Positions 1-64,000 of a stretch of 64,000 bases of DNA are shown here, in pieces (positions within the stretch are counted from its first letter, which is position 1; every line of letters begins with the position of its first letter). The DNA comes from Deltaproteobacteria bacterium (GTDB lineage: Bacteria > Desulfobacterota > Syntrophobacteria > Syntrophobacterales > Thermodesulforhabdaceae). The position numbers were made by a program, and so were the translations under genes. The DNA is taken from positions 1 to 64,000 of the forward strand of contig JAFDGW010000007.1 in NCBI GenBank assembly GCA_019309115.1, given 5' to 3'. Below the pieces are notes generated by a model. That model was given only the letters and a program-made list of their open reading frames with translations, did no database searches and was not told the origin of the DNA.

Positions 1-325
1 TCACAAAGATTGGTACTATGCCTTTTGCAGGCTGTATAGTCTGTGTTGTGCGTAGAGTTTTTTGGATATCCCTTGCATTGGTAGAACCCGGACAGCTGGA
101 ATATGCTCTTATGAAGCTATTTTGTATCAAAATAAGGGGGAATTGGGCAGTTTAGTTGCCTAGAAAGGTAATATAGTTGGTATGAATTGATTTGTAATTG
201 AAACACTTTTGGTTTTTAAGCTCAAAAAGTTGAAAACGGTAGAGTGCAAAAACAATTGTCACGGATTCAGGATAATATGTTTGTGAGTCTGCTTACATGC
301 AGAAAACAAAAAGTGAGGGGCTGTT
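1..325. other. Left edge of window, no gene recognised
   Basis: No supported gene lies here. One frame stays open from base 3 to a TAG at 153-155 (about 50 codons) and could be the tail of a gene starting outside the window, but its translation resembles nothing I know. The rest is A+T-rich and presumably carries the promoter of the following toxin-antitoxin pair; I could not choose a convincing -35/-10 pair. Confidence 0.3.
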
Positions 326-589
326 ATGGCAGATGTGGCCACAACAAAACTATCTTCCAGAGGACAGGTAATAATACCTGAAGATATAAGAAAAAAGCTC
401 AATCTCAAAGCAGGTACTCAATTCATCGTGCTGGGTGATAAAGATGTCGTAATTCTCAAAAAAATATCCCCACCTGCCATTGATGAATTTGATGACCTGA
501 TAAAGAAAGCTCGAAAAACTGCAAGGCAAGTAGGACTCAAGAAGACAGATGTCGAAATGGCTATAAAAAAGGTAAGGGCGCAAAAGTGA
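326..589 (+). CDS. AbrB/MazE-type antitoxin (swapped-hairpin DNA-binding protein)
   Basis: An 87-residue protein with an N-terminal AbrB/SpoVT/MazE swapped-hairpin fold at about residues 5-50, recognised by the pattern TTKLSSRGQVIIPEDIRKK followed by a hydrophobic strand. Proteins of this family dimerise, bind their own promoter and neutralise a toxin through their C-terminal tail. The basic, helical C-terminus (residues 55-87) fits a toxin-binding tail. It starts at ATG after GTGAGGGG and overlaps the next gene by four bases (GTGA), so the two are translationally coupled. The PIN-domain neighbour makes a type II toxin-antitoxin pair the best reading. Role is inferred from family and context. 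Confidence 0.85.
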   Translation: MADVATTKLSSRGQVIIPEDIRKKLNLKAGTQFIVLGDKDVVILKKISPPAIDEFDDLIKKARKTARQVGLKKTDVEMAIKKVRAQK

Positions 590-999
590 AGGTGGTGCTT
601 GATACAAATGTCCTAATATCAGGTATTTTCTTCTCAGGTCTACCTTCCAAGATATTATCCCACTGGAGAAAAGGAACCTTTACAACAGTAGTTTCACAAC
701 CCATCATTTCTGAATATACAAAAGTAGCAGAAGAAATCAGTAAGAAATACCCACAAATAAACATCTACGAAATTCTAGAACTGTTCATTTTAAATTCAGA
801 GGTGGTGGATACAGGCAACCTGAAAATCACAGTATGTGAAGACCCAGACGACAATAAATTCCTCGAATGCGCCATAGCAGGTAACTGTGATATGATAATT
901 AGCGGAGATAAGCATCTGTTGAAACTGCATGAATACCGAGGTGTCAAAATCCTGAAACCTAAAGAGTTTGTGGATAATTACCTGTCTCACAATATTTGA
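586..999 (+). CDS. PIN-domain toxin, putative ribonuclease of a type II TA pair
   Basis: A 137-residue PIN-domain protein. It shows the acidic residues expected for Mg2+-dependent RNA cleavage: Asp in VLDTNVLISG near the N-terminus, Glu in SQPIISEY, and Asp in DPDDNKFLE and ISGDKHL toward the C-terminus. The family (putative PIN-type toxins, COG1569-like) acts as toxin and is paired with AbrB- or other-type antitoxins. The start is GTG at 586, overlapping the antitoxin stop by four bases. Its TGA stop (997-999) lies inside an 18 bp palindrome. All catalytic acids seem present, so it is likely active; target RNA is unknown. Confidence 0.85.
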   Translation: MKVVLDTNVLISGIFFSGLPSKILSHWRKGTFTTVVSQPIISEYTKVAEEISKKYPQINIYEILELFILNSEVVDTGNLKITVCEDPDDNKFLECAIAGNCDMIISGDKHLLKLHEYRGVKILKPKEFVDNYLSHNI

Positions 1000-1012
1000 A
1001 AGCGCTTTCAAA
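995..1012. promoter_or_regulatory. Palindrome copy 1, LacI/cre-like operator motif
   Basis: Perfect 18 bp palindrome TTTGAAAGCGCTTTCAAA. Its core TGAAAGCGCTTTCA satisfies the cre/LacI-family operator consensus TGWAANCGNTNWCA. It covers the stop codon of the PIN toxin gene. Related copies are at 1342, 1526 and 2358. Confidence 0.55.
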
Positions 1013-1109
1013 ATCTCTGACATAGTCTCTTTCAAAAATCGGTAACCACAGTCAGACACTTGAATAATACCTGGGGATACTCAAACAAGTTTAAAAGGAG
1101 GCACTGAAA

Positions 1110-1316
1110 ATGACTAGATGGACAATTATCGTGGAGAAAGCAAACGGTAATTACTCAGCTTACTGCCCTGAATTGCCTGGATGTGTGGCCACAGGAAACA
1201 CTGCCGAAGAAACTATAAAAAACATGCGTGAAGCTATCAAATTCCATCTTGAAGGTCTTAAGCTGGAAGGAAATAAACCCCATTCCGACATCATGGTTTG
1301 TGAGATTGAAGTATGA
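1110..1316 (+). CDS. HicB-like antitoxin-fold protein, no HicA partner seen
   Basis: A 68-residue protein with the HicB partial RNase-H-like fold: an N-terminal beta hairpin, then YSAYCPELPGCVATGNTAEE, then an amphipathic helix. HicB normally pairs with the small double-stranded-RNA-binding-type toxin HicA. No HicA-like reading frame lies upstream (1000-1109) or in the roughly 800 bases downstream. The protein also lacks a C-terminal DNA-binding domain. It has a strong ribosome site (AAAAGGAGG) before ATG 1110. It could be an orphan antitoxin or a HicB-domain protein with another job. Family assignment is secure; function is not. Confidence 0.75.
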   Translation: MTRWTIIVEKANGNYSAYCPELPGCVATGNTAEETIKNMREAIKFHLEGLKLEGNKPHSDIMVCEIEV

Positions 1317-1341
1317 AAGATGCCGAAAAACCAGAAGCTGA

Positions 1342-1359
1342 TTTGAAAGCGCGTTCAAA
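1342..1359. promoter_or_regulatory. Palindrome copy 2, LacI/cre-like motif
   Basis: TTTGAAAGCGCGTTCAAA, the same element as at 995 with one base breaking perfect symmetry. It lies about 25 bases after the HicB-like gene. Confidence 0.5.
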
Positions 1360-1525
1360 AACTTGCCTGCACATAGCCACACTTGAATGATGACCTGGGA
1401 AGCGGCCAGATAAACAATTCTGCCTGCCTTACAGACTATAGCCTGCCATTTATCCACAAAGAAAACAGGTTGGGGAACCATACTGCCAAACAAGGCCAAA
1501 AGGTTCTAAAACCTACTCCACAATG

Positions 1526-1543
1526 TTTGAAAGCGCGTTCAAA
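1526..1543. promoter_or_regulatory. Palindrome copy 3, LacI/cre-like motif
   Basis: TTTGAAAGCGCGTTCAAA, identical over all 18 bases to copy 2, in the gene-free stretch ahead of the repeat cluster. Exact conservation between copies 2 and 3 in non-coding DNA suggests a protein-binding site. Confidence 0.5.
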
Positions 1544-1696
1544 AGCCTACCCCTTACTACCACTTACCCCCACAGAGGAAATATGTTAAAGGCCATAAAA
1601 ATGGCTGATGCCTTGCCTGATAATCACAGCTACAATATAAAAGGTTTTAAAACCTGTCCTTCCCCCTTTTCCCCCTTACCTGCCTCTGCAATGGAT

Positions 1697-1995
1697 GGAC
1701 AAAGTCATGGACAAAGTGGACAAAGATGACAAAGCTATTTCCCACTTTGTCCCAGGCATAAGTACCTGCAAACACTAGAGAAATGTAAGGTCATGGACAA
1801 AATGACAAAGTATTCTATACCTTATTCTAACGAGAAAAAAAGAGAAGGAGCAGGTATATATAGGGGGGAGGGGGAGATAGAAAAGTATATTATAACTTTG
1901 TCCATTTTGTCCTTTTGTCCTTTTCCCAGTAATTTCAAGCATTTAGCAAAGGACAAAGTCTTTTCCTCTTTGTCCTAACTTTGTCCACTTTGTCC
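1697..1995. repeat. Iteron-like cluster, candidate replication origin
   Basis: About 14 copies of a 9-base word, GGACAAAGT or its complement ACTTTGTCC, some with one mismatch. Direct-orientation copies start at 1697, 1709, 1718, 1728, 1795, 1804 and 1951. Inverted copies start at 1744, 1895, 1904, 1913, 1968, 1978 and 1987. They form two groups on either side of bases 1812-1894, which are mostly A+T-rich apart from a G-run near 1863-1875. This layout is that of iteron origins used by plasmid, SaPI and P4-like primase-helicases, and the primase-helicase gene begins 400 bases downstream. The repeats are seen directly; the origin role is inferred. Confidence 0.6.
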
Positions 1996-2135
1996 ATCCT
2001 GTTTACTGCACACTCTTTTTTCAAAAAAAATTCAAAAAAATTCATAGAAACCCATCTTTTTTGACTCCTGCTTTCTATAATTTCATCTGAAGACATTGAA
2101 ATGCATCAATAAAAGATTTTGAAGAAGGTAGAAGC

Positions 2136-2332
2136 ATGAGGTTGGTTCCAGTGATGGATGAGGCACTTTTGAGGGAAAAAGGAATTTTTTTAAACCTTCA
2201 ACACTCAGAACATGGCACCATCGCAGGAAATTCCCGTTTATTAAGAAGATAGCAGGCAGGCTTTTCATCGATTTGGAAGAGTGGGAAAAATTCATTGATT
2301 CTGGTGGTTTTGAAGAAGCTGAGGCTCAATAA
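2136..2332 (+). CDS. Small excisionase-like HTH protein, read through a -1 frameshift
   Basis: ATG at 2136 follows a GAAGAAGG site. The zero frame ends at TAG 2250-2252 after 38 codons. A -1 shift at the heptamer T TTA AAC (2189-2195) gives a 65-residue protein ending at TAA 2330-2332. Only the shifted product looks like a protein family: PSTLRTWHHRRKFP, then FIKKIAGRLFIDLEEWEKFI, the helix-turn-helix plus wing of excisionase/AlpA/MerR-like proteins. The heptamer is a canonical slippery site in the correct frame, with SD-like GAGGG and AAGGA upstream. Alternatives are a one-base deletion in the T7 run or a sequence error. In context it may direct excision or control the primase gene. Confidence 0.6.
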
Positions 2333-2357
2333 CCTATCCCGCATAGTGGAAAAAGAG

Positions 2358-2371
2358 TGAAAGCGCTTTCA
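2358..2371. promoter_or_regulatory. Palindrome copy 4, before the primase gene
   Basis: Perfect 14 bp palindrome TGAAAGCGCTTTCA, the core of the 995, 1342 and 1526 copies. It lies 33 bases before the primase-helicase start, between the HTH gene and the ribosome site, so a bound protein could control that gene. Confidence 0.5.
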
Positions 2372-2403
2372 ATTTGAATTTCATATCTTATGGAGGTGAT
2401 TTT

Positions 2404-4986
2404 ATGCCTACTCAGGTTATTAATCGAGATGATGTACAAAAATTCCTAAATATGCTTTTTCGAAGCCCCGATGATGTGAGGGAATTTAGAGCATTTTACA
2501 AGTCGGGTGAGGTTCAGGTAGGTTATTGCAGAGGTTTTGAGATAGACTTTTTTATAGGTGATACCTTAGTGGAAGCTGTCAGAAAAGGCGCGGAAATTTA
2601 CGTAACGGCAAATCCTGTAAAAACAGAGCGTTACAGCAAAAGCCCAAAGGGGTTGCGAAGGAGAACCAAAGCTGTTTGTGATGATGACATTGTAAAATAT
2701 CAGTGGTTGTTCATTGATGTTGATGCAGAGCGGCCATCTGGTGAATCTGCTACAGAGGAAGAGAAGCAGGCGGCATGGCAAGTTACCCGTAGCCTTGTTG
2801 ATTTTTGCAGGAAGATGGGATGGCCTGAGCCTGTCATTGTCGATTCGGGAAATGGCTATCATATCCTGTGGCTTGTTGATTTACCAAATACAGAAGAAGT
2901 TCGGCATCTTATTCGATGTGTTCTGAAGATTTTTGATTCCATGTTTTCAACAAATGGGGCGAAGATAGATATGCAGGTTGGGAACCCTTCCAGGTTGATT
3001 AGGATTGCAGGTACATTAAATTGCAAGGGTAGCAATACGAAAGACCGTCCCTGGCGAATGTCCAGGATTATTTCCATTCCTGACAATCTGGAAGAGGTTT
3101 CTTTAGAAAAGTTGGAGGCATTAGTTCAGGAATATCATCTAGAGGTTTTAGAACAAAAATCTGATTCTGAATTGAAGACAAAACCGGTTTTTACGAATCT
3201 GGGGAGGGATGAATTACAGGCTATCTTAGAAGAAAAAGTAGGTATTCACAGGATTAAAGACCCTTACGGAAAAGGAGGGGTTCTTTTTGTTTTGAAGAAA
3301 TGCCCGATGGGTAAAAAACATGATGTAGATTATGGAACCTTCGTCATTTTATCACCAGACGGTAGTCTTGTAGCAAAGTGCCATCACAACACTTGTAAGG
3401 GCAAATGGACTGCCGAAGATTTCTGTCGCAAGCTTGATATTCCTTTCAAGAAAATAACGGGGCAGAAAAATCAGGCAGATGTTCTTCTTGAGCTAATTTT
3501 TGAGGAAGATGTGGAGTTATTCCACACTCCAGAAAAAGAACCCTTCGCCCGTGTTCCTATCTTCAAGGAAGGGAAGATTTCTCATTATGAGGTAATTCCA
3601 TTATCGAGGTTGAATCCCTGGTTACAGGGGTTTTTCTTCCAGAAAACTGGTAAGGCTGTCAATAACCAAGCTTTATACAATGCGAAGGGGGTTCTGGAGG
3701 CGACAGCACTGTACGAAGGGCCTACACGGGATGTTTATTTGCGCGTGGCTGGGAAAGGTAATTGTATATTCCTCGACCCTGGTTGGGATGATAGGACAGT
3801 TATAAAAATTTCAACCACAGGTTGGGAAATCGTAAATGACAATGATGTGGATGTTTATTTCGTCAGAGCTGCTGGAATGAGGAGTCTGCCAATGCCTGCA
3901 GAGGAAGGGGACATAAGTCTTCTCAGGCCATACATAAACGTGAAAACGGAGGAGGATTTTGTCTTGATTTGTGGGTGGAGTTTGGGGGGTTACTGCCTTT
4001 GGGGTCCAAAGCCGCCTCTAATCCTGCAGGGGGAACCAGGGTCATCAAAAACGACAACAGCGAAAATTTTGAGAAGCTTGGTTGACCCACACATTTCGCC
4101 TGTGCGAACAGTTCCAGGCAATGAGGATAATCTTTTTATTACAGCAAAAAATAATTGGGTTTTAGCACTTGATAATCTTTCGGGGATTCCACTGTGGCTC
4201 AGCGACGCCTTGTGTCGGTTGTCAACAGGTGGTGGCCTGAGCAAAAGGCGCCTTTACACTGATACTGAAGAAGCCATTGTTGATGTAAAAAGACCCGTGA
4301 TTATTACTGGCATTGACCTATCGGCTATGCGTGCTGACTTACTAGACCGGGCATTGGTGATTGAGCTGGAGCCAATTCCACCTTCGGCTCGTATTGCTGA
4401 ATGTGATTTACTAAAAGCATTTGAGGAAGATAAGCCAAAAATTTTCAGAGCACTGCTAGATGCCGTCGCAGAAGGACTGAAGAACAAAAACAGTGTGAAG
4501 TTGGAAGAAGTCCCAAGGATGGCTGATTTCTGTTCATGGGTGGTTGCCTGTGAGTCTGCTTTGGGCTGGGGGGAAGGAAGATTTATGCAGGCATATACTC
4601 GAAGTAGGCATGAAGCGGCTGTTAATATGCTTGCAGGCGATATTTCTATTTTTGTTCTAGAGAATTACTTGAACAAGTGCGGTGGTGAAATCGAAGGTAC
4701 TTCATCAGAAATCTGCCACATACTGAGGACTTATGCACGGGAATCGCTGGGGGTTGACCCCTACAAAATTCCTGGAAGAATTGGCGACAAACTTAGAAGC
4801 TATCGGAAAGACTTAGAGGAACATAAAGGGATACACATAGAAAAAAGAAAAACCAGTAGAGGAAGAACCTACAGAATTTGGAAGGAAAGGGCTCGGCCAT
4901 TAAGTGACTGCCCCCTCCCTTCGTCAGATACAATAGACATCAACAGTTGTGCAAAGTTTTTAGATGAATCACAGTTCACAAATTAG
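2404..4986 (+). CDS. Primase-helicase replication protein of an integrated element
   Basis: An 860-residue replication protein. The N-terminal archaeo-eukaryotic primase domain shows the catalytic pair in WLFIDVDAER (about residue 100), SGNGYH (about 148) and NPSRLIRIAGTLNCKG. A cysteine-rich segment with KCHHNTC sits near 325. The C-terminal ATPase has Walker A GEPGSSKTT (about 543) and Walker B WVLALDN (about 585), then a likely winged-helix tail. This order matches primase-helicases of plasmids, P4-like satellites and SaPIs, which open iteron origins and prime synthesis. I chose ATG 2404 because GGAGGTGAT sits seven bases upstream; a TTG at 2374 would precede that site. With the repeat cluster upstream it suggests an autonomous replication module. 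Exact family is uncertain. Confidence 0.8.
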   Translation: MPTQVINRDDVQKFLNMLFRSPDDVREFRAFYKSGEVQVGYCRGFEIDFFIGDTLVEAVRKGAEIYVTANPVKTERYSKSPKGLRRRTKAVCDDDIVKYQWLFIDVDAERPSGESATEEEKQAAWQVTRSLVDFCRKMGWPEPVIVDSGNGYHILWLVDLPNTEEVRHLIRCVLKIFDSMFSTNGAKIDMQVGNPSRLIRIAGTLNCKGSNTKDRPWRMSRIISIPDNLEEVSLEKLEALVQEYHLEVLEQKSDSELKTKPVFTNLGRDELQAILEEKVGIHRIKDPYGKGGVLFVLKKCPMGKKHDVDYGTFVILSPDGSLVAKCHHNTCKGKWTAEDFCRKLDIPFKKITGQKNQADVLLELIFEEDVELFHTPEKEPFARVPIFKEGKISHYEVIPLSRLNPWLQGFFFQKTGKAVNNQALYNAKGVLEATALYEGPTRDVYLRVAGKGNCIFLDPGWDDRTVIKISTTGWEIVNDNDVDVYFVRAAGMRSLPMPAEEGDISLLRPYINVKTEEDFVLICGWSLGGYCLWGPKPPLILQGEPGSSKTTTAKILRSLVDPHISPVRTVPGNEDNLFITAKNNWVLALDNLSGIPLWLSDALCRLSTGGGLSKRRLYTDTEEAIVDVKRPVIITGIDLSAMRADLLDRALVIELEPIPPSARIAECDLLKAFEEDKPKIFRALLDAVAEGLKNKNSVKLEEVPRMADFCSWVVACESALGWGEGRFMQAYTRSRHEAAVNMLAGDISIFVLENYLNKCGGEIEGTSSEICHILRTYARESLGVDPYKIPGRIGDKLRSYRKDLEEHKGIHIEKRKTSRGRTYRIWKERARPLSDCPLPSSDTIDINSCAKFLDESQFTN

Positions 4987-5372
4987 ACACAAAAATCTGC
5001 AAAAAAACCTTTTCATGGGGGGTATATCCCCCCAACATCCTTACAAAAATGCACCATTCACTTACATTATAATCCAAAATAACACATCCTGCTAACCATT
5101 GTCCAGGTTTTTCATTCCTACCTAAGTCATTGAAATAATTAAACTTCTGCAAGGCTGTGTGTTTTGTGTAAGGTGTTGAAATCGTTAGGATTTTGTATTT
5201 CCAGCCCCCATGATGGACACAGGGGGTGGGGTATATGTATTGTTGTGGTGTGCTGTCAATGTGTTCCTCACACATAAGAGACCCAAGAGGAGAAACATAC
5301 ACTTTTGGGCGCCTAATGGGCGCTCACTGAATTTTGCTGATTACTTGTTCAGTTCTAAGTTATTGATTTTCT
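4987..5372. other. Gene-free stretch between primase gene and tRNA-Ala
   Basis: About 385 bases with no supported gene. It contains a perfect hairpin, six G, TATAT, six C (5017-5033), without a following T-run, and a direct repeat of GGGCGC near 5308-5325. If the element was inserted at tRNA-Ala, its right junction should lie at the end of this stretch. I see no second copy of the tRNA 3' end in the window. Confidence 0.4.
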
Positions 5373-5448
<76 letters not shown>

Positions 5449-5465
5449 ACTCAAACGGTTCTTCA

Positions 5466-7091
5466 TCAATAGCAAAAAACTCGATTATCAGTCAACGGTA
5501 AATGTGCACACTTTTTCAACCGGCCGTCATTTCTATATATCAGCACTTTATGTTTTCTCCCGCGAAAGATTTTTATTAACCTGAACCTACTGTCGTTGAT
5601 GTACTTGGCGTTCGGATCGTAATGCGCAGGAATGGTCAATACGACCAAGTCACTTTCAGAAAGCTCGGCAAAAGCGAAAACGCCTTTTATGTCGTTGGGA
5701 TCACTCCAGAAAGTAAAATTTTCTACATTGTTGGAATACAGGGCAATGCGGGGGTCATTGCTTACGTATTTACACAAACTTAGGTTGTTCCCCAGCCAGT
5801 CAGAAGCCTTCAAAATAACATCGTCCCGCTGTTTTAGCTGTCTCGAGACAGCATAACTTAAAGGTATTACTATCATGATGGCCACAGATACGATCGTCTG
5901 CAAGGTTTTTGCCGTTAGTGTCCCACCGATTCGGACTTCAGCCCATTTCGCAAAATGCTTCAGCATCTTGTTCCAACCAAGGCCAAAGAAAAGAATAAAC
6001 AAAAGGGATGGTAGAGTTACGTATCTGACACTAACGAAATTTCTCACCAAGAGCGACCAAAATCCCGGAATCAATGCGAACAACGCAAATAGGAACAATG
6101 AAGTAACATACCTATCTCCGTTTCGAACTGCTGCTGTAAGACCGTACAGTGCCACGATGAAAAATGGGAAAAACGTCGTCTTTATTAAAATTTCAAGCAA
6201 TCCGACCATATATATTAAAATTATGTAATGTCTGGCCAGTTCGGCAAAGTTCTGAGGCCAGGCTGAAGCAGGAAGCCTGGCTTGGAGTTGCTTTAAAGCA
6301 TCATAAATCACCCTGTAATTGTCCAAAAACTTCAAGTCCACAATATCGCGCACATATCCAATTAGTTCATGAAGCCTGAGTAATGGGATTACGAAGGGAA
6401 AAATCTGGACTAGTAGAACACCTATTCCAAGAATAGCCACGAGCAAAAGCAATGTTAGTATTTTTCTTGTGTTGCTTTTCCAGACTCCCCACAGCCCCAA
6501 GAATAAGCCGACTGGTAACAACACAATGGATTCTACCCTGATAAAAGCCGAACAAATCAACAACACCGTACCTGCAATCCACTTTGCAGGCGATAACATT
6601 GCTAGGTATCGTATATAAAAGTAGAAACTCCAGAGAACACAGAACAACCACAGTGGATCCCGTACTATCCACGTACACACCTCGTTCAGGAGTGGACAAA
6701 ACACAAAAGCAATGCATGACCAAAGAGCCGCGCTCGTTCCAAAAATTTCTCGTCCGACCAAATAAAAAGGGATAATGGAAAATGCTCCCGGAATGATAGA
6801 AAGCAAATGACCGACCAAGATCGGATCCGGAATGAGCTTTGAAAGGAATGCAATCATAAAAGGGTAGGGGAGATACGGAAAAAATTGGCGTGCTTTTTCG
6901 AAGTTGCCCTGACTAACGAACTTCGCGGCAATTAGATAAAGTGCTCCATCTTTGTTTATTACCGGAACGATGATGGTTAGGAAAAATTTAACCGTAAAAG
7001 ATAAAAATACAAGAATTGCCAGAGTTGCTAGCGCTCTTTTATCGGCTATTGTTTCGTGCTTTCTCAAAGATTGAAATAAGGTCACTGGCAT
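5466..7091 (-). CDS. GT39-like membrane glycosyltransferase (GT-C fold)
   Basis: A 541-residue protein with about ten to twelve hydrophobic helices and a shorter soluble C-terminal part. The acidic residue in the first outer loop (INKDGALYL, about residue 49) matches the DG/DE motif of GT39/ArnT-like enzymes, which move a sugar from a polyprenyl-phosphate donor onto an acceptor in the periplasm. It overlaps the upstream glycosyltransferase gene by 53 bases; the start is supported by GGGAAG just ahead of ATG. The neighbour suggests a shared role in surface glycan or glycoprotein assembly. Donor and acceptor cannot be told from sequence. Confidence 0.75.
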
Positions 7092-8121
7092 GATCTTCCC
7101 AACTGCGAGATGTTCCGATTTGTGATGCGGCTTTGCTCATATTCCGCCATTCTTGATCAGATAGATCAAGACCGTATTCGATAGTTGTTCTCAGTTCTTC
7201 AATGTTTTCTGGATCTTTTACAACGAAACCCGAAACCCCATGTTCCACAAGCTCTGAAGCCCCTGCATTTGCTGAAACAATGGGTGGTGTGCCACATGCC
7301 ATGGCTTCAAGACACACCTGGCTAAATGTTTCATACCTGCTGGGTATTACCACGAAATGGGCATAGCGGTAATAATGCTCCGGATGAACAGTCCTTCCCA
7401 CGAGATCTACCCCAAACGGGTATGAAGACCTAAGCTTTTCCACAGGCCCGACAATTTTTACGCTGAAATTCCTGTGCCTTATGCATGTACAAGCTCGCAA
7501 CAGCCTCTCAAGGCCTTTATTTTCAGAATGGTTTCCAACGAATAGCAATTGCCGTCCGGGGCCGGGCCTCCGAGTTGTCGATGGTCTGAAAACTTCGGTG
7601 TCAACACCACTGGCCACCTTGAATATACGATTCTCGGGCACCCCGTAATACTGTAAGAGTTCATTTTTGACCTTTTCTGAGTACACCACAATCCCAACCC
7701 TTGGGTTACCGAACACCAGCTTTTCCAAAAACAAAATAGTGGTGTGTCGTGGTAAGAATCTGGTTATTCTTGCCTTTTTGAAGTCATTCTGTGCATACAG
7801 CCACGGAAGATGAAGAGGATCCAGTGTGCAAAAAAAATCCATCTGGCCGATTCGCATTCCGGAGAACACAACGTCGAATCGAGAGTGGTTCCTCTTGATA
7901 AACCGGGTGTACAGTATATATCCGACCAGGTTTTTTGCTATAGATCCTCTAACGGAAGGAGATACTTTCGCAAAGGAGACGTTCGGTATGCTTTCGAATG
8001 CTTCGCCTATGGTGATGGGTTTGTGTCCGAGTTTTACCAACGCCTTCGCAAGGTAAGCCATGTATCTTTCGGCACCACCGGCCATAAAACCGCACTTTCT
8101 ACGAACTAATGCTATTCGCAT
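7039..8121 (-). CDS. Family 4 glycosyltransferase (GT-B fold)
   Basis: A 360-residue soluble glycosyltransferase. The N-terminal half has a glycine-rich acceptor-side loop (GGAERYMAYLAKAL). The C-terminal half has a GT4 nucleotide-sugar site with the E-x7-E motif (ETFSQVCLE, about residues 262-270) followed by AMACGTPPIV. The general form is that of WaaG-like enzymes of lipopolysaccharide or exopolysaccharide assembly, transferring a sugar from a nucleotide donor on the cytoplasmic side. It lies three bases after the Memo-family gene and overlaps the membrane glycosyltransferase gene, so all three are probably cotranscribed. Substrates are unknown. Confidence 0.8.
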   Translation of the reverse strand: MRIALVRRKCGFMAGGAERYMAYLAKALVKLGHKPITIGEAFESIPNVSFAKVSPSVRGSIAKNLVGYILYTRFIKRNHSRFDVVFSGMRIGQMDFFCTLDPLHLPWLYAQNDFKKARITRFLPRHTTILFLEKLVFGNPRVGIVVYSEKVKNELLQYYGVPENRIFKVASGVDTEVFRPSTTRRPGPGRQLLFVGNHSENKGLERLLRACTCIRHRNFSVKIVGPVEKLRSSYPFGVDLVGRTVHPEHYYRYAHFVVIPSRYETFSQVCLEAMACGTPPIVSANAGASELVEHGVSGFVVKDPENIEELRTTIEYGLDLSDQEWRNMSKAASQIGTSRSWEDHASDLISIFEKARNNSR

Positions 8122-8124
8122 TTT

Positions 8125-9348
8125 TCATACTCCATCTATTCTGCGCCAAAAGGCAACGGTCGCAAAGGTTACAAATGAATTCTGGTCGTCAACCACACCG
8201 TGGGACACACCGAGCACAGATCCCCGAACGCCCGGAGGCATACTGTTTGCCAGCACGTAAAGCGGCCCGGCACCACAGATCTTCCGCCTTTCGTGATCAC
8301 GCCACAGAAGAGTTTCGAACCTTTTGATGTCTCCGGCAGCGAGAGCTTCGCAGATTGCCCTGTCATCTTGCAGGTTGCTTTCAATGCTTCGTTTGTCAGG
8401 AATGTAGTTGTCTCCGTATCGAGGGCCTATGTGTGCAAAATCCACACTTGCTATAATTACAGCTTTTTCTTGATTTAAAATATCGCGAAGAACTTCTATC
8501 ACGGAATTTAACCTTTCTCTTTCCTCTCTGAGTTCACCCTCTGAAAAAGAACAAACCAGTGGAACAATTTTAGCGTTCGGTTGGAACATCTTTATAAAGA
8601 TCGCCTGAAATTCAACCGTATGCTCCCGTGCGTGGTTGAATTCGCCATCGGTAATGTCAAAGGGCAACCGGGTCATGATTTCCTTGCAGATTTCGCGGTT
8701 ACACGCAAGGATACCGAAGGGGGTTTCAAAATCCTTTACCGTCAATGCAATATGATGCTCCACAGGTTCATGACTCGTCCCGATTACTATCCATGTGTCG
8801 GGGTAAACAGACTCATAAGCATATTTGTAACCCATGGCATAAAGCTGTCCGCCCAGCCGAAGGTCAATGTGGGGAACAACAAGCCCCATAATCTTTTTGT
8901 GTTTAACAGGTGTTTCCGGAAGCCCGATGGGGTGATCTCCGGAAGTAAAAAAGCCTTCAAGAAATCTTTTCAATTCTTCCGGATCCTCCGGATAACTCAG
9001 GCCCGCATGAACTGCCCTTCGCACAGGATCTTTTAGATAATTTTCCACAGCTTCAGTAACCTTTTTGAAGAAGCTATCGTTTTCCAAAAATAAACAATCG
9101 TCCAACTGAGCCACCAGCTTCTCAATGTCATCCGAATAAATCAGTTCACCTGTTCTTCGCATGATTTCTGCCTGGATGTCCCTCAACGAATTGGTTCCGT
9201 CCATCAGCGCAAGAACCCGGGCCCATGCCGGTGATACCAAAAGGGTTCTGTCCGAATACCCGAGCCTGTCTCGCAACAATATCATCTGCTTACCTTGATA
9301 CCTCACGGGAATGGCTTCTATTCCATGTCTGACTTTGGGTTTATCCAC
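8125..9348 (-). CDS. amrB: AmmeMemoRadiSam protein B (Memo family) with PqqD-like N-terminus
   Basis: A 407-residue two-part protein. Residues 1-105 look like a PqqD-type winged-helix peptide-binding domain (SPAWARVLALMDGTNSLRD). Residues 125-405 are a Memo domain with the usual metal-site segments PHID (about 158), TSHE, HAREHTVEFQ, SVDFAHIG and ICGAGP (about 357). Memo proteins are structurally related to extradiol dioxygenases. In bacteria they occur in AmmeMemoRadiSam systems with an AMMECR1 protein and a radical-SAM enzyme, whose chemistry is not settled. Neither partner lies in this window. The gene probably heads a transcript with the two glycosyltransferases. The symbol is tentative. 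Confidence 0.8.
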   Translation of the reverse strand: MDKPKVRHGIEAIPVRYQGKQMILLRDRLGYSDRTLLVSPAWARVLALMDGTNSLRDIQAEIMRRTGELIYSDDIEKLVAQLDDCLFLENDSFFKKVTEAVENYLKDPVRRAVHAGLSYPEDPEELKRFLEGFFTSGDHPIGLPETPVKHKKIMGLVVPHIDLRLGGQLYAMGYKYAYESVYPDTWIVIGTSHEPVEHHIALTVKDFETPFGILACNREICKEIMTRLPFDITDGEFNHAREHTVEFQAIFIKMFQPNAKIVPLVCSFSEGELREERERLNSVIEVLRDILNQEKAVIIASVDFAHIGPRYGDNYIPDKRSIESNLQDDRAICEALAAGDIKRFETLLWRDHERRKICGAGPLYVLANSMPPGVRGSVLGVSHGVVDDQNSFVTFATVAFWRRIDGV

Positions 9349-9451
9349 GGCATGAACTCCTGTCCGTTTTGTTAGAATGAACTGCCTTCACTTTGACTAA
9401 TCATGAAGATTTATGCTAGCATTCCTCTGCATCTTTTTAAAACATATAACT

Positions 9452-9560
9452 GAGCCTGTTTGTTCGATCCTGTATTGCCTCAGACCTCAGGACTTGACTC
9501 AGCAGCCCGTGGTGTAAAGTAACTTTTCCTTTTATTTCTGCCCACATTTCAAACAGGCTC
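9452..9560. repeat. Inverted repeat ahead of the XRE-cupin gene
   Basis: An 11-base arm GAGCCTGTTTG (9452-9462) has its exact complement CAAACAGGCTC at 9550-9560, 87 bases on and just before the XRE-cupin gene. It could be a pair of operator half-sites for the regulator or a leader-RNA stem. No T-run follows, so it is not a terminator. Confidence 0.45.
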
Positions 9561-9600
9561 GATGGGATTTTTCACCTTCTCTGCTAGGGAGGAGACAGGC

Positions 9601-10203
9601 ATGAATCGGGACGATGTTACATTAGCGGTGAAGGCTTTACAGATAGGAAGCAAAGTGCGTGAACTCAGGGAAAAACACCGTTACACTTTACAGGATCTTG
9701 CCACCAAGACCGGGCTATCCAAGGCTCTTTTATCTCAGATAGAAAACAACAAAGTCGTGCCGCCCATCGCAACGCTGCTTCGCCTGGCGCGAGCGCTTAA
9801 CGTGGGGCTGAGTTATTTTTTCCAGGACGAGGTCAGGGGAGAAACGGTTTATGTAACAAGGGTATCCGACAGGATCCGTGTTGACAGGAGGGCTCATCAC
9901 CGGGAAGGCGAAGTTGACTACGTGTACGAAGCTCTGGAAACAAAGAAGCATGATAAACACATGGAACCGTTTTACGTTGAGTTTCCGTGTCTCGAGACGA
10001 ATGAAATGGTATTCACGAGCCACGAAGGTGAAGAGTTCGTATATCTCATGGAAGGAAAACTAGAGTTCAGGACAGCCGACAGGGTGGTACACCTTAATCC
10101 GGGAGATTGCATTTACTTCGATTCATCCCAGGGTCATAGCTTCAGAAGCCTTGGCAATAGCCCGGCCAAGGCTTTGGTCATTGTATGGAACAAAAATGTT
10201 TGA
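9601..10203 (+). CDS. XRE-family regulator with C-terminal cupin domain
   Basis: A 200-residue transcription factor. Residues about 15-70 form a lambda-repressor-type helix-turn-helix (YTLQDLATKTGLSKALLSQI). Residues about 125-195 form a cupin sensor domain (SHEGEEFVYLMEGKLEF, then NPGDCIYFDSSQGHSF). Relatives such as PuuR- and SutR-type regulators bind a small metabolite in the cupin and control nearby uptake or catabolic genes. I place the start at ATG 9601 because AGGGAGGAG lies six bases upstream; an in-frame ATG at 9562 would put that site inside the gene. It converges with aroC; its targets are not apparent. Confidence 0.8.
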   Translation: MNRDDVTLAVKALQIGSKVRELREKHRYTLQDLATKTGLSKALLSQIENNKVVPPIATLLRLARALNVGLSYFFQDEVRGETVYVTRVSDRIRVDRRAHHREGEVDYVYEALETKKHDKHMEPFYVEFPCLETNEMVFTSHEGEEFVYLMEGKLEFRTADRVVHLNPGDCIYFDSSQGHSFRSLGNSPAKALVIVWNKNV

Positions 10204-10220
10204 ATCCTAAACCACGTAAG

Positions 10221-11273
10221 CTATTTCCTGAAGAAGGGGTGAAGCATGAAGTCGGCGATGACAAGTAGCATCATTGCTTCGCAGACGGGCACAATGCGAG
10301 GTATGGCGCTTACGTCGTGTCTTCCGGTGATTTTTATGATTGTTGATTCGCCATTGGCGGTTATTGTTTCCTGAGGAAGACTTATGGACGGTATGGGTTT
10401 TACGGCGACCCTTGCGATTATGTCCGCACCTGTTGAAATACCCCCGAGCACCCCTCCAGCGTTGTTGGTTTTATATCCCTCAAGCGTGATCGGGTCATTA
10501 TGCTGGCTTCCCAGCATTTCCGCTGCCGCAAAGCCAGAGCCGATTTCGACACCCTTTATGGCTCCTATGGACATTAGTGCGCCAGCTATACGAGCGTCCA
10601 GCTTGTCGAAAACGGGCTCTCCGAGGCCAGCCGGGCATCCCCGAACCCTGATTTCCACGACACCCCCAATGGAGTCGCCGGTTTTTTTCACCTCCGCGAT
10701 GCGATCAAGCATCTTGGGAAGAGCATCGGGATCGGCACAATACAAGGGGTTTTTCTCGACAAAGTCTTCGTCCACCTTCTCACACTTAACTCCGCCAAGT
10801 GCAACCGTGTAAGCTTTAACAGTAATGCCATGTTGCTGCAAAAATTTTCGAGCCACAGCACCGGCCGCCACCCTTGCAACCGTTTCTCTGCCGGAACTCC
10901 TTCCGCCACCTCGCCAATCCCTTATTCCGTACTTTTGGTCGTATGTTATATCGGCATGGCCAGGTCGGTAGGTTCGCGCAAGACGACCGTAATCGGAACT
11001 TCTTGCGTCTTTGTTGAATATGACTAACGATATGGGTGTTCCCGTGGTTTTTCCTTCAAATACGCCAGAAAGTATTTCTACTCGATCAGGTTCGCGCCGT
11101 TTCGTGGAAGCAGGGCTGCTTCCGGGCTTTCTGCGATCCAGATCTGCCTGAATGTCTTCTTCGCAGAGAGGTACTCCAGGAGGGCACCCGTCCACCACGG
11201 CTCCCAGAGCCTTTCCATGAGATTCACCCCAGGTGGTCACCCTGAAAATTCTACCAAAACTGTTACCTGCCAT
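10221..11273 (-). CDS. aroC: Chorismate synthase
   Basis: A 350-residue chorismate synthase, the usual bacterial length. It converts 5-enolpyruvylshikimate-3-phosphate to chorismate with reduced FMN, the last common step to aromatic amino acids and folate. Signatures present include GESHGKALG near the N-terminus, RPGHAD(I)TYDQKYG, the GGGRSSGRETVARVAAGAVA block, and the C-terminal ISLPQETITANGEST and GRHDVSAIPR segments. A strong AGGAGGAG precedes ATG. It stands alone: it converges with the XRE-cupin gene (17 bases apart) and diverges from clpS. No other shikimate gene is in the window. Confidence 0.97.
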   Translation of the reverse strand: MAGNSFGRIFRVTTWGESHGKALGAVVDGCPPGVPLCEEDIQADLDRRKPGSSPASTKRREPDRVEILSGVFEGKTTGTPISLVIFNKDARSSDYGRLARTYRPGHADITYDQKYGIRDWRGGGRSSGRETVARVAAGAVARKFLQQHGITVKAYTVALGGVKCEKVDEDFVEKNPLYCADPDALPKMLDRIAEVKKTGDSIGGVVEIRVRGCPAGLGEPVFDKLDARIAGALMSIGAIKGVEIGSGFAAAEMLGSQHNDPITLEGYKTNNAGGVLGGISTGADIIARVAVKPIPSISLPQETITANGESTIIKITGRHDVSAIPRIVPVCEAMMLLVIADFMLHPFFRK

Positions 11274-11288
11274 AACTCCTCCTTGCGC

Positions 11289-11316
11289 TTGACTAACCGT
11301 TTCAAAGCGTTATCCT
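11289..11316 (+). promoter_or_regulatory. Possible sigma-70 promoter of clpS-clpA-aat
   Basis: TTGACT, 16-base spacer, TATCCT, lying 77 bases before the clpS start. The -35 is a good match and the -10 a moderate one. Pattern match only. Confidence 0.4.
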
Positions 11317-11392
11317 TGTTTATCAAGGAGTTGCGGGCAAATGGAAGCACGAAATGTCCGCTTTGACTGGAACGATTGGAGGGAAGGGAGAC

Positions 11393-11707
11393 ATGAGCGA
11401 TTGGGATCATGATCCTCAGCGTGAATTCGAAAGCGGCGTTGAGGATGAGCTTCAAGAGCCGCCCATGTATAAAGTTTTGCTCCACAACGATGACTACACA
11501 ACCATGGATTTCGTTGTGGAGATCCTTCAAACGGTCTTCCACAAATCGCCCAGCGAAGCGGTCAAGATTATGCTCAAAGTTCACCACAACGGTATAGGTG
11601 TATGCGGGGTGTATCCGGCTGAGGTGGCCGAAACCAAGGTTGAAATGGTGCATCACCTCGCTAGAAAAAACGGATTTCCGCTGAGATGCAGCATGGAAGA
11701 AGTGTAA
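11393..11707 (+). CDS. clpS: ClpS, adaptor of the ClpAP protease
   Basis: A 104-residue ClpS. The adaptor binds proteins with N-terminal Leu, Phe, Tyr or Trp and hands them to ClpAP. The conserved core is clear: PPMYKVLLHNDDYTTMDFVVEIL, then a helix bearing HKSPSEAVKIMLKVHHNG, then the G-V-C-G-V strand and ETKVEMVH. I chose ATG 11393 (MSDWD...) because GGGAAGGGAG lies just upstream; an in-frame ATG at 11354 would add 13 residues. It is followed three bases later by clpA, and further by aat, so the three form a leaderless N-degron operon. Confidence 0.95.
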   Translation: MSDWDHDPQREFESGVEDELQEPPMYKVLLHNDDYTTMDFVVEILQTVFHKSPSEAVKIMLKVHHNGIGVCGVYPAEVAETKVEMVHHLARKNGFPLRCSMEEV

Positions 11708-11710
11708 ACC

Positions 11711-14008
11711 ATGATAAGCAAAGAATTAGAAGCCATTATTACTGCAGCAATTAAAGAGGCCAGAAGGCGTCGCCACGAGTTTTTCACTCTGGAGCACATC
11801 CTGTACGCCTTTGTGACAGATCCAACGGGCAGAAAAATACTCTACCATTGCGGGGTGGATCTGGATCTTCTCAGAGATAACCTAGAACACTTCTTCAACG
11901 AAAAGATGGAGAAGCTTCCAAACGGCGTTTACAAAGAGCCCATTCAGACGCTCAGTGTTCAAAGGGTCTTACAACGGGCCATTATGCATGCTCAGAATGC
12001 CGAAAAAAAGGAAGTTGAAGCGGGCGATATTCTAGCGGCTATGTTCTACGAGGACCAGTCTCACGCTGTTTATTACTTGAAGATGCAGGGAGTAACCAGG
12101 CTGGACATCTTGAATTACATATCCCATGGGATTTCAAAGGTAGGAGCTTACGAAGACGAGGAGCCTCCAGAGTCTGTGACAGGACGAACGACCGCTAAAA
12201 AGAAGAGCGCACTTGAAACCTTCACGGTTAACTTAATAGAAAAGGCCGCAAAAGGGCTTATCGACCCTCTCATAGGCCGAGAACAGGAAATCCTGAGAAC
12301 TCTACAGATACTGAGTCGCCGCAACAAGAACAACCCTATTTTCGTGGGCGATCCAGGTGTCGGTAAAACGGCTATAGCTGAAGGATTGGCGCTCAAAATA
12401 TATAAGAGGGAAGTGCCACCGGAATTTTACGATACCGAAATTTATGCCCTCGACATGGGTGCTCTGCTTGCCGGAACCAAGTTCCGAGGCGATTTTGAAG
12501 CACGGCTCAAGGGAGTTATTCAAGAACTTATGAAAAAGAAAGGAGCGATACTCTTTATAGATGAAATCCACACCGTAGTTGGGGCGGGAGCCACCAGTGG
12601 AGGATCTCTTGACGCGTCGAATATCTTGAAGCCCGTTCTTGTTTCGGGAACTATTCGATGTATAGGCTCCACGACTTATGAAGAATACAAAAACTACTTT
12701 GAAAAGGATAGGGCGCTGAGCAGGAGGTTCCAGAAAATAGAAATTTCCGAACCAACGCAGGAGGAAACCTACCAGATACTCAAGGGTCTCAAGAGCTACT
12801 ATGAAGAGCATCACGGCGTAAAGTATTCAAACGCTGCAATCAAGGCGGCCGTTGAACTTTCGGCCCGATACATAACCGACAGGTATTTACCGGACAAAGC
12901 CATAGACGTTTTGGACGAAGCGGGAGCCAGTATAAAACTTAAGGAAAATAAGCGAGTTCGCAGGATTGTTGGAGTCAGAGACATTGAGCAGGTTGTGGCT
13001 AGGATGGCAAGGATACCGCCCAGGTCGGTTAGTGTATCGGATAGAGAAAAGTTGCAGAACCTCGAGGCGGAACTGAAAAAGGCCGTTTTCGGACAGGACG
13101 AGGCAATCGAAAAGTTGGTCCGAGCAATAAAGCGAGCCAGGGCCGGTTTGGGAATACCGGAAAAGCCAGTGGGTTCTTTTCTTTTTATTGGTCCTACCGG
13201 TGTGGGTAAGACGGAAGTAGCAAAGCAGCTTGCCAAAGTGTTGGGTATTCATTTCTTGCGTTTTGACATGAGTGAGTACATGGAAAAGCATACTGTAGCT
13301 CGCCTTATCGGCGCACCGCCAGGATATATAGGTTTTGATCAGGGCGGTTTGCTTACGGATGCCATCCGAAAACACCCATATTCCGTGTTGCTCATGGACG
13401 AGATAGAGAAGGCTCATCCTGACGTTTTCAACATTTTGCTTCAGGTTATGGATTACGCCACTTTGACGGACAATAACGGTAGAAAAGCAGATTTTAGAAA
13501 CGTTATTCTGCTTATGACTTCCAACGCTGGTGCACAGGAAATGTCTACATCGTCAATAGGTTTTGGAACCGGTAGAGATCGTACAGAAAGCGCCAAAAAA
13601 GGCCTTAAGGCTATAGAAAAGATTTTCAGCCCCGAATTTAGAAATCGCCTTGACGCAATTATCGCCTTCAACGAACTGGACCAATCCATAATGGAACGGA
13701 TCGTGGATAAGTTCGCGAGAGAAATGGAAGAGCAACTGGCGGAACGAAAGGTTCGGATCATGCTCAGCGACGGTGCCAGAAGATGGTTGGCTGAAAAGGG
13801 TTACGATCCTCACTTTGGAGCTCGGCCGCTTGCCCGATTGATACAAACGGAAATAAAAGACGTTTTGGCCGATGAAATCCTTTTCGGCGCTCTTAAAGAA
13901 GGCGGAACAGTCAATATTTTGAGCTCTCATGAAGCAGTGCCAGAATCGGACGAGAAAAAGGTTCTCAGGAAGGAAAATCTAGTTTTTGTGTTTGAGAAAG
14001 CAATGTAA
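11711..14008 (+). CDS. clpA: ClpA, ATPase subunit of ClpAP protease
   Basis: A 765-residue double-AAA+ unfoldase, the normal ClpA length. It has an N-terminal Clp repeat domain (residues 1-145) that docks ClpS. The first AAA module has Walker A GDPGVGKT (about 213-220) and Walker B ILFIDEIH; the second has Walker [10 protein letters not shown] (about 494) and [13 protein letters not shown]. There is no ClpB-type coiled-coil insert. It threads substrates into ClpP, which is not encoded in the window. The gene starts three bases after clpS and is followed by aat 32 bases on, consistent with joint control of N-end-rule proteolysis. Confidence 0.96.
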
Positions 14009-14040
14009 GCTCCCAAAATTGCTGGAGTGGAACCCAATTT

Positions 14041-14748
14041 ATGACGGTTTTTCGCCTCACCGAAGAACTTATATTTCCACATCCTGAGTGGGCCGATGCC
14101 GATGGGTTACTTGCTGTAGGAGGAGATTTGTCGCCCCAGAGGCTTCTTTTGGCATACGCTATGGGTATTTTCCCGTGGTATGATAGAGATTCCCCAATTC
14201 TGTGGTGGTCCCCGGATCCTCGCCTCGTTCTATTTCCCGAAAAAGCAAAGGTTTCGAAAAGCCTCAAAAGGGTGCTCAGAAAAAAGATTTTTAGGATTTC
14301 TTTTGACCAAGCTTTCAGTGATGTTATTCGAGAGTGCGCAAGGGTTAGGTTGGAGCAGGGAGGTGATACATGGATCTTACCTGAGATAATTGAAGCCTAC
14401 GAAAGATTACATCACCTTGGATATGCCCATTCGGTTGAAGTGTGGCATGAAGGAAAGCTAGCGGGGGGACTTTACGGTGTGTCGCTCGGGCGTGCCTTTT
14501 TTGGCGAATCCATGTTCACTCGGGTAAGAGACGCATCAAAGGTAGCACTGGTAGTGCTTGCCGGATTCTTGAGGAGTTGGCAGTTCCACTTCATAGACTG
14601 CCAGATCACGACAGAACACCTTAAGCGCATGGGTGCTGAGGAAATACCACGACAACAATTTCTAGAGCTTCTGAGAAAGGCTATATGTTATCCTACATAC
14701 TGCGGCCGTTGGTCTCCGTCCCCTGACTCTCCCATTGCATCCGAATAA
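14041..14748 (+). CDS. aat: Leucyl/phenylalanyl-tRNA-protein transferase
   Basis: A 235-residue Aat enzyme. It adds Leu or Phe from aminoacyl-tRNA to proteins starting with Lys or Arg, creating N-degrons read by ClpS. Family signatures are present: FPHPEWADADGLLAVGGDLS, LLLAYAMGIFPWYD, WWSPDPRLVLFP, GGLYGVSLGRAFFGESMF and the C-terminal FIDCQITTEHLKRMGAE. Placing aat directly behind clpS-clpA puts the tagging enzyme, adaptor and protease ATPase in one operon. Its last 56 bases overlap the 3' end of the convergent exported-protein gene. Confidence 0.96.
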   Translation: MTVFRLTEELIFPHPEWADADGLLAVGGDLSPQRLLLAYAMGIFPWYDRDSPILWWSPDPRLVLFPEKAKVSKSLKRVLRKKIFRISFDQAFSDVIRECARVRLEQGGDTWILPEIIEAYERLHHLGYAHSVEVWHEGKLAGGLYGVSLGRAFFGESMFTRVRDASKVALVVLAGFLRSWQFHFIDCQITTEHLKRMGAEEIPRQQFLELLRKAICYPTYCGRWSPSPDSPIASE

Positions 14749-15454
14749 CCTTCAAGTTATAAGCCCAAAATTCTCCTTTTATGGGTATTAACGCATAAGC
14801 CATGTACGAATAGGTGCCAATTCTTTTCACCTTATGTCGCTTTTTTATTACGCTTACCTGTTTTAAAATGGCGGGATATGTGGCCACTAGGTTTTCGTCC
14901 ATATCAAGCAATTCGAAATAGGTTCCATCCGGGTTTATGGGTTCCCTGGAGTTAAAAAAAACGGCAACGAGAAATACTGGTACCTTGTTCGCCGGATTTA
15001 CGAATTGCTTTATAGCGAAGTAGTCCTGTGTTACCGGCCCCACCAGGCGAGGTTTATTTGAAAAGTTAATCGGCTCGATAGTCGGAAGTTGATCCTCAAA
15101 CTTTACTTGCAGTCCATACCGGGAAGTAACTCTGGCTGTGTACGCAAGGGGGTCAAACCTTTCCACCGTGATGGCCGTTTTCCTTAGGCTTTCCGTATCT
15201 ATTTCCTCATGGCGTGTAATTTCTTCCAGTGCTTTCACTTCTTCCACCCGAAGCGATGCAGTCCCACCTCCGCCTGGAATTTCGAACTTCACTTTTTCCT
15301 TCGTTATCCAGCAGTACTCAAGTTTCAGTTGCCTTTGATTCTCCAAAGACAGTACAAGCTGTCCTGCATCTGCCCGGAAGGGGACTACACATAGTATTAC
15401 GAACGTTCCGGAGAACAATAGTATCGGCAAAAGCCTTTTTTGTGGTGCCGCCAT
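14693..15454 (-). CDS. Exported protein of unknown function
   Basis: A 253-residue protein with an N-terminal signal sequence (RLLPILLFSGTFVILCVVPF, then an ADA-type cleavage site), so it is probably periplasmic. The mature part is rich in beta strands and contains the short Gly-rich turn PGGGGTAS; I recognise no family. I chose ATG 15454 because GGAGG lies seven bases upstream; an upstream in-frame ATG (15487) would put that site inside the gene. It converges with and overlaps aat by 56 bases and diverges from the hisHF gene. No function can be proposed from context. Confidence 0.65.
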   Translation of the reverse strand: MAAPQKRLLPILLFSGTFVILCVVPFRADAGQLVLSLENQRQLKLEYCWITKEKVKFEIPGGGGTASLRVEEVKALEEITRHEEIDTESLRKTAITVERFDPLAYTARVTSRYGLQVKFEDQLPTIEPINFSNKPRLVGPVTQDYFAIKQFVNPANKVPVFLVAVFFNSREPINPDGTYFELLDMDENLVATYPAILKQVSVIKKRHKVKRIGTYSYMAYALIPIKGEFWAYNLKVIRMQWESQGTETNGRSM

Positions 15455-15600
15455 GACGATGCCTCCATAAGGAAACATAATATCCATTATCAGACCTTGA
15501 ATATAGCCCCGACCACCTTGCTCTTTACTTTACATACCCAAAACTCTATTACAAGAACTTTCCTGATTGCAGTTCCACAATAACAAAGGAGGCACTCTTA

Positions 15601-17181
15601 ATGAACTACATAACAGTACTCGACTACGGCGCAGGCAACGTACGAAGCGTTGTAAATGCTATAAAATCCCTCGGATACAATGTGCGCTTTGTGAAAAAAC
15701 CACAGGACATAACAAACGCTAGAATCCTCGTTTTCCCCGGAGTTGGCGCCTTCGGAGAAATGATGAAGGTTCTGAATAATCAAGGTTATACCGATGCGCT
15801 GCTTCAATATCTTAAAGAAAACCGTCCATTTCTCGGAATATGCCTCGGACTTCAGGCACTATTCGAGGAAAGCGAAGAATCACCAGGCATTCCCGGCCTT
15901 GGTTTTTTCAAAGGCCGCGTGGTTCGCTTTAGAACCAATCTTTCCGTGCCACACATTGGCTGGAATGGCTTGAATTTTCTCCAGGAATCTAGACTCTTTA
16001 ACGAGCTGAAGAGTAACGAAAAGGTCTATTTCGTCCATTCCTACCACGTGGCTCCCGATGACCCCTCCGTGATCCTCACGACAACCAACTACGGATACGA
16101 ATTCGTAAGCTCGGTCCAAAAAGGAAACATTGTGGCAACCCAGTTTCACCCTGAAAAAAGCGGCTCCGTCGGCTTGAAAATGTTAGAGAACTTCTTAAAG
16201 GGCAACGTGTCCCCTGCCCGCCCAGCATCGTTATTAACGACCAGGCTGGCCAAACGTATAATCGCCTGTCTGGACGTCCGAACAAATGACGACGGAGACC
16301 TTGTAGTTACTAAAGGAGACCAATACGACGTTCGGGATCGTCGGGACAGGCGGGTCAGAAATCTCGGTAAGCCTGTTGCGCTTGCCCACCGCTACTACCA
16401 GGAAGGTGCCGATGAAATAACGTTTCTTAATATTACCGGGTTTCGAGACTTTCCGCTACATGATCTTCCTATGTTGGAGGTGCTGAAGCAGACGTCGGAA
16501 AGAGTATTCGTTCCCTTAACAATTGGTGGAGGAATCCGAAGCTACAGAGATCAAAATGGGCGTTACTATTCTGCGCTGGACGTGGCATCTGAGTATTTCC
16601 GTTCCGGAGCTGATAAAGTTTCCATAGGAAGCGATGCTGTTTATCTGGTTGAGGAATATTTGAGAACCGGCAAAATGAGCAAAGAAAATGCCATCAGTGA
16701 GATAGCTCGGGTCTACGGAAGTCAGGCGGTGGTAATATCCATAGATCCATGGCGGGTTTATGTTAAATCACCGGCAGATACCCATCACCCCGTTATACGG
16801 ACTTCCATTCCCGGTCCGAACCGCGAGCGTTATTGCTGGTACCAGTGCACCGTCAAGGGAGGTCGCGAAGGGCGTGATGTGGACGCCATTACACTGGCAA
16901 AGGTTTGTCAGGAATTTGGTGCCGGAGAAATTCTTTTAAACTGTATTGACCGTGATGGCACCAAAACGGGGTTCGACATTGAACTAATTCAGGCCGTATG
17001 TGGTGCGGTTACCATCCCGGTAATAGCATCTAGTGGAGCCGGATGTGCCGAGCATTTCTTAGAAGTTTTTGAGCGAACCAGAGCGGAAGCTGCTCTGGCT
17101 GCGGGTATTTTTCATCGTAGGGAAGTTACGATCGAGGAAGTAAAGCAGTTTCTAAGGGGAAAGGTGGAAGTGAGGCTTTAA
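15601..17181 (+). CDS. hisHF: Imidazole glycerol-phosphate synthase, HisH-HisF fusion
   Basis: A 526-residue fusion of glutaminase HisH and cyclase HisF. Together they make imidazole glycerol phosphate and AICAR in histidine biosynthesis. Residues 1-200 are a class I amidotransferase with Cys in LGICLGLQ (about 81) and His/Glu in TQFHPEKSG. Residues from about 218 are the HisF barrel: RIIACLDVRTNDDGD, FLNITGFRD, LTIGGGI and VIASSGAG. The cyclase half carries insertions (RNGRYYSALDVASEY type, YCWYQCTVKGGREGRD) and the ending AALAAGIFHRREV that are typical of eukaryotic HIS7, not of ordinary bacterial HisF. No other his gene is nearby. The start follows AAAGGAGG. Confidence 0.93.
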   Translation: MNYITVLDYGAGNVRSVVNAIKSLGYNVRFVKKPQDITNARILVFPGVGAFGEMMKVLNNQGYTDALLQYLKENRPFLGICLGLQALFEESEESPGIPGLGFFKGRVVRFRTNLSVPHIGWNGLNFLQESRLFNELKSNEKVYFVHSYHVAPDDPSVILTTTNYGYEFVSSVQKGNIVATQFHPEKSGSVGLKMLENFLKGNVSPARPASLLTTRLAKRIIACLDVRTNDDGDLVVTKGDQYDVRDRRDRRVRNLGKPVALAHRYYQEGADEITFLNITGFRDFPLHDLPMLEVLKQTSERVFVPLTIGGGIRSYRDQNGRYYSALDVASEYFRSGADKVSIGSDAVYLVEEYLRTGKMSKENAISEIARVYGSQAVVISIDPWRVYVKSPADTHHPVIRTSIPGPNRERYCWYQCTVKGGREGRDVDAITLAKVCQEFGAGEILLNCIDRDGTKTGFDIELIQAVCGAVTIPVIASSGAGCAEHFLEVFERTRAEAALAAGIFHRREVTIEEVKQFLRGKVEVRL

Positions 17182-18686
17182 TGTTGATTTGAAGAAGAGG
17201 TTACGAAAGAAAGGCCAAGTGCTGCAAGCTGGCTGAGTGTAGTAAAAATTCCAAAGGTCTGTTCGTTCATATGCTCAGGACGTTTCCTGGCATCTGCATA
17301 TACAAAACCGATAGTCCTTCGCTTAGGACATATCGGCGCTATGAAACACGGAATATTAACTATCGAAACTGCCGGCGCGGATTTAGCCTTTGCCAGCACC
17401 ACGGGGTCTCCCTTTTCTCGTATCCACAGTGGAGAATCCTCCCGGAGTAGTGAATAAAACAAGTTAACTTTCGGATTTTTAAAGGAAATAATCTCAGGAA
17501 TTTCCATTTCATCTGCTAAATCGGGTTTAACCAGAAAATGCCGAATTTCAAAGAACTTTCGATCTCTGGAAAGGAGTCCAAACAGGACCACATCCATCGA
17601 CAAACCGGTGTAAATACCCTCCATTATTAAACTGAAAAGCAGATGCGGATCGGTGAATCCTCGATACATCATGGCAATTATATCTTGGAAAATGTCCAGA
17701 ATTACCTCGTCGCTGGCGGTTGCTGGTTTTATATGGCCCGCAGTAGAGGTTTTTTCCGAAAGTTCTGGCCCGGATTGGTCGGCACCTTCATTTTTTCTTT
17801 TCTCACGCCCCAATTCGGTGCGTGAAACGGTATATGCATATTCTCTGTAAAGCTTTTCCAGCGCCTCACAATTGTGAACTCCTTGCTTTATCGCCGACAT
17901 TACAATTTGGGCAGGAATGTGTAATTCCGCGCTAATTTCCTTGATAAGTGCCTGCCATCGCGAGCTGTTATTACCGTTGTTTTCAAGCAAGTTTTCAATC
18001 TGCGTAGCAAAATCAAGAATCCTTCCTCTCGTGGACTTTCTACCACCGGACAGCGCCTCATCGGCAATCTCCGAAAGCTGCCATTCCCTGTTCAAGAACG
18101 CTGCAACCTCCTTCGCAGAAATTCCCAAAATCCTTTTCTGAGCTGCTTCCAGTGGCAAATCGCTCATCTTCACGAGACTTTCTATTTCTTTCAGTGTCGC
18201 CCGATCTACAAAAGCCTCGACAACGAGATATCCCAAGTTTTGCATAAGATCGGCTAAAAAGATTTCTTCAGGACTCGGATCTTTGGCAGCCATGGCGAGT
18301 TGCTTGGCATACTCAGCCTCTTTGAGCATCTTCAACAGCCGTGATATTATGGAACTAAAGTGCCTAGAGTTGACAACATCCTCAAAAAACGCAGCCGTTG
18401 CCGCAAGGGTTATCACATTTCTGATACCCAGCATTACTATGGCTCGTGTAACGGACCTTATACGAAACACGCCTGTGTTATAAACAGGACTGTTTGCCAG
18501 CTTCACAATTCGAGCAGAAAGGCCTGGATCTCGCAGTATATTTTTTGCAAGCTCCGATAGGGAAACCTGATCACTGAAACCTACAAGCTTCAAGTTTTGC
18601 AGGGTTTTCCTGAAGACAGGGAGACCTTCTTTGGCTATGTTTCGTAGAACCTTTTGAAAATCTTCCTTTGAGGCTGCTTTTTCCAC
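17178..18686 (-). CDS. HDOD-domain signalling protein with GAF-like C-terminus
   Basis: A 502-residue cytoplasmic protein. Residues about 5-230 form an HDOD domain (SLSELAKNILRDPGLSARIV, KLANSP, then AIVMLGIRNV), a helical fold related to HD phosphohydrolases but usually without catalytic metal residues. Residues about 325-495 look like a GAF-type sensor (LFSLIMEGIYTGLSMDVVLFG, CFIAPICPKRRTIGFVYAD). Such proteins occur in deltaproteobacterial signalling, often in stress or motility control. The start is GTG 18686 with GGGAG upstream. It lies 18 bases after the glucan phosphorylase gene, so cotranscription is likely, and its stop overlaps that of the convergent hisHF by four bases. Confidence 0.75.
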   Translation of the reverse strand: MEKAASKEDFQKVLRNIAKEGLPVFRKTLQNLKLVGFSDQVSLSELAKNILRDPGLSARIVKLANSPVYNTGVFRIRSVTRAIVMLGIRNVITLAATAAFFEDVVNSRHFSSIISRLLKMLKEAEYAKQLAMAAKDPSPEEIFLADLMQNLGYLVVEAFVDRATLKEIESLVKMSDLPLEAAQKRILGISAKEVAAFLNREWQLSEIADEALSGGRKSTRGRILDFATQIENLLENNGNNSSRWQALIKEISAELHIPAQIVMSAIKQGVHNCEALEKLYREYAYTVSRTELGREKRKNEGADQSGPELSEKTSTAGHIKPATASDEVILDIFQDIIAMMYRGFTDPHLLFSLIMEGIYTGLSMDVVLFGLLSRDRKFFEIRHFLVKPDLADEMEIPEIISFKNPKVNLFYSLLREDSPLWIREKGDPVVLAKAKSAPAVSIVNIPCFIAPICPKRRTIGFVYADARKRPEHMNEQTFGIFTTLSQLAALGLSFVTSSSNQH

Positions 18687-18704
18687 CAGCCGGCTCCCTA
18701 CCCT

Positions 18705-20321
18705 CTACAGGTAATATTTGTGGAGGTACTCCAGCACCATCCTATGAGTGTTGAAAAAAGGCGTAATGTCGGCAACAGAATTTTTCATTATCTGCGTCCA
18801 CTTACGTGGCGCGGCATAATATGTTGTAACCATATCATCCAGATCATTGTAAAGGTCCATTGCTGCTTCTTCGTCCGTCTGTTCTTCGTCGTCTCCTATG
18901 GCCCAACCATTTACGCGATCCCTGCAGGCTTCCCGCCACCATCCATCGAGGACGCTCATGTTTATTCCTGCATTGAAAGCAACCTTCATGCCACTGGTAC
19001 CGCAGGCTTCTCTTGGCCTTCGAGGAGTATTCAACCACACATCAGCTCCCTGAGTCATCAACTTGGCTAACCACATATTGTAGTTAGGAAGGAAAACCAG
19101 TCTCAATCTATTTTCGTACTCTTTTGACATTTCAACAATACGCCTGATTAAATCTTTACCGGCCTGATCTTGAGGATGGGCCTTCCCGGCGAATATATAT
19201 TGAACGCGATCATAAGAAAGATTCAACAGATATTCAATATCGGTGAAAATTAACGTTGCTCGTTTGTATGCTGCTGCTCGTCGGGCAAAACAAATGGTCA
19301 TAAGTTCATCAGTAAAGCCAACTCCGGTAAGTGAATTTACATATTTGATAAGCCTTCGCTTAGCTTCCAGTTTGGCTCGTATCAAAGCTTCATCCGGTAT
19401 GTTAACGGCTTCTTTTAGCGACTGTGGATGTTGCCTCCAGTTCGGAACATACTCGTCGTAAAGCTTGGCAAACTCAGGGCCTGTCCACGTTAAATGATGT
19501 ACTCCGTTTGTTATATGACCGATTTCGTAGCCGGGAAACATCTGTCGAGATATTTCTCCGTGGAGCTCACTGACGCCGTTGCTTGCTCTAGAAAGGTTCA
19601 AAGCCAGCACGGTCATGTTAAGCATGTCTTCGCCTGCTAAATCGCGAATGTTGTAAGGCAAGTAATCACCGAGGACCTGGTGAGCCATGTCATACGGGAA
19701 TTTGTCATGTCCCGCAGGGACTGGGGTATGGGTAGTAAAGATACACTTCCGCCTAACCCTGTCCTCGTTTCCTTCGCAGTCTCGCAGCAGTGCTAGTGTA
19801 AGAAATGCAGCGTGCCCCTCGTTCATGTGATAGGTCGTTATGTCGGGTTCCAACTTTTTCATAGCCAGATACCCGCCGATGCCAAGCACCGCTTCCTGCA
19901 TAATACGGTTATAATGGTCTCCACCGTAGAGGTATGCCGTTATGAGACGATCCCTCGGTTCGTTATCATCGAGATCTGTGTCCAGAAAATACACGCTTAC
20001 CTCACTCTTTTCCCCTACACACCGGTGTTTCCAAACTCCGACATAAACCGTACGACCATCAATGTGCAGGGGAATCTTCATGGGCAGTGGCTCCATGTAA
20101 CCTCTTGGATCAAAGAGCGGATAATCTTCGAGCTGGATGCCGTCTGGCGTTATGTACTGCACAAAGTATCCACGTTTGTAGAGAAGTGTCACACCCACAA
20201 CCGGCAATGCCAGATCGGCGCTGGACTTAAGGTGATCCCCTGCCAGAATGCCAAGACCTCCGCTGTAAGTTGGAATATTTTCGTCAATCCCTATTTCCAT
20301 AGAAAAATACGCGATTTTCAT
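18705..20321 (-). CDS. glgP: Alpha-glucan phosphorylase (GT35, short form)
   Basis: A 538-residue member of the short alpha-glucan phosphorylase group, about two thirds the length of E. coli GlgP. These enzymes split alpha-1,4-glucans with phosphate to release glucose 1-phosphate and carry pyridoxal phosphate. The N-terminus (YFSMEIGIDENIPTYSGGLG) and the cofactor region EACGTSGMKVAFNAG, with Lys near residue 444, are clear; HMNEGHAAF and ITNGVHHLTW are also typical. It would feed stored or imported glucan into glycolysis. It is followed closely by the HDOD gene, which may point to storage-linked signalling, though that is inference. Confidence 0.9.
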   Translation of the reverse strand: MKIAYFSMEIGIDENIPTYSGGLGILAGDHLKSSADLALPVVGVTLLYKRGYFVQYITPDGIQLEDYPLFDPRGYMEPLPMKIPLHIDGRTVYVGVWKHRCVGEKSEVSVYFLDTDLDDNEPRDRLITAYLYGGDHYNRIMQEAVLGIGGYLAMKKLEPDITTYHMNEGHAAFLTLALLRDCEGNEDRVRRKCIFTTHTPVPAGHDKFPYDMAHQVLGDYLPYNIRDLAGEDMLNMTVLALNLSRASNGVSELHGEISRQMFPGYEIGHITNGVHHLTWTGPEFAKLYDEYVPNWRQHPQSLKEAVNIPDEALIRAKLEAKRRLIKYVNSLTGVGFTDELMTICFARRAAAYKRATLIFTDIEYLLNLSYDRVQYIFAGKAHPQDQAGKDLIRRIVEMSKEYENRLRLVFLPNYNMWLAKLMTQGADVWLNTPRRPREACGTSGMKVAFNAGINMSVLDGWWREACRDRVNGWAIGDDEEQTDEEAAMDLYNDLDDMVTTYYAAPRKWTQIMKNSVADITPFFNTHRMVLEYLHKYYL

Positions 20322-20544
20322 TCAGACCCTCGACCCTCGTTTTTTTAGAAACCGCCCAGCAAAGCCCCTAGCCTGCTTCATTACCAGTTTCGTCTATATC
20401 ACAATAATACTTCCACTAGCAATAATGCCCGGTTAGCCCAGACATTTTTCGCCTGCCAATCCACGCTCTCCTCGGTTAATGAGTCTCAAGCTATTTTGTA
20501 CCTAATTGGGGAAACAGCACAGAAAGAGCGTTGTTAGAAAAAAA

Positions 20545-21657
20545 TCATTTGAGAAGGGTAACTGATTTGTTATCTCTCAAATATTCGTAAATCTTTTTGA
20601 AGCGATCTCTCAACTTCCAGAAAACTTCCACTAAAACCGGATCAAAGTGCGTCCCCTTTTCACTCATTATTATCTCAACTGCCTTTTCATGTGTAAAAGG
20701 CTCTTTATAAGGTCGCCTTGACCTGAGGGCATCGTAAACATCAGCAATTGCCACTATGCGCGCAGAAAGAGGAATATTCTCGCCTTCCAGACCATCAGGA
20801 TATCCCGTGCCATCCCATCTTTCATGATGATGCCTGGCAATTTCTATCCCCATTTCGATAAATTCATTTCCTGCATGTTTCTTGGCAACTTCTTCAAGTG
20901 TTTGAGCCCCACGAATAGTATGTGTTTTTACTACTTCAAATTCCTCCGGTGTTAACTTCCCGGGCTTCAATAATATTTTGTCCGGTATAGCTACTTTCCC
21001 CACGTCATGCAAAGGACTTGCATGATAAATCGTTCTGATAAAATCTTTGTTCACTTCCCTCTCGTAACCTGGCTGTCGAGCCAGCTCCTCTGCAAGAGCT
21101 CTAGAAAAAGCTCTTACTCTTTCCAGGTGTTTGCCCGTATCGTCATCTCTATATTCGGCAAGCTTTGCCATTGCAAATATGGTTGCTTCGTAAGCATCCT
21201 TCAATTCCCGGATCTTCTCCTTGACCATGTCTTCCAGGAAGTCGTTCATAAACCGCAATTCTTTTTGAAGCCTTTTTATCTTCAGGTGAACTTCCATCCT
21301 TGCCAGCAACTCGCTCGTATTAAAAGGCTTGTAAATATAATCGACGCTGCCTGATTGCAATCCCTTCAGCACATGATCAGAATCCCGGTAACCGCTAACG
21401 AAAATAATCGGCACATGCTTTAATTCCTCATGGCTCTGAAAAACAGCGCACACTTCATACCCATTCATATCCGGCATATTCACATCTAAAAGGACCAGAT
21501 CTGGTGGTTCCCGCTTTGCAGCCATTATGGCCAGCTTTCCAGATGGTACCGGTCTCGGGATATAACCGTGGGTTTCGAGAAAAGACGATAGGAAATCTAA
21601 ACTCACCTTATCATCATCTACCACCATTATAACGGCCTTATCCTTAAGATCCGTCAT
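20545..21657 (-). CDS. Response regulator with HD-GYP domain (c-di-GMP phosphodiesterase)
   Basis: A 370-residue two-domain protein. Residues 1-130 are a CheY-like receiver with acidic pocket VVDDD and phospho-acceptor Asp58 (LLLDVNMPD). After a helical linker, residues 165-350 form an HD-GYP domain with HDVGKVAIPD and HHERWDGTGYPDGL, all key residues intact. HD-GYP enzymes break down cyclic di-GMP. The gene starts 15 bases after the hybrid kinase gene, so that kinase is the likely phosphate source. Output would be lower c-di-GMP in answer to the signal read by the upstream binding protein and kinase. Confidence 0.92.
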   Translation of the reverse strand: MTDLKDKAVIMVVDDDKVSLDFLSSFLETHGYIPRPVPSGKLAIMAAKREPPDLVLLDVNMPDMNGYEVCAVFQSHEELKHVPIIFVSGYRDSDHVLKGLQSGSVDYIYKPFNTSELLARMEVHLKIKRLQKELRFMNDFLEDMVKEKIRELKDAYEATIFAMAKLAEYRDDDTGKHLERVRAFSRALAEELARQPGYEREVNKDFIRTIYHASPLHDVGKVAIPDKILLKPGKLTPEEFEVVKTHTIRGAQTLEEVAKKHAGNEFIEMGIEIARHHHERWDGTGYPDGLEGENIPLSARIVAIADVYDALRSRRPYKEPFTHEKAVEIIMSEKGTHFDPVLVEVFWKLRDRFKKIYEYLRDNKSVTLLK

Positions 21658-21672
21658 TTCCTATTCCTTCTG

Positions 21673-24030
21673 TTAAATAACTTTCTTCAAAGGTCCATCT
21701 CCTACGTCAATTCCCAGGCGTTGAAGGATATCTTCATACCTGTACTCGGAGACCAGTTCATCCAGCTCATCTGCCAACGCACGGTTGTACTTTCTCAATT
21801 CCTTCAAAGCTTCACGAAATTCATGCAGATCGGCTTTAATTATCGCATCGGCCAGAGTCTCAACTAATTCCTTGGGGACATCGGCCAAATCCTGCCTTTG
21901 TGCTTCTTTTCTACTTCTCTTATCCACAGCCACCTTCTTGAGCTCAATACCAAAGCAATCCATCAAACAACGGCGAATTTCGCTAAAAGTAAAAGGCTTG
22001 GGAAGAAAGTAATCCGCACCAGCTTCCCTTGCTTTTGATACACTTTCCACAAAAGCTTCTGAAGAGCAGGCCACGATTTTCAATCCCTTAGGAACGTACT
22101 CTTTTCTTATTTTCCTTATACACTCATAACCATCCACCCCTGGCATTACAAGATCCATAAAAACAGCATCCGGCCTGTAAGTTTCCAACATAAGCAAGGC
22201 TTCCTCCCCACGAGAGGCTGCTCGCACGAAACACCCCAAACTCTCCAAAAATTTTTTCAATACAGCCGCGCTGGTCGTATCATCATCGCAAATCAGAATG
22301 TTCAATGGCTTTTCAAGCTGATAATTTTCAAACTCGGATGTGTCAATATATTCCTTGCTCATATCATCGTAATGGCCCACCTCAAAAACAACCTCAATGG
22401 AAAATATAGTTCCTTTGCCCTTTTTACTGCTTACTCTAATATTCCCTTCCATAAGTTTAGCATGACTCATGGCTATCTTTAATCCAAGTCCCCATCCATT
22501 TTCCTGATCACTACCACGCGAAAGTGTCTGGTGAAAAGCTTTGAAAATTCGCTCAATTTCGTTCTCTTCCATTCCCCTACCCGTGTCCTTAACATCCACT
22601 ATCACCTTGATTTTTGAATCTCCGAGCTTTTGTGAAACAACGTTCACAGCAACATAACCGCTATCCGTGTATTTTATGGCGTTTCCAATGACGTTGCTTA
22701 ATATTCGACGAAACTTTACCCTATCTCCAACGACACAAACCGGCAGTGACGGGTCAATGTTTATATTAAAGGCGAGAGACTTTCGATCAGCTATTAGGGA
22801 AAATGTTGAACTCAGCTCTTCAAACAAAGCCCTAATGTTGAAAGGTCTTTTATCCAGTTCAACCTTACTGGCTTCTATTTTTGAAATATCCAGGATATTG
22901 GTTGTTATATCCAGCAGATTCCTGCCGCTGCTCAAAATCTTTTGCACGTGCGCTCGTTGTCTCGACGTTAGGTCACGCTCCTGCAAGAGGAGTTCAGCAA
23001 AACCCATAATGGCCGTCAGCGGAGTTCTTATATCATGAGTCATTTGGGCTAAAAATTTTGACTTTGCCTGATTGGCCAGATCAGCATCAGCTCTGGCTCG
23101 TTCCAACTCATAGGTCAGTTGCTTCAACCTCTTCTCATTTCTTCTCAAGTAAAACACCATAACCAAAAGGACCGAAATTGCAGTGAAGGCCACCAACAGT
23201 TTCTCTTCAAGGTGACTTGGCAAAAGAATTGGGGTCTTAAATACAGCGACATTGCAAGTCGTACCTTCCAAACGTTCCGTCAGACCTTCAATGCCATTAC
23301 GAATAGCAGCGTTATCTGCATTGTCTGTAAGAACCATCCAGCTACCATTTTCCAATCTCTTGAACCACAACTGTAAGCCACTATCGTCCAAAAGAGCCAA
23401 TGCCCCAACGAATTCGTACAATCCATCCCTGGGCAGAATCGCTTGCTTGAAAAACTCTACGCCATCGAAACACCCAACCACATATCCATAAGTGTGTTGC
23501 TCAACACTTCCACCGTTCACCACTCCACGCACACACAGCAAACATCTACCCTTGTTACGCACAAGAGTGAAAATTTCATTCCCTTTGGACAGGACATGCT
23601 CCAAAATTCGCTTTGAAATGTGCTCCCCCTCTTGAGTTACAACTCCATGGTGACTGTCTAAAAGCACCAGCGAATTATACATTTTGCTCTGTAAATCACC
23701 GGGTTCCACCAAACTTTTAAAAAATTCTTCCACTTCGTAGAGAGAAACCCTCAATCCATACTGCATACTCATGCCTAGGTGTTTGTTAATAAAGAAAGCC
23801 CTTAGACGGTAGTCGGATGTTATGCGCCTGAAATTGCCACGGCGCAGATTTAAATGGTATAGTAATTTGCTTTTTAATCCCCGAACCTGATTTGTAAATT
23901 TGGCTTCAAAAACTCTCTTTAGATGTCGCTGGTCCTTTATTGTATCAATCACATGGTAGCCGGCAACGACCATCAAAATAGCGCACACTACCGACACCAA
24001 GACCTCAATCTTAAAAAATCGAAACTTCAT
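21673..24030 (-). CDS. Hybrid sensor histidine kinase with receiver domain
   Basis: A 785-residue membrane kinase. An N-terminal helix (about 10-28) and a second near 275-295 bracket a periplasmic sensor region of about 240 residues. Then come a HisKA domain with His near 331 (THDIRTPL), an HATPase domain (NVIGNAIKYTDSG, DTGRGM, GWGLGLKIAMSHA) and a receiver with its Asp in VFMDLVMPG. The last 100 residues are helical and could be an extra dimerisation or phosphotransfer-like part; no clear HPt histidine motif is seen. It overlaps the binding-protein gene by four bases (ATGA), and the HD-GYP regulator follows. Confidence 0.92.
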   Translation of the reverse strand: MKFRFFKIEVLVSVVCAILMVVAGYHVIDTIKDQRHLKRVFEAKFTNQVRGLKSKLLYHLNLRRGNFRRITSDYRLRAFFINKHLGMSMQYGLRVSLYEVEEFFKSLVEPGDLQSKMYNSLVLLDSHHGVVTQEGEHISKRILEHVLSKGNEIFTLVRNKGRCLLCVRGVVNGGSVEQHTYGYVVGCFDGVEFFKQAILPRDGLYEFVGALALLDDSGLQLWFKRLENGSWMVLTDNADNAAIRNGIEGLTERLEGTTCNVAVFKTPILLPSHLEEKLLVAFTAISVLLVMVFYLRRNEKRLKQLTYELERARADADLANQAKSKFLAQMTHDIRTPLTAIMGFAELLLQERDLTSRQRAHVQKILSSGRNLLDITTNILDISKIEASKVELDKRPFNIRALFEELSSTFSLIADRKSLAFNINIDPSLPVCVVGDRVKFRRILSNVIGNAIKYTDSGYVAVNVVSQKLGDSKIKVIVDVKDTGRGMEENEIERIFKAFHQTLSRGSDQENGWGLGLKIAMSHAKLMEGNIRVSSKKGKGTIFSIEVVFEVGHYDDMSKEYIDTSEFENYQLEKPLNILICDDDTTSAAVLKKFLESLGCFVRAASRGEEALLMLETYRPDAVFMDLVMPGVDGYECIRKIRKEYVPKGLKIVACSSEAFVESVSKAREAGADYFLPKPFTFSEIRRCLMDCFGIELKKVAVDKRSRKEAQRQDLADVPKELVETLADAIIKADLHEFREALKELRKYNRALADELDELVSEYRYEDILQRLGIDVGDGPLKKVI

Positions 24031-24914
24031 TTCTCTACCTTAACAAAAAAATCCGGGAAAAAGTGTGGTGCAAGGGGATAATACTTTTTGACCAGTCCAA
24101 TGTAGGTTCCATCGCTTTTAATCTTGGCAAGAAATTTGTTAAATTCCGTCAGAAGGTCTTGTGAATCCTTTCTAAAAGCACAGGCCATAACCTGACGTTT
24201 GGAGACAGGACCGATAACCTTCACTTTACCAGGCCACTTTTTCAGAGCAACCAATGCATCGGGAACATCTAAAATTGTGGCATCCCCAAGACCATTGAAA
24301 ACTGCACCTGCTAGGTCATTCAAAGCTCCGTCGAAAAACCTGATTTTGGCTCCGAATTTGTTAAGCCCGTAGAGGTAAGGATCCAGACAGGTATTCTTTT
24401 TCCCTAAAATTTCCAAACCACCAATTAATTTTTTCACCTGCTCCACATCTTTATCTTCATTTTTGGTGGGAACGATTGGATTCAGAGGGGACGAGGCTGG
24501 TGTAACCAACCATACCTGAGTGGGGAAAACAGGGTCGGAGAAAAGAACAAGTTTCTTCCTCCATGGAAGCACCGTCAGACCAGTGCATATAAGATCGCCT
24601 TTTACCTCTGTTTTACCGGTGATAACTACTTCATTTCCGGAAACTTGAAACTCCAAGCCTGTAAGATAAGAGATCACATTATCCCACGAAGCCGTAACAG
24701 TCGCATATCCGACACCAAGATAATCCGCAAAAAGCTTTACCAGCTCAATGCTAAATCCACTTCCCTCACCGGTGTTAAAGTTGGCATAAGGCACCGCAAT
24801 ATGCCTCAGTACTCCACGTTCTTTTATCGCCTCCAGAGTGCTTTCCGCTGCAACCGACCCTGAAAACAACAATAATATACATGCACACGTCAAACACTTA
24901 AGCATTCGTGACAT
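24027..24914 (-). CDS. Periplasmic solute-binding protein (family 3)
   Basis: A 295-residue exported protein of the bacterial extracellular solute-binding family 3 (amino-acid-type). It has a signal peptide (CLTCACILLLFSGSVAA), then LEAIKERGVLRHIAVPYANFN and FSIELVKLFADYLG. No transport permease or ATPase lies nearby. It sits between a chemoreceptor and a histidine kinase and is coupled to the kinase gene by a four-base overlap, so it is more likely a ligand-presenting sensor protein than an uptake component. I placed the start at ATG 24914, just after the chemoreceptor stop; the in-frame ATG at 25016 would overlap that gene and add a basic, non-signal leader. Ligand unknown. Confidence 0.82.
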   Translation of the reverse strand: MSRMLKCLTCACILLLFSGSVAAESTLEAIKERGVLRHIAVPYANFNTGEGSGFSIELVKLFADYLGVGYATVTASWDNVISYLTGLEFQVSGNEVVITGKTEVKGDLICTGLTVLPWRKKLVLFSDPVFPTQVWLVTPASSPLNPIVPTKNEDKDVEQVKKLIGGLEILGKKNTCLDPYLYGLNKFGAKIRFFDGALNDLAGAVFNGLGDATILDVPDALVALKKWPGKVKVIGPVSKRQVMACAFRKDSQDLLTEFNKFLAKIKSDGTYIGLVKKYYPLAPHFFPDFFVKVEK

Positions 24915-24927
24915 TTCACCAATCGCA

Positions 24928-26880
24928 TTAAAACTCCAATCTTTCACTCTCTTCTTCCCTCTCACTTTCTTTTTTGCCTTCTTTATCCTGCAAAGCCGGA
25001 GAAACTCCCTTACCACCGGCTCTCTCGGGAAGTCTGAACTTAGTTGAAGCCAAACGAGTCGCCTCTCTCGTTGGTGGAGTTCGTGAAAGTTGCTCCCTGC
25101 CCCGCGAATCTGCTCCGCTCCCGTATATCACCCTCTCCAGATCCTTCACATACTCTTTAAGACTTCTCCCCTGCCCGCTCAATTCCTCGGCTGCAGCAGC
25201 ATTTTCTTCCGCATTCGCTGCATTCTGCTGAACAACCTTATCTAATTCAGAAAGGCCCTGATTAGCCTGAGTCACGCCCTCGGCCTGCTCCTTCGAAGCC
25301 CTAGCGACTTCATCCACCAGAACCTCTACTTTTTTAGCTTCTTCTTCAATCAGCTCAAAGTTGTTCTTGATTTTCCTCGTGTTTTCGGCACCCTCCATAA
25401 TCTTTTTGGCCATTTCCTCAATAATAACGGCTGTTTGCTTAGCTGCCTCAGCAGATCTCATTGCCAGAGACCTCACTTCGTCTGCTACCACCGCAAACCC
25501 GGCTCCTGCTTCTCCAGCCCGTGCAGCCTCAACAGCCGCATTCAACGCCAGCAAATTAGTCTGAAAGGCTATCTCGTCAATGCTCTTTACGATTTTCTTC
25601 GTTTCCTCGCTAGCCTGTTCCGTCTCTTCCATGGCCATAACCAGACTCCCCATGTCCTCTTCTACAGCGGAGAGGTTTTTTAACATATCTCTGACCATCC
25701 TGGCCATATCCGCGGCGTGTTGGGCATTCTGGCGGGTCATAGAGCTCATTTGTTCCATAGCGGCAGAGGTTTGTTCAAGAGAAGCTGCTTGTTCTGTGGC
25801 CCCTTCAGCCAGTTCTTCACTCGAAGAGGCAACCTGTTCTGCAGCCGAAGCAACCTGATCCGCCGCTTCTGCAATGCCCTGAGCCGAAGCTATTACCGGC
25901 CTGGTTATCAGGCGAGCCACCAGCACGGCCAGCAGAATGGCAACAACAAAACCGGCGCCCGTGACTATTCCTACAATGGCTTTTACTTTCCTTACCTTCG
26001 TAACAGATTGCTTGGCGATAGAGTCCGCAAATCCCTTATTTAGCTTCACCAAGTTTTCCAGTGTAGCATCAACCTTCTTCTTGTATTCAAGGATGGCACC
26101 GCCCAGCAGTTTCCCCATCTTTTCATAAGTTTTCACACTGCTAACGGCCGAACTTTCAACTACAGACAAAGTTTTAAGTAAGTTTTCAGCCAGTGACCTT
26201 ATATCGGAATCCTCGGCATGCTGCCCAATTGCTTTTTCGTAAGCATCTGCCGCAAGAACGACCTGACGAACAAGATTTTTCATACGAGACCCGACTACTA
26301 ATCCTTCCAGTTCTCTAGCCAAATTTGCTACCGAAGGCTTATCCCCTTCCACAACACTCCCTTTTTCAGGGTACCCAAGCGCTCCATTGAGAGACTTAAA
26401 AACACCCGCCTTGATTTTTTCCACTCCCTCGAGAAAAGCTCTGGGGTCCCGAATACCGGTTTTTTCAAGATCTTTCACCATAAGCTTGAATTCTTCGTTA
26501 GATTTTTTCAACGCTGCAACTTCTCTCTCAAAATCCGCTCTTAGCTTATCTTCACCCGGCAGAGCCGGTATTGAGATGTACCTTTTCCATTCTACCTCAT
26601 AATCTTTAAGTGTTTTTTCATTTTCCTTGAGGAACGCATTCCTCTGCTCGAAGGAAATGGCTGGATTCAAGAGTTTCTGAAGGTTTGCATCGATCGCTTC
26701 CACAGAGGCTGTTATAGTGGTTAAGGAACTGATCCGCGGGATGGTTCCGGAAACTTGGAAGGTATTCCTACCAATTCTAACCGCACCAATCCATCCCACC
26801 ACCCCAATTAATAAACCAATAAAGGCTACAATCAAAAAACCAATCAATAATTTGGTGGACAGTTTAACACCCTCCATCAT
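24928..26880 (-). CDS. Methyl-accepting chemotaxis protein
   Basis: A 650-residue chemoreceptor. It has a transmembrane helix at about 9-32, a long helical periplasmic domain (about 33-305), a second helix at about 308-330, then a HAMP-like or direct linker and the cytoplasmic signalling coiled coil. The hairpin tip is highly typical: [25 protein letters not shown] around residue 440-465. The C-terminus is charged and lacks the NWETF-type CheR/CheB docking tail. GAGGAGGG precedes the start. It heads the signalling operon with a binding protein, kinase and HD-GYP regulator, suggesting chemotaxis and c-di-GMP respond to one ligand. No other che genes are present. Confidence 0.92.
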
Positions 26881-27193
26881 TGTTCTTTTCCCTCCTCAAT
26901 ACTTGATGATAAAAAAAGAAATTTTGGACATATCAAAACATTAATCCTCTGTTTTTTTGGGAATATTCGCAACCTGGAGAGCAAAAAATAATGAAAGGAA
27001 CGACAGATGGTCTTTATTTGAAGGAAACCAACAATCCAGCTTCACTACACATACTCACCTTTTTAATTTTTTCCTGTGGCAAAAGATCTCCTCCACAGTA
27101 CATGTTATCTGCCGCCCGGGGTTAATAATCCACACCATTGTCATTTGTCAAGATCTGATTTTCGTATTTTATTGCCAATAGGAGGTTAGATTT
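26881..27193. other. Divergent intergenic region, receptor and repressor genes
   Basis: About 313 bases without a gene between the chemoreceptor (minus) and S24-type repressor (plus) starts. It must contain both promoters; I see direct TTGTCA copies near 27138-27150 but no well-spaced -35/-10 set. A short inverted repeat TGTGG/CCACA lies near 27075-27100. Confidence 0.35.
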
Positions 27194-27844
27194 ATGACCA
27201 TTAACAAACGCATTAAAACTTTGGTTAAGAGATCCGGCCTTACCTTACAGGATTTTGCGGCCAAGGTGGGAATCAGCAAAACCACTCTTGTATCCTACCA
27301 GAAGGGTGCCACATCCCCACCTGCCAAAGTATTGCAGCGGCTTTGCGAAAGGTTTGGAGTTAATCCTGAGTGGCTACTTATGGGTAAGGGACCGATGTTG
27401 GAAGCTGAACTAATAGAAGAGCCAACGCCAGAAGATTTTGTTTTGATACCCCTGGTAAATTTCGAGCAGGCCAAGGATGGAAGCTACCTGGCAATAGAGC
27501 TACCCCATCGTAAATGCGCGTTTGAAAAGAGATGGCTGAAAAAATTTGGCAGTCCCGACAAAATGGTAATGGTGGAAATGCCTTGCGATGACATGGAACC
27601 CTTGATAAGGTTAGGCGATTACCTTATCGTTGATACTTCTCAGATTATACCAAAACATGGAAAACTCATGGTCGTCGGTGTAAACGGATGTATTATAATC
27701 AGGAAAGTTTCAAAACATCCACCAGATCTAATGTTACTTCCTTCTAACTCCCTTTATTACCCCATTTCTGCTAAACAAAACAATCAAAACGATGACATAA
27801 GATTTTTAGGCACCGTTGTCCTGCTCTGCAGGCGATTTTTGTAG
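27194..27844 (+). CDS. CI/LexA-like repressor with degenerate S24 peptidase domain
   Basis: A 216-residue regulator. Residues about 5-60 form an XRE helix-turn-helix (LTLQDFAAKVGISKTTLVSYQKG, then RFGVNPEWLLMGKGP), typical of phage CI-type repressors. Residues about 115-210 match the S24 LexA/CI fold. The usual catalytic Ser in DSMEP is Asp133 here (CDDMEP), and the usual Lys is Arg170 (IIIRKV). Both catalytic residues are therefore replaced, so self-cleavage is unlikely, and regulation may rest on ligand binding or dimer state. AGGAGG precedes ATG. Its last 39 bases overlap the convergent diadenylate cyclase gene. No prophage genes surround it. Confidence 0.82.
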   Translation: MTINKRIKTLVKRSGLTLQDFAAKVGISKTTLVSYQKGATSPPAKVLQRLCERFGVNPEWLLMGKGPMLEAELIEEPTPEDFVLIPLVNFEQAKDGSYLAIELPHRKCAFEKRWLKKFGSPDKMVMVEMPCDDMEPLIRLGDYLIVDTSQIIPKHGKLMVVGVNGCIIIRKVSKHPPDLMLLPSNSLYYPISAKQNNQNDDIRFLGTVVLLCRRFL

Positions 27845-29296
27845 ATGCTGGTTATGTTCTGGTCGCCTGGTGACCACGTAGGTAACTGTAACCTTTTCCG
27901 GAGCACCCGGTGCTAGGCGTACGGAGGCAGGGGTCAAGACAACGGGAACCACCTGGCTTCCGGACTTTCGAATCACATCCAACCTAAGGGGAACCGTATA
28001 AATAGTTCTTATATTTTCGAGAATGAACTTTCCACCAATTATTTTTACTCGTTGTGGATTTATAATTACCTTGGATATGAGAAGTGAATCGTCAAGGTGG
28101 CCAACCCAATCAGCTTGAACCATCACCTCTTTTGTTACAATACGGTCAAGAAACACTTCGACGAAGTGTGGTTCAATGCGATTAAGTTCTATTCCGGGTG
28201 GCATAGAAACGTTTTCCTGAGCAATGGGCAGTATGTTTTTACCTTCCACGGCCTTGCTGAGATCGATTTGAACGGATATTTGTTGAGGCTTCAACGCACG
28301 CAGTAAGGCACTGGCCCCGCTTATATGCAACCTGACCGCTGAAGGACGAGCATCCAGTATTTCAAGCCCCTGCGGTCTGTTCAGGAATTCAATGGGCACG
28401 TCGAAAGATATAATAACGTCCTTGCTGCGGGTAAAACCGAACCATATAGAAGTTATGACAACAAGAGAAGCGAATGCCGCGATTATTGTTTTTATAACCT
28501 CTCGTTGCCTCGTTACTCGTTCTCTTCCATACTCCCTAATTCCGGTGTGTTCCTCAAGTTCGGCCTGCAAATCTTCTGGATCCGGCACGGCTCTTATTTC
28601 ACCACTCTTTGCTACCGAAATGCGTCCCCTTTCTTCCGAAACTACAATCACAAAGGCATCGCTCCTCTCGGATATTCCAAGTGCCGCCCTGTGGCGGGTA
28701 CCGTAAAAGGTGGGCAAATCGGATCGTTGCGACAGAGGGAGAAGCACACCAACCTCTTTGATAATATCCCCCTCTATTATTGCCGCCCCATCATGAACGG
28801 GATTGTTTGGCCAGAAAATGCTCAGAAGCATCTCTTCAGAAACCTTGCCGTTCCAAGGAATGCCACCGTGTACCAACTCTGAGATATCTTCGCGACCGGG
28901 AAAAACTAGCAAGGCGCCAATGCGTTTTTTACCCATCTGCGTAACGGCTTTAGCTATGATTTCTGCGGGGCTTTCAATTATCATGGCGGGAGTGCCCCAC
29001 AGAAAACTCTTTAGATTGTGAACTTGTAAGACTGTTCTAAGCTCATTTCTGAAGACCACTATTATGATGATCGCCGCAACTGCAATGATGGCCTGCAAAA
29101 CCCAGCTAGTTATTACGAGTCCAAGCCCTACAGCAACCTTCTGGCTGATCCACAGTATCGCAATTCCGATGATGACTTTGAAAGCGTTGGTCTGATGAAA
29201 GAGAATGTAGATGCGAAAAAGGATATAGCTATTAATGAGGATGTCCAGTAAATCCTGCCATCGGATGGAATGCAAAAAGCCGAACACAGCTCCCAT
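27806..29296 (-). CDS. cdaA: Diadenylate cyclase CdaA fused to YbbR/CdaR-type domains
   Basis: A 496-residue membrane protein that combines two parts usually made by adjacent genes. Residues 1-100 contain about three membrane helices; residues about 105-250 are the DAC domain with DGA (about 169, VHDGAAIIEGD) and RHR (about 200, GTRHRAALGISE), both needed to make cyclic di-AMP from ATP. After a fourth helix (about 270-288) come YbbR repeats as in CdaR, on the outer face. Cyclic di-AMP controls potassium and osmotic balance in other bacteria. The gene ends an operon with uvrC and a DUF2914-like gene. Activity seems intact; the fusion may give built-in control. Confidence 0.9.
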   Translation of the reverse strand: MGAVFGFLHSIRWQDLLDILINSYILFRIYILFHQTNAFKVIIGIAILWISQKVAVGLGLVITSWVLQAIIAVAAIIIIVVFRNELRTVLQVHNLKSFLWGTPAMIIESPAEIIAKAVTQMGKKRIGALLVFPGREDISELVHGGIPWNGKVSEEMLLSIFWPNNPVHDGAAIIEGDIIKEVGVLLPLSQRSDLPTFYGTRHRAALGISERSDAFVIVVSEERGRISVAKSGEIRAVPDPEDLQAELEEHTGIREYGRERVTRQREVIKTIIAAFASLVVITSIWFGFTRSKDVIISFDVPIEFLNRPQGLEILDARPSAVRLHISGASALLRALKPQQISVQIDLSKAVEGKNILPIAQENVSMPPGIELNRIEPHFVEVFLDRIVTKEVMVQADWVGHLDDSLLISKVIINPQRVKIIGGKFILENIRTIYTVPLRLDVIRKSGSQVVPVVLTPASVRLAPGAPEKVTVTYVVTRRPEHNQHLQKSPAEQDNGA

Positions 29297-29300
29297 TTAT

Positions 29301-29795
29301 TCAGTCCGTTATACTGAACATTAAAACACCTAGAACCCTGCCCGTGGTTCCATCGACAATTTCAACCTGCCACGGACCCTTGTCCGCTTCACGCAATTGA
29401 ATGAAGCTATAAACGGGCTTTCCCGGTTCGCTTAGCTTTAGCGATATTTGAGTACTTAATTCGCCCCTGTGATACCATCGATGATATACCACAGCACCGA
29501 GGGGAAGACCATCAAAAACTGTATAACAAAAAACCTGACCTTTTCTTACGGGAAAAACCACCGAAGCACCAATGCACTCATCTGCCACGACCGATTCACA
29601 CATCTGCGCCTGAAGCAGCCTAGCAGATGCTAAAGCCAAAGACATTGAACCATTGATCGACAGCATAAAGACAAATGATGAAACCAAAATTGTGAAAAAC
29701 GTCAGCGAAAAAGGCTTTTCAAGCCAGGTAAACCAGCGTGCCCAAATCTGATGAAAAAATCGGCATACTTTTGTCGGCATAGAAAAATTGTTCAT
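29301..29795 (-). CDS. DUF2914-like membrane-anchored protein
   Basis: A 164-residue protein with one membrane helix (about 27-55; SLTFFTILVSSFVFMLSI) and a C-terminal beta domain. The tail resembles DUF2914: YHRWYHRGEL, then SFIQLREADKGPWQVEIVDG and GRVLGVLMFSI. The function of DUF2914 is not known. It lies four bases before the diadenylate cyclase start and 21 bases after uvrC, so all three genes are probably on one transcript. A role at the envelope is likely from the anchor; no more can be said. Confidence 0.65.
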   Translation of the reverse strand: MNNFSMPTKVCRFFHQIWARWFTWLEKPFSLTFFTILVSSFVFMLSINGSMSLALASARLLQAQMCESVVADECIGASVVFPVRKGQVFCYTVFDGLPLGAVVYHRWYHRGELSTQISLKLSEPGKPVYSFIQLREADKGPWQVEIVDGTTGRVLGVLMFSITD

Positions 29796-29816
29796 TTTAT
29801 CCTCCTACTCTTTTTA

Positions 29817-31664
29817 TCATCTGCCGAGAAAATGAAAGAACTCATACACCCTTCGTGCTACAGAAGGCGGTATGCCCGGCACTGCCATCAAATCTTCCAG
29901 ATCTGCCTCCTTTATAGAGCTTATATCTTTGAAATACTTTAACAAAATTGCCTTCCGTTTGGGGCCAATTCCTGGAATTGCATCTAACAGAGACTGTCTT
30001 AAGGTTTGACGGCGTTTTTCACGATATCTGCTTATGGCAAACCGATGCGCTTCGTCACGCACCTTTTGAATAAATCTCAAAAGATGCAACCGGTCGGCCA
30101 GATCCAGAGGATCCTTTCTTCCTGGAACATAGACTTTTTCCTTTTGCAACCGAAGAAACCTTGAATCTTCTTCGCGTTCTTTCGCAATGGATATCACGGC
30201 CGATGAAGAATTTTTAACTTCCCTGAGCGCTGCTCTAAGCTGACCCTTGCCACCGTCGATAATCCACAGGTCAATCAAATCAAAAATTTTGCGTTCCTCT
30301 AGCCGGAATTTCCTGATGGTAAAGGCAACCATTTCGGGATCACCCTGTGCTGCCACGTTATCGTCAATGGGATAAGCTTGATACTTCGATGGATCCGGCA
30401 CCCCGTTTTTAAAGACAACGACCACACCCACCGAAAATTTACCGTGAAAGTTAGACGTATCCACGCAGGCAATATAATGGGGCACATCTGACAGTCCAAC
30501 CAAATCAGAAAGGTCGTTCAAAATGGTATTCCCAGTGGCCTTGCGCCGTACTGCCGAAGTAACATGCGCCCGTGCATTTTCAACGGCCATGGCAAGGAGT
30601 TCCTTTCTAAATCCTCTTGGACGGCATATAATAAAAACCCTCTTATTCCTTTCATTCCTGAGCCAATCTTGGATCATTTCGCGATCTTCAATGTCGCCTG
30701 ATACCACAATCTCGTCCGGAATTAGCCTGGTGCTCCCGTACATCTGACGTACGAAAGAAGCTAGGATCTCCTCGCTCCTGCCACCTGCATTGCTGACATC
30801 GTACACCCTGTGCCCCGTGACCGCACCATTTCTCACAAAGAGCACAGCTATACAGCGCACCCCTTCTGATTCGCACAGGCCAATGTAATCTTGATTCGTG
30901 TAGTGAGGTGTTACCACCGTTTGTTTGGAAATCACCGCATCAATGGCTTTAATCCGGTCACGTAGCTCAGCTGCCCTTTCAAATTCCAACTCATCGGCAG
31001 CCTTTTTCATTTCTTTCACCAGTTCGGCCTTAACTGAATCAACTCCTCCGTTTAGAAAATTAACGAGCTTGTTGACTGACTCAAGATAGACCTCTCGACT
31101 TATCCGACCGCTACAAGGTGCCGGGCACAAGCCGAGATCGTAGTTAAGGCAGGGCCTTTTTCGCCTGACAAGGACTTTGCCGGAACACGTCCGGATGGGA
31201 AAAGCCCTGCGTAATAATTTAACGGCTTCCTTTAACCTGAATCCAGACGTGTACGGCCCAAAATATAATGCTCCATCGTTTTTTAAACGACGTACTATTT
31301 CAAGGCGCGGGAATTCTTCCCTGAGGTCAATCCTCAGAGCAGGATAATTTTTATCATCACGCAGCACCACATTGTATCTGGGCCGGAAGTGCTTAATTAA
31401 TTGAGCTTCTAATACAAAGGCGTTATGCTCATCTCTGGTTACAACGAACTCCACGGATAAGGCCCGCTTGAGAAGGGCAGAAACCTTAATTCCTACGTTT
31501 TCCCTCCAGTAAGAACCAAGTCTTTTTCTGAGGTTTTTGGCCTTTCCCACATAAAGCACCTTCCCCTCAGAGTCCCGGAAGAGGTACACTCCAGGGCTTT
31601 CGGGAACTTCGGCAACGTTGAGCGAATCAATATGAACTCTTGTTGTATCGTCGAGCACTACCAT
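29817..31664 (-). CDS. uvrC: UvrC, excinuclease ABC subunit C
   Basis: A 615-residue UvrC of standard length. It makes both incisions around a DNA lesion after UvrAB has loaded. Domains in order: GIY-YIG nuclease (about 22-100; VYLFRDSEGKVLYVGKAKNL), UVR motif that binds UvrB (about 205-240; ADELEFERAAELRDRI), the RNase-H-like second nuclease (about 380-540; CVDTSNFHG, LWIIDGGKGQL) and a C-terminal helix-hairpin-helix pair (IPGIGPKRKAILLKYF, VPGIPPSVARRVYEFF). It is first in a run with the DUF2914-like and diadenylate cyclase genes and diverges from the flippase gene. Confidence 0.97.
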   Translation of the reverse strand: MVVLDDTTRVHIDSLNVAEVPESPGVYLFRDSEGKVLYVGKAKNLRKRLGSYWRENVGIKVSALLKRALSVEFVVTRDEHNAFVLEAQLIKHFRPRYNVVLRDDKNYPALRIDLREEFPRLEIVRRLKNDGALYFGPYTSGFRLKEAVKLLRRAFPIRTCSGKVLVRRKRPCLNYDLGLCPAPCSGRISREVYLESVNKLVNFLNGGVDSVKAELVKEMKKAADELEFERAAELRDRIKAIDAVISKQTVVTPHYTNQDYIGLCESEGVRCIAVLFVRNGAVTGHRVYDVSNAGGRSEEILASFVRQMYGSTRLIPDEIVVSGDIEDREMIQDWLRNERNKRVFIICRPRGFRKELLAMAVENARAHVTSAVRRKATGNTILNDLSDLVGLSDVPHYIACVDTSNFHGKFSVGVVVVFKNGVPDPSKYQAYPIDDNVAAQGDPEMVAFTIRKFRLEERKIFDLIDLWIIDGGKGQLRAALREVKNSSSAVISIAKEREEDSRFLRLQKEKVYVPGRKDPLDLADRLHLLRFIQKVRDEAHRFAISRYREKRRQTLRQSLLDAIPGIGPKRKAILLKYFKDISSIKEADLEDLMAVPGIPPSVARRVYEFFHFLGR

Positions 31665-31810
31665 GATATTTCACCCCGAACCCGTAGTTAATGCATATAA
31701 ACAAATTCTTGAATAGAGTACCTCCTCGAAATTTTCAAAAAACCCCCATTGAGAAAAGTGCATGTCATTTTTGCATGAATGCTTATAATGTGACACCGAG
31801 GTGTTGGCGG

Positions 31811-33175
31811 ATGCAAGCTGGTTTATTGAAAAAGCTCGCAACAGAAATCAAAGATACAGCGAAACACCCTCGTTCTATACTGAAGGGGGCACTTTTTAGG
31901 AACACTGCTATTTTGCTTTCTGGCGATGCGTCCGCTCGACTGATTTCTCTGGCTTCTCTTACAATCACCGTTAGATCTCTTGGTCCCGAATACTTTGGAA
32001 TGCTTGCGCTGGCAGAAACCTACGCAAAGCTCGTGGATCGGATTGTCAACTTTCAGTCCTGGTCGGGGGTCATAAAGTACGGTTCGGAAGCGCTGCAGGA
32101 CGAACGTAGAGAGGACATGCCGTCACTTGTGATGGCGGGTTACAAACTGGACATCCTTTCCGCCATCGTTGGTTTTTTTTTGGCCTATTCGTTGGTTCCT
32201 CAAGTGGCAAAATATTTCGGATGGAAACAAGAGATGGTCCTGGCTGCGAAAACTTACACCTTCCTAATTTTAATGAACATCACCGGAACTCCCATCGGCA
32301 TTCTCCGCCTTACTGAAAACTTCAACCTTCTGGCAAAGCAACGAATAATTTACAGTTTCCTTCGTTTTGGCGCCGTAACCTACGCTGCAATCACAAAAGG
32401 GACCCTTATTCATTTTATTTTAGCATGGCTTTTGTCTGAGATAACAGGATATGTGATACTAAACTCCTATGCCTTTAAAATAATTAAGCGAAACAATTGG
32501 TTACCTTCAAAAGGAAGAATCAAGGGAGCGCCAAAGGGTTTTCTACCCTTCGTTTTGTGGACAAACCTGGCGAGTACTGTGAATGTTCCAATACGTTTTC
32601 TTGATATTTTCCTTGTTTCTTCAATCGTATCCGTCCAGGCTGCAGGGATTTACAAGGTATTTCAGCAGATAAGCCATGTACTGAAAAAGCCAGCCGAACC
32701 TCTTGGTCAGGTCGTGTTTCCGTATTTTAGCAAACTAATTGCCGAGAAGTCGTACAAAAACCTTATACTCTCTGGGGGAAAGATACTTCTGCTCGTGAGC
32801 TTTGGTGCTTTTTTCGGGGCAACTCTCCTTGGATTATCGGCTGGTTGGTGGCTGCCAGGTATTTTTGGTGAAGATTTTAGACCGTTTGTTTTTTATTTCT
32901 TTCTGTACATTGTCGTACAGGCATTGGCTGTGGCAATTATTCCGGTAGATGCACTCTTTATTGCTCTGGGATTGGTCCAAAAGAATTTCATCATCCAGCT
33001 CCTTGCCAATATATCTTTTTTAGTAAGTGCTTACGTGCTGGGCAGACACTTTGGGCTTCAAGGAATTATATTGGCATTGGCGATACATCCGATCATAATA
33101 GCAACCATGAAAACAACCCTAGCCGTTAAGGAAATCAATGAAAATGCTTTTAGAGACAGAGGGAAACATCTATGA
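31811..33175 (+). CDS. Wzx-like polysaccharide flippase
   Basis: A 454-residue integral membrane protein with about twelve to fourteen helices and the general form of the MATE-like polysaccharide/O-antigen flippases (LTITVRSLGPEYFGMLALAE near the N-terminus). Such proteins turn lipid-linked glycan units over the inner membrane. I place the start at ATG 31811, with GAGGTG seven bases upstream and a TATAAT (31784-31789) before it; an in-frame ATG at 31691 would add 40 residues unlike a membrane protein and lies ahead of that TATAAT. It overlaps the next glycosyltransferase gene by four bases (ATGA). The pair suggests a small surface-glycan unit. Confidence 0.8.
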   Translation: MQAGLLKKLATEIKDTAKHPRSILKGALFRNTAILLSGDASARLISLASLTITVRSLGPEYFGMLALAETYAKLVDRIVNFQSWSGVIKYGSEALQDERREDMPSLVMAGYKLDILSAIVGFFLAYSLVPQVAKYFGWKQEMVLAAKTYTFLILMNITGTPIGILRLTENFNLLAKQRIIYSFLRFGAVTYAAITKGTLIHFILAWLLSEITGYVILNSYAFKIIKRNNWLPSKGRIKGAPKGFLPFVLWTNLASTVNVPIRFLDIFLVSSIVSVQAAGIYKVFQQISHVLKKPAEPLGQVVFPYFSKLIAEKSYKNLILSGGKILLLVSFGAFFGATLLGLSAGWWLPGIFGEDFRPFVFYFFLYIVVQALAVAIIPVDALFIALGLVQKNFIIQLLANISFLVSAYVLGRHFGLQGIILALAIHPIIIATMKTTLAVKEINENAFRDRGKHL

Positions 33176-34290
33176 AACCCAAAATTGCCTACATTTCGAG
33201 ATCTCTCTTCCCATCAACGACTGCAAACAGCATTAATGTTATGAAGATGTGTGAAGCCTTTGCCAGAGCTGGGCATAACGTAAACCTTGTAGGGTTGATA
33301 GCACGCCCCATGACTTCGCTTTATGATGTTTTCTCATATTACGGCATTAAAACCCCATTCAGGGTTTATTCTGTAACCATGTCCAAGGGCATGGAAGTAA
33401 AGGCAGATTATATTTTCAGATCGGTTATGATAGCCCGACTTATAAATCCCGACCTTGTTTATACCAGGGTTCTGGAAGCTGCATTGCTTGCTTCATCGAT
33501 CGGGTTACCCACCATCTTTGAAGCCCACAAAATGCCACGGACAATACTTTCCAAGGCATCAGCTAGGTTATTGTTCAAAATGCCTCGGTTTTTACGACTG
33601 ATAACCATAACAAAACACTTGGCCAATAAATTTGCAAAGAACTATGGCATTACCCCCAGCAAGATTGTTGTGGCTCACGACGGAGCTGACCTTCCAGAAA
33701 AGACAGGCTTCGCCTGCCCTTTTGACAAATCAGAGAAGTTTTTTCATGTTGGTTATGTGGGTCATATCTATCCTGGAAAAGGAATGGAAATAATTGTAGA
33801 GCTCGCAAAAACGATTCAATGGGCTATGTTTCACATCGTCGGAGGGCGCCCTCAGGATGTGGCTTTTTGGAAAAAGAAGACCAACGGTCTGGATAATGTG
33901 CACTTTTATGGGTTTGTCCGGCCACACAGGACCCAGGCATTCCGAGAGCATTTTGATGTAGTGCTAGCGCCATATTTACGAAACATTTCCAATTGCACTA
34001 AAAATTTCGATACGGAATGGAATATATCGCCGCTGAAACTGTTTGAGTACATGGCTTCTGGATGTACAATTGTAGCATCGGATCTTCCATCGATACGAGA
34101 AGTAATCACCAGTGGTGTTCACGGCATTTTAATACCTCCAGAAGACATACCGGCATGGGTTGAAGTCCTGAATTACCTCAGAGAGAACCCCGACGTTCGC
34201 AGAAGGCTGGGCATCAATGCAAAACAACTCTTTTTGAAAAACTATACATGGGACAGAAGAGCATTTCGGGTGCTTGAAGGCATCCCGTGA
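33172..34290 (+). CDS. Family 4 glycosyltransferase
   Basis: A 372-residue GT-B glycosyltransferase. The N-terminal part has a start-of-fold strand (KIAYISRSLFPSTTANSINV), and the C-terminal part shows donor-site features: VGHIYPGKGMEIIVELAK, HIVGG, and SPLKLFEYMASGCTIVASDLPS with the second Glu of the E-x7-E-type motif in LFEYMASG. It probably adds a sugar to a lipid-linked surface glycan. It is translationally coupled to the flippase gene by ATGA. A bidirectional hairpin (34303-34340) ends the unit. The sugar is not known. Confidence 0.8.
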   Translation: MKPKIAYISRSLFPSTTANSINVMKMCEAFARAGHNVNLVGLIARPMTSLYDVFSYYGIKTPFRVYSVTMSKGMEVKADYIFRSVMIARLINPDLVYTRVLEAALLASSIGLPTIFEAHKMPRTILSKASARLLFKMPRFLRLITITKHLANKFAKNYGITPSKIVVAHDGADLPEKTGFACPFDKSEKFFHVGYVGHIYPGKGMEIIVELAKTIQWAMFHIVGGRPQDVAFWKKKTNGLDNVHFYGFVRPHRTQAFREHFDVVLAPYLRNISNCTKNFDTEWNISPLKLFEYMASGCTIVASDLPSIREVITSGVHGILIPPEDIPAWVEVLNYLRENPDVRRRLGINAKQLFLKNYTWDRRAFRVLEGIP

Positions 34291-34302
34291 AAGAGCCGCA
34301 AG

Positions 34303-34340
34303 AGAGGAAATCCCCGCGCAATGTTTCGGGGACTTCCTCT
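34303..34340. terminator. Bidirectional terminator-like hairpin
   Basis: AGAGGAA + TCCCCG pairs with CGGGGA + TTCCTCT around a 10-base loop, with one internal mismatch. It lies between the convergent glycosyltransferase and secG genes and could end transcription from both sides, though T-runs are weak. Confidence 0.5.
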
Positions 34341-34353
34341 GAGTAAGAACTGA

Positions 34354-34776
34354 CTATTGTTTGCTATTTTGGCTACCTGTTTTTTCGGACGATGAAGACT
34401 CTTTGGTAGGTTGATCCGTCGCCGCAGCAGACTGCTTCGGTGTTTGCTTGTCTGAATTAGACGGAACAACCACATTTACGGGCTTCGCTGCAGGAAGGGT
34501 TGGGGTGGTTTGCTCCTTTGCAGGTCTATCCATGACAGATTTGGAAACAGGGTGTCCAGAATAATAGGTCAAGATTAAGCAATTCGCCATGAACAAAACG
34601 GCTATAACGGCGGTCACTTTTCCCATAACAGTAGTTGCGCCTGTAGCGCCAAAAAGCGTACGCGAAGCCCCACCAAAAGCTGCTCCGATCTCTGCCCCAC
34701 GGCCCGTTTGAAGTAAGACAATAGCTATCAGAAGTAAGCAAATAATCACGTGAAAGATTATCAGTATCGTGTGCAT
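34354..34776 (-). CDS. secG: SecG, preprotein translocase subunit
   Basis: A 140-residue SecG. The first 75 residues hold the family core: two membrane helices around a short loop (ICLLLIAIVLLQTGRGAEIGAAFGG, TLFGATGATTVMGKVTAVIAVLF). The remaining 65 residues are a Pro/Ser/Gln-rich tail, longer than in E. coli and common in deltaproteobacteria. SecG assists SecYE in protein export through the inner membrane. It is the last gene of the glycolytic operon, 23 bases after tpiA; the tpiA-secG order is widespread in bacteria. Confidence 0.92.
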   Translation of the reverse strand: MHTILIIFHVIICLLLIAIVLLQTGRGAEIGAAFGGASRTLFGATGATTVMGKVTAVIAVLFMANCLILTYYSGHPVSKSVMDRPAKEQTTPTLPAAKPVNVVVPSNSDKQTPKQSAAATDQPTKESSSSEKTGSQNSKQ

Positions 34777-34799
34777 CTCTTAAAGATTCTCCTTAAAAT

Positions 34800-35558
34800 T
34801 CAACGGTATTCAATTATTCGCTTAAACGATGAAACTTCCAAGCTCGCTCCACCAACCAACAACCCGTCAATATCGGGTTCCTTCATCAGTTCATCAACAT
34901 TGTCTGGTTTCACGGAGCCTCCATATAATATTCTCAAGCCTTCCGCAACACTTTTATCGCCAGAGATCTTTTCTATGGTACTCCGAATGAAGGTGTGTAC
35001 TTCCTGTGCCTGTGCTGGCGAAGCTGTCTTGCCCGTGCCTATAGCCCACACCGGTTCGTAGGCGATTACAATTTTTGCGAGGCTCTGAACGTCAATGTCA
35101 AGAAGCCCTTCCTTTAGCTGCCGTTCCACCACTTGAAAGGTTTGACCTGCTTCTCTTTCTTCAAGCTTTTCCCCCACACACAGTACGGGGCTAAGTCCGG
35201 CGCGAAGCAAGGCTTTTACCTTTTTACTGATCATCTCATCGGTTTCTCCGAAAATATTTCGCCTTTCAGAGTGCCCTACCAGGACATAGCTGCAACCGAC
35301 ATCTTTCAGCATCACCGGAGATATCTCGCCAGTGTAAGCGCCTTTTTCCTCCCAGAAACAGTTCTGAGCACCCAAAAAGAAATCCCCTCGGTTCAGAGCA
35401 TTCCCAACCGCATGCAACGCCGTAAAAGGTGGCACTATAAGCACCTCCCTGTCGTCGAGACTCTCTACCAGTTTCTGAAGTTCCTCCACGAATTTAACTG
35501 CCTCGGAAATCGTTTTGTGCATCTTCCAATTTGCCGCCACGAGGGATTTTCGAGCCAT
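34800..35558 (-). CDS. tpiA: Triosephosphate isomerase
   Basis: A 252-residue TIM-barrel isomerase that interconverts dihydroxyacetone phosphate and glyceraldehyde 3-phosphate. Key parts are visible: AANWKMHK (Asn, Lys), the electrophilic His in VLVGHSERR, the catalytic Glu in IAYEPVWAIGTG, and the phosphate-binding LYGGSVKPDN and DGLLVGGASL. Length is standard. It lies 21 bases after pgk and 23 bases before secG, within the triose-phosphate operon. Confidence 0.97.
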   Translation of the reverse strand: MARKSLVAANWKMHKTISEAVKFVEELQKLVESLDDREVLIVPPFTALHAVGNALNRGDFFLGAQNCFWEEKGAYTGEISPVMLKDVGCSYVLVGHSERRNIFGETDEMISKKVKALLRAGLSPVLCVGEKLEEREAGQTFQVVERQLKEGLLDIDVQSLAKIVIAYEPVWAIGTGKTASPAQAQEVHTFIRSTIEKISGDKSVAEGLRILYGGSVKPDNVDELMKEPDIDGLLVGGASLEVSSFKRIIEYR

Positions 35559-35579
35559 CAGGTTTCCTCCCTTTCTTAT

Positions 35580-36761
35580 CTATTTACCGCACTCATCCAG
35601 CGCTGCAACACCGGCCAAGGTCTTCCCCTCAAGCAATTCCAGAAAAGCCCCACCTCCCGTAGAAACGTAATCAAACCTGTCGTAAGTGCCGCTTTTTCTG
35701 AGAGCAGAAACGGTATCACCTCCACCGGCTACTTTTAAACCCCGACTGCCTGCTACAATCCGTGCCACTTCAAAAGTCCCCATTGCAAAGTCTTCCTTTT
35801 CGAACATCCCGACAGGACCATTCCAGATGATAGTTGCAGCATCGGCAATAGCTCTTTTGAAAGCTTCGACGGTACCGCTACCTATATCATAAATCTCGAA
35901 GTTCGGTGTTATCTCTTCCAGCTTTATCTCCTTCACGACATTTCCACCGGTCTCAACTCCACGCCCGTCAACTGGGAGAATTACTTCAAGCCCTGCTTTT
36001 TCAGCCTTGTCCAGAAATGACCTGGCTCCCTCCAGAAAATCATCTTCCACCATCGATGCGCCCACCGACTTGCCCATAGCTTTTAGAAAGGTATTAGCCA
36101 TCGCCCCACCGATTAACATCTTATCACACCTGTCAGTGAGATTTTCCAGAACTCCTATTTTAGTTGAAACTTTGGCGCCTCCAACGATGAACACCACCGG
36201 TCGCTTCGGATCAACCAGTGCCTTATGGTAATACTCCAGTTCCTTCTGTAACTGATAGCCAGCAGCACACTCCTTAACATATTTGACAATGCCGTGCACC
36301 GAAGCATGAGCTCTGTGGCTTACGGCGAAGGCATCATTCACATAGACATCCACGCCATCTGCCAGAGCACGCGCAAACTCAGGATCGTTTTTTGTCTCAC
36401 CTTCATGGAACCTCACATTTTCCAGAAGAAAACAATCCCCGGGTTTAGCTCTTTCCAAGGCCTTTTGTCGTTCGTCACCAACACAATCACCAACAAAAGT
36501 GACTTCTCGACCTAACAACGAACTCAGGTGATCACACACCGGCCTGAGTGAAAATTCCGGTTTTACCTTGCCTTTAGGGCGTCCAAGATGTGAAGCGATC
36601 AAAAGGTATGCTCCGGAATTCAAGATTTTCTCTATTGTTGGAAGAGTAGCCCGTATTCTGGTGTCGTCGGCAACTTTTTTGTTTTCATCGAGAGGAACAT
36701 TAAAATCGGCTCTTAGAAAAACCACCCTTTCCCTCATTACAACATCGTCCAGGCTTTTCAT
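35580..36761 (-). CDS. pgk: Phosphoglycerate kinase
   Basis: A 393-residue phosphoglycerate kinase, moving phosphate between 1,3-bisphosphoglycerate and ADP. Signatures: FLRADFNVPLDENKKVADDTRI near the N-terminus, SHLGRPKG, FLLENVRFHEGE, VFIVGGAKVSTKI in the hinge, and GGGDTVSAL in the nucleotide-binding half. It lies 154 bases after gap and 21 before tpiA. The gap before it might hold a separate promoter, but no clear one was found. Confidence 0.97.
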   Translation of the reverse strand: MKSLDDVVMRERVVFLRADFNVPLDENKKVADDTRIRATLPTIEKILNSGAYLLIASHLGRPKGKVKPEFSLRPVCDHLSSLLGREVTFVGDCVGDERQKALERAKPGDCFLLENVRFHEGETKNDPEFARALADGVDVYVNDAFAVSHRAHASVHGIVKYVKECAAGYQLQKELEYYHKALVDPKRPVVFIVGGAKVSTKIGVLENLTDRCDKMLIGGAMANTFLKAMGKSVGASMVEDDFLEGARSFLDKAEKAGLEVILPVDGRGVETGGNVVKEIKLEEITPNFEIYDIGSGTVEAFKRAIADAATIIWNGPVGMFEKEDFAMGTFEVARIVAGSRGLKVAGGGDTVSALRKSGTYDRFDYVSTGGGAFLELLEGKTLAGVAALDECGK

Positions 36762-36915
36762 AGATCAGCCCTCCTGCGGCTTGCTCAAGAAAATTACACC
36801 TATTACGGAGATAGGACGACGCTTGCGCCGCCCACATTATTTATTTCAGCACACTACCGGGCAGGAAGATCTTCTCGGTACGTAGCCATCACCGCCAGCA
36901 GCACTTTTACTCTCA

Positions 36916-37926
36916 TCAATCAAGCTGTTTGCCTATGTGCAACGCTAGATCAATCATCCGATTAGAATAGCCGAACTCGTTATCATACCAACTCATGACT
37001 TTAACCAGTCTGCCATCAATCACCTTGGTAAGAGCTGCATCAACTATTGAGGAATAGGTCGAATGATTAAAATCACAGGATACAAGCAATTCTTTTTCAA
37101 CGTGCAGAATGCCTTTGAGAAACTCCTGTGACGCTTCTTCTAATGCACCATTGACTTCATCGACAGTAGTTTCTTTTTCCACCGTGCACACAAAATCCAC
37201 GATAGAAACATTAGGTGTAGGCACTCTGATCGCCAGTCCGTCCAGCTTTCCCTTAAGTTCCGGTATAACCTCCGCAACGGCAACAGCAGCTCCTGTTGTT
37301 GTGGGTATCATGGAAAGCGCCGCTGCTCTGGCTCTTCTGCGGTCTTTGTGCAAAGAGTCGAGCAATCGTTGATCCATGGTGTAAGCATGTACCGTTGTCA
37401 TCAGCCCGTGTATGATACCGAACCTATCGTGAAGGACCCGAACCACCGGCGCAAGACAATTGGTAGTGCACGAGGCGTTAGATACCACGTGGTGGTTTCG
37501 AGGATCGTACTCCTCGTGATTAACGCCCATCACAAAAGTAGCGTCCATCTTCTTTCCCGGTGCCCCGACGATGACTTTCTTGGCCCCAGCGTCTATGTGC
37601 TTCTGAGCAAGGTGCCTTTCCCTAAACCTGCCACTCGCCTCTAGTACAATATCAACCTCTAACTCCCCCCAAGGAGCATCAGCCGGATCGGCCACCTGAC
37701 AGCACCTGTACTTTTTACCATCGACTACAAGGTATTCTCCATCGGACGAAACCTCATTAGGTATCGTTCCGTGCACAGAATCATGCTTTAACAGGTAAGC
37801 AAGTTCTTCAGGACTTCCCAGATCATTGACAGCAACTATCTCAAGTGGTTCCTGCCGTTCCAGATTTGCCCTGAAGATCATTCGCCCTATGCGACCAAAT
37901 CCATTCACCGCAACCCGTACAGCCAT
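36916..37926 (-). CDS. gap: Glyceraldehyde-3-phosphate dehydrogenase, classical type
   Basis: A 336-residue GAPDH with the ordinary fold: NAD-binding VAVNGFGRIGRMIFR at the N-terminus, catalytic Cys in SNASCTTNCLAP, catalytic His in TTVHAYTMDQ, and NEFGYSNRMIDL near the C-terminus. It forms 1,3-bisphosphoglycerate from glyceraldehyde 3-phosphate. I chose ATG 37926, eight bases after GGGAGGG; an ATG five codons upstream would overlap that site. It follows a second, divergent GAPDH gene by 24 bases and precedes pgk. Confidence 0.97.
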   Translation of the reverse strand: MAVRVAVNGFGRIGRMIFRANLERQEPLEIVAVNDLGSPEELAYLLKHDSVHGTIPNEVSSDGEYLVVDGKKYRCCQVADPADAPWGELEVDIVLEASGRFRERHLAQKHIDAGAKKVIVGAPGKKMDATFVMGVNHEEYDPRNHHVVSNASCTTNCLAPVVRVLHDRFGIIHGLMTTVHAYTMDQRLLDSLHKDRRRARAAALSMIPTTTGAAVAVAEVIPELKGKLDGLAIRVPTPNVSIVDFVCTVEKETTVDEVNGALEEASQEFLKGILHVEKELLVSCDFNHSTYSSIVDAALTKVIDGRLVKVMSWYDNEFGYSNRMIDLALHIGKQLD

Positions 37927-37950
37927 GATAGTCCCTCCCATTTGTGCGTT

Positions 37951-39276
37951 TTAATACATCGTTTTCGCTATATTAATCGTCTTATCCCCTAACAGGTTTG
38001 TGTAGCTTCCCAACTCATTATCGTACCATCCGTAGATTACCGCCTGAGTTACCGGTATTTGAAGAATCCCCCTTGCTCCCAGAGGTTGCAGTTGCTTCTT
38101 CAGGGTTTCGGCATCAATGGCTGTACCGTTGGTATCAACGGGAGCCGTCTGTAAGGCCTTTATTATCTGATTTATATCAAAGCGAACAGCTGCCGTGCGA
38201 GTGTGGGTTTCGTGACCTTCTATTATAGCCGCTGCCTTTGGAAGACCGATAATATCAGAGGACACGTTTTGTTCCTCAGAATAAAGCAGATACCCTTCTG
38301 GATAATGGGCAGAAGCTTCTTTGTAAATCCTATTTATGAGCTCCCGAGTCACTGGATTTGTGAAGCTCTCGTCCTGAACAAGCACTACTAGTATTATGAG
38401 AGAACCAGTAGTGGTAGGAACACGAACCGACTCGGCTATGAAGCCTATGTTCTTCATCTCCGGAATGACTAGAGCCAGAGCCCTTGCTGCACCGGTAGTG
38501 GTCAGGATTATATTGTTTGCAACGGACCGATTCTTCCTCAGATCGGTTGCGCCCGCTTTCGGTAGTCTATCCAGAACCGGCTGAGAACTTGTCTGAGCAT
38601 GAACGGTAGCCATAGATGCCGAGAGTATCCTTTGAGGTCCGAAATAGTCCAGCAATGGTTTCATCATGTAAGCAAGGCAAGTGGTGGTACAGGAAGCGGA
38701 TGAAATGAGCACGTGTTTCTGAGGATCATACATGGAGTCGTTGATCCCTTCCACCGTCGTAATGGCATCCTCAGGCATTGATTTGCTCTTGTCTTTTATC
38801 TTAAAAGGCGCAGAAACTATGACCTTCTTTGCTCCAGATGCCAGATGCCCTCGAAGAGACCCTTTGGAATCGTCTGGAGGTGCAGTCGGATCAAGGAAAG
38901 CACCCGTACAGTCAACAACCAAATCCACTCCATAATCCGCCCATCCAATCTGTGCGGGGTTTCGGTACTCACGAAGTACTCTCACCTTAACCCCATTTAC
39001 CTTCATGGTCCCTTCTTCATCGTTAATTTCTTCGATTACCCGTTCGGCTCGGCATCCATACAAATAGTTATGCAAAGCCCCATAAGTGGAATCTCTTTCT
39101 ATAAAGTGAGCAATATCTTCCAGGCTGGTTCCGACTTGTCTGCCTACGTTTATAACGAGTTCAGAAAAATACTGACGTTCGGCATGATACCAGACACTAA
39201 GTTTTCCTATACGGCCCAGACCATTTATTCCCAGCTTCATAGGAACAAATTTTTCCGCGTCACTTGCTATTGCCAT
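37951..39276 (-). CDS. Divergent long glyceraldehyde-3-phosphate dehydrogenase paralogue
   Basis: A 441-residue GAPDH-family protein, about 100 residues longer than usual. The NAD-binding start (LGINGLGRIGKLSVWYHAE) and the active-site loop ISSASCTTTCLAYM with Cys are present, and ATVHAQTSSQPVLDRLPK matches the catalytic His segment. The loop reads SASCTTTC rather than SNASCTTNC. Extra residues lie around 120-165 and in the C-terminal part. It probably acts on a phosphorylated aldehyde, perhaps in the gluconeogenic direction or with another cofactor, but that is inference. GGGAGGG precedes the start. It lies between the PPDK-like and classical gap genes. Confidence 0.85.
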   Translation of the reverse strand: MAIASDAEKFVPMKLGINGLGRIGKLSVWYHAERQYFSELVINVGRQVGTSLEDIAHFIERDSTYGALHNYLYGCRAERVIEEINDEEGTMKVNGVKVRVLREYRNPAQIGWADYGVDLVVDCTGAFLDPTAPPDDSKGSLRGHLASGAKKVIVSAPFKIKDKSKSMPEDAITTVEGINDSMYDPQKHVLISSASCTTTCLAYMMKPLLDYFGPQRILSASMATVHAQTSSQPVLDRLPKAGATDLRKNRSVANNIILTTTGAARALALVIPEMKNIGFIAESVRVPTTTGSLIILVVLVQDESFTNPVTRELINRIYKEASAHYPEGYLLYSEEQNVSSDIIGLPKAAAIIEGHETHTRTAAVRFDINQIIKALQTAPVDTNGTAIDAETLKKQLQPLGARGILQIPVTQAVIYGWYDNELGSYTNLLGDKTINIAKTMY

Positions 39277-39278
39277 AG

Positions 39279-42200
39279 CTAACCCTCCCTTTTACACCGG
39301 TCCAGAGTTTCAATTTCGTCGTTCCAGACCGTCTCATGCTTTCCAAGATAAATAGCTCCGCTTCTGCCATCCAGACTAAGGAAATCACCCGTGCTTATCT
39401 TCCTCCCATTTATATTACACCACCGCTCCGACTCCCACACGACCATTTTATCGCAACCGACAACGCAGGTTTTTCCAAGCCTGTGAGCCACAATAGCCGC
39501 ATGAGATGTGGCGCCCCCTTTGCCGGTTAGAATACCATCAGCAAGCGATATTTCTTTAATATCATCAGGAACGGTATCGGAGCGAATTAAAATTATATTG
39601 TCATCCGGGTAAGTCTTTCGAAGATTTTCAATAGAGTCCACATCAAATGCCACCCTGCCGCAAATAGCACCACCACTCACACCCACGCCACTGGCGAGGT
39701 AGCTTCTGTCGAGTTCCGCCGTCGGTACAAAAATCCTATAACGCTTCTGAATGCGAGGAGCCATGTTCCGACTCTGAAGCACAAAAAGGCCATCTTCGCT
39801 GTTACCTTGGAAAGTAAATTCTATTTCCTGAGGGCCCCAGTGCTGTTCGTTAACTAACTTTTCGGCAATTTCCACAAGGCGTTTGTAAACTCGAGGGAAT
39901 AAGGCTTCAAGTGAAGCCTCCTTGCGTTCGGCTTCTCTTAACCTCTGAGCCTCAGAGATGGGCAGCGTTTTCACGAGGCCACCGACCACATCTTCACCTT
40001 GATTACCCAAGGTAAAATCCCCGTTGGGAAAGATTTCATCTTCCGCCGTCCACGGGTCGTGAGTAAACATAACACCTGCTCCAGAGTGAGTATTCAGATT
40101 ACCGAAAATCATCGCCTGAACCGTAACGGCCGTACCCCAGCAATCAGAAAGTCCCATGATTTGACGATAGGTTCGCGCCTTTGGGGAGTTCCAAGATTCG
40201 ATAACCTGCGTTATAGCAGTAAAAAGCTGTTCTTTTGGGTCATCAGATATGTAAATCCCCATTGATTCTAGTTCTGCACGGTAAGCTTTTGCAACATCTC
40301 TCATTTGCTCCGGCGTAAACTCACGCTTGTAGGTAACACCTGCTTTCTTCTTGTGTTCCAACATCATTTCGTCGAACAAATCCCGGGGAACACCAAAGGA
40401 CATGCCCCACGACTGAATAAATCTTCTAAAATTGTCCCAAGCGAACCAAGCCTGACCAGTCTGAGCAATAAGCCCCTCAACAATCTTTTCGTTTATGCCA
40501 ACATTGAGAAACGTCGTCATCATGCCAGGCATGGACATGGCTGCACCACTTCTTACGGAAACCAGCAGAGTGTTTACAGGACAGCCAAAACATTTACCCG
40601 TCTCTTTCTCCAGCCGTTTTATAAAGGACATGACTCGCTCTTCAAAATCCCGTCTGGATTCCCGAAAGCGCTCTATCACCCGCCTGCACCGGAAGTACTC
40701 TGTGGTTATAATGAAACCTGGCGGGACATTCACTCCTATCTTATGGAGAACAGCAAGGTTGTAACCCTTATTGCCAAGATGGATAATATCGTAAGTCTTT
40801 TCACTTGGATCATAAACCCAGGAAATGGTCTTTTCCGGCTCGTAACTTAACAAAAGATCGAGATCCTCGCTTTCAAAGGTTGCCTTCTGGTGTGAAAGGG
40901 TCACCAGGATGCGAGAAACGAGATTATCGAAGTACTGGAGCCCAAAGGTCCTGGCCACAAGGTCTCTAAGGAAAGCCTCTGAAATCATTTGAATTCTTTC
41001 GGATCTGGAAGACGGTGCAATAGCTTTTCTGTATTTAGCCAGGTACTCATCGTCAGAAAGCCTTCTCACAGCAAGGGTTAAATTGTTTTCGTGAACACTG
41101 TGATAGTGCGTGTGAATGAGCTGGTTTAATCCCTCAGAAAATCCCCGAAAGATATCCATGTACTGAGAATGAGTAAATCTTCTTACTTCCAGTGCTTTTT
41201 CAAAGAGATCTTGATAACGCTGAAGCTGTATGGACCTGATACCGTCAAGCTCAAGAGCTCTCAAGAACATGGGAAAAACTCGAACAATTTTCGAAAATGT
41301 TGCACGGGTTATAAACCCCAGGTCAAGAGACTGGATAATTTCTTCAAAAAGTATGTTTGCCAAATTTTCTAGCCGGAAGGTCAATCCTAAAGCGTCGAAT
41401 TTTCTTTCATGGTAAGAACCGTACATTGATGGAATATCAACTGCTATATGTCGCTTTAAGTATATATTCTCCTGAACTTTGAGCTCCGAAGGGGTCAGAA
41501 TGATATTTTGCAATTTTTCCAAATAGTTGAGTATAGCATCCAGTTTTTTAATTGGATCGTCACTTTCTAGCGCGCTTATTAAAGCTCCGGGATCAGGCAG
41601 TCCAAGCTGGGCACCCTTGTGAAGGTGCTCTTTGATATCTTTGGGAGAAAGAGCGTACTTTTCATGGAGCAACTGGTAAAATTGGACCATAAGAACAAAG
41701 CGATTCTTCTCAACATCCGATACCCCATCTATACGGCTTAAGGCAGGCCGTAGAGCATCTTCCGAAAGGTACAATAAATCGGTAATGTCACGGAGGATGG
41801 CCTCGTCGAACAATGCATTCAAGATTGCGTGAGGTCCTTGCACAAGTGGACTATTCTCGTCAATTTGGCGTAGTACTTCCTCCGGCAAAAAAGGTTCAAT
41901 ATGAGCTATGTCCAGGGTCTTCCAATATCTGAAAATGTTCTCTATAAACGGAACGGTGAAATTGTTGCTCTCAACGTGGCTTTGCTTTCTTAGAAAATGT
42001 ATAAGTGGGTCCCCTCGGCCGTAAATTTCATCAACCTGAGTGGAAACTGAACGAAGCAATCCTTCAGCACCGATTTCGTTAAAGTATACTGGAAACAGCT
42101 TTGCGAGCTGCTTTACAAGGTTATAGACTGGCGCTATGTCAGCATGTAGCAATTCACTAACATCACGCTGGAAAAGGTCAGTGTCTCTAATACATGTTCC

Positions 42201-43565
42201 TGTTAAGGCCAAGTAGACGATAAGAGCTGATAACAAATTTTTTGTTCGCCTGGGATTTCGCTTTATAAGGTCCAGCCAAACCCTAATGTTCAGTAAATGC
42301 GCTTGATTCACCTGTACCTGCCAGTGGGCACTCACTCCTGATACCCTGGCAGTCTGGAAACCCATACCTACGATTCTGCCTATGAAGTGATCTATAAGGG
42401 TCCTGTTGTCGGTGTCTATTATTTCGCGTCCAATGGTCTGGATACAGTGCAGCGCTGCTTCGGGATATTGGTAAAAGGTTTCCTCAAGTATATCCAGGAC
42501 TCTGTCAACAGAATTCTTTAGATCCGGGCTATCCTGGTCATGGAGCCACTTAGCTAGATCCTGATTGATGCTACGTAGGGTCTCTTCATGAATAGCCTCA
42601 AGTCCCTTTGTTTGGATGATTTTCAAACGCATGAGCATACTGGGCGAGGAAGATGCGGTTTCATACTTTTTAAGCTTGGCGGATAGTGATGCGTAGGTCT
42701 TCACAACCTCCTTATAATCCGGCAACTCCAGCATGATCTTAAGAGCTTCAATAGGGTCCTCCATCACTTTTGTAGCCTGCAATCTTTTCTTATGAAAAAG
42801 AAAGTTACTAAGAGACAGTGGCTTACACTCATCAAGCCACGGGGGGTGTTCGCAGGCGAGTTGGCCACACAGCCATGCGCAGGGATCATCGCATTGTAGC
42901 CAGTAATCGAATGTTTCATGGAGAACCCGATACAAAAGCCCTCTCACCTCAGAAAAGGATTCAGGAGATTGCCATATATCAATAACCCTTTTTGCAATAG
43001 CCTTGACGGAATAGTAACTCTTCAGCAGGTACTGAAAATTTTCATTCTCAAGGCTGGCCAACTTGAACAGATAAAGCCTTAATATACCTTCGTTTATATC
43101 GCTCAGCGCCTCTGGTTCACTTTCTATTTCTTCATAACGGCCATATTGATCAGGCAACGGGTTTGCCCAATTTTGGCCGAACAGGTCCAGCATTTTGATC
43201 CAAAAGGCAAGAAACCTATCAATTGCCGCTGCCTTAGTCGAAGGCTGCACAGACTGCCTAAAAGAATCCCATATCATTTTAGCAAGGAGATAAACCACCA
43301 AGCCTTTTTTTTCGTGCTTTTCGTATAGGCTTATGTTGGATACCGTATATCTCCAAGCTTCATCAATAACGACCTGCCAGTTGGTGTACCTATGGTGATA
43401 TTCCCTGAGCAGCTCCTCCGCTTCCTTTTCTTTGCCTTTGTACCCTCTCACAACATCGACAAGGACATAAAAAAGAGGATGAATCTTAATGGGTTCCTTT
43501 CTGGTTAATTCCAAGTGGATGCGTAAGGCATCAGACATAAAAGATTCCGCTACGGGTTGACCCAT
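39279..43565 (-). CDS. Large PPDK-like phosphotransfer protein lacking the C-terminal barrel
   Basis: A 1428-residue protein. Residues 1-930 are largely helical, with no domain I recognise. Residues about 935-1290 match the ATP-grasp (PPDK_N) part of pyruvate phosphate dikinase (LGNKGYNLAVLHKIGVNVPPGF, SVRSGAAMSMPGMMTTFLNVG). Residues about 1320-1420 are the swivelling phosphohistidine domain, with His near 1355 in GGATSHAAIVAHRLGK. The C-terminal PEP/pyruvate barrel is absent, so it cannot be a complete dikinase; it may phosphorylate itself and pass phosphate elsewhere. GGAGG lies seven bases before ATG 43565; an ATG ten codons upstream is less likely. It heads the operon with two GAPDHs, pgk and tpiA, implying a link to triose metabolism. 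Confidence 0.8.
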   Translation of the reverse strand: MGQPVAESFMSDALRIHLELTRKEPIKIHPLFYVLVDVVRGYKGKEKEAEELLREYHHRYTNWQVVIDEAWRYTVSNISLYEKHEKKGLVVYLLAKMIWDSFRQSVQPSTKAAAIDRFLAFWIKMLDLFGQNWANPLPDQYGRYEEIESEPEALSDINEGILRLYLFKLASLENENFQYLLKSYYSVKAIAKRVIDIWQSPESFSEVRGLLYRVLHETFDYWLQCDDPCAWLCGQLACEHPPWLDECKPLSLSNFLFHKKRLQATKVMEDPIEALKIMLELPDYKEVVKTYASLSAKLKKYETASSSPSMLMRLKIIQTKGLEAIHEETLRSINQDLAKWLHDQDSPDLKNSVDRVLDILEETFYQYPEAALHCIQTIGREIIDTDNRTLIDHFIGRIVGMGFQTARVSGVSAHWQVQVNQAHLLNIRVWLDLIKRNPRRTKNLLSALIVYLALTGTCIRDTDLFQRDVSELLHADIAPVYNLVKQLAKLFPVYFNEIGAEGLLRSVSTQVDEIYGRGDPLIHFLRKQSHVESNNFTVPFIENIFRYWKTLDIAHIEPFLPEEVLRQIDENSPLVQGPHAILNALFDEAILRDITDLLYLSEDALRPALSRIDGVSDVEKNRFVLMVQFYQLLHEKYALSPKDIKEHLHKGAQLGLPDPGALISALESDDPIKKLDAILNYLEKLQNIILTPSELKVQENIYLKRHIAVDIPSMYGSYHERKFDALGLTFRLENLANILFEEIIQSLDLGFITRATFSKIVRVFPMFLRALELDGIRSIQLQRYQDLFEKALEVRRFTHSQYMDIFRGFSEGLNQLIHTHYHSVHENNLTLAVRRLSDDEYLAKYRKAIAPSSRSERIQMISEAFLRDLVARTFGLQYFDNLVSRILVTLSHQKATFESEDLDLLLSYEPEKTISWVYDPSEKTYDIIHLGNKGYNLAVLHKIGVNVPPGFIITTEYFRCRRVIERFRESRRDFEERVMSFIKRLEKETGKCFGCPVNTLLVSVRSGAAMSMPGMMTTFLNVGINEKIVEGLIAQTGQAWFAWDNFRRFIQSWGMSFGVPRDLFDEMMLEHKKKAGVTYKREFTPEQMRDVAKAYRAELESMGIYISDDPKEQLFTAITQVIESWNSPKARTYRQIMGLSDCWGTAVTVQAMIFGNLNTHSGAGVMFTHDPWTAEDEIFPNGDFTLGNQGEDVVGGLVKTLPISEAQRLREAERKEASLEALFPRVYKRLVEIAEKLVNEQHWGPQEIEFTFQGNSEDGLFVLQSRNMAPRIQKRYRIFVPTAELDRSYLASGVGVSGGAICGRVAFDVDSIENLRKTYPDDNIILIRSDTVPDDIKEISLADGILTGKGGATSHAAIVAHRLGKTCVVGCDKMVVWESERWCNINGRKISTGDFLSLDGRSGAIYLGKHETVWNDEIETLDRCKREG

Positions 43566-43712
43566 ACGTAAACCTCCATTCAGATAGGAAGGCAAAATTT
43601 TGCTCCTTTGATTGAAGGCACATCTAATCTTTTAGGTTACATGACCCTTTTAAACATAACCACTCAACCACTGGGATGCAATCTTTAGCCGGTGCGTGGG
43701 CATGCTATCTAA

Positions 43713-44204
43713 TCAAAGACGAAGCGACATCAAGATTGCAGAGCATTTGCCGTGTGCAGAATTATAGTAATCTGGACGTTTGCCTGTTATCTTAAATCCA
43801 AAGGATTCATATAATTTTATGGCTGCGATGTTATCTTCACGGACTTCAAGATGAATAACGGAGGCTTCTTCACGTATCGCCGCACTTAAGAGGAAACCTA
43901 ACAAAGCTTTTCCATAGCCGCAACGTTGGAAATTGCGCGCTACTGCAATGTTATTAAGATGAACTTCGTCCAGTATCTTCTCCGCACACAGATAACCAAT
44001 AACAATTGATTTTTCTGAACTATTCCGGCTTCTCTCAATAACAAAACACAATGAAAAATTCTTCTCTATTTCCTTTCTAAAGATTTTCTCTGTCCACGGC
44101 TCAAACTGAACCTGTTTTTCAATGACCATCACTGCCGGTATATGCCTGCTCTCCATAGGCACAATTCTGAGTGCCTCATCACGATTCTGGATTAACCAGC
44201 TCAT
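43713..44204 (-). CDS. rimI: GNAT acetyltransferase, RimI-like
   Basis: A GNAT-fold N-acetyltransferase of about 163 residues most like RimI, which acetylates the N-terminal Ala of ribosomal protein S18. Features: EPWTEKIFRKEIEKN, IGYLCAEKILDEVHLNNIAV, the acetyl-CoA loop RNFQRCGYGKALL, and HLEVREDNIAAIKLYESFGFKITGKRPDYY. I start it at ATG 44204 with a weak GAGAG site; an ATG at 44231 would overlap the EIIA gene by 53 bases, and ATG 44156 is also possible. It is the last gene of the rpoN-type operon. Substrate not proved. Confidence 0.8.
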   Translation of the reverse strand: MSWLIQNRDEALRIVPMESRHIPAVMVIEKQVQFEPWTEKIFRKEIEKNFSLCFVIERSRNSSEKSIVIGYLCAEKILDEVHLNNIAVARNFQRCGYGKALLGFLLSAAIREEASVIHLEVREDNIAAIKLYESFGFKITGKRPDYYNSAHGKCSAILMSLRL

Positions 44205-44634
44205 TTGCTCTCGTAATCTGTCGTCTGGCATAATGCTGAATGTCCAATGCTACTTCTTCAAGGTTTTTTCCCTGCTGACGACACAGGCTGTACGCCCTTA
44301 ATATCATTGGGAGATTAAACCCGCTCACGACGTCCACGCTTTTGCCTGAAAAAGCAAGAGCCACATTGGTGGGTGTGCCACCAAAAATATCAGTCAATAT
44401 GATTACTCCCGCGCCTTCATCGGCCTCATGAATTGTCTGTTCAAACAACCTGACAATATCCTGGCTACTCATGTTTGGTTTCATCTCAACGGCATAAACA
44501 CCCTCCAGCCTGCCGAGGATCAGCTCAGCAACCCTTAGGAACTCAGTGGCCAGCCCCAGGTGTGCCGCCACGATTATGCCAACCCGCCGTTCTGTATTAC
44601 TCCCACCTCCATTCTTCACATCAGCCATGTTCAA
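44179..44634 (-). CDS. PTS EIIA component, mannose family
   Basis: A 151-residue EIIA of the mannose/fructose (EIIA-Man) fold. The phospho-acceptor is His25 in IIVAAHLGLATE; the ILTDIFGGTPTNVALAF segment is also conserved. It would take phosphate from HPr. No EIIB, EIIC, HPr or EI gene is in the window, so it more likely serves regulation than sugar uptake, as is usual for incomplete deltaproteobacterial PTS sets. It overlaps the 3' part of rapZ by 14 bases and is followed by the acetyltransferase. Its position by ptsN and rapZ suggests shared control of the RpoN cluster. Confidence 0.88.
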   Translation of the reverse strand: MNMADVKNGGGSNTERRVGIIVAAHLGLATEFLRVAELILGRLEGVYAVEMKPNMSSQDIVRLFEQTIHEADEGAGVIILTDIFGGTPTNVALAFSGKSVDVVSGFNLPMILRAYSLCRQQGKNLEEVALDIQHYARRQITRANELVNPES

Positions 44635-45532
44635 CGTCCCGATGAAAGATTATGGCCGGAAAACCGCGTGTTTTTAGCCATCGAACAAACTCTTCTGCAA
44701 CCACGACGGATCTGTGTCTTCCACCAGTGCAGCCAAAGGCAATGGTCAGATAACGCTTGCCTTCTCTGATGTAGCGGGGGAGCAGAAAATCAAAAAAGTC
44801 TGAAATGGTGGATATGAAAGCCTTAAAGTCTTCATGCTTCATTACCCATTCTTTAACCAGAGCTGTACGACCGGTAAGATCTTTTAGGCTATCGACAAAG
44901 TAAGGATTCGGCAAGAACCGAACGTCCATAACTACGTCAGCTTCGACGGGGACTCCATATTTATAACCGAAAGACATCACCTGAACCTTTAAAAGTTCTT
45001 TCTCACTTACTATCCGGTAGGATCTAACAATAAGGCTTTTCAAATCGTGAACCGTGAAGTCTGATGTATCTATTACCCTATCTGCTCGATCCCGAAGAGG
45101 CTTCAACAACTTTCGTTCAAGGTCAATTGCATCAATTAAACTCTTTCCTTCTGTTTCTTCACCATACTCAAGTGGGTGAACTCGCCTTGTTTGACTGTAC
45201 CGCCTGCGCAACACATCTCGATCTGCTTCTAGAAAAACTATCTCTAGGAAATACCCCTTCCCCTCCAGGTCGGAAAAAATCGCACCGTATTCTTCAAGGA
45301 AACTTCTCTCCCGAATATCGATCCCTAGAGCGATCCTAGTAATCTCTGGCATTTTTTTCTCGCAGAGCTCAAGCAGTGACGGGAGGAGAGGTACAGGAAG
45401 GTTATCTATGCAAAAATAACCCAGATCCTCAAAAGCCTTAATTGCCGTGCTCTTCCCAGAGCCCGACAAACCTGTCACAATTACAACATGTTGCTGTTTC
45501 TGACGAAATTCCTGACCCATAGCAGTTATCAA
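44621..45532 (-). CDS. rapZ: RapZ/YvcJ-family nucleotide-binding adaptor
   Basis: A 303-residue RapZ-family P-loop protein. The N-terminal half has Walker A GLSGSGKST and DLGYFCIDNLPVPLL; the C-terminal half has IAFGCTGGRHRSVVVAE. In E. coli RapZ guides RNase E to the GlmZ small RNA to tune glucosamine-6-phosphate synthase, and so envelope precursor supply; in other groups the role differs. The start may be TTG 45532, overlapping the ptsN stop (TTGA), or ATG 45520. Its place between ptsN and an EIIA gene is the common arrangement. Confidence 0.93.
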   Translation of the reverse strand: MITAMGQEFRQKQQHVVIVTGLSGSGKSTAIKAFEDLGYFCIDNLPVPLLPSLLELCEKKMPEITRIALGIDIRERSFLEEYGAIFSDLEGKGYFLEIVFLEADRDVLRRRYSQTRRVHPLEYGEETEGKSLIDAIDLERKLLKPLRDRADRVIDTSDFTVHDLKSLIVRSYRIVSEKELLKVQVMSFGYKYGVPVEADVVMDVRFLPNPYFVDSLKDLTGRTALVKEWVMKHEDFKAFISTISDFFDFLLPRYIREGKRYLTIAFGCTGGRHRSVVVAEEFVRWLKTRGFPAIIFHRDVEHG

Positions 45533-45990
45533 AAATCGGAATCGTATCTCATGATGATACTCAGAATTTCCTCTTCATCAGCAGCCTCTTCCAATTTCTT
45601 CCGAATAGATTGATCTTTTAGCAATCGCGCAATTTTTGTCAGAATTCTGACATGCTGTTCAGTGCTTGAATTGGGCGCCAGCAAAACAACAAAAATATGT
45701 ACCAGCTTTCCGTCAACGGCGTCGAAGGAAACCCCCTTTCTGGATCTGGCAAAGAAAAGAATTGGACGCTCCAGGTTGGGCAATCTGGCGTGGGGTATAG
45801 CAACCCCACTGCCAATGCCCGTGCTTCCCAAAAGTTCGCGTTCCCACAGCACCCTAAAAACATCCTCTTCATCCAAACCATCAACGCAACGTCCAACAGC
45901 ACAGCTCAATTTTTTCAAAGCTTCATGCTTGTTCTCTGCGCTAAAATCAGGAAGGATTGCCTTATCGGGGAAAAGGTCTGCCAATCTCAT
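45529..45990 (-). CDS. ptsN: PTS IIA-like nitrogen-regulatory protein PtsN
   Basis: A 153-residue EIIA of the fructose/nitrogen type. Phospho-acceptor His67 sits in GVAIPHARLPN. PtsN-type proteins take phosphate from NPr or HPr and act as regulators of potassium transport, sensor kinases or enzymes rather than of sugar entry. It lies downstream of rpoN and hpf, the conserved order in proteobacteria, and overlaps rapZ by four bases. Partner phosphotransferases are not seen in the window. Confidence 0.94.
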   Translation of the reverse strand: MRLADLFPDKAILPDFSAENKHEALKKLSCAVGRCVDGLDEEDVFRVLWERELLGSTGIGSGVAIPHARLPNLERPILFFARSRKGVSFDAVDGKLVHIFVVLLAPNSSTEQHVRILTKIARLLKDQSIRKKLEEAADEEEILSIIMRYDSDF

Positions 45991-46014
45991 ATTGGGATAC
46001 TTCCGATTCCGAAA

Positions 46015-46551
46015 TTACGTCTCAATGAGACCATATCTTCCATCTTCCCTTCTGTACAAAACGTTTAATCGACCGGTATCCTGATTCACGAAAACCAGAA
46101 AGTCTCTTTTGGACGCATTCAATTGAAGAATTGCCTCTTCAACATCTATCGGTTTTGGATCATACTCTTCAACCACAACAGGTAACTCCTCAACCTCTTC
46201 AAAATCATCAGCAAACCCGGCGGCCCTTGTATTTCTCACCAGCTCTTTTTCCTCGGCTAGTAATTTTTTCCGTCGCACCTTATCGAGCTGCTTCTTTATT
46301 TGAGCTTCTACTGTATCGGCCAGGAGATCTATAGCACTGTAAATGTCTTCAGTTTCCTCAGATGCATTTATACGAATCCCATTGGCATTTATTATTACTT
46401 CAGCAATGTGTCGAAACTTTTCTGCATTAAGCACAACGTTGGCTTCAATAGGCTCAAGAAGATAACGTTTCACCCTCCCAATTTTTTCTTCCACATAAGC
46501 TTTTACATCTTCAGATGGATCCATGTTCCGAAATGTCACACTAATTTGCAT
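46015..46551 (-). CDS. hpf: Ribosome hibernation promoting factor, long form
   Basis: A 178-residue long-form HPF (S30AE family). Residues 1-100 are the ribosome-binding domain (VTFRNMDPSEDVKAYVEEKI, then EDIYSAIDLLADTVEAQIKKQ). Residues about 120-178 are the C-terminal dimerisation domain (VEEAILQLNASKRDFLVFVNQDTGRLNVLYRR). The long form joins two 70S ribosomes into inactive 100S particles by itself during slow growth. It lies 12 bases after rpoN, the usual position. Confidence 0.95.
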   Translation of the reverse strand: MQISVTFRNMDPSEDVKAYVEEKIGRVKRYLLEPIEANVVLNAEKFRHIAEVIINANGIRINASEETEDIYSAIDLLADTVEAQIKKQLDKVRRKKLLAEEKELVRNTRAAGFADDFEEVEELPVVVEEYDPKPIDVEEAILQLNASKRDFLVFVNQDTGRLNVLYRREDGRYGLIET

Positions 46552-46563
46552 AGTTCCCTCCAG

Positions 46564-47982
46564 CTAGAATTTAGGCCTTCTTCGTTTATGAGACGGAAGA
46601 ATCCCCATCATCTCCCTGTACTTTGCAACGGTGCGCCTGGCGATCCTGATACCTTCCTCTTTAAGTTTCTCCGCTATGGCCTTGTCACTTAACGGGTTCG
46701 ACGGATCTTCTTCCCTTATAATGTTTCTTATCTTTTCCTTAACGCTCTCAGATGCTATTTCCTCCCCTCCATCCTTCTTTATCGAGCTATTAAAAAAGTA
46801 TTTCAATTCGAAAATTCCATGGGGAGTTTGCATATATTTATTGGTCGTTACCCTGCTTACCGTCGATTCGTGCATACCAACATCTTCAGCAACGTCACGG
46901 AGGACCATTGGCTTCAAGTGTCCTATACCCTTTTCGAAAAAATCTCTCTGAAGTCTAACAATGCTTTCCGCTACTCGATACAGGGTACGCTGCCTCTGAT
47001 GGATGCTCTTAATAAGCCAGCTAGCCGATTTCAGCTTTTCCTGAATATATTCCTTAACTTCAGGCGGAACCCTGTTTTTTTTCTTCAGGAATTCTCGATA
47101 GTAAGGACTTATCCTAAGCTTTGGTAGCCCTTCGTCGTTGAGCATTATCACAAAATCATCGTCAACCTTTGTGACGTAAACGTCTGGACTAATGTACTGT
47201 GGTTCTTCGGAAGAGTAAGCACTTCCGGGCCGAGGATTCAGGCTCAGAATTACCTCTATGGCTTCTTTTACTTCCTCAGAAGGTCTTTTCAGCTTACGTA
47301 CAAGCTCAGCATAATTCTTATTCTCCAGATATTTGAGATATTTCTCGATTATGGTTTTCACAAGTTCATTCTCAGGAAAATACAGATTCGCCTGAACCAT
47401 AAGGCATTCCTGAAGGTTACGGGATGCCACGCCAACGGGATCGAAGAGCTGAATTCTTTTCAAAACATCTTCAACCCTGTCCACATTGGAGTCAGTTATT
47501 CTGGCAATCTCTTCCAGTGATGCATCCAAATATCCGTTGGGATCGATATTACCTATTATTTGCTCCCCGATTCTAACCTCTTCTTCGCTAAAATTGGACA
47601 ACCTAAGCTGCCACATCAGGTGATCCTGAAGAGACGAAGGACTGGCGAGCTTGCGGTCAAAGGCTGGAAAATCCTGCCCTTCCTCCTTTTCGTAAACTAC
47701 CGGCGTACTCGAATTATATTCTTCCAGGAATACCTCCCAGTCAAAATCGTCCCTCATGGTTTCAACTACTTCTACTTCTTTCGTGTCCTTCGTCTCTGCA
47801 GATGGATTTACCTCCTGCTCCTCTACGACTTCCTCAAGCGCAGGATTCACCTCCATTTCCTGTTGTATCGTTTCCAGTAGTTCAAGCCGTGAGAGCTGGA
47901 GCAGCTTTATGGCCTGCTGAAGTTGAGGTGTCATAACCAGCTGGGGCATCACTTTAAGCTGCTGTCTTAGCTCAAGGGCCAT
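46564..47982 (-). CDS. rpoN: RNA polymerase sigma-54 factor
   Basis: A 472-residue sigma-54. Region I (residues 1-50) has the glutamine-rich MPQLVMTPQLQQAIKLLQLS that blocks open complex formation until an AAA+ activator acts. Region II is acidic. Region III contains the core-binding part and the C-terminal RpoN box ARRTVAKYRE, followed by LPSHKRRR, that reads the -24 element. Activators and target promoters are not present here. It lies between lptB and hpf as in most proteobacteria. Confidence 0.97.
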   Translation of the reverse strand: MALELRQQLKVMPQLVMTPQLQQAIKLLQLSRLELLETIQQEMEVNPALEEVVEEQEVNPSAETKDTKEVEVVETMRDDFDWEVFLEEYNSSTPVVYEKEEGQDFPAFDRKLASPSSLQDHLMWQLRLSNFSEEEVRIGEQIIGNIDPNGYLDASLEEIARITDSNVDRVEDVLKRIQLFDPVGVASRNLQECLMVQANLYFPENELVKTIIEKYLKYLENKNYAELVRKLKRPSEEVKEAIEVILSLNPRPGSAYSSEEPQYISPDVYVTKVDDDFVIMLNDEGLPKLRISPYYREFLKKKNRVPPEVKEYIQEKLKSASWLIKSIHQRQRTLYRVAESIVRLQRDFFEKGIGHLKPMVLRDVAEDVGMHESTVSRVTTNKYMQTPHGIFELKYFFNSSIKKDGGEEIASESVKEKIRNIIREEDPSNPLSDKAIAEKLKEEGIRIARRTVAKYREMMGILPSHKRRRPKF

Positions 47983-48000
47983 TGCTGCCGCTCCCTCCGA

Positions 48001-48738
48001 TCAAATCAATCTGAATTCATCACCAAGATAAACCTGTCTGGCTTTATGGCTTTCCACAATTTCCTGCGGAGCACCTGACTCAAGAATATGCCCATTATGC
48101 ATAATGTAAGCAAAATCGCAAACATTCAGTGTCTCTCTGACATTGTGATCAGAAATCAAAACCCCGATATTTTTTTCTCTCAGGCTCAGTATAAGTTCCT
48201 GAAGATCCCTAACTGCCAGGGGATCAATGCCAGCAAAAGGTTCATCAAGCAATATAAATCTGGGCTCCCTCACAAGGGCTCGACAAATTTCAACTCTCCG
48301 GCGCTCACCGCCCGATAACCTATCGGCACGGGTATCCGCAACATGTTCTATCCCAAACTCCGCCAGCAGTGATGCCAGACGTTTCTTACGTTCCGACTTA
48401 GGCATATCCAGAGTCTCTAAAATGGCCATAACATTCTCCGCGGCAGTGAGCTTTCTGAAAACCGAAGATTCCTGAGGCAAATAAGTAATCCCCTTTCGTG
48501 CTCTTACATACATAGGATAACCCATAAGATTTTCACCGTCCAAAAAAATTGCTCCTCCATCTGGCTGGATGATGCCGACTACACAATAAAAAGTGGTGGA
48601 TTTTCCAGCACCATTTGGACCCAGCAGGCCAACAATCTGTCCCTGTCGCACCACAAGGTTTACGCCATCCACAACCTTACGATTTCCATACTGTTTCACC
48701 AGATCCCTGACCACAAGTCCCGCCTCAATCTCCACCAT
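48001..48738 (-). CDS. lptB: LptB, ATPase of the lipopolysaccharide export complex
   Basis: A 245-residue ABC ATPase. Walker A GPNGAGKST, signature LSGGERRRVEICRAL and Walker B FILLDEPFAGIDP are intact. Together with LptF and LptG (not in the window) it powers lifting of lipopolysaccharide from the inner membrane to the LptC/LptA bridge. The first residues overlap lptA by 14 bases. Genes on both sides (lptA upstream, rpoN downstream) confirm the assignment over other ABC ATPases. Confidence 0.96.
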   Translation of the reverse strand: MVEIEAGLVVRDLVKQYGNRKVVDGVNLVVRQGQIVGLLGPNGAGKSTTFYCVVGIIQPDGGAIFLDGENLMGYPMYVRARKGITYLPQESSVFRKLTAAENVMAILETLDMPKSERKKRLASLLAEFGIEHVADTRADRLSGGERRRVEICRALVREPRFILLDEPFAGIDPLAVRDLQELILSLREKNIGVLISDHNVRETLNVCDFAYIMHNGHILESGAPQEIVESHKARQVYLGDEFRLI

Positions 48739-49285
48739 TTTCCACTTCTTTCAAAATGCCCTTTTTCTTCGATGGATACAAAATAACCTGCACCGGCTTT
48801 TCCGATCCCCCCTCAACCACACTAGTACCTTTCTGGAGATCGATGGTTATCATTTGGCCGGAAAGCCTGTCAGATCCCTGAGCTACAACAGGGCTATCCA
48901 GTAGCACAATGGTTTGCTTTGATACGTCATAAATGGCTTTGCCTGAAGAAGCCACCCGATTTCCCTGTACAACTCGAACGTTCCCTTCCGCTTCCACTCG
49001 ATCAATCTGCCTAAGCACCTCCCCCGAAGGACTAGGTTTTGTCCCCTTTTTCCCGTAAACAGTTAATTTGTCGCAGGACATGGAAATATCGGCCTGTTTC
49101 ACAAACACATGGCCTTCGAAGACTATCACACCATCTTTTTCCCGGACCACCAGTCGGTCACTGGTTATGTGCAAAGGTTCGGAGCGGCGGTCGACAAAAG
49201 TCAGATTTCCAGTCTTAGCTTCAGAAGCCACTCCATTCGTAAGAAGTACAAGACATATTACAATCGTCGAAAATAACCCGTTCAC
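48725..49285 (-). CDS. lptA: LptA, periplasmic lipopolysaccharide transport protein
   Basis: A 186-residue protein with a signal peptide (IVICLVLLTNGVASEA) and an OstA/LptA beta-jellyroll domain (PLHITSDRLVVREKDGVIVFEGHVFVKQ, split by short turns). LptA subunits stack between LptC and LptD to carry lipopolysaccharide across the periplasm. It overlaps lptC by four bases (ATGA) and lptB by 14 bases. The C-terminal 25 residues are charged and variable. Confidence 0.92.
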   Translation of the reverse strand: MNGLFSTIVICLVLLTNGVASEAKTGNLTFVDRRSEPLHITSDRLVVREKDGVIVFEGHVFVKQADISMSCDKLTVYGKKGTKPSPSGEVLRQIDRVEAEGNVRVVQGNRVASSGKAIYDVSKQTIVLLDSPVVAQGSDRLSGQMITIDLQKGTSVVEGGSEKPVQVILYPSKKKGILKEVENGGD

Positions 49286-49914
49286 CGAGGCACCCCTGAA
49301 ACATTTATGAAAAAATCAACGCCCCCTTCCCCATAACCGATCATGTTCTTCACATCGAACCTCCATGAATTAACAGTTCCTTCCAACAAAGGCCCGTAAA
49401 CTCTTAAAGGCCTGTTGGAATACACTTCCCCCGATGCATTTGAGTAAGCCGCTTTGTCGGTTATCAATGTATATCCGTATGGTAGCCTAACATGTACGCG
49501 GCCAGAAAGCTCGAGGTTCTTAGTGCCAGCATACATTACGGCTCTGTCGGCTTTCAGTTCGACGTTTGAACCATCTTCAAGGTAAAACTTGACTTTAACA
49601 GCATGCAACAAAGACCTTTTTTCCTCCTGGAAAAATAAAGCCTTATCGGCATAAAGAGTCCACAACGTTCGCCCCTTCTCAACTTCACTGTATTCCATAC
49701 CTTCCAGTTCGGCCGTTGCTGGAGATTCAACCTCCGTTGACGCTCTGTTTTGGCTTGGTGTAGCTTCATTGCCGTGCAAAAGAAGTTTCTTTACCACCAA
49801 AAAAAGAACGGTACACACAAGCGAGATCAGGAGGAAATACCTCAAACTTCGACGCCTTTTCACCCACCTACTTCCCCGGACTTGAGAAAATACCTGTTCG
49901 TTACTTTTTCCCAC
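49282..49914 (-). CDS. lptC: LptC, lipopolysaccharide transport protein, membrane anchored
   Basis: A 210-residue protein with a single N-terminal membrane helix (about 23-45; YFLLISLVCTVLFLVVKKLL) and a periplasmic beta domain (ALFFQEEKRSLLHAVKVKFY, LITDKAAYSNASGEVYS) of the LptC/YrbK type. It accepts lipopolysaccharide from LptBFG and passes it to LptA. Sequence is less conserved than its neighbours, but fold features, length and order (kdsC-lptC-lptA-lptB) agree. It overlaps the kdsC end by 55 bases. Confidence 0.88.
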   Translation of the reverse strand: MGKSNEQVFSQVRGSRWVKRRRSLRYFLLISLVCTVLFLVVKKLLLHGNEATPSQNRASTEVESPATAELEGMEYSEVEKGRTLWTLYADKALFFQEEKRSLLHAVKVKFYLEDGSNVELKADRAVMYAGTKNLELSGRVHVRLPYGYTLITDKAAYSNASGEVYSNRPLRVYGPLLEGTVNSWRFDVKNMIGYGEGGVDFFINVSGVPR

Positions 49915-50397
49915 AGTCCCTTTACCTGTAAGACCATCTCACATACTTCCCTGCATGCCCCACGGCCCCCCGGCCTTTTTGTAACATAATGAGCAAAGGG
50001 CAAAATATGGGGACTTGCGTCAGCTACCGCAACAGCCCACCCGACTCGTTTCATGACAGGGATATCTATAAGATCGTCTCCAACGTATCCCATCTCCTCA
50101 TCGCTGAAGCCGGTCGCTTCAAGTATCTTCTGATACGCATCCAGTTTAATTTTCGCATTCTGATAAACATACCTGATCCCTATCTCCTGAGCTCTAAGTT
50201 CAACCGTCTTGGAATAGCGGCCTGTGATGATACCTAACTCTATCCCCGCCCTTAGCAACAACTTCATCCCGTGACCATCTTTAACATCAAAACCCTTTAT
50301 CTCAATGCCAGCATCGGAATAATAAATAGTCCCGTCGGTCATAACCCCATCAACATCAAAGATAATCATGCGCAGATTTTTTATCCTTGACACAAGT

Positions 50398-50420
<23 letters not shown>
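49860..50420 (-). CDS. kdsC: KDO 8-phosphate phosphatase
   Basis: A HAD-family phosphatase of about 186 residues that removes phosphate from KDO 8-phosphate. Motif I is IIFDVDGVMTDGTIYY; the flap part FDVKDGHGMKLLLRAG and motif III/IV region MGYVGDDLIDIPVMKRVGWAVAVADA are typical of tetrameric KdsC without a cap. The start is uncertain: TTG 50420 gives the usual length but its SD is too near; TTG 50498 and GTG 50393 are alternatives. It overlaps the kdsA end and lptC start. Product is needed for lipopolysaccharide core assembly. Confidence 0.9.
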
Positions 50421-52934
<2,514 letters not shown>

Positions 52935-52993
52935 TTAAAATTTCTAAAGTCCTGTCCACTCACCACACCCCATAAACAAACCCGAGCAACCGT

Positions 52994-53021
52994 ATTCTAG
53001 CAAAAACACTACACTTCGCAA
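52994..53021 (-). promoter_or_regulatory. Possible promoter of the pyrG-kds-lpt-rpoN operon
   Basis: Minus strand: TTGCGA, 16-base spacer, TAGAAT, about 70 bases before pyrG. Pattern match only. Confidence 0.35.
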
Positions 53022-53154
53022 TGTCCAAGCATTTATGGCATAAAGATACACTCAATAACTTTGACATGGCCTCCTTTTCACACAAGCAGTCGCAGGGCAT
53101 CGAAAACTTAAACGAATGAATTACTTGGTAAGTTTTTCCGTTGTGCCTCTCACC

Positions 53155-54534
53155 TTATACTCCAAGAATCGCCTTAGCAATTGAGAAGTATATAAACATG
53201 CCGACCACGTCCATTATTGTGGAAAGCGTTGGGCTGGTAGCCCCCGCCGGATCTATTCCAATGGCTGTGTATACCAGAGGCAGGGCCGCACCGATAACAG
53301 CTGCCACTATCACCTGAATTGCAAAGGCTACACCTATTGCCATTCCAACAACAGCGGAACTCAGGCCCATCGGAAGCGTAATCCCTGAGGTAAACAGGCT
53401 AACTTTCAACCAGAGCAGGCTACCAAGCGTCACAGCAATTAAAATGGCCACGCGACATTCCTTAAACAATACCTTAAAGAAATCGCCAGGGGAAATTTCT
53501 TTCAAAGCGAGCGCCCTTATGACTAGAACCGCCGACTGACTACCGGTGTTGCCACCCGTCGCGGCAAGCATGGGCATGTAAAAAGCAAGAATTACGAGTC
53601 GCATAAGGGTTACTTGAAAGTGATGTATAACCATTCCCGAAAAAAGCTCAAGACCCGCAAGGCCAATTACCCATGGGGCACGGCGCTTAAAAAATTCCCA
53701 AACGGACGTTTTCATATACACGCCGGCTTCGTGAGGACCAGAAATAGCCATAAACTTCTCTAGGTCCTCGGTCTGTTCCTGCGTGATGATATCGACGGCA
53801 TCGTCGTGGGTTATAATACCAACAAGTACGTTATCACCGTTTATGATAGGCAAGGCTATCAAGTCATATTTCTGGATCATGCGGGCCACATCTTCCTGAT
53901 CATCTGTGACCCGAGCAAAGATCACGTCACGCCTCATTATATCCTTTACGAGCTTATGAGGAGAGGCAAGTATCAAATCCTTCAAAGAAACGAGCCCGAT
54001 GAGGCGTCTTTTATCGTCAACAACATAAGCGTAGTAAACCGTTTCCTTATCCGGAGCTTCAAGGCGAACCCGCTCGAGTGCTTCCCGAACAGTTATGTCC
54101 GGAGGCAGAGCCACGTAATCAGAAGTCATAACTGAGCCGGCAGTTCCTTCGGGATAGGATGCAAGTTTGCGAATGTCTTCTCGCTCTGCCTTTGCCAAAG
54201 CAGGTAAGATCAGGTCCTGTTTCTCCGGAGGGATTTGTTTGAACAGGTCTACGCGATCATCAGGAGGCATGTCAGAAATAAGTTGAGCCAGTTCGTCCCG
54301 GGTCAGAGATTCTGCAATCTCGAGCTGTACATCTTCGTCCAGATTGCTGAATACTTCGGCCCTGAGCTGAGGTTCCAGTGCTCGCAGTATGTGCCAGATT
54401 TCTCGTGGCCCTAGAGTTGCCAGAAAATCCGCCACAGCCTTGGGGTGCATATGACGGCAAAAATCTTGTATTGTGGACACATCATTCCTAGAAACCAGCT
54501 CACGAAGTTCAGGAGCAACCAGAGGAGCTTTCAT
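53155..54534 (-). CDS. mgtE: MgtE-type magnesium channel
   Basis: A 459-residue Mg2+ channel. Residues 1-125 are the helical MgtE N domain (DMPPDDRVDLFKQIPPEKQD), residues about 130-255 are two CBS domains (GTAGSVMTSDYVALP, VKDIMRRDVIFARVTDD), and residues about 280-459 hold five membrane helices with PMLAATGGNTGSQSAVL. In this family bound Mg2+ in the cytoplasmic domains closes the pore. The ribosome site GGAGGTG is paired with CACCTCC in a leader structure (see 54535-54643), so expression probably responds to a signal, plausibly Mg2+. Confidence 0.95.
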   Translation of the reverse strand: MKAPLVAPELRELVSRNDVSTIQDFCRHMHPKAVADFLATLGPREIWHILRALEPQLRAEVFSNLDEDVQLEIAESLTRDELAQLISDMPPDDRVDLFKQIPPEKQDLILPALAKAEREDIRKLASYPEGTAGSVMTSDYVALPPDITVREALERVRLEAPDKETVYYAYVVDDKRRLIGLVSLKDLILASPHKLVKDIMRRDVIFARVTDDQEDVARMIQKYDLIALPIINGDNVLVGIITHDDAVDIITQEQTEDLEKFMAISGPHEAGVYMKTSVWEFFKRRAPWVIGLAGLELFSGMVIHHFQVTLMRLVILAFYMPMLAATGGNTGSQSAVLVIRALALKEISPGDFFKVLFKECRVAILIAVTLGSLLWLKVSLFTSGITLPMGLSSAVVGMAIGVAFAIQVIVAAVIGAALPLVYTAIGIDPAGATSPTLSTIMDVVGMFIYFSIAKAILGV

Positions 54535-54643
54535 GGCGGCTCACCTCCAATCCTCACCGCATCGTGTGCGCGATGCGGCCGGAGGTGAACCTACAGGAAA
54601 GAACTATCGATGTGATTCACACAACCTGCCGCATCTTGCACAC
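54535..54643 (-). promoter_or_regulatory. mgtE leader RNA with two mutually exclusive folds
   Basis: On the minus strand the ribosome site GGAGGTG (54548-54542) can pair with CACCTCC (54587-54581). Inside that stem is an eight-base hairpin, CCGCATCG (54578-54571) with CGATGCGG (54564-54557). The segment at 54578-54564 can instead pair with an upstream segment at 54643-54629, with 13 of 15 bases matching. The two pairings exclude each other: one hides the ribosome site, the other could free it. This is the layout of a translational riboswitch or similar RNA switch. It does not match the M-box consensus as I know it. The ligand is unknown. Confidence 0.6.
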
Positions 54644-54987
54644 GGCACGGCCAACTTTCTTCAGCCTGCTTCACGAGGCTAACCCTGAGCTTATCTAACC
54701 TGCTACTGTCCGAATCACTCATACCCTCTAAACTTCTAACCAAAAACCTTATGAAGCATTCTAAACACGCTTCACACTCTTATTCCCACTTTTTGGCAAT
54801 TACTTACACCAAGCGTATGAACAATATTCATGTTTCGGTTTTCGTCAAGCCTTTTTAAAACCGCGATGGCAAAATACGTTTCCATATCCAGAATTCAATA
54901 TGCACCAGTACATCTTCGAGGAAGAACTCTCTCGGTGCAAAAGATCTCATTGAATATCTTTTCGCACAAGTGCTCATTCCAGATTCG
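54644..54987. other. Intergenic DNA between mgtE leader and hsp20 promoter
   Basis: About 340 bases with no gene. The mgtE promoter and the 5' part of its leader should be here. A 7-base inverted repeat CGGTTTT/AAAACCG lies near 54836-54863. Nothing else is recognised. Confidence 0.35.
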
Positions 54988-55016
54988 TTGACATCATACC
55001 ATGTGATGATTATTTT
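54988..55016 (+). promoter_or_regulatory. Sigma-70-type promoter of the hsp20 pair
   Basis: TTGACA, exactly 17 bases, TATTTT, about 54 bases before the first hsp20 gene. The spacer contains a short inverted repeat CATCA/TGATG (54992-55008) that could be a repressor site. It does not look like a sigma-32 or CIRCE arrangement. Confidence 0.55.
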
Positions 55017-55069
55017 GGTGTCGAGCCGGGAAAAACTCAATTAAATCAATAAGAAAGGAGGGATGTGTT

Positions 55070-55522
55070 ATGGCAATTACCAGATGGAGCAGCCCAAGTA
55101 CATTTAAACCTCTCGAAGAGTTAGAACGACTGCGCAGGGAAATGGACAGACTTTTTGACAACGTTATGTCACGACGGTCGTGGCTTACCGCTAAGGTATA
55201 TCCACCAATTAATATCACTGAAGATAAAGACGCCTACTATATACGGGCAGAACTGCCAGGAGTCAAGCCAGAAGATATTGAAATCTCAGTAGAAGCAGAC
55301 ACGGTAATAATCGGTGGTGAGCGCAAAGCTGAGGATGTCGGCACTAACGTTACTTATCATCGTAAGGAGCGTGAAACGGGCAAGTTCAAGAGAGCTGTGA
55401 GGCTGCCGACGCAAATGGACCCCGACAAGGTGGAAGCCAAGTTTAAGAACGGCATACTCACGGTGATTTTACCCAAATCCGAGGGATCAAAGCCGCGTCA
55501 GATTCAGGTTAAGGCTGAATAG
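55070..55522 (+). CDS. Hsp20-family small heat-shock protein
   Basis: A 150-residue small heat-shock protein. It has an N-terminal arm (PLEELERLRREMDRLFD), an alpha-crystallin domain at about 42-140 (INITEDKDAYYIRAELPGVK, the ERKAEDVG loop, FKNGILTVILPK), and a short tail. Such proteins hold unfolding proteins until ATP-dependent chaperones act. AAAGGAGGG precedes ATG. A second Hsp20 gene follows after 23 bases; the two may form mixed oligomers. Confidence 0.95.
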   Translation: MAITRWSSPSTFKPLEELERLRREMDRLFDNVMSRRSWLTAKVYPPINITEDKDAYYIRAELPGVKPEDIEISVEADTVIIGGERKAEDVGTNVTYHRKERETGKFKRAVRLPTQMDPDKVEAKFKNGILTVILPKSEGSKPRQIQVKAE

Positions 55523-55545
55523 CAGAGGACGGAAGGAGGTGAGTA

Positions 55546-55950
55546 ATGATGGCAGCGGAAAAGGAACTCCAAGTAAAAGAAAAACAACAGGCACAACAGC
55601 AAGCTGAAAGCACTCGGGATATTCCGGTCTATATACCCGATGTAGATATTTACGAAACCCAGGATGCACTTGTAATGTTGGTGGACATGCCGGGCGTAGC
55701 TCCTCAGGATGTTAACATAGACTTAAAGGATGATACTCTGACCATCCGGGGCACCGTTTCCGATTACGGACTGGGAGAAACACCGGTGCTTATGGAATAC
55801 GGAGTGGGCGATTACTTCAGGGAATTCACACTTGGCCATTATATAGACCAGTCAAAGATTGAAGCGACTATGAAAGACGGGGTGTTGAAATTGGTTCTAC
55901 CAAAGGTCGATCGGGCAAAGGCGAGAAAGATAGAGGTAAAAGCAGAATAA
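55546..55950 (+). CDS. Second Hsp20-family small heat-shock protein
   Basis: A 134-residue small heat-shock protein. The N-terminal arm is Gln/Glu-rich (KEKQQAQQQAESTRD) and unlike that of its neighbour; the alpha-crystallin domain (VDIYETQDALVMLVDMPGVA, DGVLKLVLPKVDRAKAR) is clear. AAGGAGGTGAG precedes ATG. It is transcribed with the first Hsp20 gene, and the unit ends at a hairpin followed by T5 (55967-56005). Confidence 0.93.
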   Translation: MMAAEKELQVKEKQQAQQQAESTRDIPVYIPDVDIYETQDALVMLVDMPGVAPQDVNIDLKDDTLTIRGTVSDYGLGETPVLMEYGVGDYFREFTLGHYIDQSKIEATMKDGVLKLVLPKVDRAKARKIEVKAE

Positions 55951-55966
55951 TGAAGCACTTTCCAGG

Positions 55967-56005
55967 CAGTGAGTTCCCTGTTATGAGAAGGGGCTCACTG
56001 TTTTT
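55967..56005 (+). terminator. Rho-independent terminator of the hsp20 pair
   Basis: CAGTGAG (55967-55973) pairs with CTCACTG (55994-56000), extended by GC and GU pairs, followed by TTTTT. It lies 17 bases after the second hsp20 stop. Confidence 0.75.
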
Positions 56006-56009
56006 CCAG

Positions 56010-56038
56010 TTGACCTGAACTATTATTAGGTATATTCA
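56010..56038 (+). promoter_or_regulatory. Possible promoter of the DsrE-like selenoprotein gene
   Basis: TTGACC, 17-base spacer, TATTCA, just after the hsp20 terminator and about 100 bases before the gene start. Good spacing, moderate match. Confidence 0.45.
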
Positions 56039-56140
56039 ATTAAACATGTGGTTTGTATAGGTAGATGTGATCCTTGAGGGTTATCACAAGTAGGAAATCT
56101 GGAAACCTTAAACAACCAGAAGGGTAAGGATGATAAGATT

Positions 56141-56452
56141 ATGAAAGTGCTTTTTATTATAACCACCAACGATGCAGAAACGGTTTACAATGCCATGAGG
56201 CTTGCAAATTTGGGAGTTAAAAAAGGCGATGAAGTAAGTGTGTTCATGCTCGGAAAAGGAGTTTTATTCGAGCAAATAAGTTCTGACGAGTTCGACGTAA
56301 TGGCGCAGATTAATGCTTTTGAGGGCGATTTTTATGTGTGAGGTGTATGTATGAAATCTCACGGTCTTGTGGGATCATCTACATGTCCTGTTGGTTGGAT
56401 GGATGACCTATACGAATTGGCAAAAGAAGCTGACAAGGTGTTTACCTTCTAA
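56141..56452 (+). CDS. DsrE-like selenoprotein (Sec at in-frame TGA)
   Basis: A 103-residue DsrE/F-family protein if the in-frame TGA at 56339-56341 is read as selenocysteine (residue 67). Before it lie 66 residues typical of the family (NDAETVYNAMRLANLGVKKGDEV, then MLGKGV). After it the same frame continues GVCMKSHGL, then CPVGWMDDLYELAKEADKVFTF to TAA 56450-56452. Relatives have Cys in this place (CGTC), so TGA replaces a conserved Cys and makes a U-x-x-C redox pair. A SECIS-like hairpin follows the TGA (56356-56375). DsrE-like proteins take part in sulfur transfer or related redox chemistry. Sec insertion is inferred; the SelA-D genes are outside the window. Confidence 0.85.
56356..56375 (+). 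promoter_or_regulatory. SECIS-like hairpin after the in-frame TGA
   Basis: ATCTCAC (56356-56362) pairs with GTGGGAT (56369-56375), seven pairs including one G-U, around the loop GGTCTT. The loop begins with GG and contains GGUCU, the same bases found in the E. coli fdhF SECIS loop. The loop starts 22 bases after the TGA, within the range of bacterial SECIS elements. Confidence 0.75.
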
Positions 56453-56575
56453 GTATCAAATCTGCAAAGTGAAAAGAAGGGGTTGCCAGCTGTTCACACA
56501 TACATCCTGAATCCGTGAGGAAAATGCAGCAAATGCGCCTCAATTTCTTGTTTTTTAAGACAATATTGCACGAAC

Positions 56576-56602
56576 GAAAATTCACCCAGCGGGTGAATTT
56601 TC
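56576..56602. terminator. Bidirectional terminator between convergent genes
   Basis: A perfect 12-base inverted repeat GAAAATTCACCC / GGGTGAATTTTC with a 3-base loop. The A/T-rich arms give T-runs in both directions, fitting its place between the selenoprotein gene (plus) and the ferredoxin-like gene (minus). Confidence 0.75.
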
Positions 56603-56706
56603 TGACCATATAAATTTTACTGGAAGAACAAGAGGCTAGCTAATATTTCACCATGCTTTCTTCACGGATTTAGGATACATGTTTCATCCACATGAAATAG
56701 GCTGTA

Positions 56707-57789
56707 TTATGTAGGAGCAGATAGTGCCTCCGTTCTTTCCTGAAAAATCTTCGTGTAAGTATCCCAAAGTCTTTCAGGGACATCCTTCTGAAGCTCTTTC
56801 GGTTTTTCCTCGAAGCTAATAGCTTCTTCTGGACAGGTGGTAATGCAAAGGCCGCAACCAATACACCTGTCCTTATCTAGGATTGCATGCTCGTCTCCTA
56901 GTTCAATAGCATCCATCTGGCAGCGTTCAACACAGGTCCCACAAAGAACGCACTTTTCTGCGTCAATGTTTGCAACAAATCTGGACACAACAAAATGTGC
57001 CGGTTTGGGTAGCTTTTTTAGATTTGTCAAAATCTGACAGCAACATCCGCAACAGGTGCAGATATTTGCAATTCTCCGAGAATTCGACGGCTGCAAGACT
57101 CTTGCGTCCTTTTCGGCCTCTTCAAGTATTTTAAGTGCCTCGTCAACATCGATCCTGCGCCCTAAATTATTGTCTATGTAATACTGCGCTGCCACCCCAA
57201 AAATTAGGCACGATTCAATAGGCCGAGAACAGCCTTCACCCATAAGTTGATGTTCCTTTCGGCAAATACAGGGAGCAACTGCGATAAGTTCCTGTCCCTC
57301 CACAAGCTTCCTCGCTTCCTCATAAGGCATGACCGACTGTACCGCCGAAAGAGCTTCAGGTACTGGTACAACTCGTAGCTGAGGAGTCTTAAGCTTCATC
57401 AGAGGCTGGAAGAAATACGGAACATATTCCCGAACGTATTTCACCAACTCCTCATCAAGATCCTTTACGTGGTACTCCCAGATACCGATGATAAATTGCG
57501 CTGCCATATATTTTCTTTGATCACCCTTGCGAATACGAAATATCAATCCCTTACGAGCCATGTTCTCAAGCATTTCTGCCACCAGATCAGATTCAATGCC
57601 CGCACGATTTGCAATTTCTTCAGCAGTTTCAGGTTTCATGGTGAGCAAGCATGCTATTTTGGCTTCTTCCGGAGTAAAAAGTTTTTTCAGTATCCGGAGC
57701 TCAACTCCCGTGGGAGTTCGCGGAAAGCCTGAAGGTAACTTGTTCAAATGTTTTGCAAGTTGTTCGTATACCTCGCTAATGCCGGACAT
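56707..57789 (-). CDS. Winged-helix protein with two 4Fe-4S ferredoxin clusters
   Basis: A 360-residue cytoplasmic protein. Residues about 30-100 look like a winged-helix domain (LLTMKPETAEEIANRAGIE, RKGLIFRIRKGD). A cysteine-rich middle part has CICRKEHQLMGEGC and CTCCGCCC. Residues about 285-340 are a two-cluster ferredoxin domain (CVLCGTCVERCQ, CIGCGLCITTCPEE). Proteins of this kind are frequent in anaerobic deltaproteobacteria and archaea, where they are annotated as 4Fe-4S proteins without known role. The fold suggests a redox-sensing regulator or an electron carrier with a nucleic-acid- or protein-binding front. It converges with the selenoprotein gene. Function unresolved. Confidence 0.8.
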   Translation of the reverse strand: MSGISEVYEQLAKHLNKLPSGFPRTPTGVELRILKKLFTPEEAKIACLLTMKPETAEEIANRAGIESDLVAEMLENMARKGLIFRIRKGDQRKYMAAQFIIGIWEYHVKDLDEELVKYVREYVPYFFQPLMKLKTPQLRVVPVPEALSAVQSVMPYEEARKLVEGQELIAVAPCICRKEHQLMGEGCSRPIESCLIFGVAAQYYIDNNLGRRIDVDEALKILEEAEKDARVLQPSNSRRIANICTCCGCCCQILTNLKKLPKPAHFVVSRFVANIDAEKCVLCGTCVERCQMDAIELGDEHAILDKDRCIGCGLCITTCPEEAISFEEKPKELQKDVPERLWDTYTKIFQERTEALSAPT

Positions 57790-57873
57790 AAATTCCTCCC
57801 CTTCTTTCCAAAAACGAGTGATCTTCTAGCAGAATATCCTTATCCACTCTACACGACGTTTGCTCTCAAATAA

Positions 57874-59742
57874 TTAAGATCTATCATCATCATCGGGCCA
57901 GGCTATCTCAAGTGCCGAAAGCTCGCTCATTATTTGATCCAAATAATATCCAGGTACGGCCCGAGCGAGCTGTCTTCTCCAGAAATTGTAATAAACTCCC
58001 TTTCGCCTTAAAAGCTCTCCGTGCTGCCCCAATTCAACTACTTGTCCCCCTTCAATGACAACAATGGTGTCCGAATTGGCGATAAGAGGCAAATAATGCG
58101 ACACCATAATAATCGTACGGTGTTCCATTAGGCGATCGAAAGCCTCCATAACTTGAGATTCGGCATAGGGATCAAGGCCAGAGGTTGGTTCGTCAAGCAA
58201 CAATATCGGGGCATCCCGAAGAAGCGCTCTCGCTATGTGCAGTCTCTTTGCTTGCCCACCGGACAGCTCCACACCCCCAGGTCCCAGAATGGTATCATAA
58301 CCATGAGGAAGCCTCATTATGAATTCGTGAGCATTCGCTTTCTTTGCAGCCATTATAACTTCACTCTCGCAAACCTTTCTATCCGGACACCCCAGGGCTA
58401 TGTTCTCGAAAACACTGGCATGGAAAATAATGTGTTCCTGAGGCACGACGGCAATTTGCTTTCTTAGAGAAATTATCTTGAAGTTTTTAATGTCCACCCC
58501 GTCGAGTAGAATGCGTCCACTGGTAGGATCAAAAAACCTTGGAATAAGATTGAGAATGGTAGACTTTCCAGCACCGGATTCTCCAACAATTGCCACTTTT
58601 TCACCTTTCCTAACGGTGAAGGAAACCTCATGAAGCACTTTCCTATCTTTATCGTAGCAGAAACAAACCCTGTCAAACCGTATTTCTCGCGAGAACGGCG
58701 GAGCATCCACAGCATCTATCGCCTCGCAAACCCCAAGATCACAAGGTGTTATTTCTAATACCTCCGTTATACGATCATAGCTTGCCGATGCTTTGGATAT
58801 CTTGCCCAGATATTTGGTAAACTCTCGTACAGGTTTATACATGCTCCTGAAATATCCCATGAAAACCAAAAGTTCCCCAGGCGTAATGTGGCCTTCTCGA
58901 ATTCGAACAACGCCCAGTAAAACCACAATAGCTGTCCCCAATGATAAAAGGATATTTACTGCCCCACCGTAGGCCCCTTCATACATCCCGGCCTTCTTGC
59001 TAGCCTCATTACTAGCATCACAAAACTGCTCAAACCGGTGCAATTCTTGGTTCTTCAATCCAAGTATTTTTAGACATTTAAGAGTTCGCGCCGCCGTTTC
59101 AGCAACCGCCATAATTCGAGACTCCTGAAACCTCTTGTATTTGGAATATTGCCTGATACGGTCTGAAAAATAGTAAGTAACCACAGCCAATACTGGAGCT
59201 ATGCAAGCAACTACAACAGCGAAAGGATAATCGAGCAGCAACATGACACAGAGTATTCCAAAAAAGGTAGGAAAGCTTCGAAAGACGAGAATTGCCCCTC
59301 CCTCCACGATTGCCTGTATATTATCGGTGTCTGCCGTAATCCTAGACAAAACTTCACCAGAACCCAGCTTTTTGAAATAGGCTATGGGTAGCTCCAGAAC
59401 ATGACCAAACACTTTAACTCTGAGGCCCTTCACTACCTGTTGTTTAAGCTTTACAAGGCAAAGATTTTGACCGAAGAGAGCAAGCCCCATGAGCAAGGCG
59501 ATTAACACCATGGCTATAATCATCAACCCCAAGAGATGATCAGCCACGAAAGAATGTTTTGCAATTACTTCCGGAATGGGTTTATTCAACAACAGGTAAT
59601 CAAAAACAGCCTGTAAAGGCCAAGGCTCAACAATGGACAAAAGTGCCTGCCCCACAAGACAGAAAAACAATAACAAAAGTGCCCGCTTCCTATCCCACAG
59701 AAAGTGGAAGACCATCCGGTATTTTGTTAAACGAAAAGACAT
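57874..59742 (-). CDS. ABC exporter, fused membrane and ATPase domains
   Basis: A 622-residue type I ABC exporter half-transporter like MsbA. Residues about 15-310 hold six membrane helices; residues about 365-590 are the ATPase with Walker A GESGAGKST, signature VELSGGQAKRLHIARAL and Walker B PILLLDEPTSGLDP. It works as a homodimer or with a similar protein. The substrate may be a lipid, glycan or drug; no neighbour tells. It diverges from the UvrD-like helicase gene. Confidence 0.88.
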   Translation of the reverse strand: MSFRLTKYRMVFHFLWDRKRALLLLFFCLVGQALLSIVEPWPLQAVFDYLLLNKPIPEVIAKHSFVADHLLGLMIIAMVLIALLMGLALFGQNLCLVKLKQQVVKGLRVKVFGHVLELPIAYFKKLGSGEVLSRITADTDNIQAIVEGGAILVFRSFPTFFGILCVMLLLDYPFAVVVACIAPVLAVVTYYFSDRIRQYSKYKRFQESRIMAVAETAARTLKCLKILGLKNQELHRFEQFCDASNEASKKAGMYEGAYGGAVNILLSLGTAIVVLLGVVRIREGHITPGELLVFMGYFRSMYKPVREFTKYLGKISKASASYDRITEVLEITPCDLGVCEAIDAVDAPPFSREIRFDRVCFCYDKDRKVLHEVSFTVRKGEKVAIVGESGAGKSTILNLIPRFFDPTSGRILLDGVDIKNFKIISLRKQIAVVPQEHIIFHASVFENIALGCPDRKVCESEVIMAAKKANAHEFIMRLPHGYDTILGPGGVELSGGQAKRLHIARALLRDAPILLLDEPTSGLDPYAESQVMEAFDRLMEHRTIIMVSHYLPLIANSDTIVVIEGGQVVELGQHGELLRRKGVYYNFWRRQLARAVPGYYLDQIMSELSALEIAWPDDDDRS

Positions 59743-59852
59743 TGGCTCTTCTCGAGTTTATGCATTCACTTCATAAGTTAAATTACCAGAAAAAGCCCAG
59801 AAACCCAAAAAATTCCGGAAAATTCCAGAGGCCAAACTTGCCAAGCCCAGGA

Positions 59853-59878
59853 TTTCAGCCTATCGTAGCAGGCTGAAA
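59853..59878. repeat. Inverted repeat ahead of the helicase gene
   Basis: TTTCAGCCT (59853-59861) and AGGCTGAAA (59870-59878) with an 8-base loop, 33 bases before the uvrD-like start. It may be an operator or an upstream terminator; no T-run. Confidence 0.4.
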
Positions 59879-59911
59879 ATTGAAGACCTATTACAGCTAC
59901 TACAGGGAGTT

Positions 59912-61843
59912 TTGTTTATGTATAGCATAGATCTTTCACCTCAGCAGGAAGAGGCAGTCTGGTGTACTCATGGACCTATTCTTGTTTCTGCTGGTGCGGG
60001 AAGTGGAAAGACCAGAACATTGTCGGCAAAAGTGGCGTATCTTGTTAAACATCTCGGATATTCACCGTCTCGCATTCTGGCCATTACCTTTACAAACAAA
60101 GCAGCCGAAGAAATGAAAGCCCGTCTTGAAGCCGTAACGGGTTATCCTAGGGAAGCCTTCCCTTGGGTCAGAACCTTTCATAGTGCCTGTTTCAGAATCC
60201 TCAAAAATGAGTGCGAACTCCTAGGTTATAGGCTTCCAATATCGGTTTACAGCGAATCCCAGCAACTAACTCACCTGAAGAAGATCGCTCTGAAGTTAAA
60301 TGTGGACAAAAAATATGTACGTTCCATTCACTATATAATATCAAAAGCTAAAAACACAGGAGATCCTGAACAATACCTTTCACGACACAAAGGAATACCC
60401 AAAATTTTGGACCTTTACAAGCTCTACAACGAAACCTTGAAAGAAAACAACGCTGTTGACTTCGACGACATTCTGCTTCTTGTTCGTAACATGTTCGTAA
60501 AACATCCAGAAGTGCGTAAGCGGTATCAGCAGTTTTTCGATTACATTCTAATAGACGAATTTCAGGACTCAAACGCCCTTCAGAATGAAATAGCCGAGCT
60601 AATCCTTAGAGACGGAAATCTCATGGTGGTTGGAGATGACTATCAGAGCATTTACCAATTTCGAGGGGCAGAACCGCGCTTCTTCGTGGACTTTCCCAAT
60701 AGGTTTCCCAACGCAAAGGTCTTCAAACTGGAGCAGAATTATCGTTCTACAAAGCCAATAGTTGCAGCTGCTGACGCCCTCATTGCTCACAACACTTTCC
60801 GTATCGAAAAAAAGTGTTTCAGCGTAAAAGATGGCCCACCTGTAAAGATTTGCAAATTTTTTGATGAAAAAGATGAAGCCTCATGGATAGCCGATGAATG
60901 CAAAAAATACCACTACCACGACGGCATTCCCTGGAATCAAATAGCCGTGCTTTACAGAACTAGGTTTTGCTCCCTCGCCTTTGAAGAAGCAATGCGAGAG
61001 AGAAAAGTGCCGTACAAGATAGTCGGAGCCAGAGGTTTTTATGAGAGCAAAGAAGTACAGGACATAAACGCTTATCTTATAAGCTCGGTAAACCCAAAAG
61101 ACGACATTGCTTTCGAGCGCATAATAAACACGCCTCGGAGGGGCATTGGAAACGCAATGCTAAAAAAAATCAATGCCTTTCGCATGCCCGGGATGTCCCT
61201 TCAGGAAGCATGCTGGGCAGCGGTGCAGGCAAATGCGCTATCGAAGAAAGCAACCACGGCTTTGATCACTCTAAAAAACCATCTGGATGCTATTGCTTGC
61301 CTTCCGCCAAACCAAGCCATTAACATGGTTCTGAACGACGTAGGTTACGGCAAATACCTTGAAGAATATGCAGAAAACTCAGAAGACTATATTAACCGAA
61401 TGGGTAACGTGGAACTGCTGTTGCACCTTGCATCGTCTAAAAAAAACATTGAAGAATATCTCGAAGACAGCGCCCTGATTCGAGAAGACCAAGATACGGA
61501 TGAAGGAACAAATGAAGGCGTACGCCTGATGACCTTTCATGCAGCAAAGGGACTCGAGTTCTTGGTGGTATTCGTTATCGGGCTTGAAGAGGGTCTTCTG
61601 CCCCATTGGCGAGCCATTCTTGATGAAGACGGTTTCACGGAGCGCATTGAAGGGGTAGAAGAAGAGCGGAGGCTACTTTATGTAGCCATGACCAGGGCAA
61701 TTAAACATTTACACTTAAGCCAAGTATATTTAAGGCAGGGTAAAATTGCCGAACCCAGTCGATTTTTAAACGAAATACCAGAAGAACACACCCAGGTAAA
61801 TAGTTTCTTGGACAAAATAATCAAAAGGAGGCCCGTAAGATGA
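59912..61843 (+). CDS. UvrD/PcrA-family DNA helicase
   Basis: A 643-residue superfamily 1A helicase, shorter than E. coli UvrD (720). Motifs in order: LSPQQEEAVWCTHGPILVSAGAGSGKTRTL (Q motif and Walker A, split by a few residues), AITFTNKAAEEM, ILIDEFQDSN, VVGDDYQSIYQFRGA, LEQNYRST, MTFHAAKGLEF and RRLLYVAMTRA. It moves 3'-5' on single strands in repair or replication. The start may be ATG 59912 or the ATG six bases later, both in MFMYSI. It overlaps the next gene by four bases. Confidence 0.9.
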   Translation: MFMYSIDLSPQQEEAVWCTHGPILVSAGAGSGKTRTLSAKVAYLVKHLGYSPSRILAITFTNKAAEEMKARLEAVTGYPREAFPWVRTFHSACFRILKNECELLGYRLPISVYSESQQLTHLKKIALKLNVDKKYVRSIHYIISKAKNTGDPEQYLSRHKGIPKILDLYKLYNETLKENNAVDFDDILLLVRNMFVKHPEVRKRYQQFFDYILIDEFQDSNALQNEIAELILRDGNLMVVGDDYQSIYQFRGAEPRFFVDFPNRFPNAKVFKLEQNYRSTKPIVAAADALIAHNTFRIEKKCFSVKDGPPVKICKFFDEKDEASWIADECKKYHYHDGIPWNQIAVLYRTRFCSLAFEEAMRERKVPYKIVGARGFYESKEVQDINAYLISSVNPKDDIAFERIINTPRRGIGNAMLKKINAFRMPGMSLQEACWAAVQANALSKKATTALITLKNHLDAIACLPPNQAINMVLNDVGYGKYLEEYAENSEDYINRMGNVELLLHLASSKKNIEEYLEDSALIREDQDTDEGTNEGVRLMTFHAAKGLEFLVVFVIGLEEGLLPHWRAILDEDGFTERIEGVEEERRLLYVAMTRAIKHLHLSQVYLRQGKIAEPSRFLNEIPEEHTQVNSFLDKIIKRRPVR

Positions 61844-62052
61844 CAACGGTAATGCCAGAAGGAGACGCAATTCGCAAAGCAATAAAATGGATATCGGAAG
61901 AACTACGGGAAAAACCCGTCTCCTCAATCAAAAAGCTCATTAACGAAGCGACCCTGCGCTTTGATCTTTCGCCAAAGGACACGGATTTTCTCATACAATT
62001 CTACGAAGACTCCGAAGAACACGAAAGTAAACAGAGGAGTGAAGATGAATGA
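61840..62052 (+). CDS. Small conserved-looking protein of unknown function
   Basis: A 70-residue acidic, helical protein (IRKAIKWISEELREKP, then LINEATLRFDLSPKDTDFLIQFY). No family is recognised by me. A ribosome site (AAAAGGAGG) precedes ATG. It is linked to both neighbours by four-base overlaps (ATGA with the helicase gene, ATGA with purC), so translation is coupled and it is almost surely a real gene. Confidence 0.75.
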   Translation: MTTVMPEGDAIRKAIKWISEELREKPVSSIKKLINEATLRFDLSPKDTDFLIQFYEDSEEHESKQRSEDE

Positions 62053-62981
62053 TCGAAAACGCGGTATATGAAACGAATTTGAAAGAAATCCCTCTGGTAG
62101 CAAGAGGTAAAGTGCGGGACATTTATGACCTCGGAAAATCTCTGTTAATAGTTGCAACGGACCGCATATCTGCTTTTGATGTAGTATTACCGGATCCAAT
62201 ACCGGACAAAGGAAGAATACTTACGGCCTTATCGTTATTTTGGTTTCAATTCCTGTCCAATGTTTGCCCCAACCATTTCTTGAGTGCCAACCCCGATGAT
62301 TATCCTCCCGAGTGCGAACCCTACCGAGAGGTACTGATTGGAAGGAGCATGATGGTAAAAAAAGCCGAAATCTTTCCCATTGAGTGTATCGTCAGGGGTT
62401 ATCTGGTCGGAAGTGGTTGGAAGGACTACCAGAAAACAGGCAAGGTCTGCGGAATTCAATTACCCAGCGGGCTGAGGTTTGCCGAAAAACTGCCGGAACC
62501 GATATTCACGCCGTCAACCAAAGCGGAAAAGGGTGCCCACGACGAAAACATATCTTTCGAGCAGATGAAAGCAATCGTTGGAATGGAAAATGCTGAACGG
62601 TTACGAGACCTGAGCATAAAACTTTACAAAAAAGCGGCTGATTATGCCGAAAGGTGTGGCATATTGCTCGCGGATACTAAGTTTGAATTCGGGCTTGTCA
62701 ACGGCGAAATTACTTTGGTTGATGAGGTTCTGACGCCTGACTCAAGCCGCTTCTGGCCTGGAGACTCTTACAAAGTCGGTGAAAATCCTGAGAGTTTTGA
62801 CAAACAATACATTCGTGATTTTTTAATGGAATCCGGATGGAAACCAGGTCATCTTCCTCCCCATCTGCCATCAGACGTGATAGAAAACACTCGGAAACGG
62901 TACCTGGAAGCACTTAAGCGCCTTACAGGATTGGAAAAGTTGCCCAATGACCAAATAATTCAGTTTCCTAAACAGCCCTGA
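62049..62981 (+). CDS. purC: SAICAR synthase (phosphoribosylaminoimidazole-succinocarboxamide synthase)
   Basis: A 310-residue SAICAR synthase of the longer type, joining CAIR and aspartate with ATP in purine synthesis. Typical parts: VARGKVRDIYDLG, LIVATDRISAFDVVLPDPIPDKG, PIECIVRGYLVGSGWKDYQKTG, LADTKFEFGLVNGEITLVDEVLTPDSSRFWP (in pieces) and SFDKQYIRDFL. It overlaps the small upstream gene by four bases and is followed by a ParB-like gene nine bases on. Other pur genes are not in the window. Confidence 0.97.
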   Translation: MIENAVYETNLKEIPLVARGKVRDIYDLGKSLLIVATDRISAFDVVLPDPIPDKGRILTALSLFWFQFLSNVCPNHFLSANPDDYPPECEPYREVLIGRSMMVKKAEIFPIECIVRGYLVGSGWKDYQKTGKVCGIQLPSGLRFAEKLPEPIFTPSTKAEKGAHDENISFEQMKAIVGMENAERLRDLSIKLYKKAADYAERCGILLADTKFEFGLVNGEITLVDEVLTPDSSRFWPGDSYKVGENPESFDKQYIRDFLMESGWKPGHLPPHLPSDVIENTRKRYLEALKRLTGLEKLPNDQIIQFPKQP

Positions 62982-62990
62982 ACTTTCGCT

Positions 62991-63995
62991 ATGGACGCAC
63001 TGAAAAAAATAAACCCCTATAAGCCCACAAGCCTTCTGGACGTTGAAGTTAATGAACTGAAAGAAGACCCGTTCTTTGACATATCACGACATCGAAGAAT
63101 TCATGTGTTCGAACACTTAAGCCGTACAGAAGGCATTTTGTGCCCTCTGTGGACCTATGGCTCAAAGACTGTCACGGTCGTTGACGGTTATAACCGACTC
63201 CGATGGGCAAGAGAACAGGGACTGGGACACGTTCAATGTCTGGTGTTTCCGGAAGATGCGGACAAGTGCTACTTGCTACTGCAAAAGGTTGTAGCGTCAG
63301 CGGGTTTTCGTAAATTCGATATCTTCGAAAAAGCCAATGTGGTCAAAAATCTTTCCAGATGTCTCACTCCCGATGAAATAAAGCGAAGAATCTTTCCTAT
63401 CCTCGGAATTCCCGCCAAACCAAGAATGCTTAAAACACTCCTGAAAATAGCATCCATGCCGTTGGACGAGATTGTTGTGACCTTAGAAGGCGGAGTTTCC
63501 GAACGAACCCTCATGAAACTGGCATGGTGGAATGAAGAATCTCGTGCCTGCGCGTGCAAACTATTTGCGAAGCTAAGATGCTCGACGAATATACAGTTGG
63601 AAATTACTGAAATGATTGAAGATATTTCACGATTAGAAGAAACATCGCCTGCTGATGTTATTGATCACGAATCTATTCGACAGGTCATCGAAGATGATTT
63701 GTTAACACAAAGACAGAAAACCGAAGCTGTTCGCCGTTTGCTAAAGCAATGGCTTTTTCCACATCTTTCTGAAGTAGAAGCAAGATTTTTAGAAGCCAAG
63801 AAGCAGTGGAAGCTTCCGTCGGGCGTGAGAATTGAACCTCCGCCCTTTTTTGAAGGTGACCTGTGGCAAATAACTCTTTCCTTTTCCAATGCGCAAGAGT
63901 TGAAAGATCAGTTAGAAAAACTGGCCAAAAGTGAAATTGCCAGCCAATTAGAGGTATTCCTTGGGAAAGATGAGTCGAGTCATAAAATCACCTAA
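62991..63995 (+). CDS. ParB-N-terminal-like protein
   Basis: A 334-residue protein. Residues about 10-90 resemble the ParB/Srx nucleotide-binding N domain (DVEVNELKEDPFFD, then TVVDGYNRLRWAREQGL), but with GYNR in place of the usual GERR box. Residues about 95-185 may include a helix-turn-helix; the rest is helical. No ParA lies beside it, so a role in chromosome partition is not suggested. The last codons reach to 63995, with TAA. It follows purC by nine bases. It may be a CTP-switch-type or DNA-binding regulator; unproved. Confidence 0.65.
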   Translation: MDALKKINPYKPTSLLDVEVNELKEDPFFDISRHRRIHVFEHLSRTEGILCPLWTYGSKTVTVVDGYNRLRWAREQGLGHVQCLVFPEDADKCYLLLQKVVASAGFRKFDIFEKANVVKNLSRCLTPDEIKRRIFPILGIPAKPRMLKTLLKIASMPLDEIVVTLEGGVSERTLMKLAWWNEESRACACKLFAKLRCSTNIQLEITEMIEDISRLEETSPADVIDHESIRQVIEDDLLTQRQKTEAVRRLLKQWLFPHLSEVEARFLEAKKQWKLPSGVRIEPPPFFEGDLWQITLSFSNAQELKDQLEKLAKSEIASQLEVFLGKDESSHKIT

Positions 63996-64000
63996 ACGGA

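Follow-up and report, generated by a model that had tools for sequence, protein, structure and literature searches.

A mirrored iteron array upstream of a primase-helicase gene as the probable replication origin of an integrated tRNA-Ala-borne island

The 64-kb stretch of DNA analysed here (henceforth the window), which starts at a contig end, carries a dense array of short repeats ahead of a gene for a primase-helicase. Judging from the way arrays of this kind accompany the same gene in related elements, from the predicted fold of the protein and from the likeness to characterised systems, the repeats very probably serve as the origin from which an integrated mobile island, borne by a tRNA-Ala gene, is replicated, with the protein encoded at 2404–4986 as its self-loading initiator.

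The preliminary description had counted about 14 copies of one word, in both orientations, within some 300 bases. With the GAC core fixed and two mismatches allowed, 14 iterons with a GACAAA core were indeed found on both strands at 1696–1996, seven of them exact copies of GGACAAAGT, five with one mismatch and two more degenerate. As had also been proposed, they are split around a segment of special character: the left half (1696–1810) has the orientation ++++-++ and the right half (1896–1996) ---+---, with about 85 bp between them. The two halves mirror each other groupwise, in that each has an outer group, one opposed copy and an inner group. On the left, the outer group (1696–1753, + strand) has iterons at 1696, 1708, 1717 and 1726 and an opposed one at 1745, and is followed by an inner pair at 1794 and 1802 (1794–1810, + strand). 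On the right, an inner group of three iterons at 1896, 1905 and 1913 (1896–1921, - strand) precedes the outer group (1950–1996, - strand), with iterons at 1968, 1979 and 1988 and an opposed + iteron at 1950. The outer arms 1707–1725 and 1979–1997 are perfectly complementary over 19 nt.

Chance does not account for this density, in agreement with the earlier judgement. The whole genome (2.51 Mb, 72 contigs) contains 29 exact copies of GGACAAAGT, of which the 22 outside the array are scattered and never clustered, and the word read backwards occurs 41 times. Seven exact copies in 300 bp have a Poisson probability of ~2e-22 at the genome background rate, and the array reaches 13 copies in a 400-bp window, while order-1 shuffles of this locus and related ones, 258 in all, never gave more than 7. 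P4-type origins (ori1 plus crr), to which the earlier description also compared the form, have two separated essential repeat regions; this is the single array in the assembled part of the island, the left part of which is missing from the assembly. At the 3' end of the primase-helicase gene in the window there are no core words except one TTGTCC at 5099.

The spacer between the halves (1812–1894) is a candidate melting or priming region distinguished by a polypurine tract (TTCTATACCTTATTCTAACGAGAAAAAAAGAGAAGGAG...GGGGGGAGGGGG) on the + strand. It had been described as A+T-rich with a G-run. The G-run is present as part of a 54-bp purine-rich tract (score 36; p 0.000 against shuffles and 0.005 against random windows), but the A+T content of 65% is barely above that of the surroundings (GC 0.36–0.40), and it is the purine bias that is distinctive. 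As to the suggested melting region, the stability of 1812–1861, inside the spacer, falls in the 0.17 percentile of the 64 kb, but the lowest stability of any 50 bp around the array (0.06 percentile) belongs to an A-tract-rich stretch just outside the right half (2012–2061), which is an alternative candidate for the unwinding element.

The right-hand part of the island comprises, in this order, a MazE/PIN pair, a HicB-like gene, the array, an excisionase-like HTH gene, the primase-helicase gene and the attachment site. The right attachment repeat (5356–5422, 67 bp) consists of the 3' part of a tRNA-Ala gene (5373–5448, - strand) plus 17 bp. A second copy, 96% identical over 67 bp and without the remaining tRNA, lies on another contig (C60:19969–20035, equivalent to L165 5969–6035), and the two copies are oriented as expected for the ends of a single island, the middle of which is missing from the assembly. 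C60 stops 260 bp past this copy, in the start of a TnpB-like sequence, and the assembled parts of the island showed no integrase. Among the smaller genes, a MazE-like antitoxin and a PIN-domain toxin lie at 326–999, and the HicB-like gene is at 1110–1316, with no HicA seen beside it. The palindrome TGAAAGCGCTTTCA, directly before the primase-helicase start (2358–2371), is one of four copies of TGAAAGCGC(T/G)TTCA in the island (the others at 997–1010, 1344–1357 and 1528–1541), and exact copies occur nowhere else in the genome; a repressor of the island probably uses it as its operator. The AlpA/excisionase-like HTH gene (2136–2332, + strand; HTH_17 match below the cut-off) is in two frames, split at TTTTTTTAAAC, where the zero frame reads TTT TTA AAC, that is, a T_TTA_AAC slippery heptamer. 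The split is possibly a frameshift mutation, an assembly error or a programmed -1 shift.

Because this gene is frameshifted, the island may be decaying, and the array might be a former origin that now persists as an unused relic. The TnpB-like sequence that interrupts the island end at the end of C60 and the divergence of the left attachment copy point in the same direction. We regard this as unlikely, though deserving of some weight, given that the primase-helicase reading frame is intact (860 aa), that the array has kept its matched arms and is in good condition, and that a frameshift on the slippery heptamer could be programmed.

The primase-helicase gene (rep; 2404–4986, + strand) belongs to the same island and starts about 410 bp from the array, much as the roughly 400 bases first noted. 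Its product is a putative initiator with predicted Prim-Pol, Zn motif, AAA+ helicase and C-terminal winged helix. The N-terminal third contains invariant D105/D107 and D189, together with other conserved residues, and matches the phage primase family phrog_2478 (E 4e-9); the best structure matches of its model, at a mean pLDDT of only 59.6, are Prim-Pol domains. Residues and model both point to an AEP catalytic domain in this protein. Pfam gave no match, and the ATPase scored below every Pfam family cut-off. Residues 357–860 were modelled at pLDDT 91.4, and the model ends in a winged helix, with the C-terminal domain at residues 760–850 approximately. Among PDB structures the SaPI5 primase-helicase fits the model best (7ola, 371 residues aligned at Z 19.5, model range 1–463), followed by poxvirus D5/E5-type helicases and, further down the list, by SCCmec Cch (Z 13.7) and PriRep1 with dsDNA (Z 13.5). 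Since sequence identity to the matched structures is 9–11%, with no detectable sequence similarity to solved chains, these matches speak for the fold and the likely mechanism, not for close kinship.

Single-sequence protein searches of the genome and viral collections gave no relatives, and an alignment-based profile was needed to find them. From the profile search we used 80 genome loci, which were the best-scoring of a longer list and not a random sample, and 41 viral loci, with plasmids as an addition. Arrays were defined by 9-mers found enriched in an unbiased scan, with at least 7 copies and both orientations. By this criterion, 36 of 89 relatives (the genome loci again being the best-scoring of a longer list) carried arrays in the 3' zone of their helicase gene, as compared with 4 of 69 for mid-gene zones and 2 of 86 for upstream zones with the same scan. 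A GAC/GTC core was present in 33 of the 39 enriched words (20% expected). Gene and array thus go together, as their concentration at the 3' zone indicates, and this pairing supports the core of the earlier proposal of a candidate replication origin. The expectation that iterons and primase would be paired in related genomes was borne out as to the gene and the kind of array but not as to their arrangement, given that the arrays are at the 3' end and almost never upstream. Absence of upstream repeats in related primase genes had been put forward as evidence against an origin; it is literally what we see, yet the relatives argue for an origin. The window holds the only clear upstream array among the scanned relatives, and no relative with the same iteron, a rep of the same family and the array upstream was found among them. 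The possibility that the window array is what remains of the 3' end of another rep gene, once present upstream, was rejected, since no such frame was seen and the HicB-like gene alone lies there.

The position just upstream of the xis-rep operon is where autoregulatory sites are expected, and iteron initiators are often self-regulating. The array could accordingly be an operator or copy-control site at which the initiator or another regulator represses this operon. We judge this quite improbable: 14 copies in 300 bp, in mirrored halves around a polypurine spacer, are more than an ordinary operator has, the four-copy palindrome TGAAAGCGCKTTCA is a separate and better operator candidate, and the like arrays of the relatives cannot be the rep promoter, because they are downstream of rep. 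Partition (centromere-like) sites and integrase arm sites also form clusters of short repeats, but such a role is very improbable for the window array, with no ParA/ParB gene in the assembled island part, a distance of 3.4 kb to the attachment site, and arrays that in the relatives track the helicase gene and not the integrase or parA.

Three paralogues of the gene are present in the same genome, on contigs C26 and C27 and, in broken form, on C37. Those on C26 and C27 carry arrays of their own (TGTGACGAT and TGGGACGAT). In both, the iterons lie inside the coding end (L018 9384–9620 for C26 and L017 7452–7850 for C27) and correspond to an Asp-rich protein tail, DDGDDKCDG, so that the origin would here shape the tail of the protein. 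In the C37 paralogue (L019 6800–8687) the primase frame is broken after ~150 aa and is followed by a 471-aa frame with a 3' array of TACGTAAAA. Four other loci (L021, L022, L023 and L024) combine a related N-terminal primase and a different C-terminal half with 3' 9-mer arrays (TGAGCATCT, TGCAGACAT, GTCCCGGTT and TGCTATTTC).

Two layouts can be told apart among the arrays. In most, the halves diverge (--- + -- then ++ - +++) and are found inside the coding end or just past it, as in C26, C27, G003, L044, L063, L072, L073, L077 and L119. The others converge around a spacer; these are the window, Chlorohelix (just past the stop), L074, L092/L120, L111, L118 and the Streptomyces plasmids, including pFP11. 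Shortly past the inner iterons, convergent spacers contain a pyrimidine stretch followed by a purine tract (consensus approximately CTCTnTnnTAAnGAnAAAAAGAAGAGAG), and in 9 of the 9 spacers scored the purine tract is on the rep strand (p 0.001–0.034 relative to random windows taken from the locus concerned). Mapped on a tree of the helicase cores, the convergent label requires about four changes, of which the well supported branches force only one. As the nearest helicase neighbours of the window protein, those on C26 and C27, are divergent, we infer that layout, position and iteron changed together in the window lineage.

Several known systems come close to this organisation. The RepA proteins of pFP1 and pFP11 are reported to bind their own iterons, and pFP11 to replicate in the theta mode (PMC3583192). 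The Streptomyces theta plasmid pFP11 (NC_006911) has a homologous helicase half (30.5% identity over 54%) in a gene that we infer to be the published RepA, and GAC-core iterons (AGGGACGCA) set in convergent pairs on either side of a 66-bp spacer, whose purine tract is on the rep strand. It differs from the window in that the array is 0.55–0.8 kb downstream of the helicase gene, the primase is a separate gene, and the element is a plasmid and not an integrated island. A DNA search of plasmids with the window array returned nothing beyond short chance matches.

In PICI origins two iteron sets flank a putative melting site (PMC6092414). The likeness to SaPI origins that was remarked on earlier holds, with two iteron sets around a putative melting region (purine-rich and moderately A+T-rich in the window), and extends to the integrated island, the xis-like gene before pri-rep and the predicted Rep fold, for which the SaPI5 protein is the closest match. 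The SaPI/PICI origin, however, is immediately 3' of rep, whereas the window array lies 410–710 bp upstream of the rep start, and because this 3' feature is absent we do not file the array as a PICI origin. SaPI Rep and Cch2 bind iterons via their C-terminal domains (PMC7581432). SCCmec shares with the window an initiator helicase, in Cch2 with an iteron-binding C-terminal domain and in Cch with a place among our structure matches, but Cch2 has three 5-nt iterons downstream of cch2, a separate primase and a helicase of a different family. For PrimQH-type AEP primases the winged helix has been suggested to recognise the origin (PMC5862659). Their domain content (AEP, Zn-binding motif, P-loop ATPase and C-terminal winged helix) and their occurrence in tRNA-integrated elements are as in the window, although the window ATPase fits no Pfam family at cut-off.

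By analogy, the window array probably works like a SaPI/PICI or pFP11 origin. The C-terminal winged helix would read the GGACAAAG iterons, as the family pairing, the predicted fold and the pFP11 precedent suggest, and oligomers assembled on the two convergent half-arrays would face each other across the spacer, in keeping with the mirrored layout and with SaPI Rep. The DNA could then open either in the purine-tract spacer (1812–1894) or at the A-tracts (2012–2061). From the domain content, the AAA+ ring would load on the open strands and unwind them, the N-terminal Prim-Pol would prime, and the excised circle would be copied. Covariation of winged-helix residues with iteron bases gave a partial Mantel p of 0.13 and was not significant in independent pairs; the best pairs (a wing Arg with the G before GAC, and, with GACGA, an Asn/Gln where the recognition helix begins) show the expected trend in most of the independent pairs, of which there are too few.

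A widespread but uncharacterised family of initiator-helicases is now paired with recognisable origins, making origin position and initiator specificity predictable in many mobile elements. More tentatively, and with somewhat less than even confidence, a single origin type may run through the primase-helicases of mobile elements across bacteria, in phages and in one or more archaeal plasmids, with mirrored GAC-core half-arrays, usually at the 3' coding end; in one subtype these would surround a conserved purine tract on the rep strand. The window would then represent a module that moved across the gene and changed its iteron. If true, a type of origin that a 2018 description held to be unique to PICIs would prove to be more widely spread.

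A search with the window word also turned up viral contigs in which GGACAA(AGT) arrays, again in both orientations, lie directly 3' of other initiator genes or at their ends, both VapE-type (L295 1547–1769 and L296 3206–3448) and Prim-Pol plus AAA_25 (L294 6313–6647 and L277 3496–3903). The initiator proteins of these four contigs do not resemble the C-terminus of the window protein. As such unlike initiators carry them too, GAC-core arrays may be commoner among primase-helicases than one family. Replacement of the window winged helix by that of a VapE phage, considered in view of the shared GGACAA iterons, was rejected because the similarity was not above shuffled scores; in the same comparison C26 scored 47, the null mean being 28. 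Among the viral contigs with the most GGACAAA, several were discarded as arrays, because the word stood in a single orientation and inside collagen-like coding repeats. Another viral fragment (L211 1943–2282), with no initiator on it, has an array of GGGACAAAGT between small phage-like genes; in the last part of this array two pairs converge on an A+T-rich spacer.

Follow-up and report, generated by a model that had tools for sequence, protein, structure and literature searches.

The reading frame at 56141-56452 almost certainly encodes a DsrE-like protein in which selenocysteine (Sec) is predicted to be inserted at codon 67. This near-certainty covers Sec insertion into a DsrE-like protein; the cellular role of the protein lies outside it. 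Positions refer to the window, the whole 64-kb stretch of DNA that was analysed. The gene adds a well-supported copy to a family that sulfate-reducing bacteria were already known to carry, and the kind itself is not new. As the earlier note remarked, a DsrE-like selenoprotein had been predicted before: a UxxC protein with a SECIS element was named from Sargasso Sea data (Zhang et al., 2005; PMC1088965), and a DsrE-like selenoprotein was listed for Desulfovibrio vulgaris (Zhang et al., 2006; PMC1794560). Two DsrE groups were described in GOS data (PMC2398784), and reviews from 2022 and 2026 list the DsrE-like selenoprotein (PMC9312934, PMC13188914), the latter noting that such proteins are largely uncharacterised. 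The window protein shares with this family the PF02635 domain, Sec in a UxxC motif, a predicted bacterial SECIS and the existence of Cys homologues. The likeness to the D. vulgaris case is one of published description rather than of sequence, and the copy in the present genome does not appear in the available portions of the published lists.

The frame opens with ATG at 56141 and runs for 66 codons to the TGA at codon 67, after which 36 more codons lead to TAA at 56450-56452 (Table 1). Gene calling with table 11 returns 66 residues at 56141 instead of 103, the truncation that the earlier note anticipated, and the annotation of this fragment is corrected here. The 103-residue product matches PF02635 (DsrE) along the entire profile (positions 1-116 of 116; E 5e-10, 40 bits against a cut-off of 22.7), so the codons hidden behind the TGA do complete a DsrE-family protein.

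Table 1. Features of the DsrE-like gene and its surroundings, in window positions except where a locus is named.
Feature	Position	Strand	Basis
DsrE-like selenoprotein coding sequence, 103 residues and TAA stop	56141..56452	+	TGA read as Sec
In-frame TGA, Sec67	56339..56341	+	TGA in relatives, Cys in distant forms
TGT, Cys70, putative resolving Cys of U-x-x-C	56348..56350	+	motif U67-G-V-C70
AAGGA, probable ribosome-binding site, 10 bases before ATG	56126..56130	+	read directly
Predicted SECIS region, apical hairpin and weaker lower pairing	56342..56389	+	fold, pairing, codon constraint
Apical stem, 5' arm AUCUCAC	56356..56362	+	
Apical loop GGUCUU, holding the Gly75 codon	56363..56368	+	
Apical stem, 3' arm GUGGGAU	56369..56375	+	
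Terminator-like inverted repeat CAGTGAG...CTCACTG then TTTTT, between second Hsp20 gene and DsrE-like gene	55964..56003	+	fold
12-pair hairpin 3' of the gene, possible two-way terminator	56576..56602	.	fold
UGKL/UGKS subclade copies	L134 1794-2108; L146 1530-1844; L147, L148, L149, L152; L141 1671-1988		

The AlphaFold2 model (pLDDT 87, poor at residues 78-84) places Sec67 directly after strand 63-66 and before a short helix at 70-73. Its best PDB matches in Foldseek are DsrE-like proteins (3pnx, 2hy5, 2qs7 and 3mc3); searching the PDB by sequence turned up no relatives, and no phage match was found. The sulfurtransferase subunits DsrE/DsrF and TusD have the same fold (E 1.6e-4 for 3pnx and 1.1e-3 for chain B of DsrEFH, 2hy5) but are only 11-15% identical to the window protein, which carries Sec in place of Cys. 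Cys78 of TusD would presumably fit the position of Sec67. The window gene further differs from the DsrEFH and TusBCD systems in being single and small, without DsrF/DsrH or TusBC/TusE neighbours, and no such partner cluster is found among the largest neighbour clusters of 137 related loci. Judged by fold and neighbourhood, there is about an even chance that the product is a thiol/selenol redox or sulfur-relay protein.

It is less probable, and on balance unlikely, that this selenoprotein takes part in selenium handling itself, as the YedF DsrE domain does, and not in sulfur redox chemistry or stress. YedF (TIGR03527) is a two-domain TusA-DsrE selenium metabolism protein whose redox motif is given as CGxC (PMC5322559), and the CGxC of its DsrE domain aligns with U67-G-V-C70. 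When compared by hhalign with the YedF of the same genome, which is encoded by a separate gene beside selD, Sec67 falls on the Cys of CGTC (E 1.6e-4, at a probability of only 50%). YedF and SelD genes also lie near the DsrE-like gene in 4 of the 137 loci, two being the same contig (L078/L153), but such linkage is rare. The window protein is a single domain lacking the TusA-like N-domain, and it scores 12.8 bits against TIGR03527, where the cut-off is 110. Cys forms are moreover present in haloarchaea, which to our knowledge do without Sec. A redox or sulfur-relay function remains the preferred reading.

The genome from which the window derives (2.5 Mb, 72 contigs, 96% complete) holds all of selA, selB, selC and selD, the genes on which the earlier note made its proposal depend. 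selC is a tRNA-Sec with anticodon TCA (77.3 bits), and protein matches were found for SelA (E 2.2e-182), SelD (E 1.4e-115) and SelB (E 8.5e-109). The SelD of this genome is itself a predicted selenoprotein (L015 1354-2490), its gene carrying TGA in frame where SelD usually has Sec (TASGUAAKIG) and adjoining the YedF gene. selA is found in all 46 genomes that carry the Sec form, a co-occurrence that adds little because 269 of the 297 genomes in the phylum sample have selA anyway. Readthrough with a different amino acid, by a suppressor tRNA or under a code in which TGA means Trp, is compatible with a frame that stays open under a changed code, yet it is very improbable: TGA is the stop of 23 of the 46 long reading frames in the window and is thus not a general sense codon here, so that recoding is local; homologues carry Cys and not Trp at column 67; and both the Sec machinery and a candidate SECIS are present.

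Sec at codon 67 is also the reading that relatives favour. Six peptide patterns that leave out residue 67 were searched against 84,980 species genomes and gave 101 relatives; in the best 80 of the 101 (69-84% identity) codon 67 is TGA in 80 of 80. The TGA at 56339 is thus found in every close relative, and a misread TGC or TGT, which the earlier note had considered, is therefore excluded. Searching 297 genomes of the phylum with a profile located the family in 53, with E values of 1e-60 to 1e-10 for Sec forms and a handful of copies without the stop. Desulfosarcina widdelii (L039) and Desulfoferrobacter suflitae (L027) are among the cultured Thermodesulfobacteriota with an orthologue. Eight stop-free copies align Cys at column 67 (CKVC, CGTC, CGKC, CGSC), one of them with Ala replacing the second Cys, and copies from haloarchaea and alphaproteobacterial plasmids have CGTC or CGAC at the U67-x-x-C70 column. 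Distant members with CGxC or CKVC at that column thus bear out the expectation that Cys homologues would align at residue 67. Among the loci scored, Sec copies number 128 and Cys copies 8.

That the TGA is a true stop, leaving a pseudogene or a truncated 66-residue product only, accords with standard gene calling and with some clearly broken relatives (frameshift and TAA in the G255 copy, TAA in L060, TAG in L090), but this vanishingly improbable reading is already refuted by conservation, because Thermodesulfobacteriota and Nitrospirota alike retain the same TGA, synonymous change is free outside the hairpin, and identity to the window protein over 109 aligned copies is higher after the TGA than before it (80% vs 73%). 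The broken copies comprise L124/L154 (G255), L155 (G100), L060 and L090, with a frameshift, TAA, TAG or a missing middle. Some are possibly assembly errors, and as a group they suggest occasional gene loss. The G255 copy was not accepted as a double-Sec (UGVU) form, as TAA follows directly and the remainder is out of frame; either this copy is broken or the assembly is in error.

On a 70-row tree the subgroup of the window protein consists entirely of Sec forms (37 rows, two of them Nitrospirota; support 98/99); about four Sec/Cys changes are needed on the whole tree, which was built from few columns and has many open forks. In a distant Sec subclade (Table 1) the motif reads UGKL or UGKS, with Leu or Ser where UxxC has its second Cys, and Sec in these proteins would have no resolving Cys to act with. 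For DsrE-like proteins, the reviews give only UxxC (PMC9312934, PMC13188914). Tandem copies occur as well. In L129 (1662-1979 and 2015-2332; same as L122) a Sec and a Cys copy stand side by side, 5' of a pyridine nucleotide-disulfide oxidoreductase gene, and offer a natural comparison. L144 (1576-1884 and 2037-2339) has two Sec copies that have diverged: the first, with ULTC, has a hairpin that is different or unclear, and the second has UGAC.

The predicted SECIS lies immediately downstream of the TGA. Fourteen bases separate the TGA from its apical stem of seven pairs, including one G-U, and the first G of the loop is the 22nd base after the TGA; the seven-pair hairpin with a GGUCU loop described in the earlier note is thereby confirmed. 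The single-sequence fold is unremarkable (z -1.69 vs shuffles), so hairpin and TGA alone are not strong evidence; conservation across relatives lifts the element far above chance. Across 96 distinct homologues, most of the gene shows free codon choice, the background entropy for Gly and Ser being about 2 bits, but codons 72-78 are nearly fixed: Ser73 is TCC in 82 of 83, His74 CAC in 90 of 93, Gly75 GGT in 88 of 96, Glu77 GAG in 52 of 52 and Gly78 GGA in 83 of 87. The Val66 codon just before the TGA is biased too (GTC, 80/94). The seven pairs are formed in 88% of cells in Sec forms vs 36% in Cys forms and 24-56% in slid registers. Since the stem columns scarcely vary, shuffling codons within columns leaves pairing only slightly above the null, and codon entropy was used instead.

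Compensation is visible within the stem. Where Ser73 is replaced by Ala (TCC to GCC), which breaks a U-A pair, Gly78 is GGC in 4 of 7 sequences vs 0 of 78 others; the change from GGA to GGC is silent and restores a G-C pair opposite. The p value of 3e-11 for covariation between Ser73 and residue 78 covers all residue-78 codons and, the sequences being related, should not be read literally. A second, distant Sec subgroup has its own covarying seven-pair hairpin with a GGN loop at the same 14-base distance, paired in 92.5% (slides at most 54%) and showing CG, AT, TA and GC at one position. Among Cys forms no comparable hairpin was found, except a differently placed eight-pair one in L128. An Rfam scan of the SECIS region gave chance hits only, with no family above chance. 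The codon-level constraint, the compensation in the stem and the lack of the hairpin from Cys forms uphold the SECIS assignment and, on comparative sequence grounds, show that the hairpin downstream of the UGA is under RNA-level selection.

In the window the gene is neighboured by two Hsp20 genes and a gene for an Fe-S/HTH protein. The linkage to Hsp20, to which the earlier note drew attention, did not hold up: of 137 related loci only 3 have Hsp20 homologues near the gene, a terminator-like inverted repeat separates the Hsp20 genes from the DsrE-like gene, and these neighbours are incidental. A promoter/terminator consensus scan found nothing and left the repeat uncalled. Elsewhere in the family, ArsR-type regulators occur in the fetched flanks of 14 of 80 relatives (about a sixth; e.g. 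L058, L052, L040), where the phylum's density of 66 PF01022 matches in about 89 Mb predicts about 0.3 for the 0.42 Mb of flank, a comparison of counts made by different criteria that holds to an order of magnitude only. TrmO is encoded 3' of the gene in several relatives, an ArsP-like permease near it in five loci, a thioredoxin-reductase-like protein in five and a pyridine nucleotide-disulfide oxidoreductase 3' of it in two. None of these genes, nor YedF-SelD, lies beside the gene in the window itself. In L162 (1480-2264) an ArsR gene abuts another DsrE-family gene.

In bacteria, SelB together with Sec-tRNA(Sec) binds the loop of the SECIS immediately 3' of the UGA, and Sec is incorporated where translation would otherwise end. 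UGA codon 67 would be read as Sec in this manner, through SelB and Sec-tRNA(Sec) at the predicted loop, with termination avoided. Sec67, at the end of its strand, would act as a nucleophile in selenenylsulfide or perselenide chemistry, and Cys70 would resolve the Sec67 intermediate. The ArsR-type regulators beside many orthologues tentatively point to a part in the stress caused by reactive sulfur or soft metal(loid)s. It is possible, though doubtful, that the Sec-containing DsrE proteins form a stress module controlled by regulators of the ArsR type, whose signals would be reactive sulfur or soft metal(loid)s; in this module the Sec67 selenol would serve as sulfur carrier or metal ligand and the UGKL/UGKS subclade would operate without a resolving Cys. 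The family represents a little-noticed DsrE-like selenoprotein with a wide distribution in Thermodesulfobacteriota, where nearly all copies have the Sec form, and it is also found in Nitrospirota. Its links to ArsR, ArsP, TrmO, YedF-SelD and pyridine nucleotide-disulfide oxidoreductase genes provide handles on its function.
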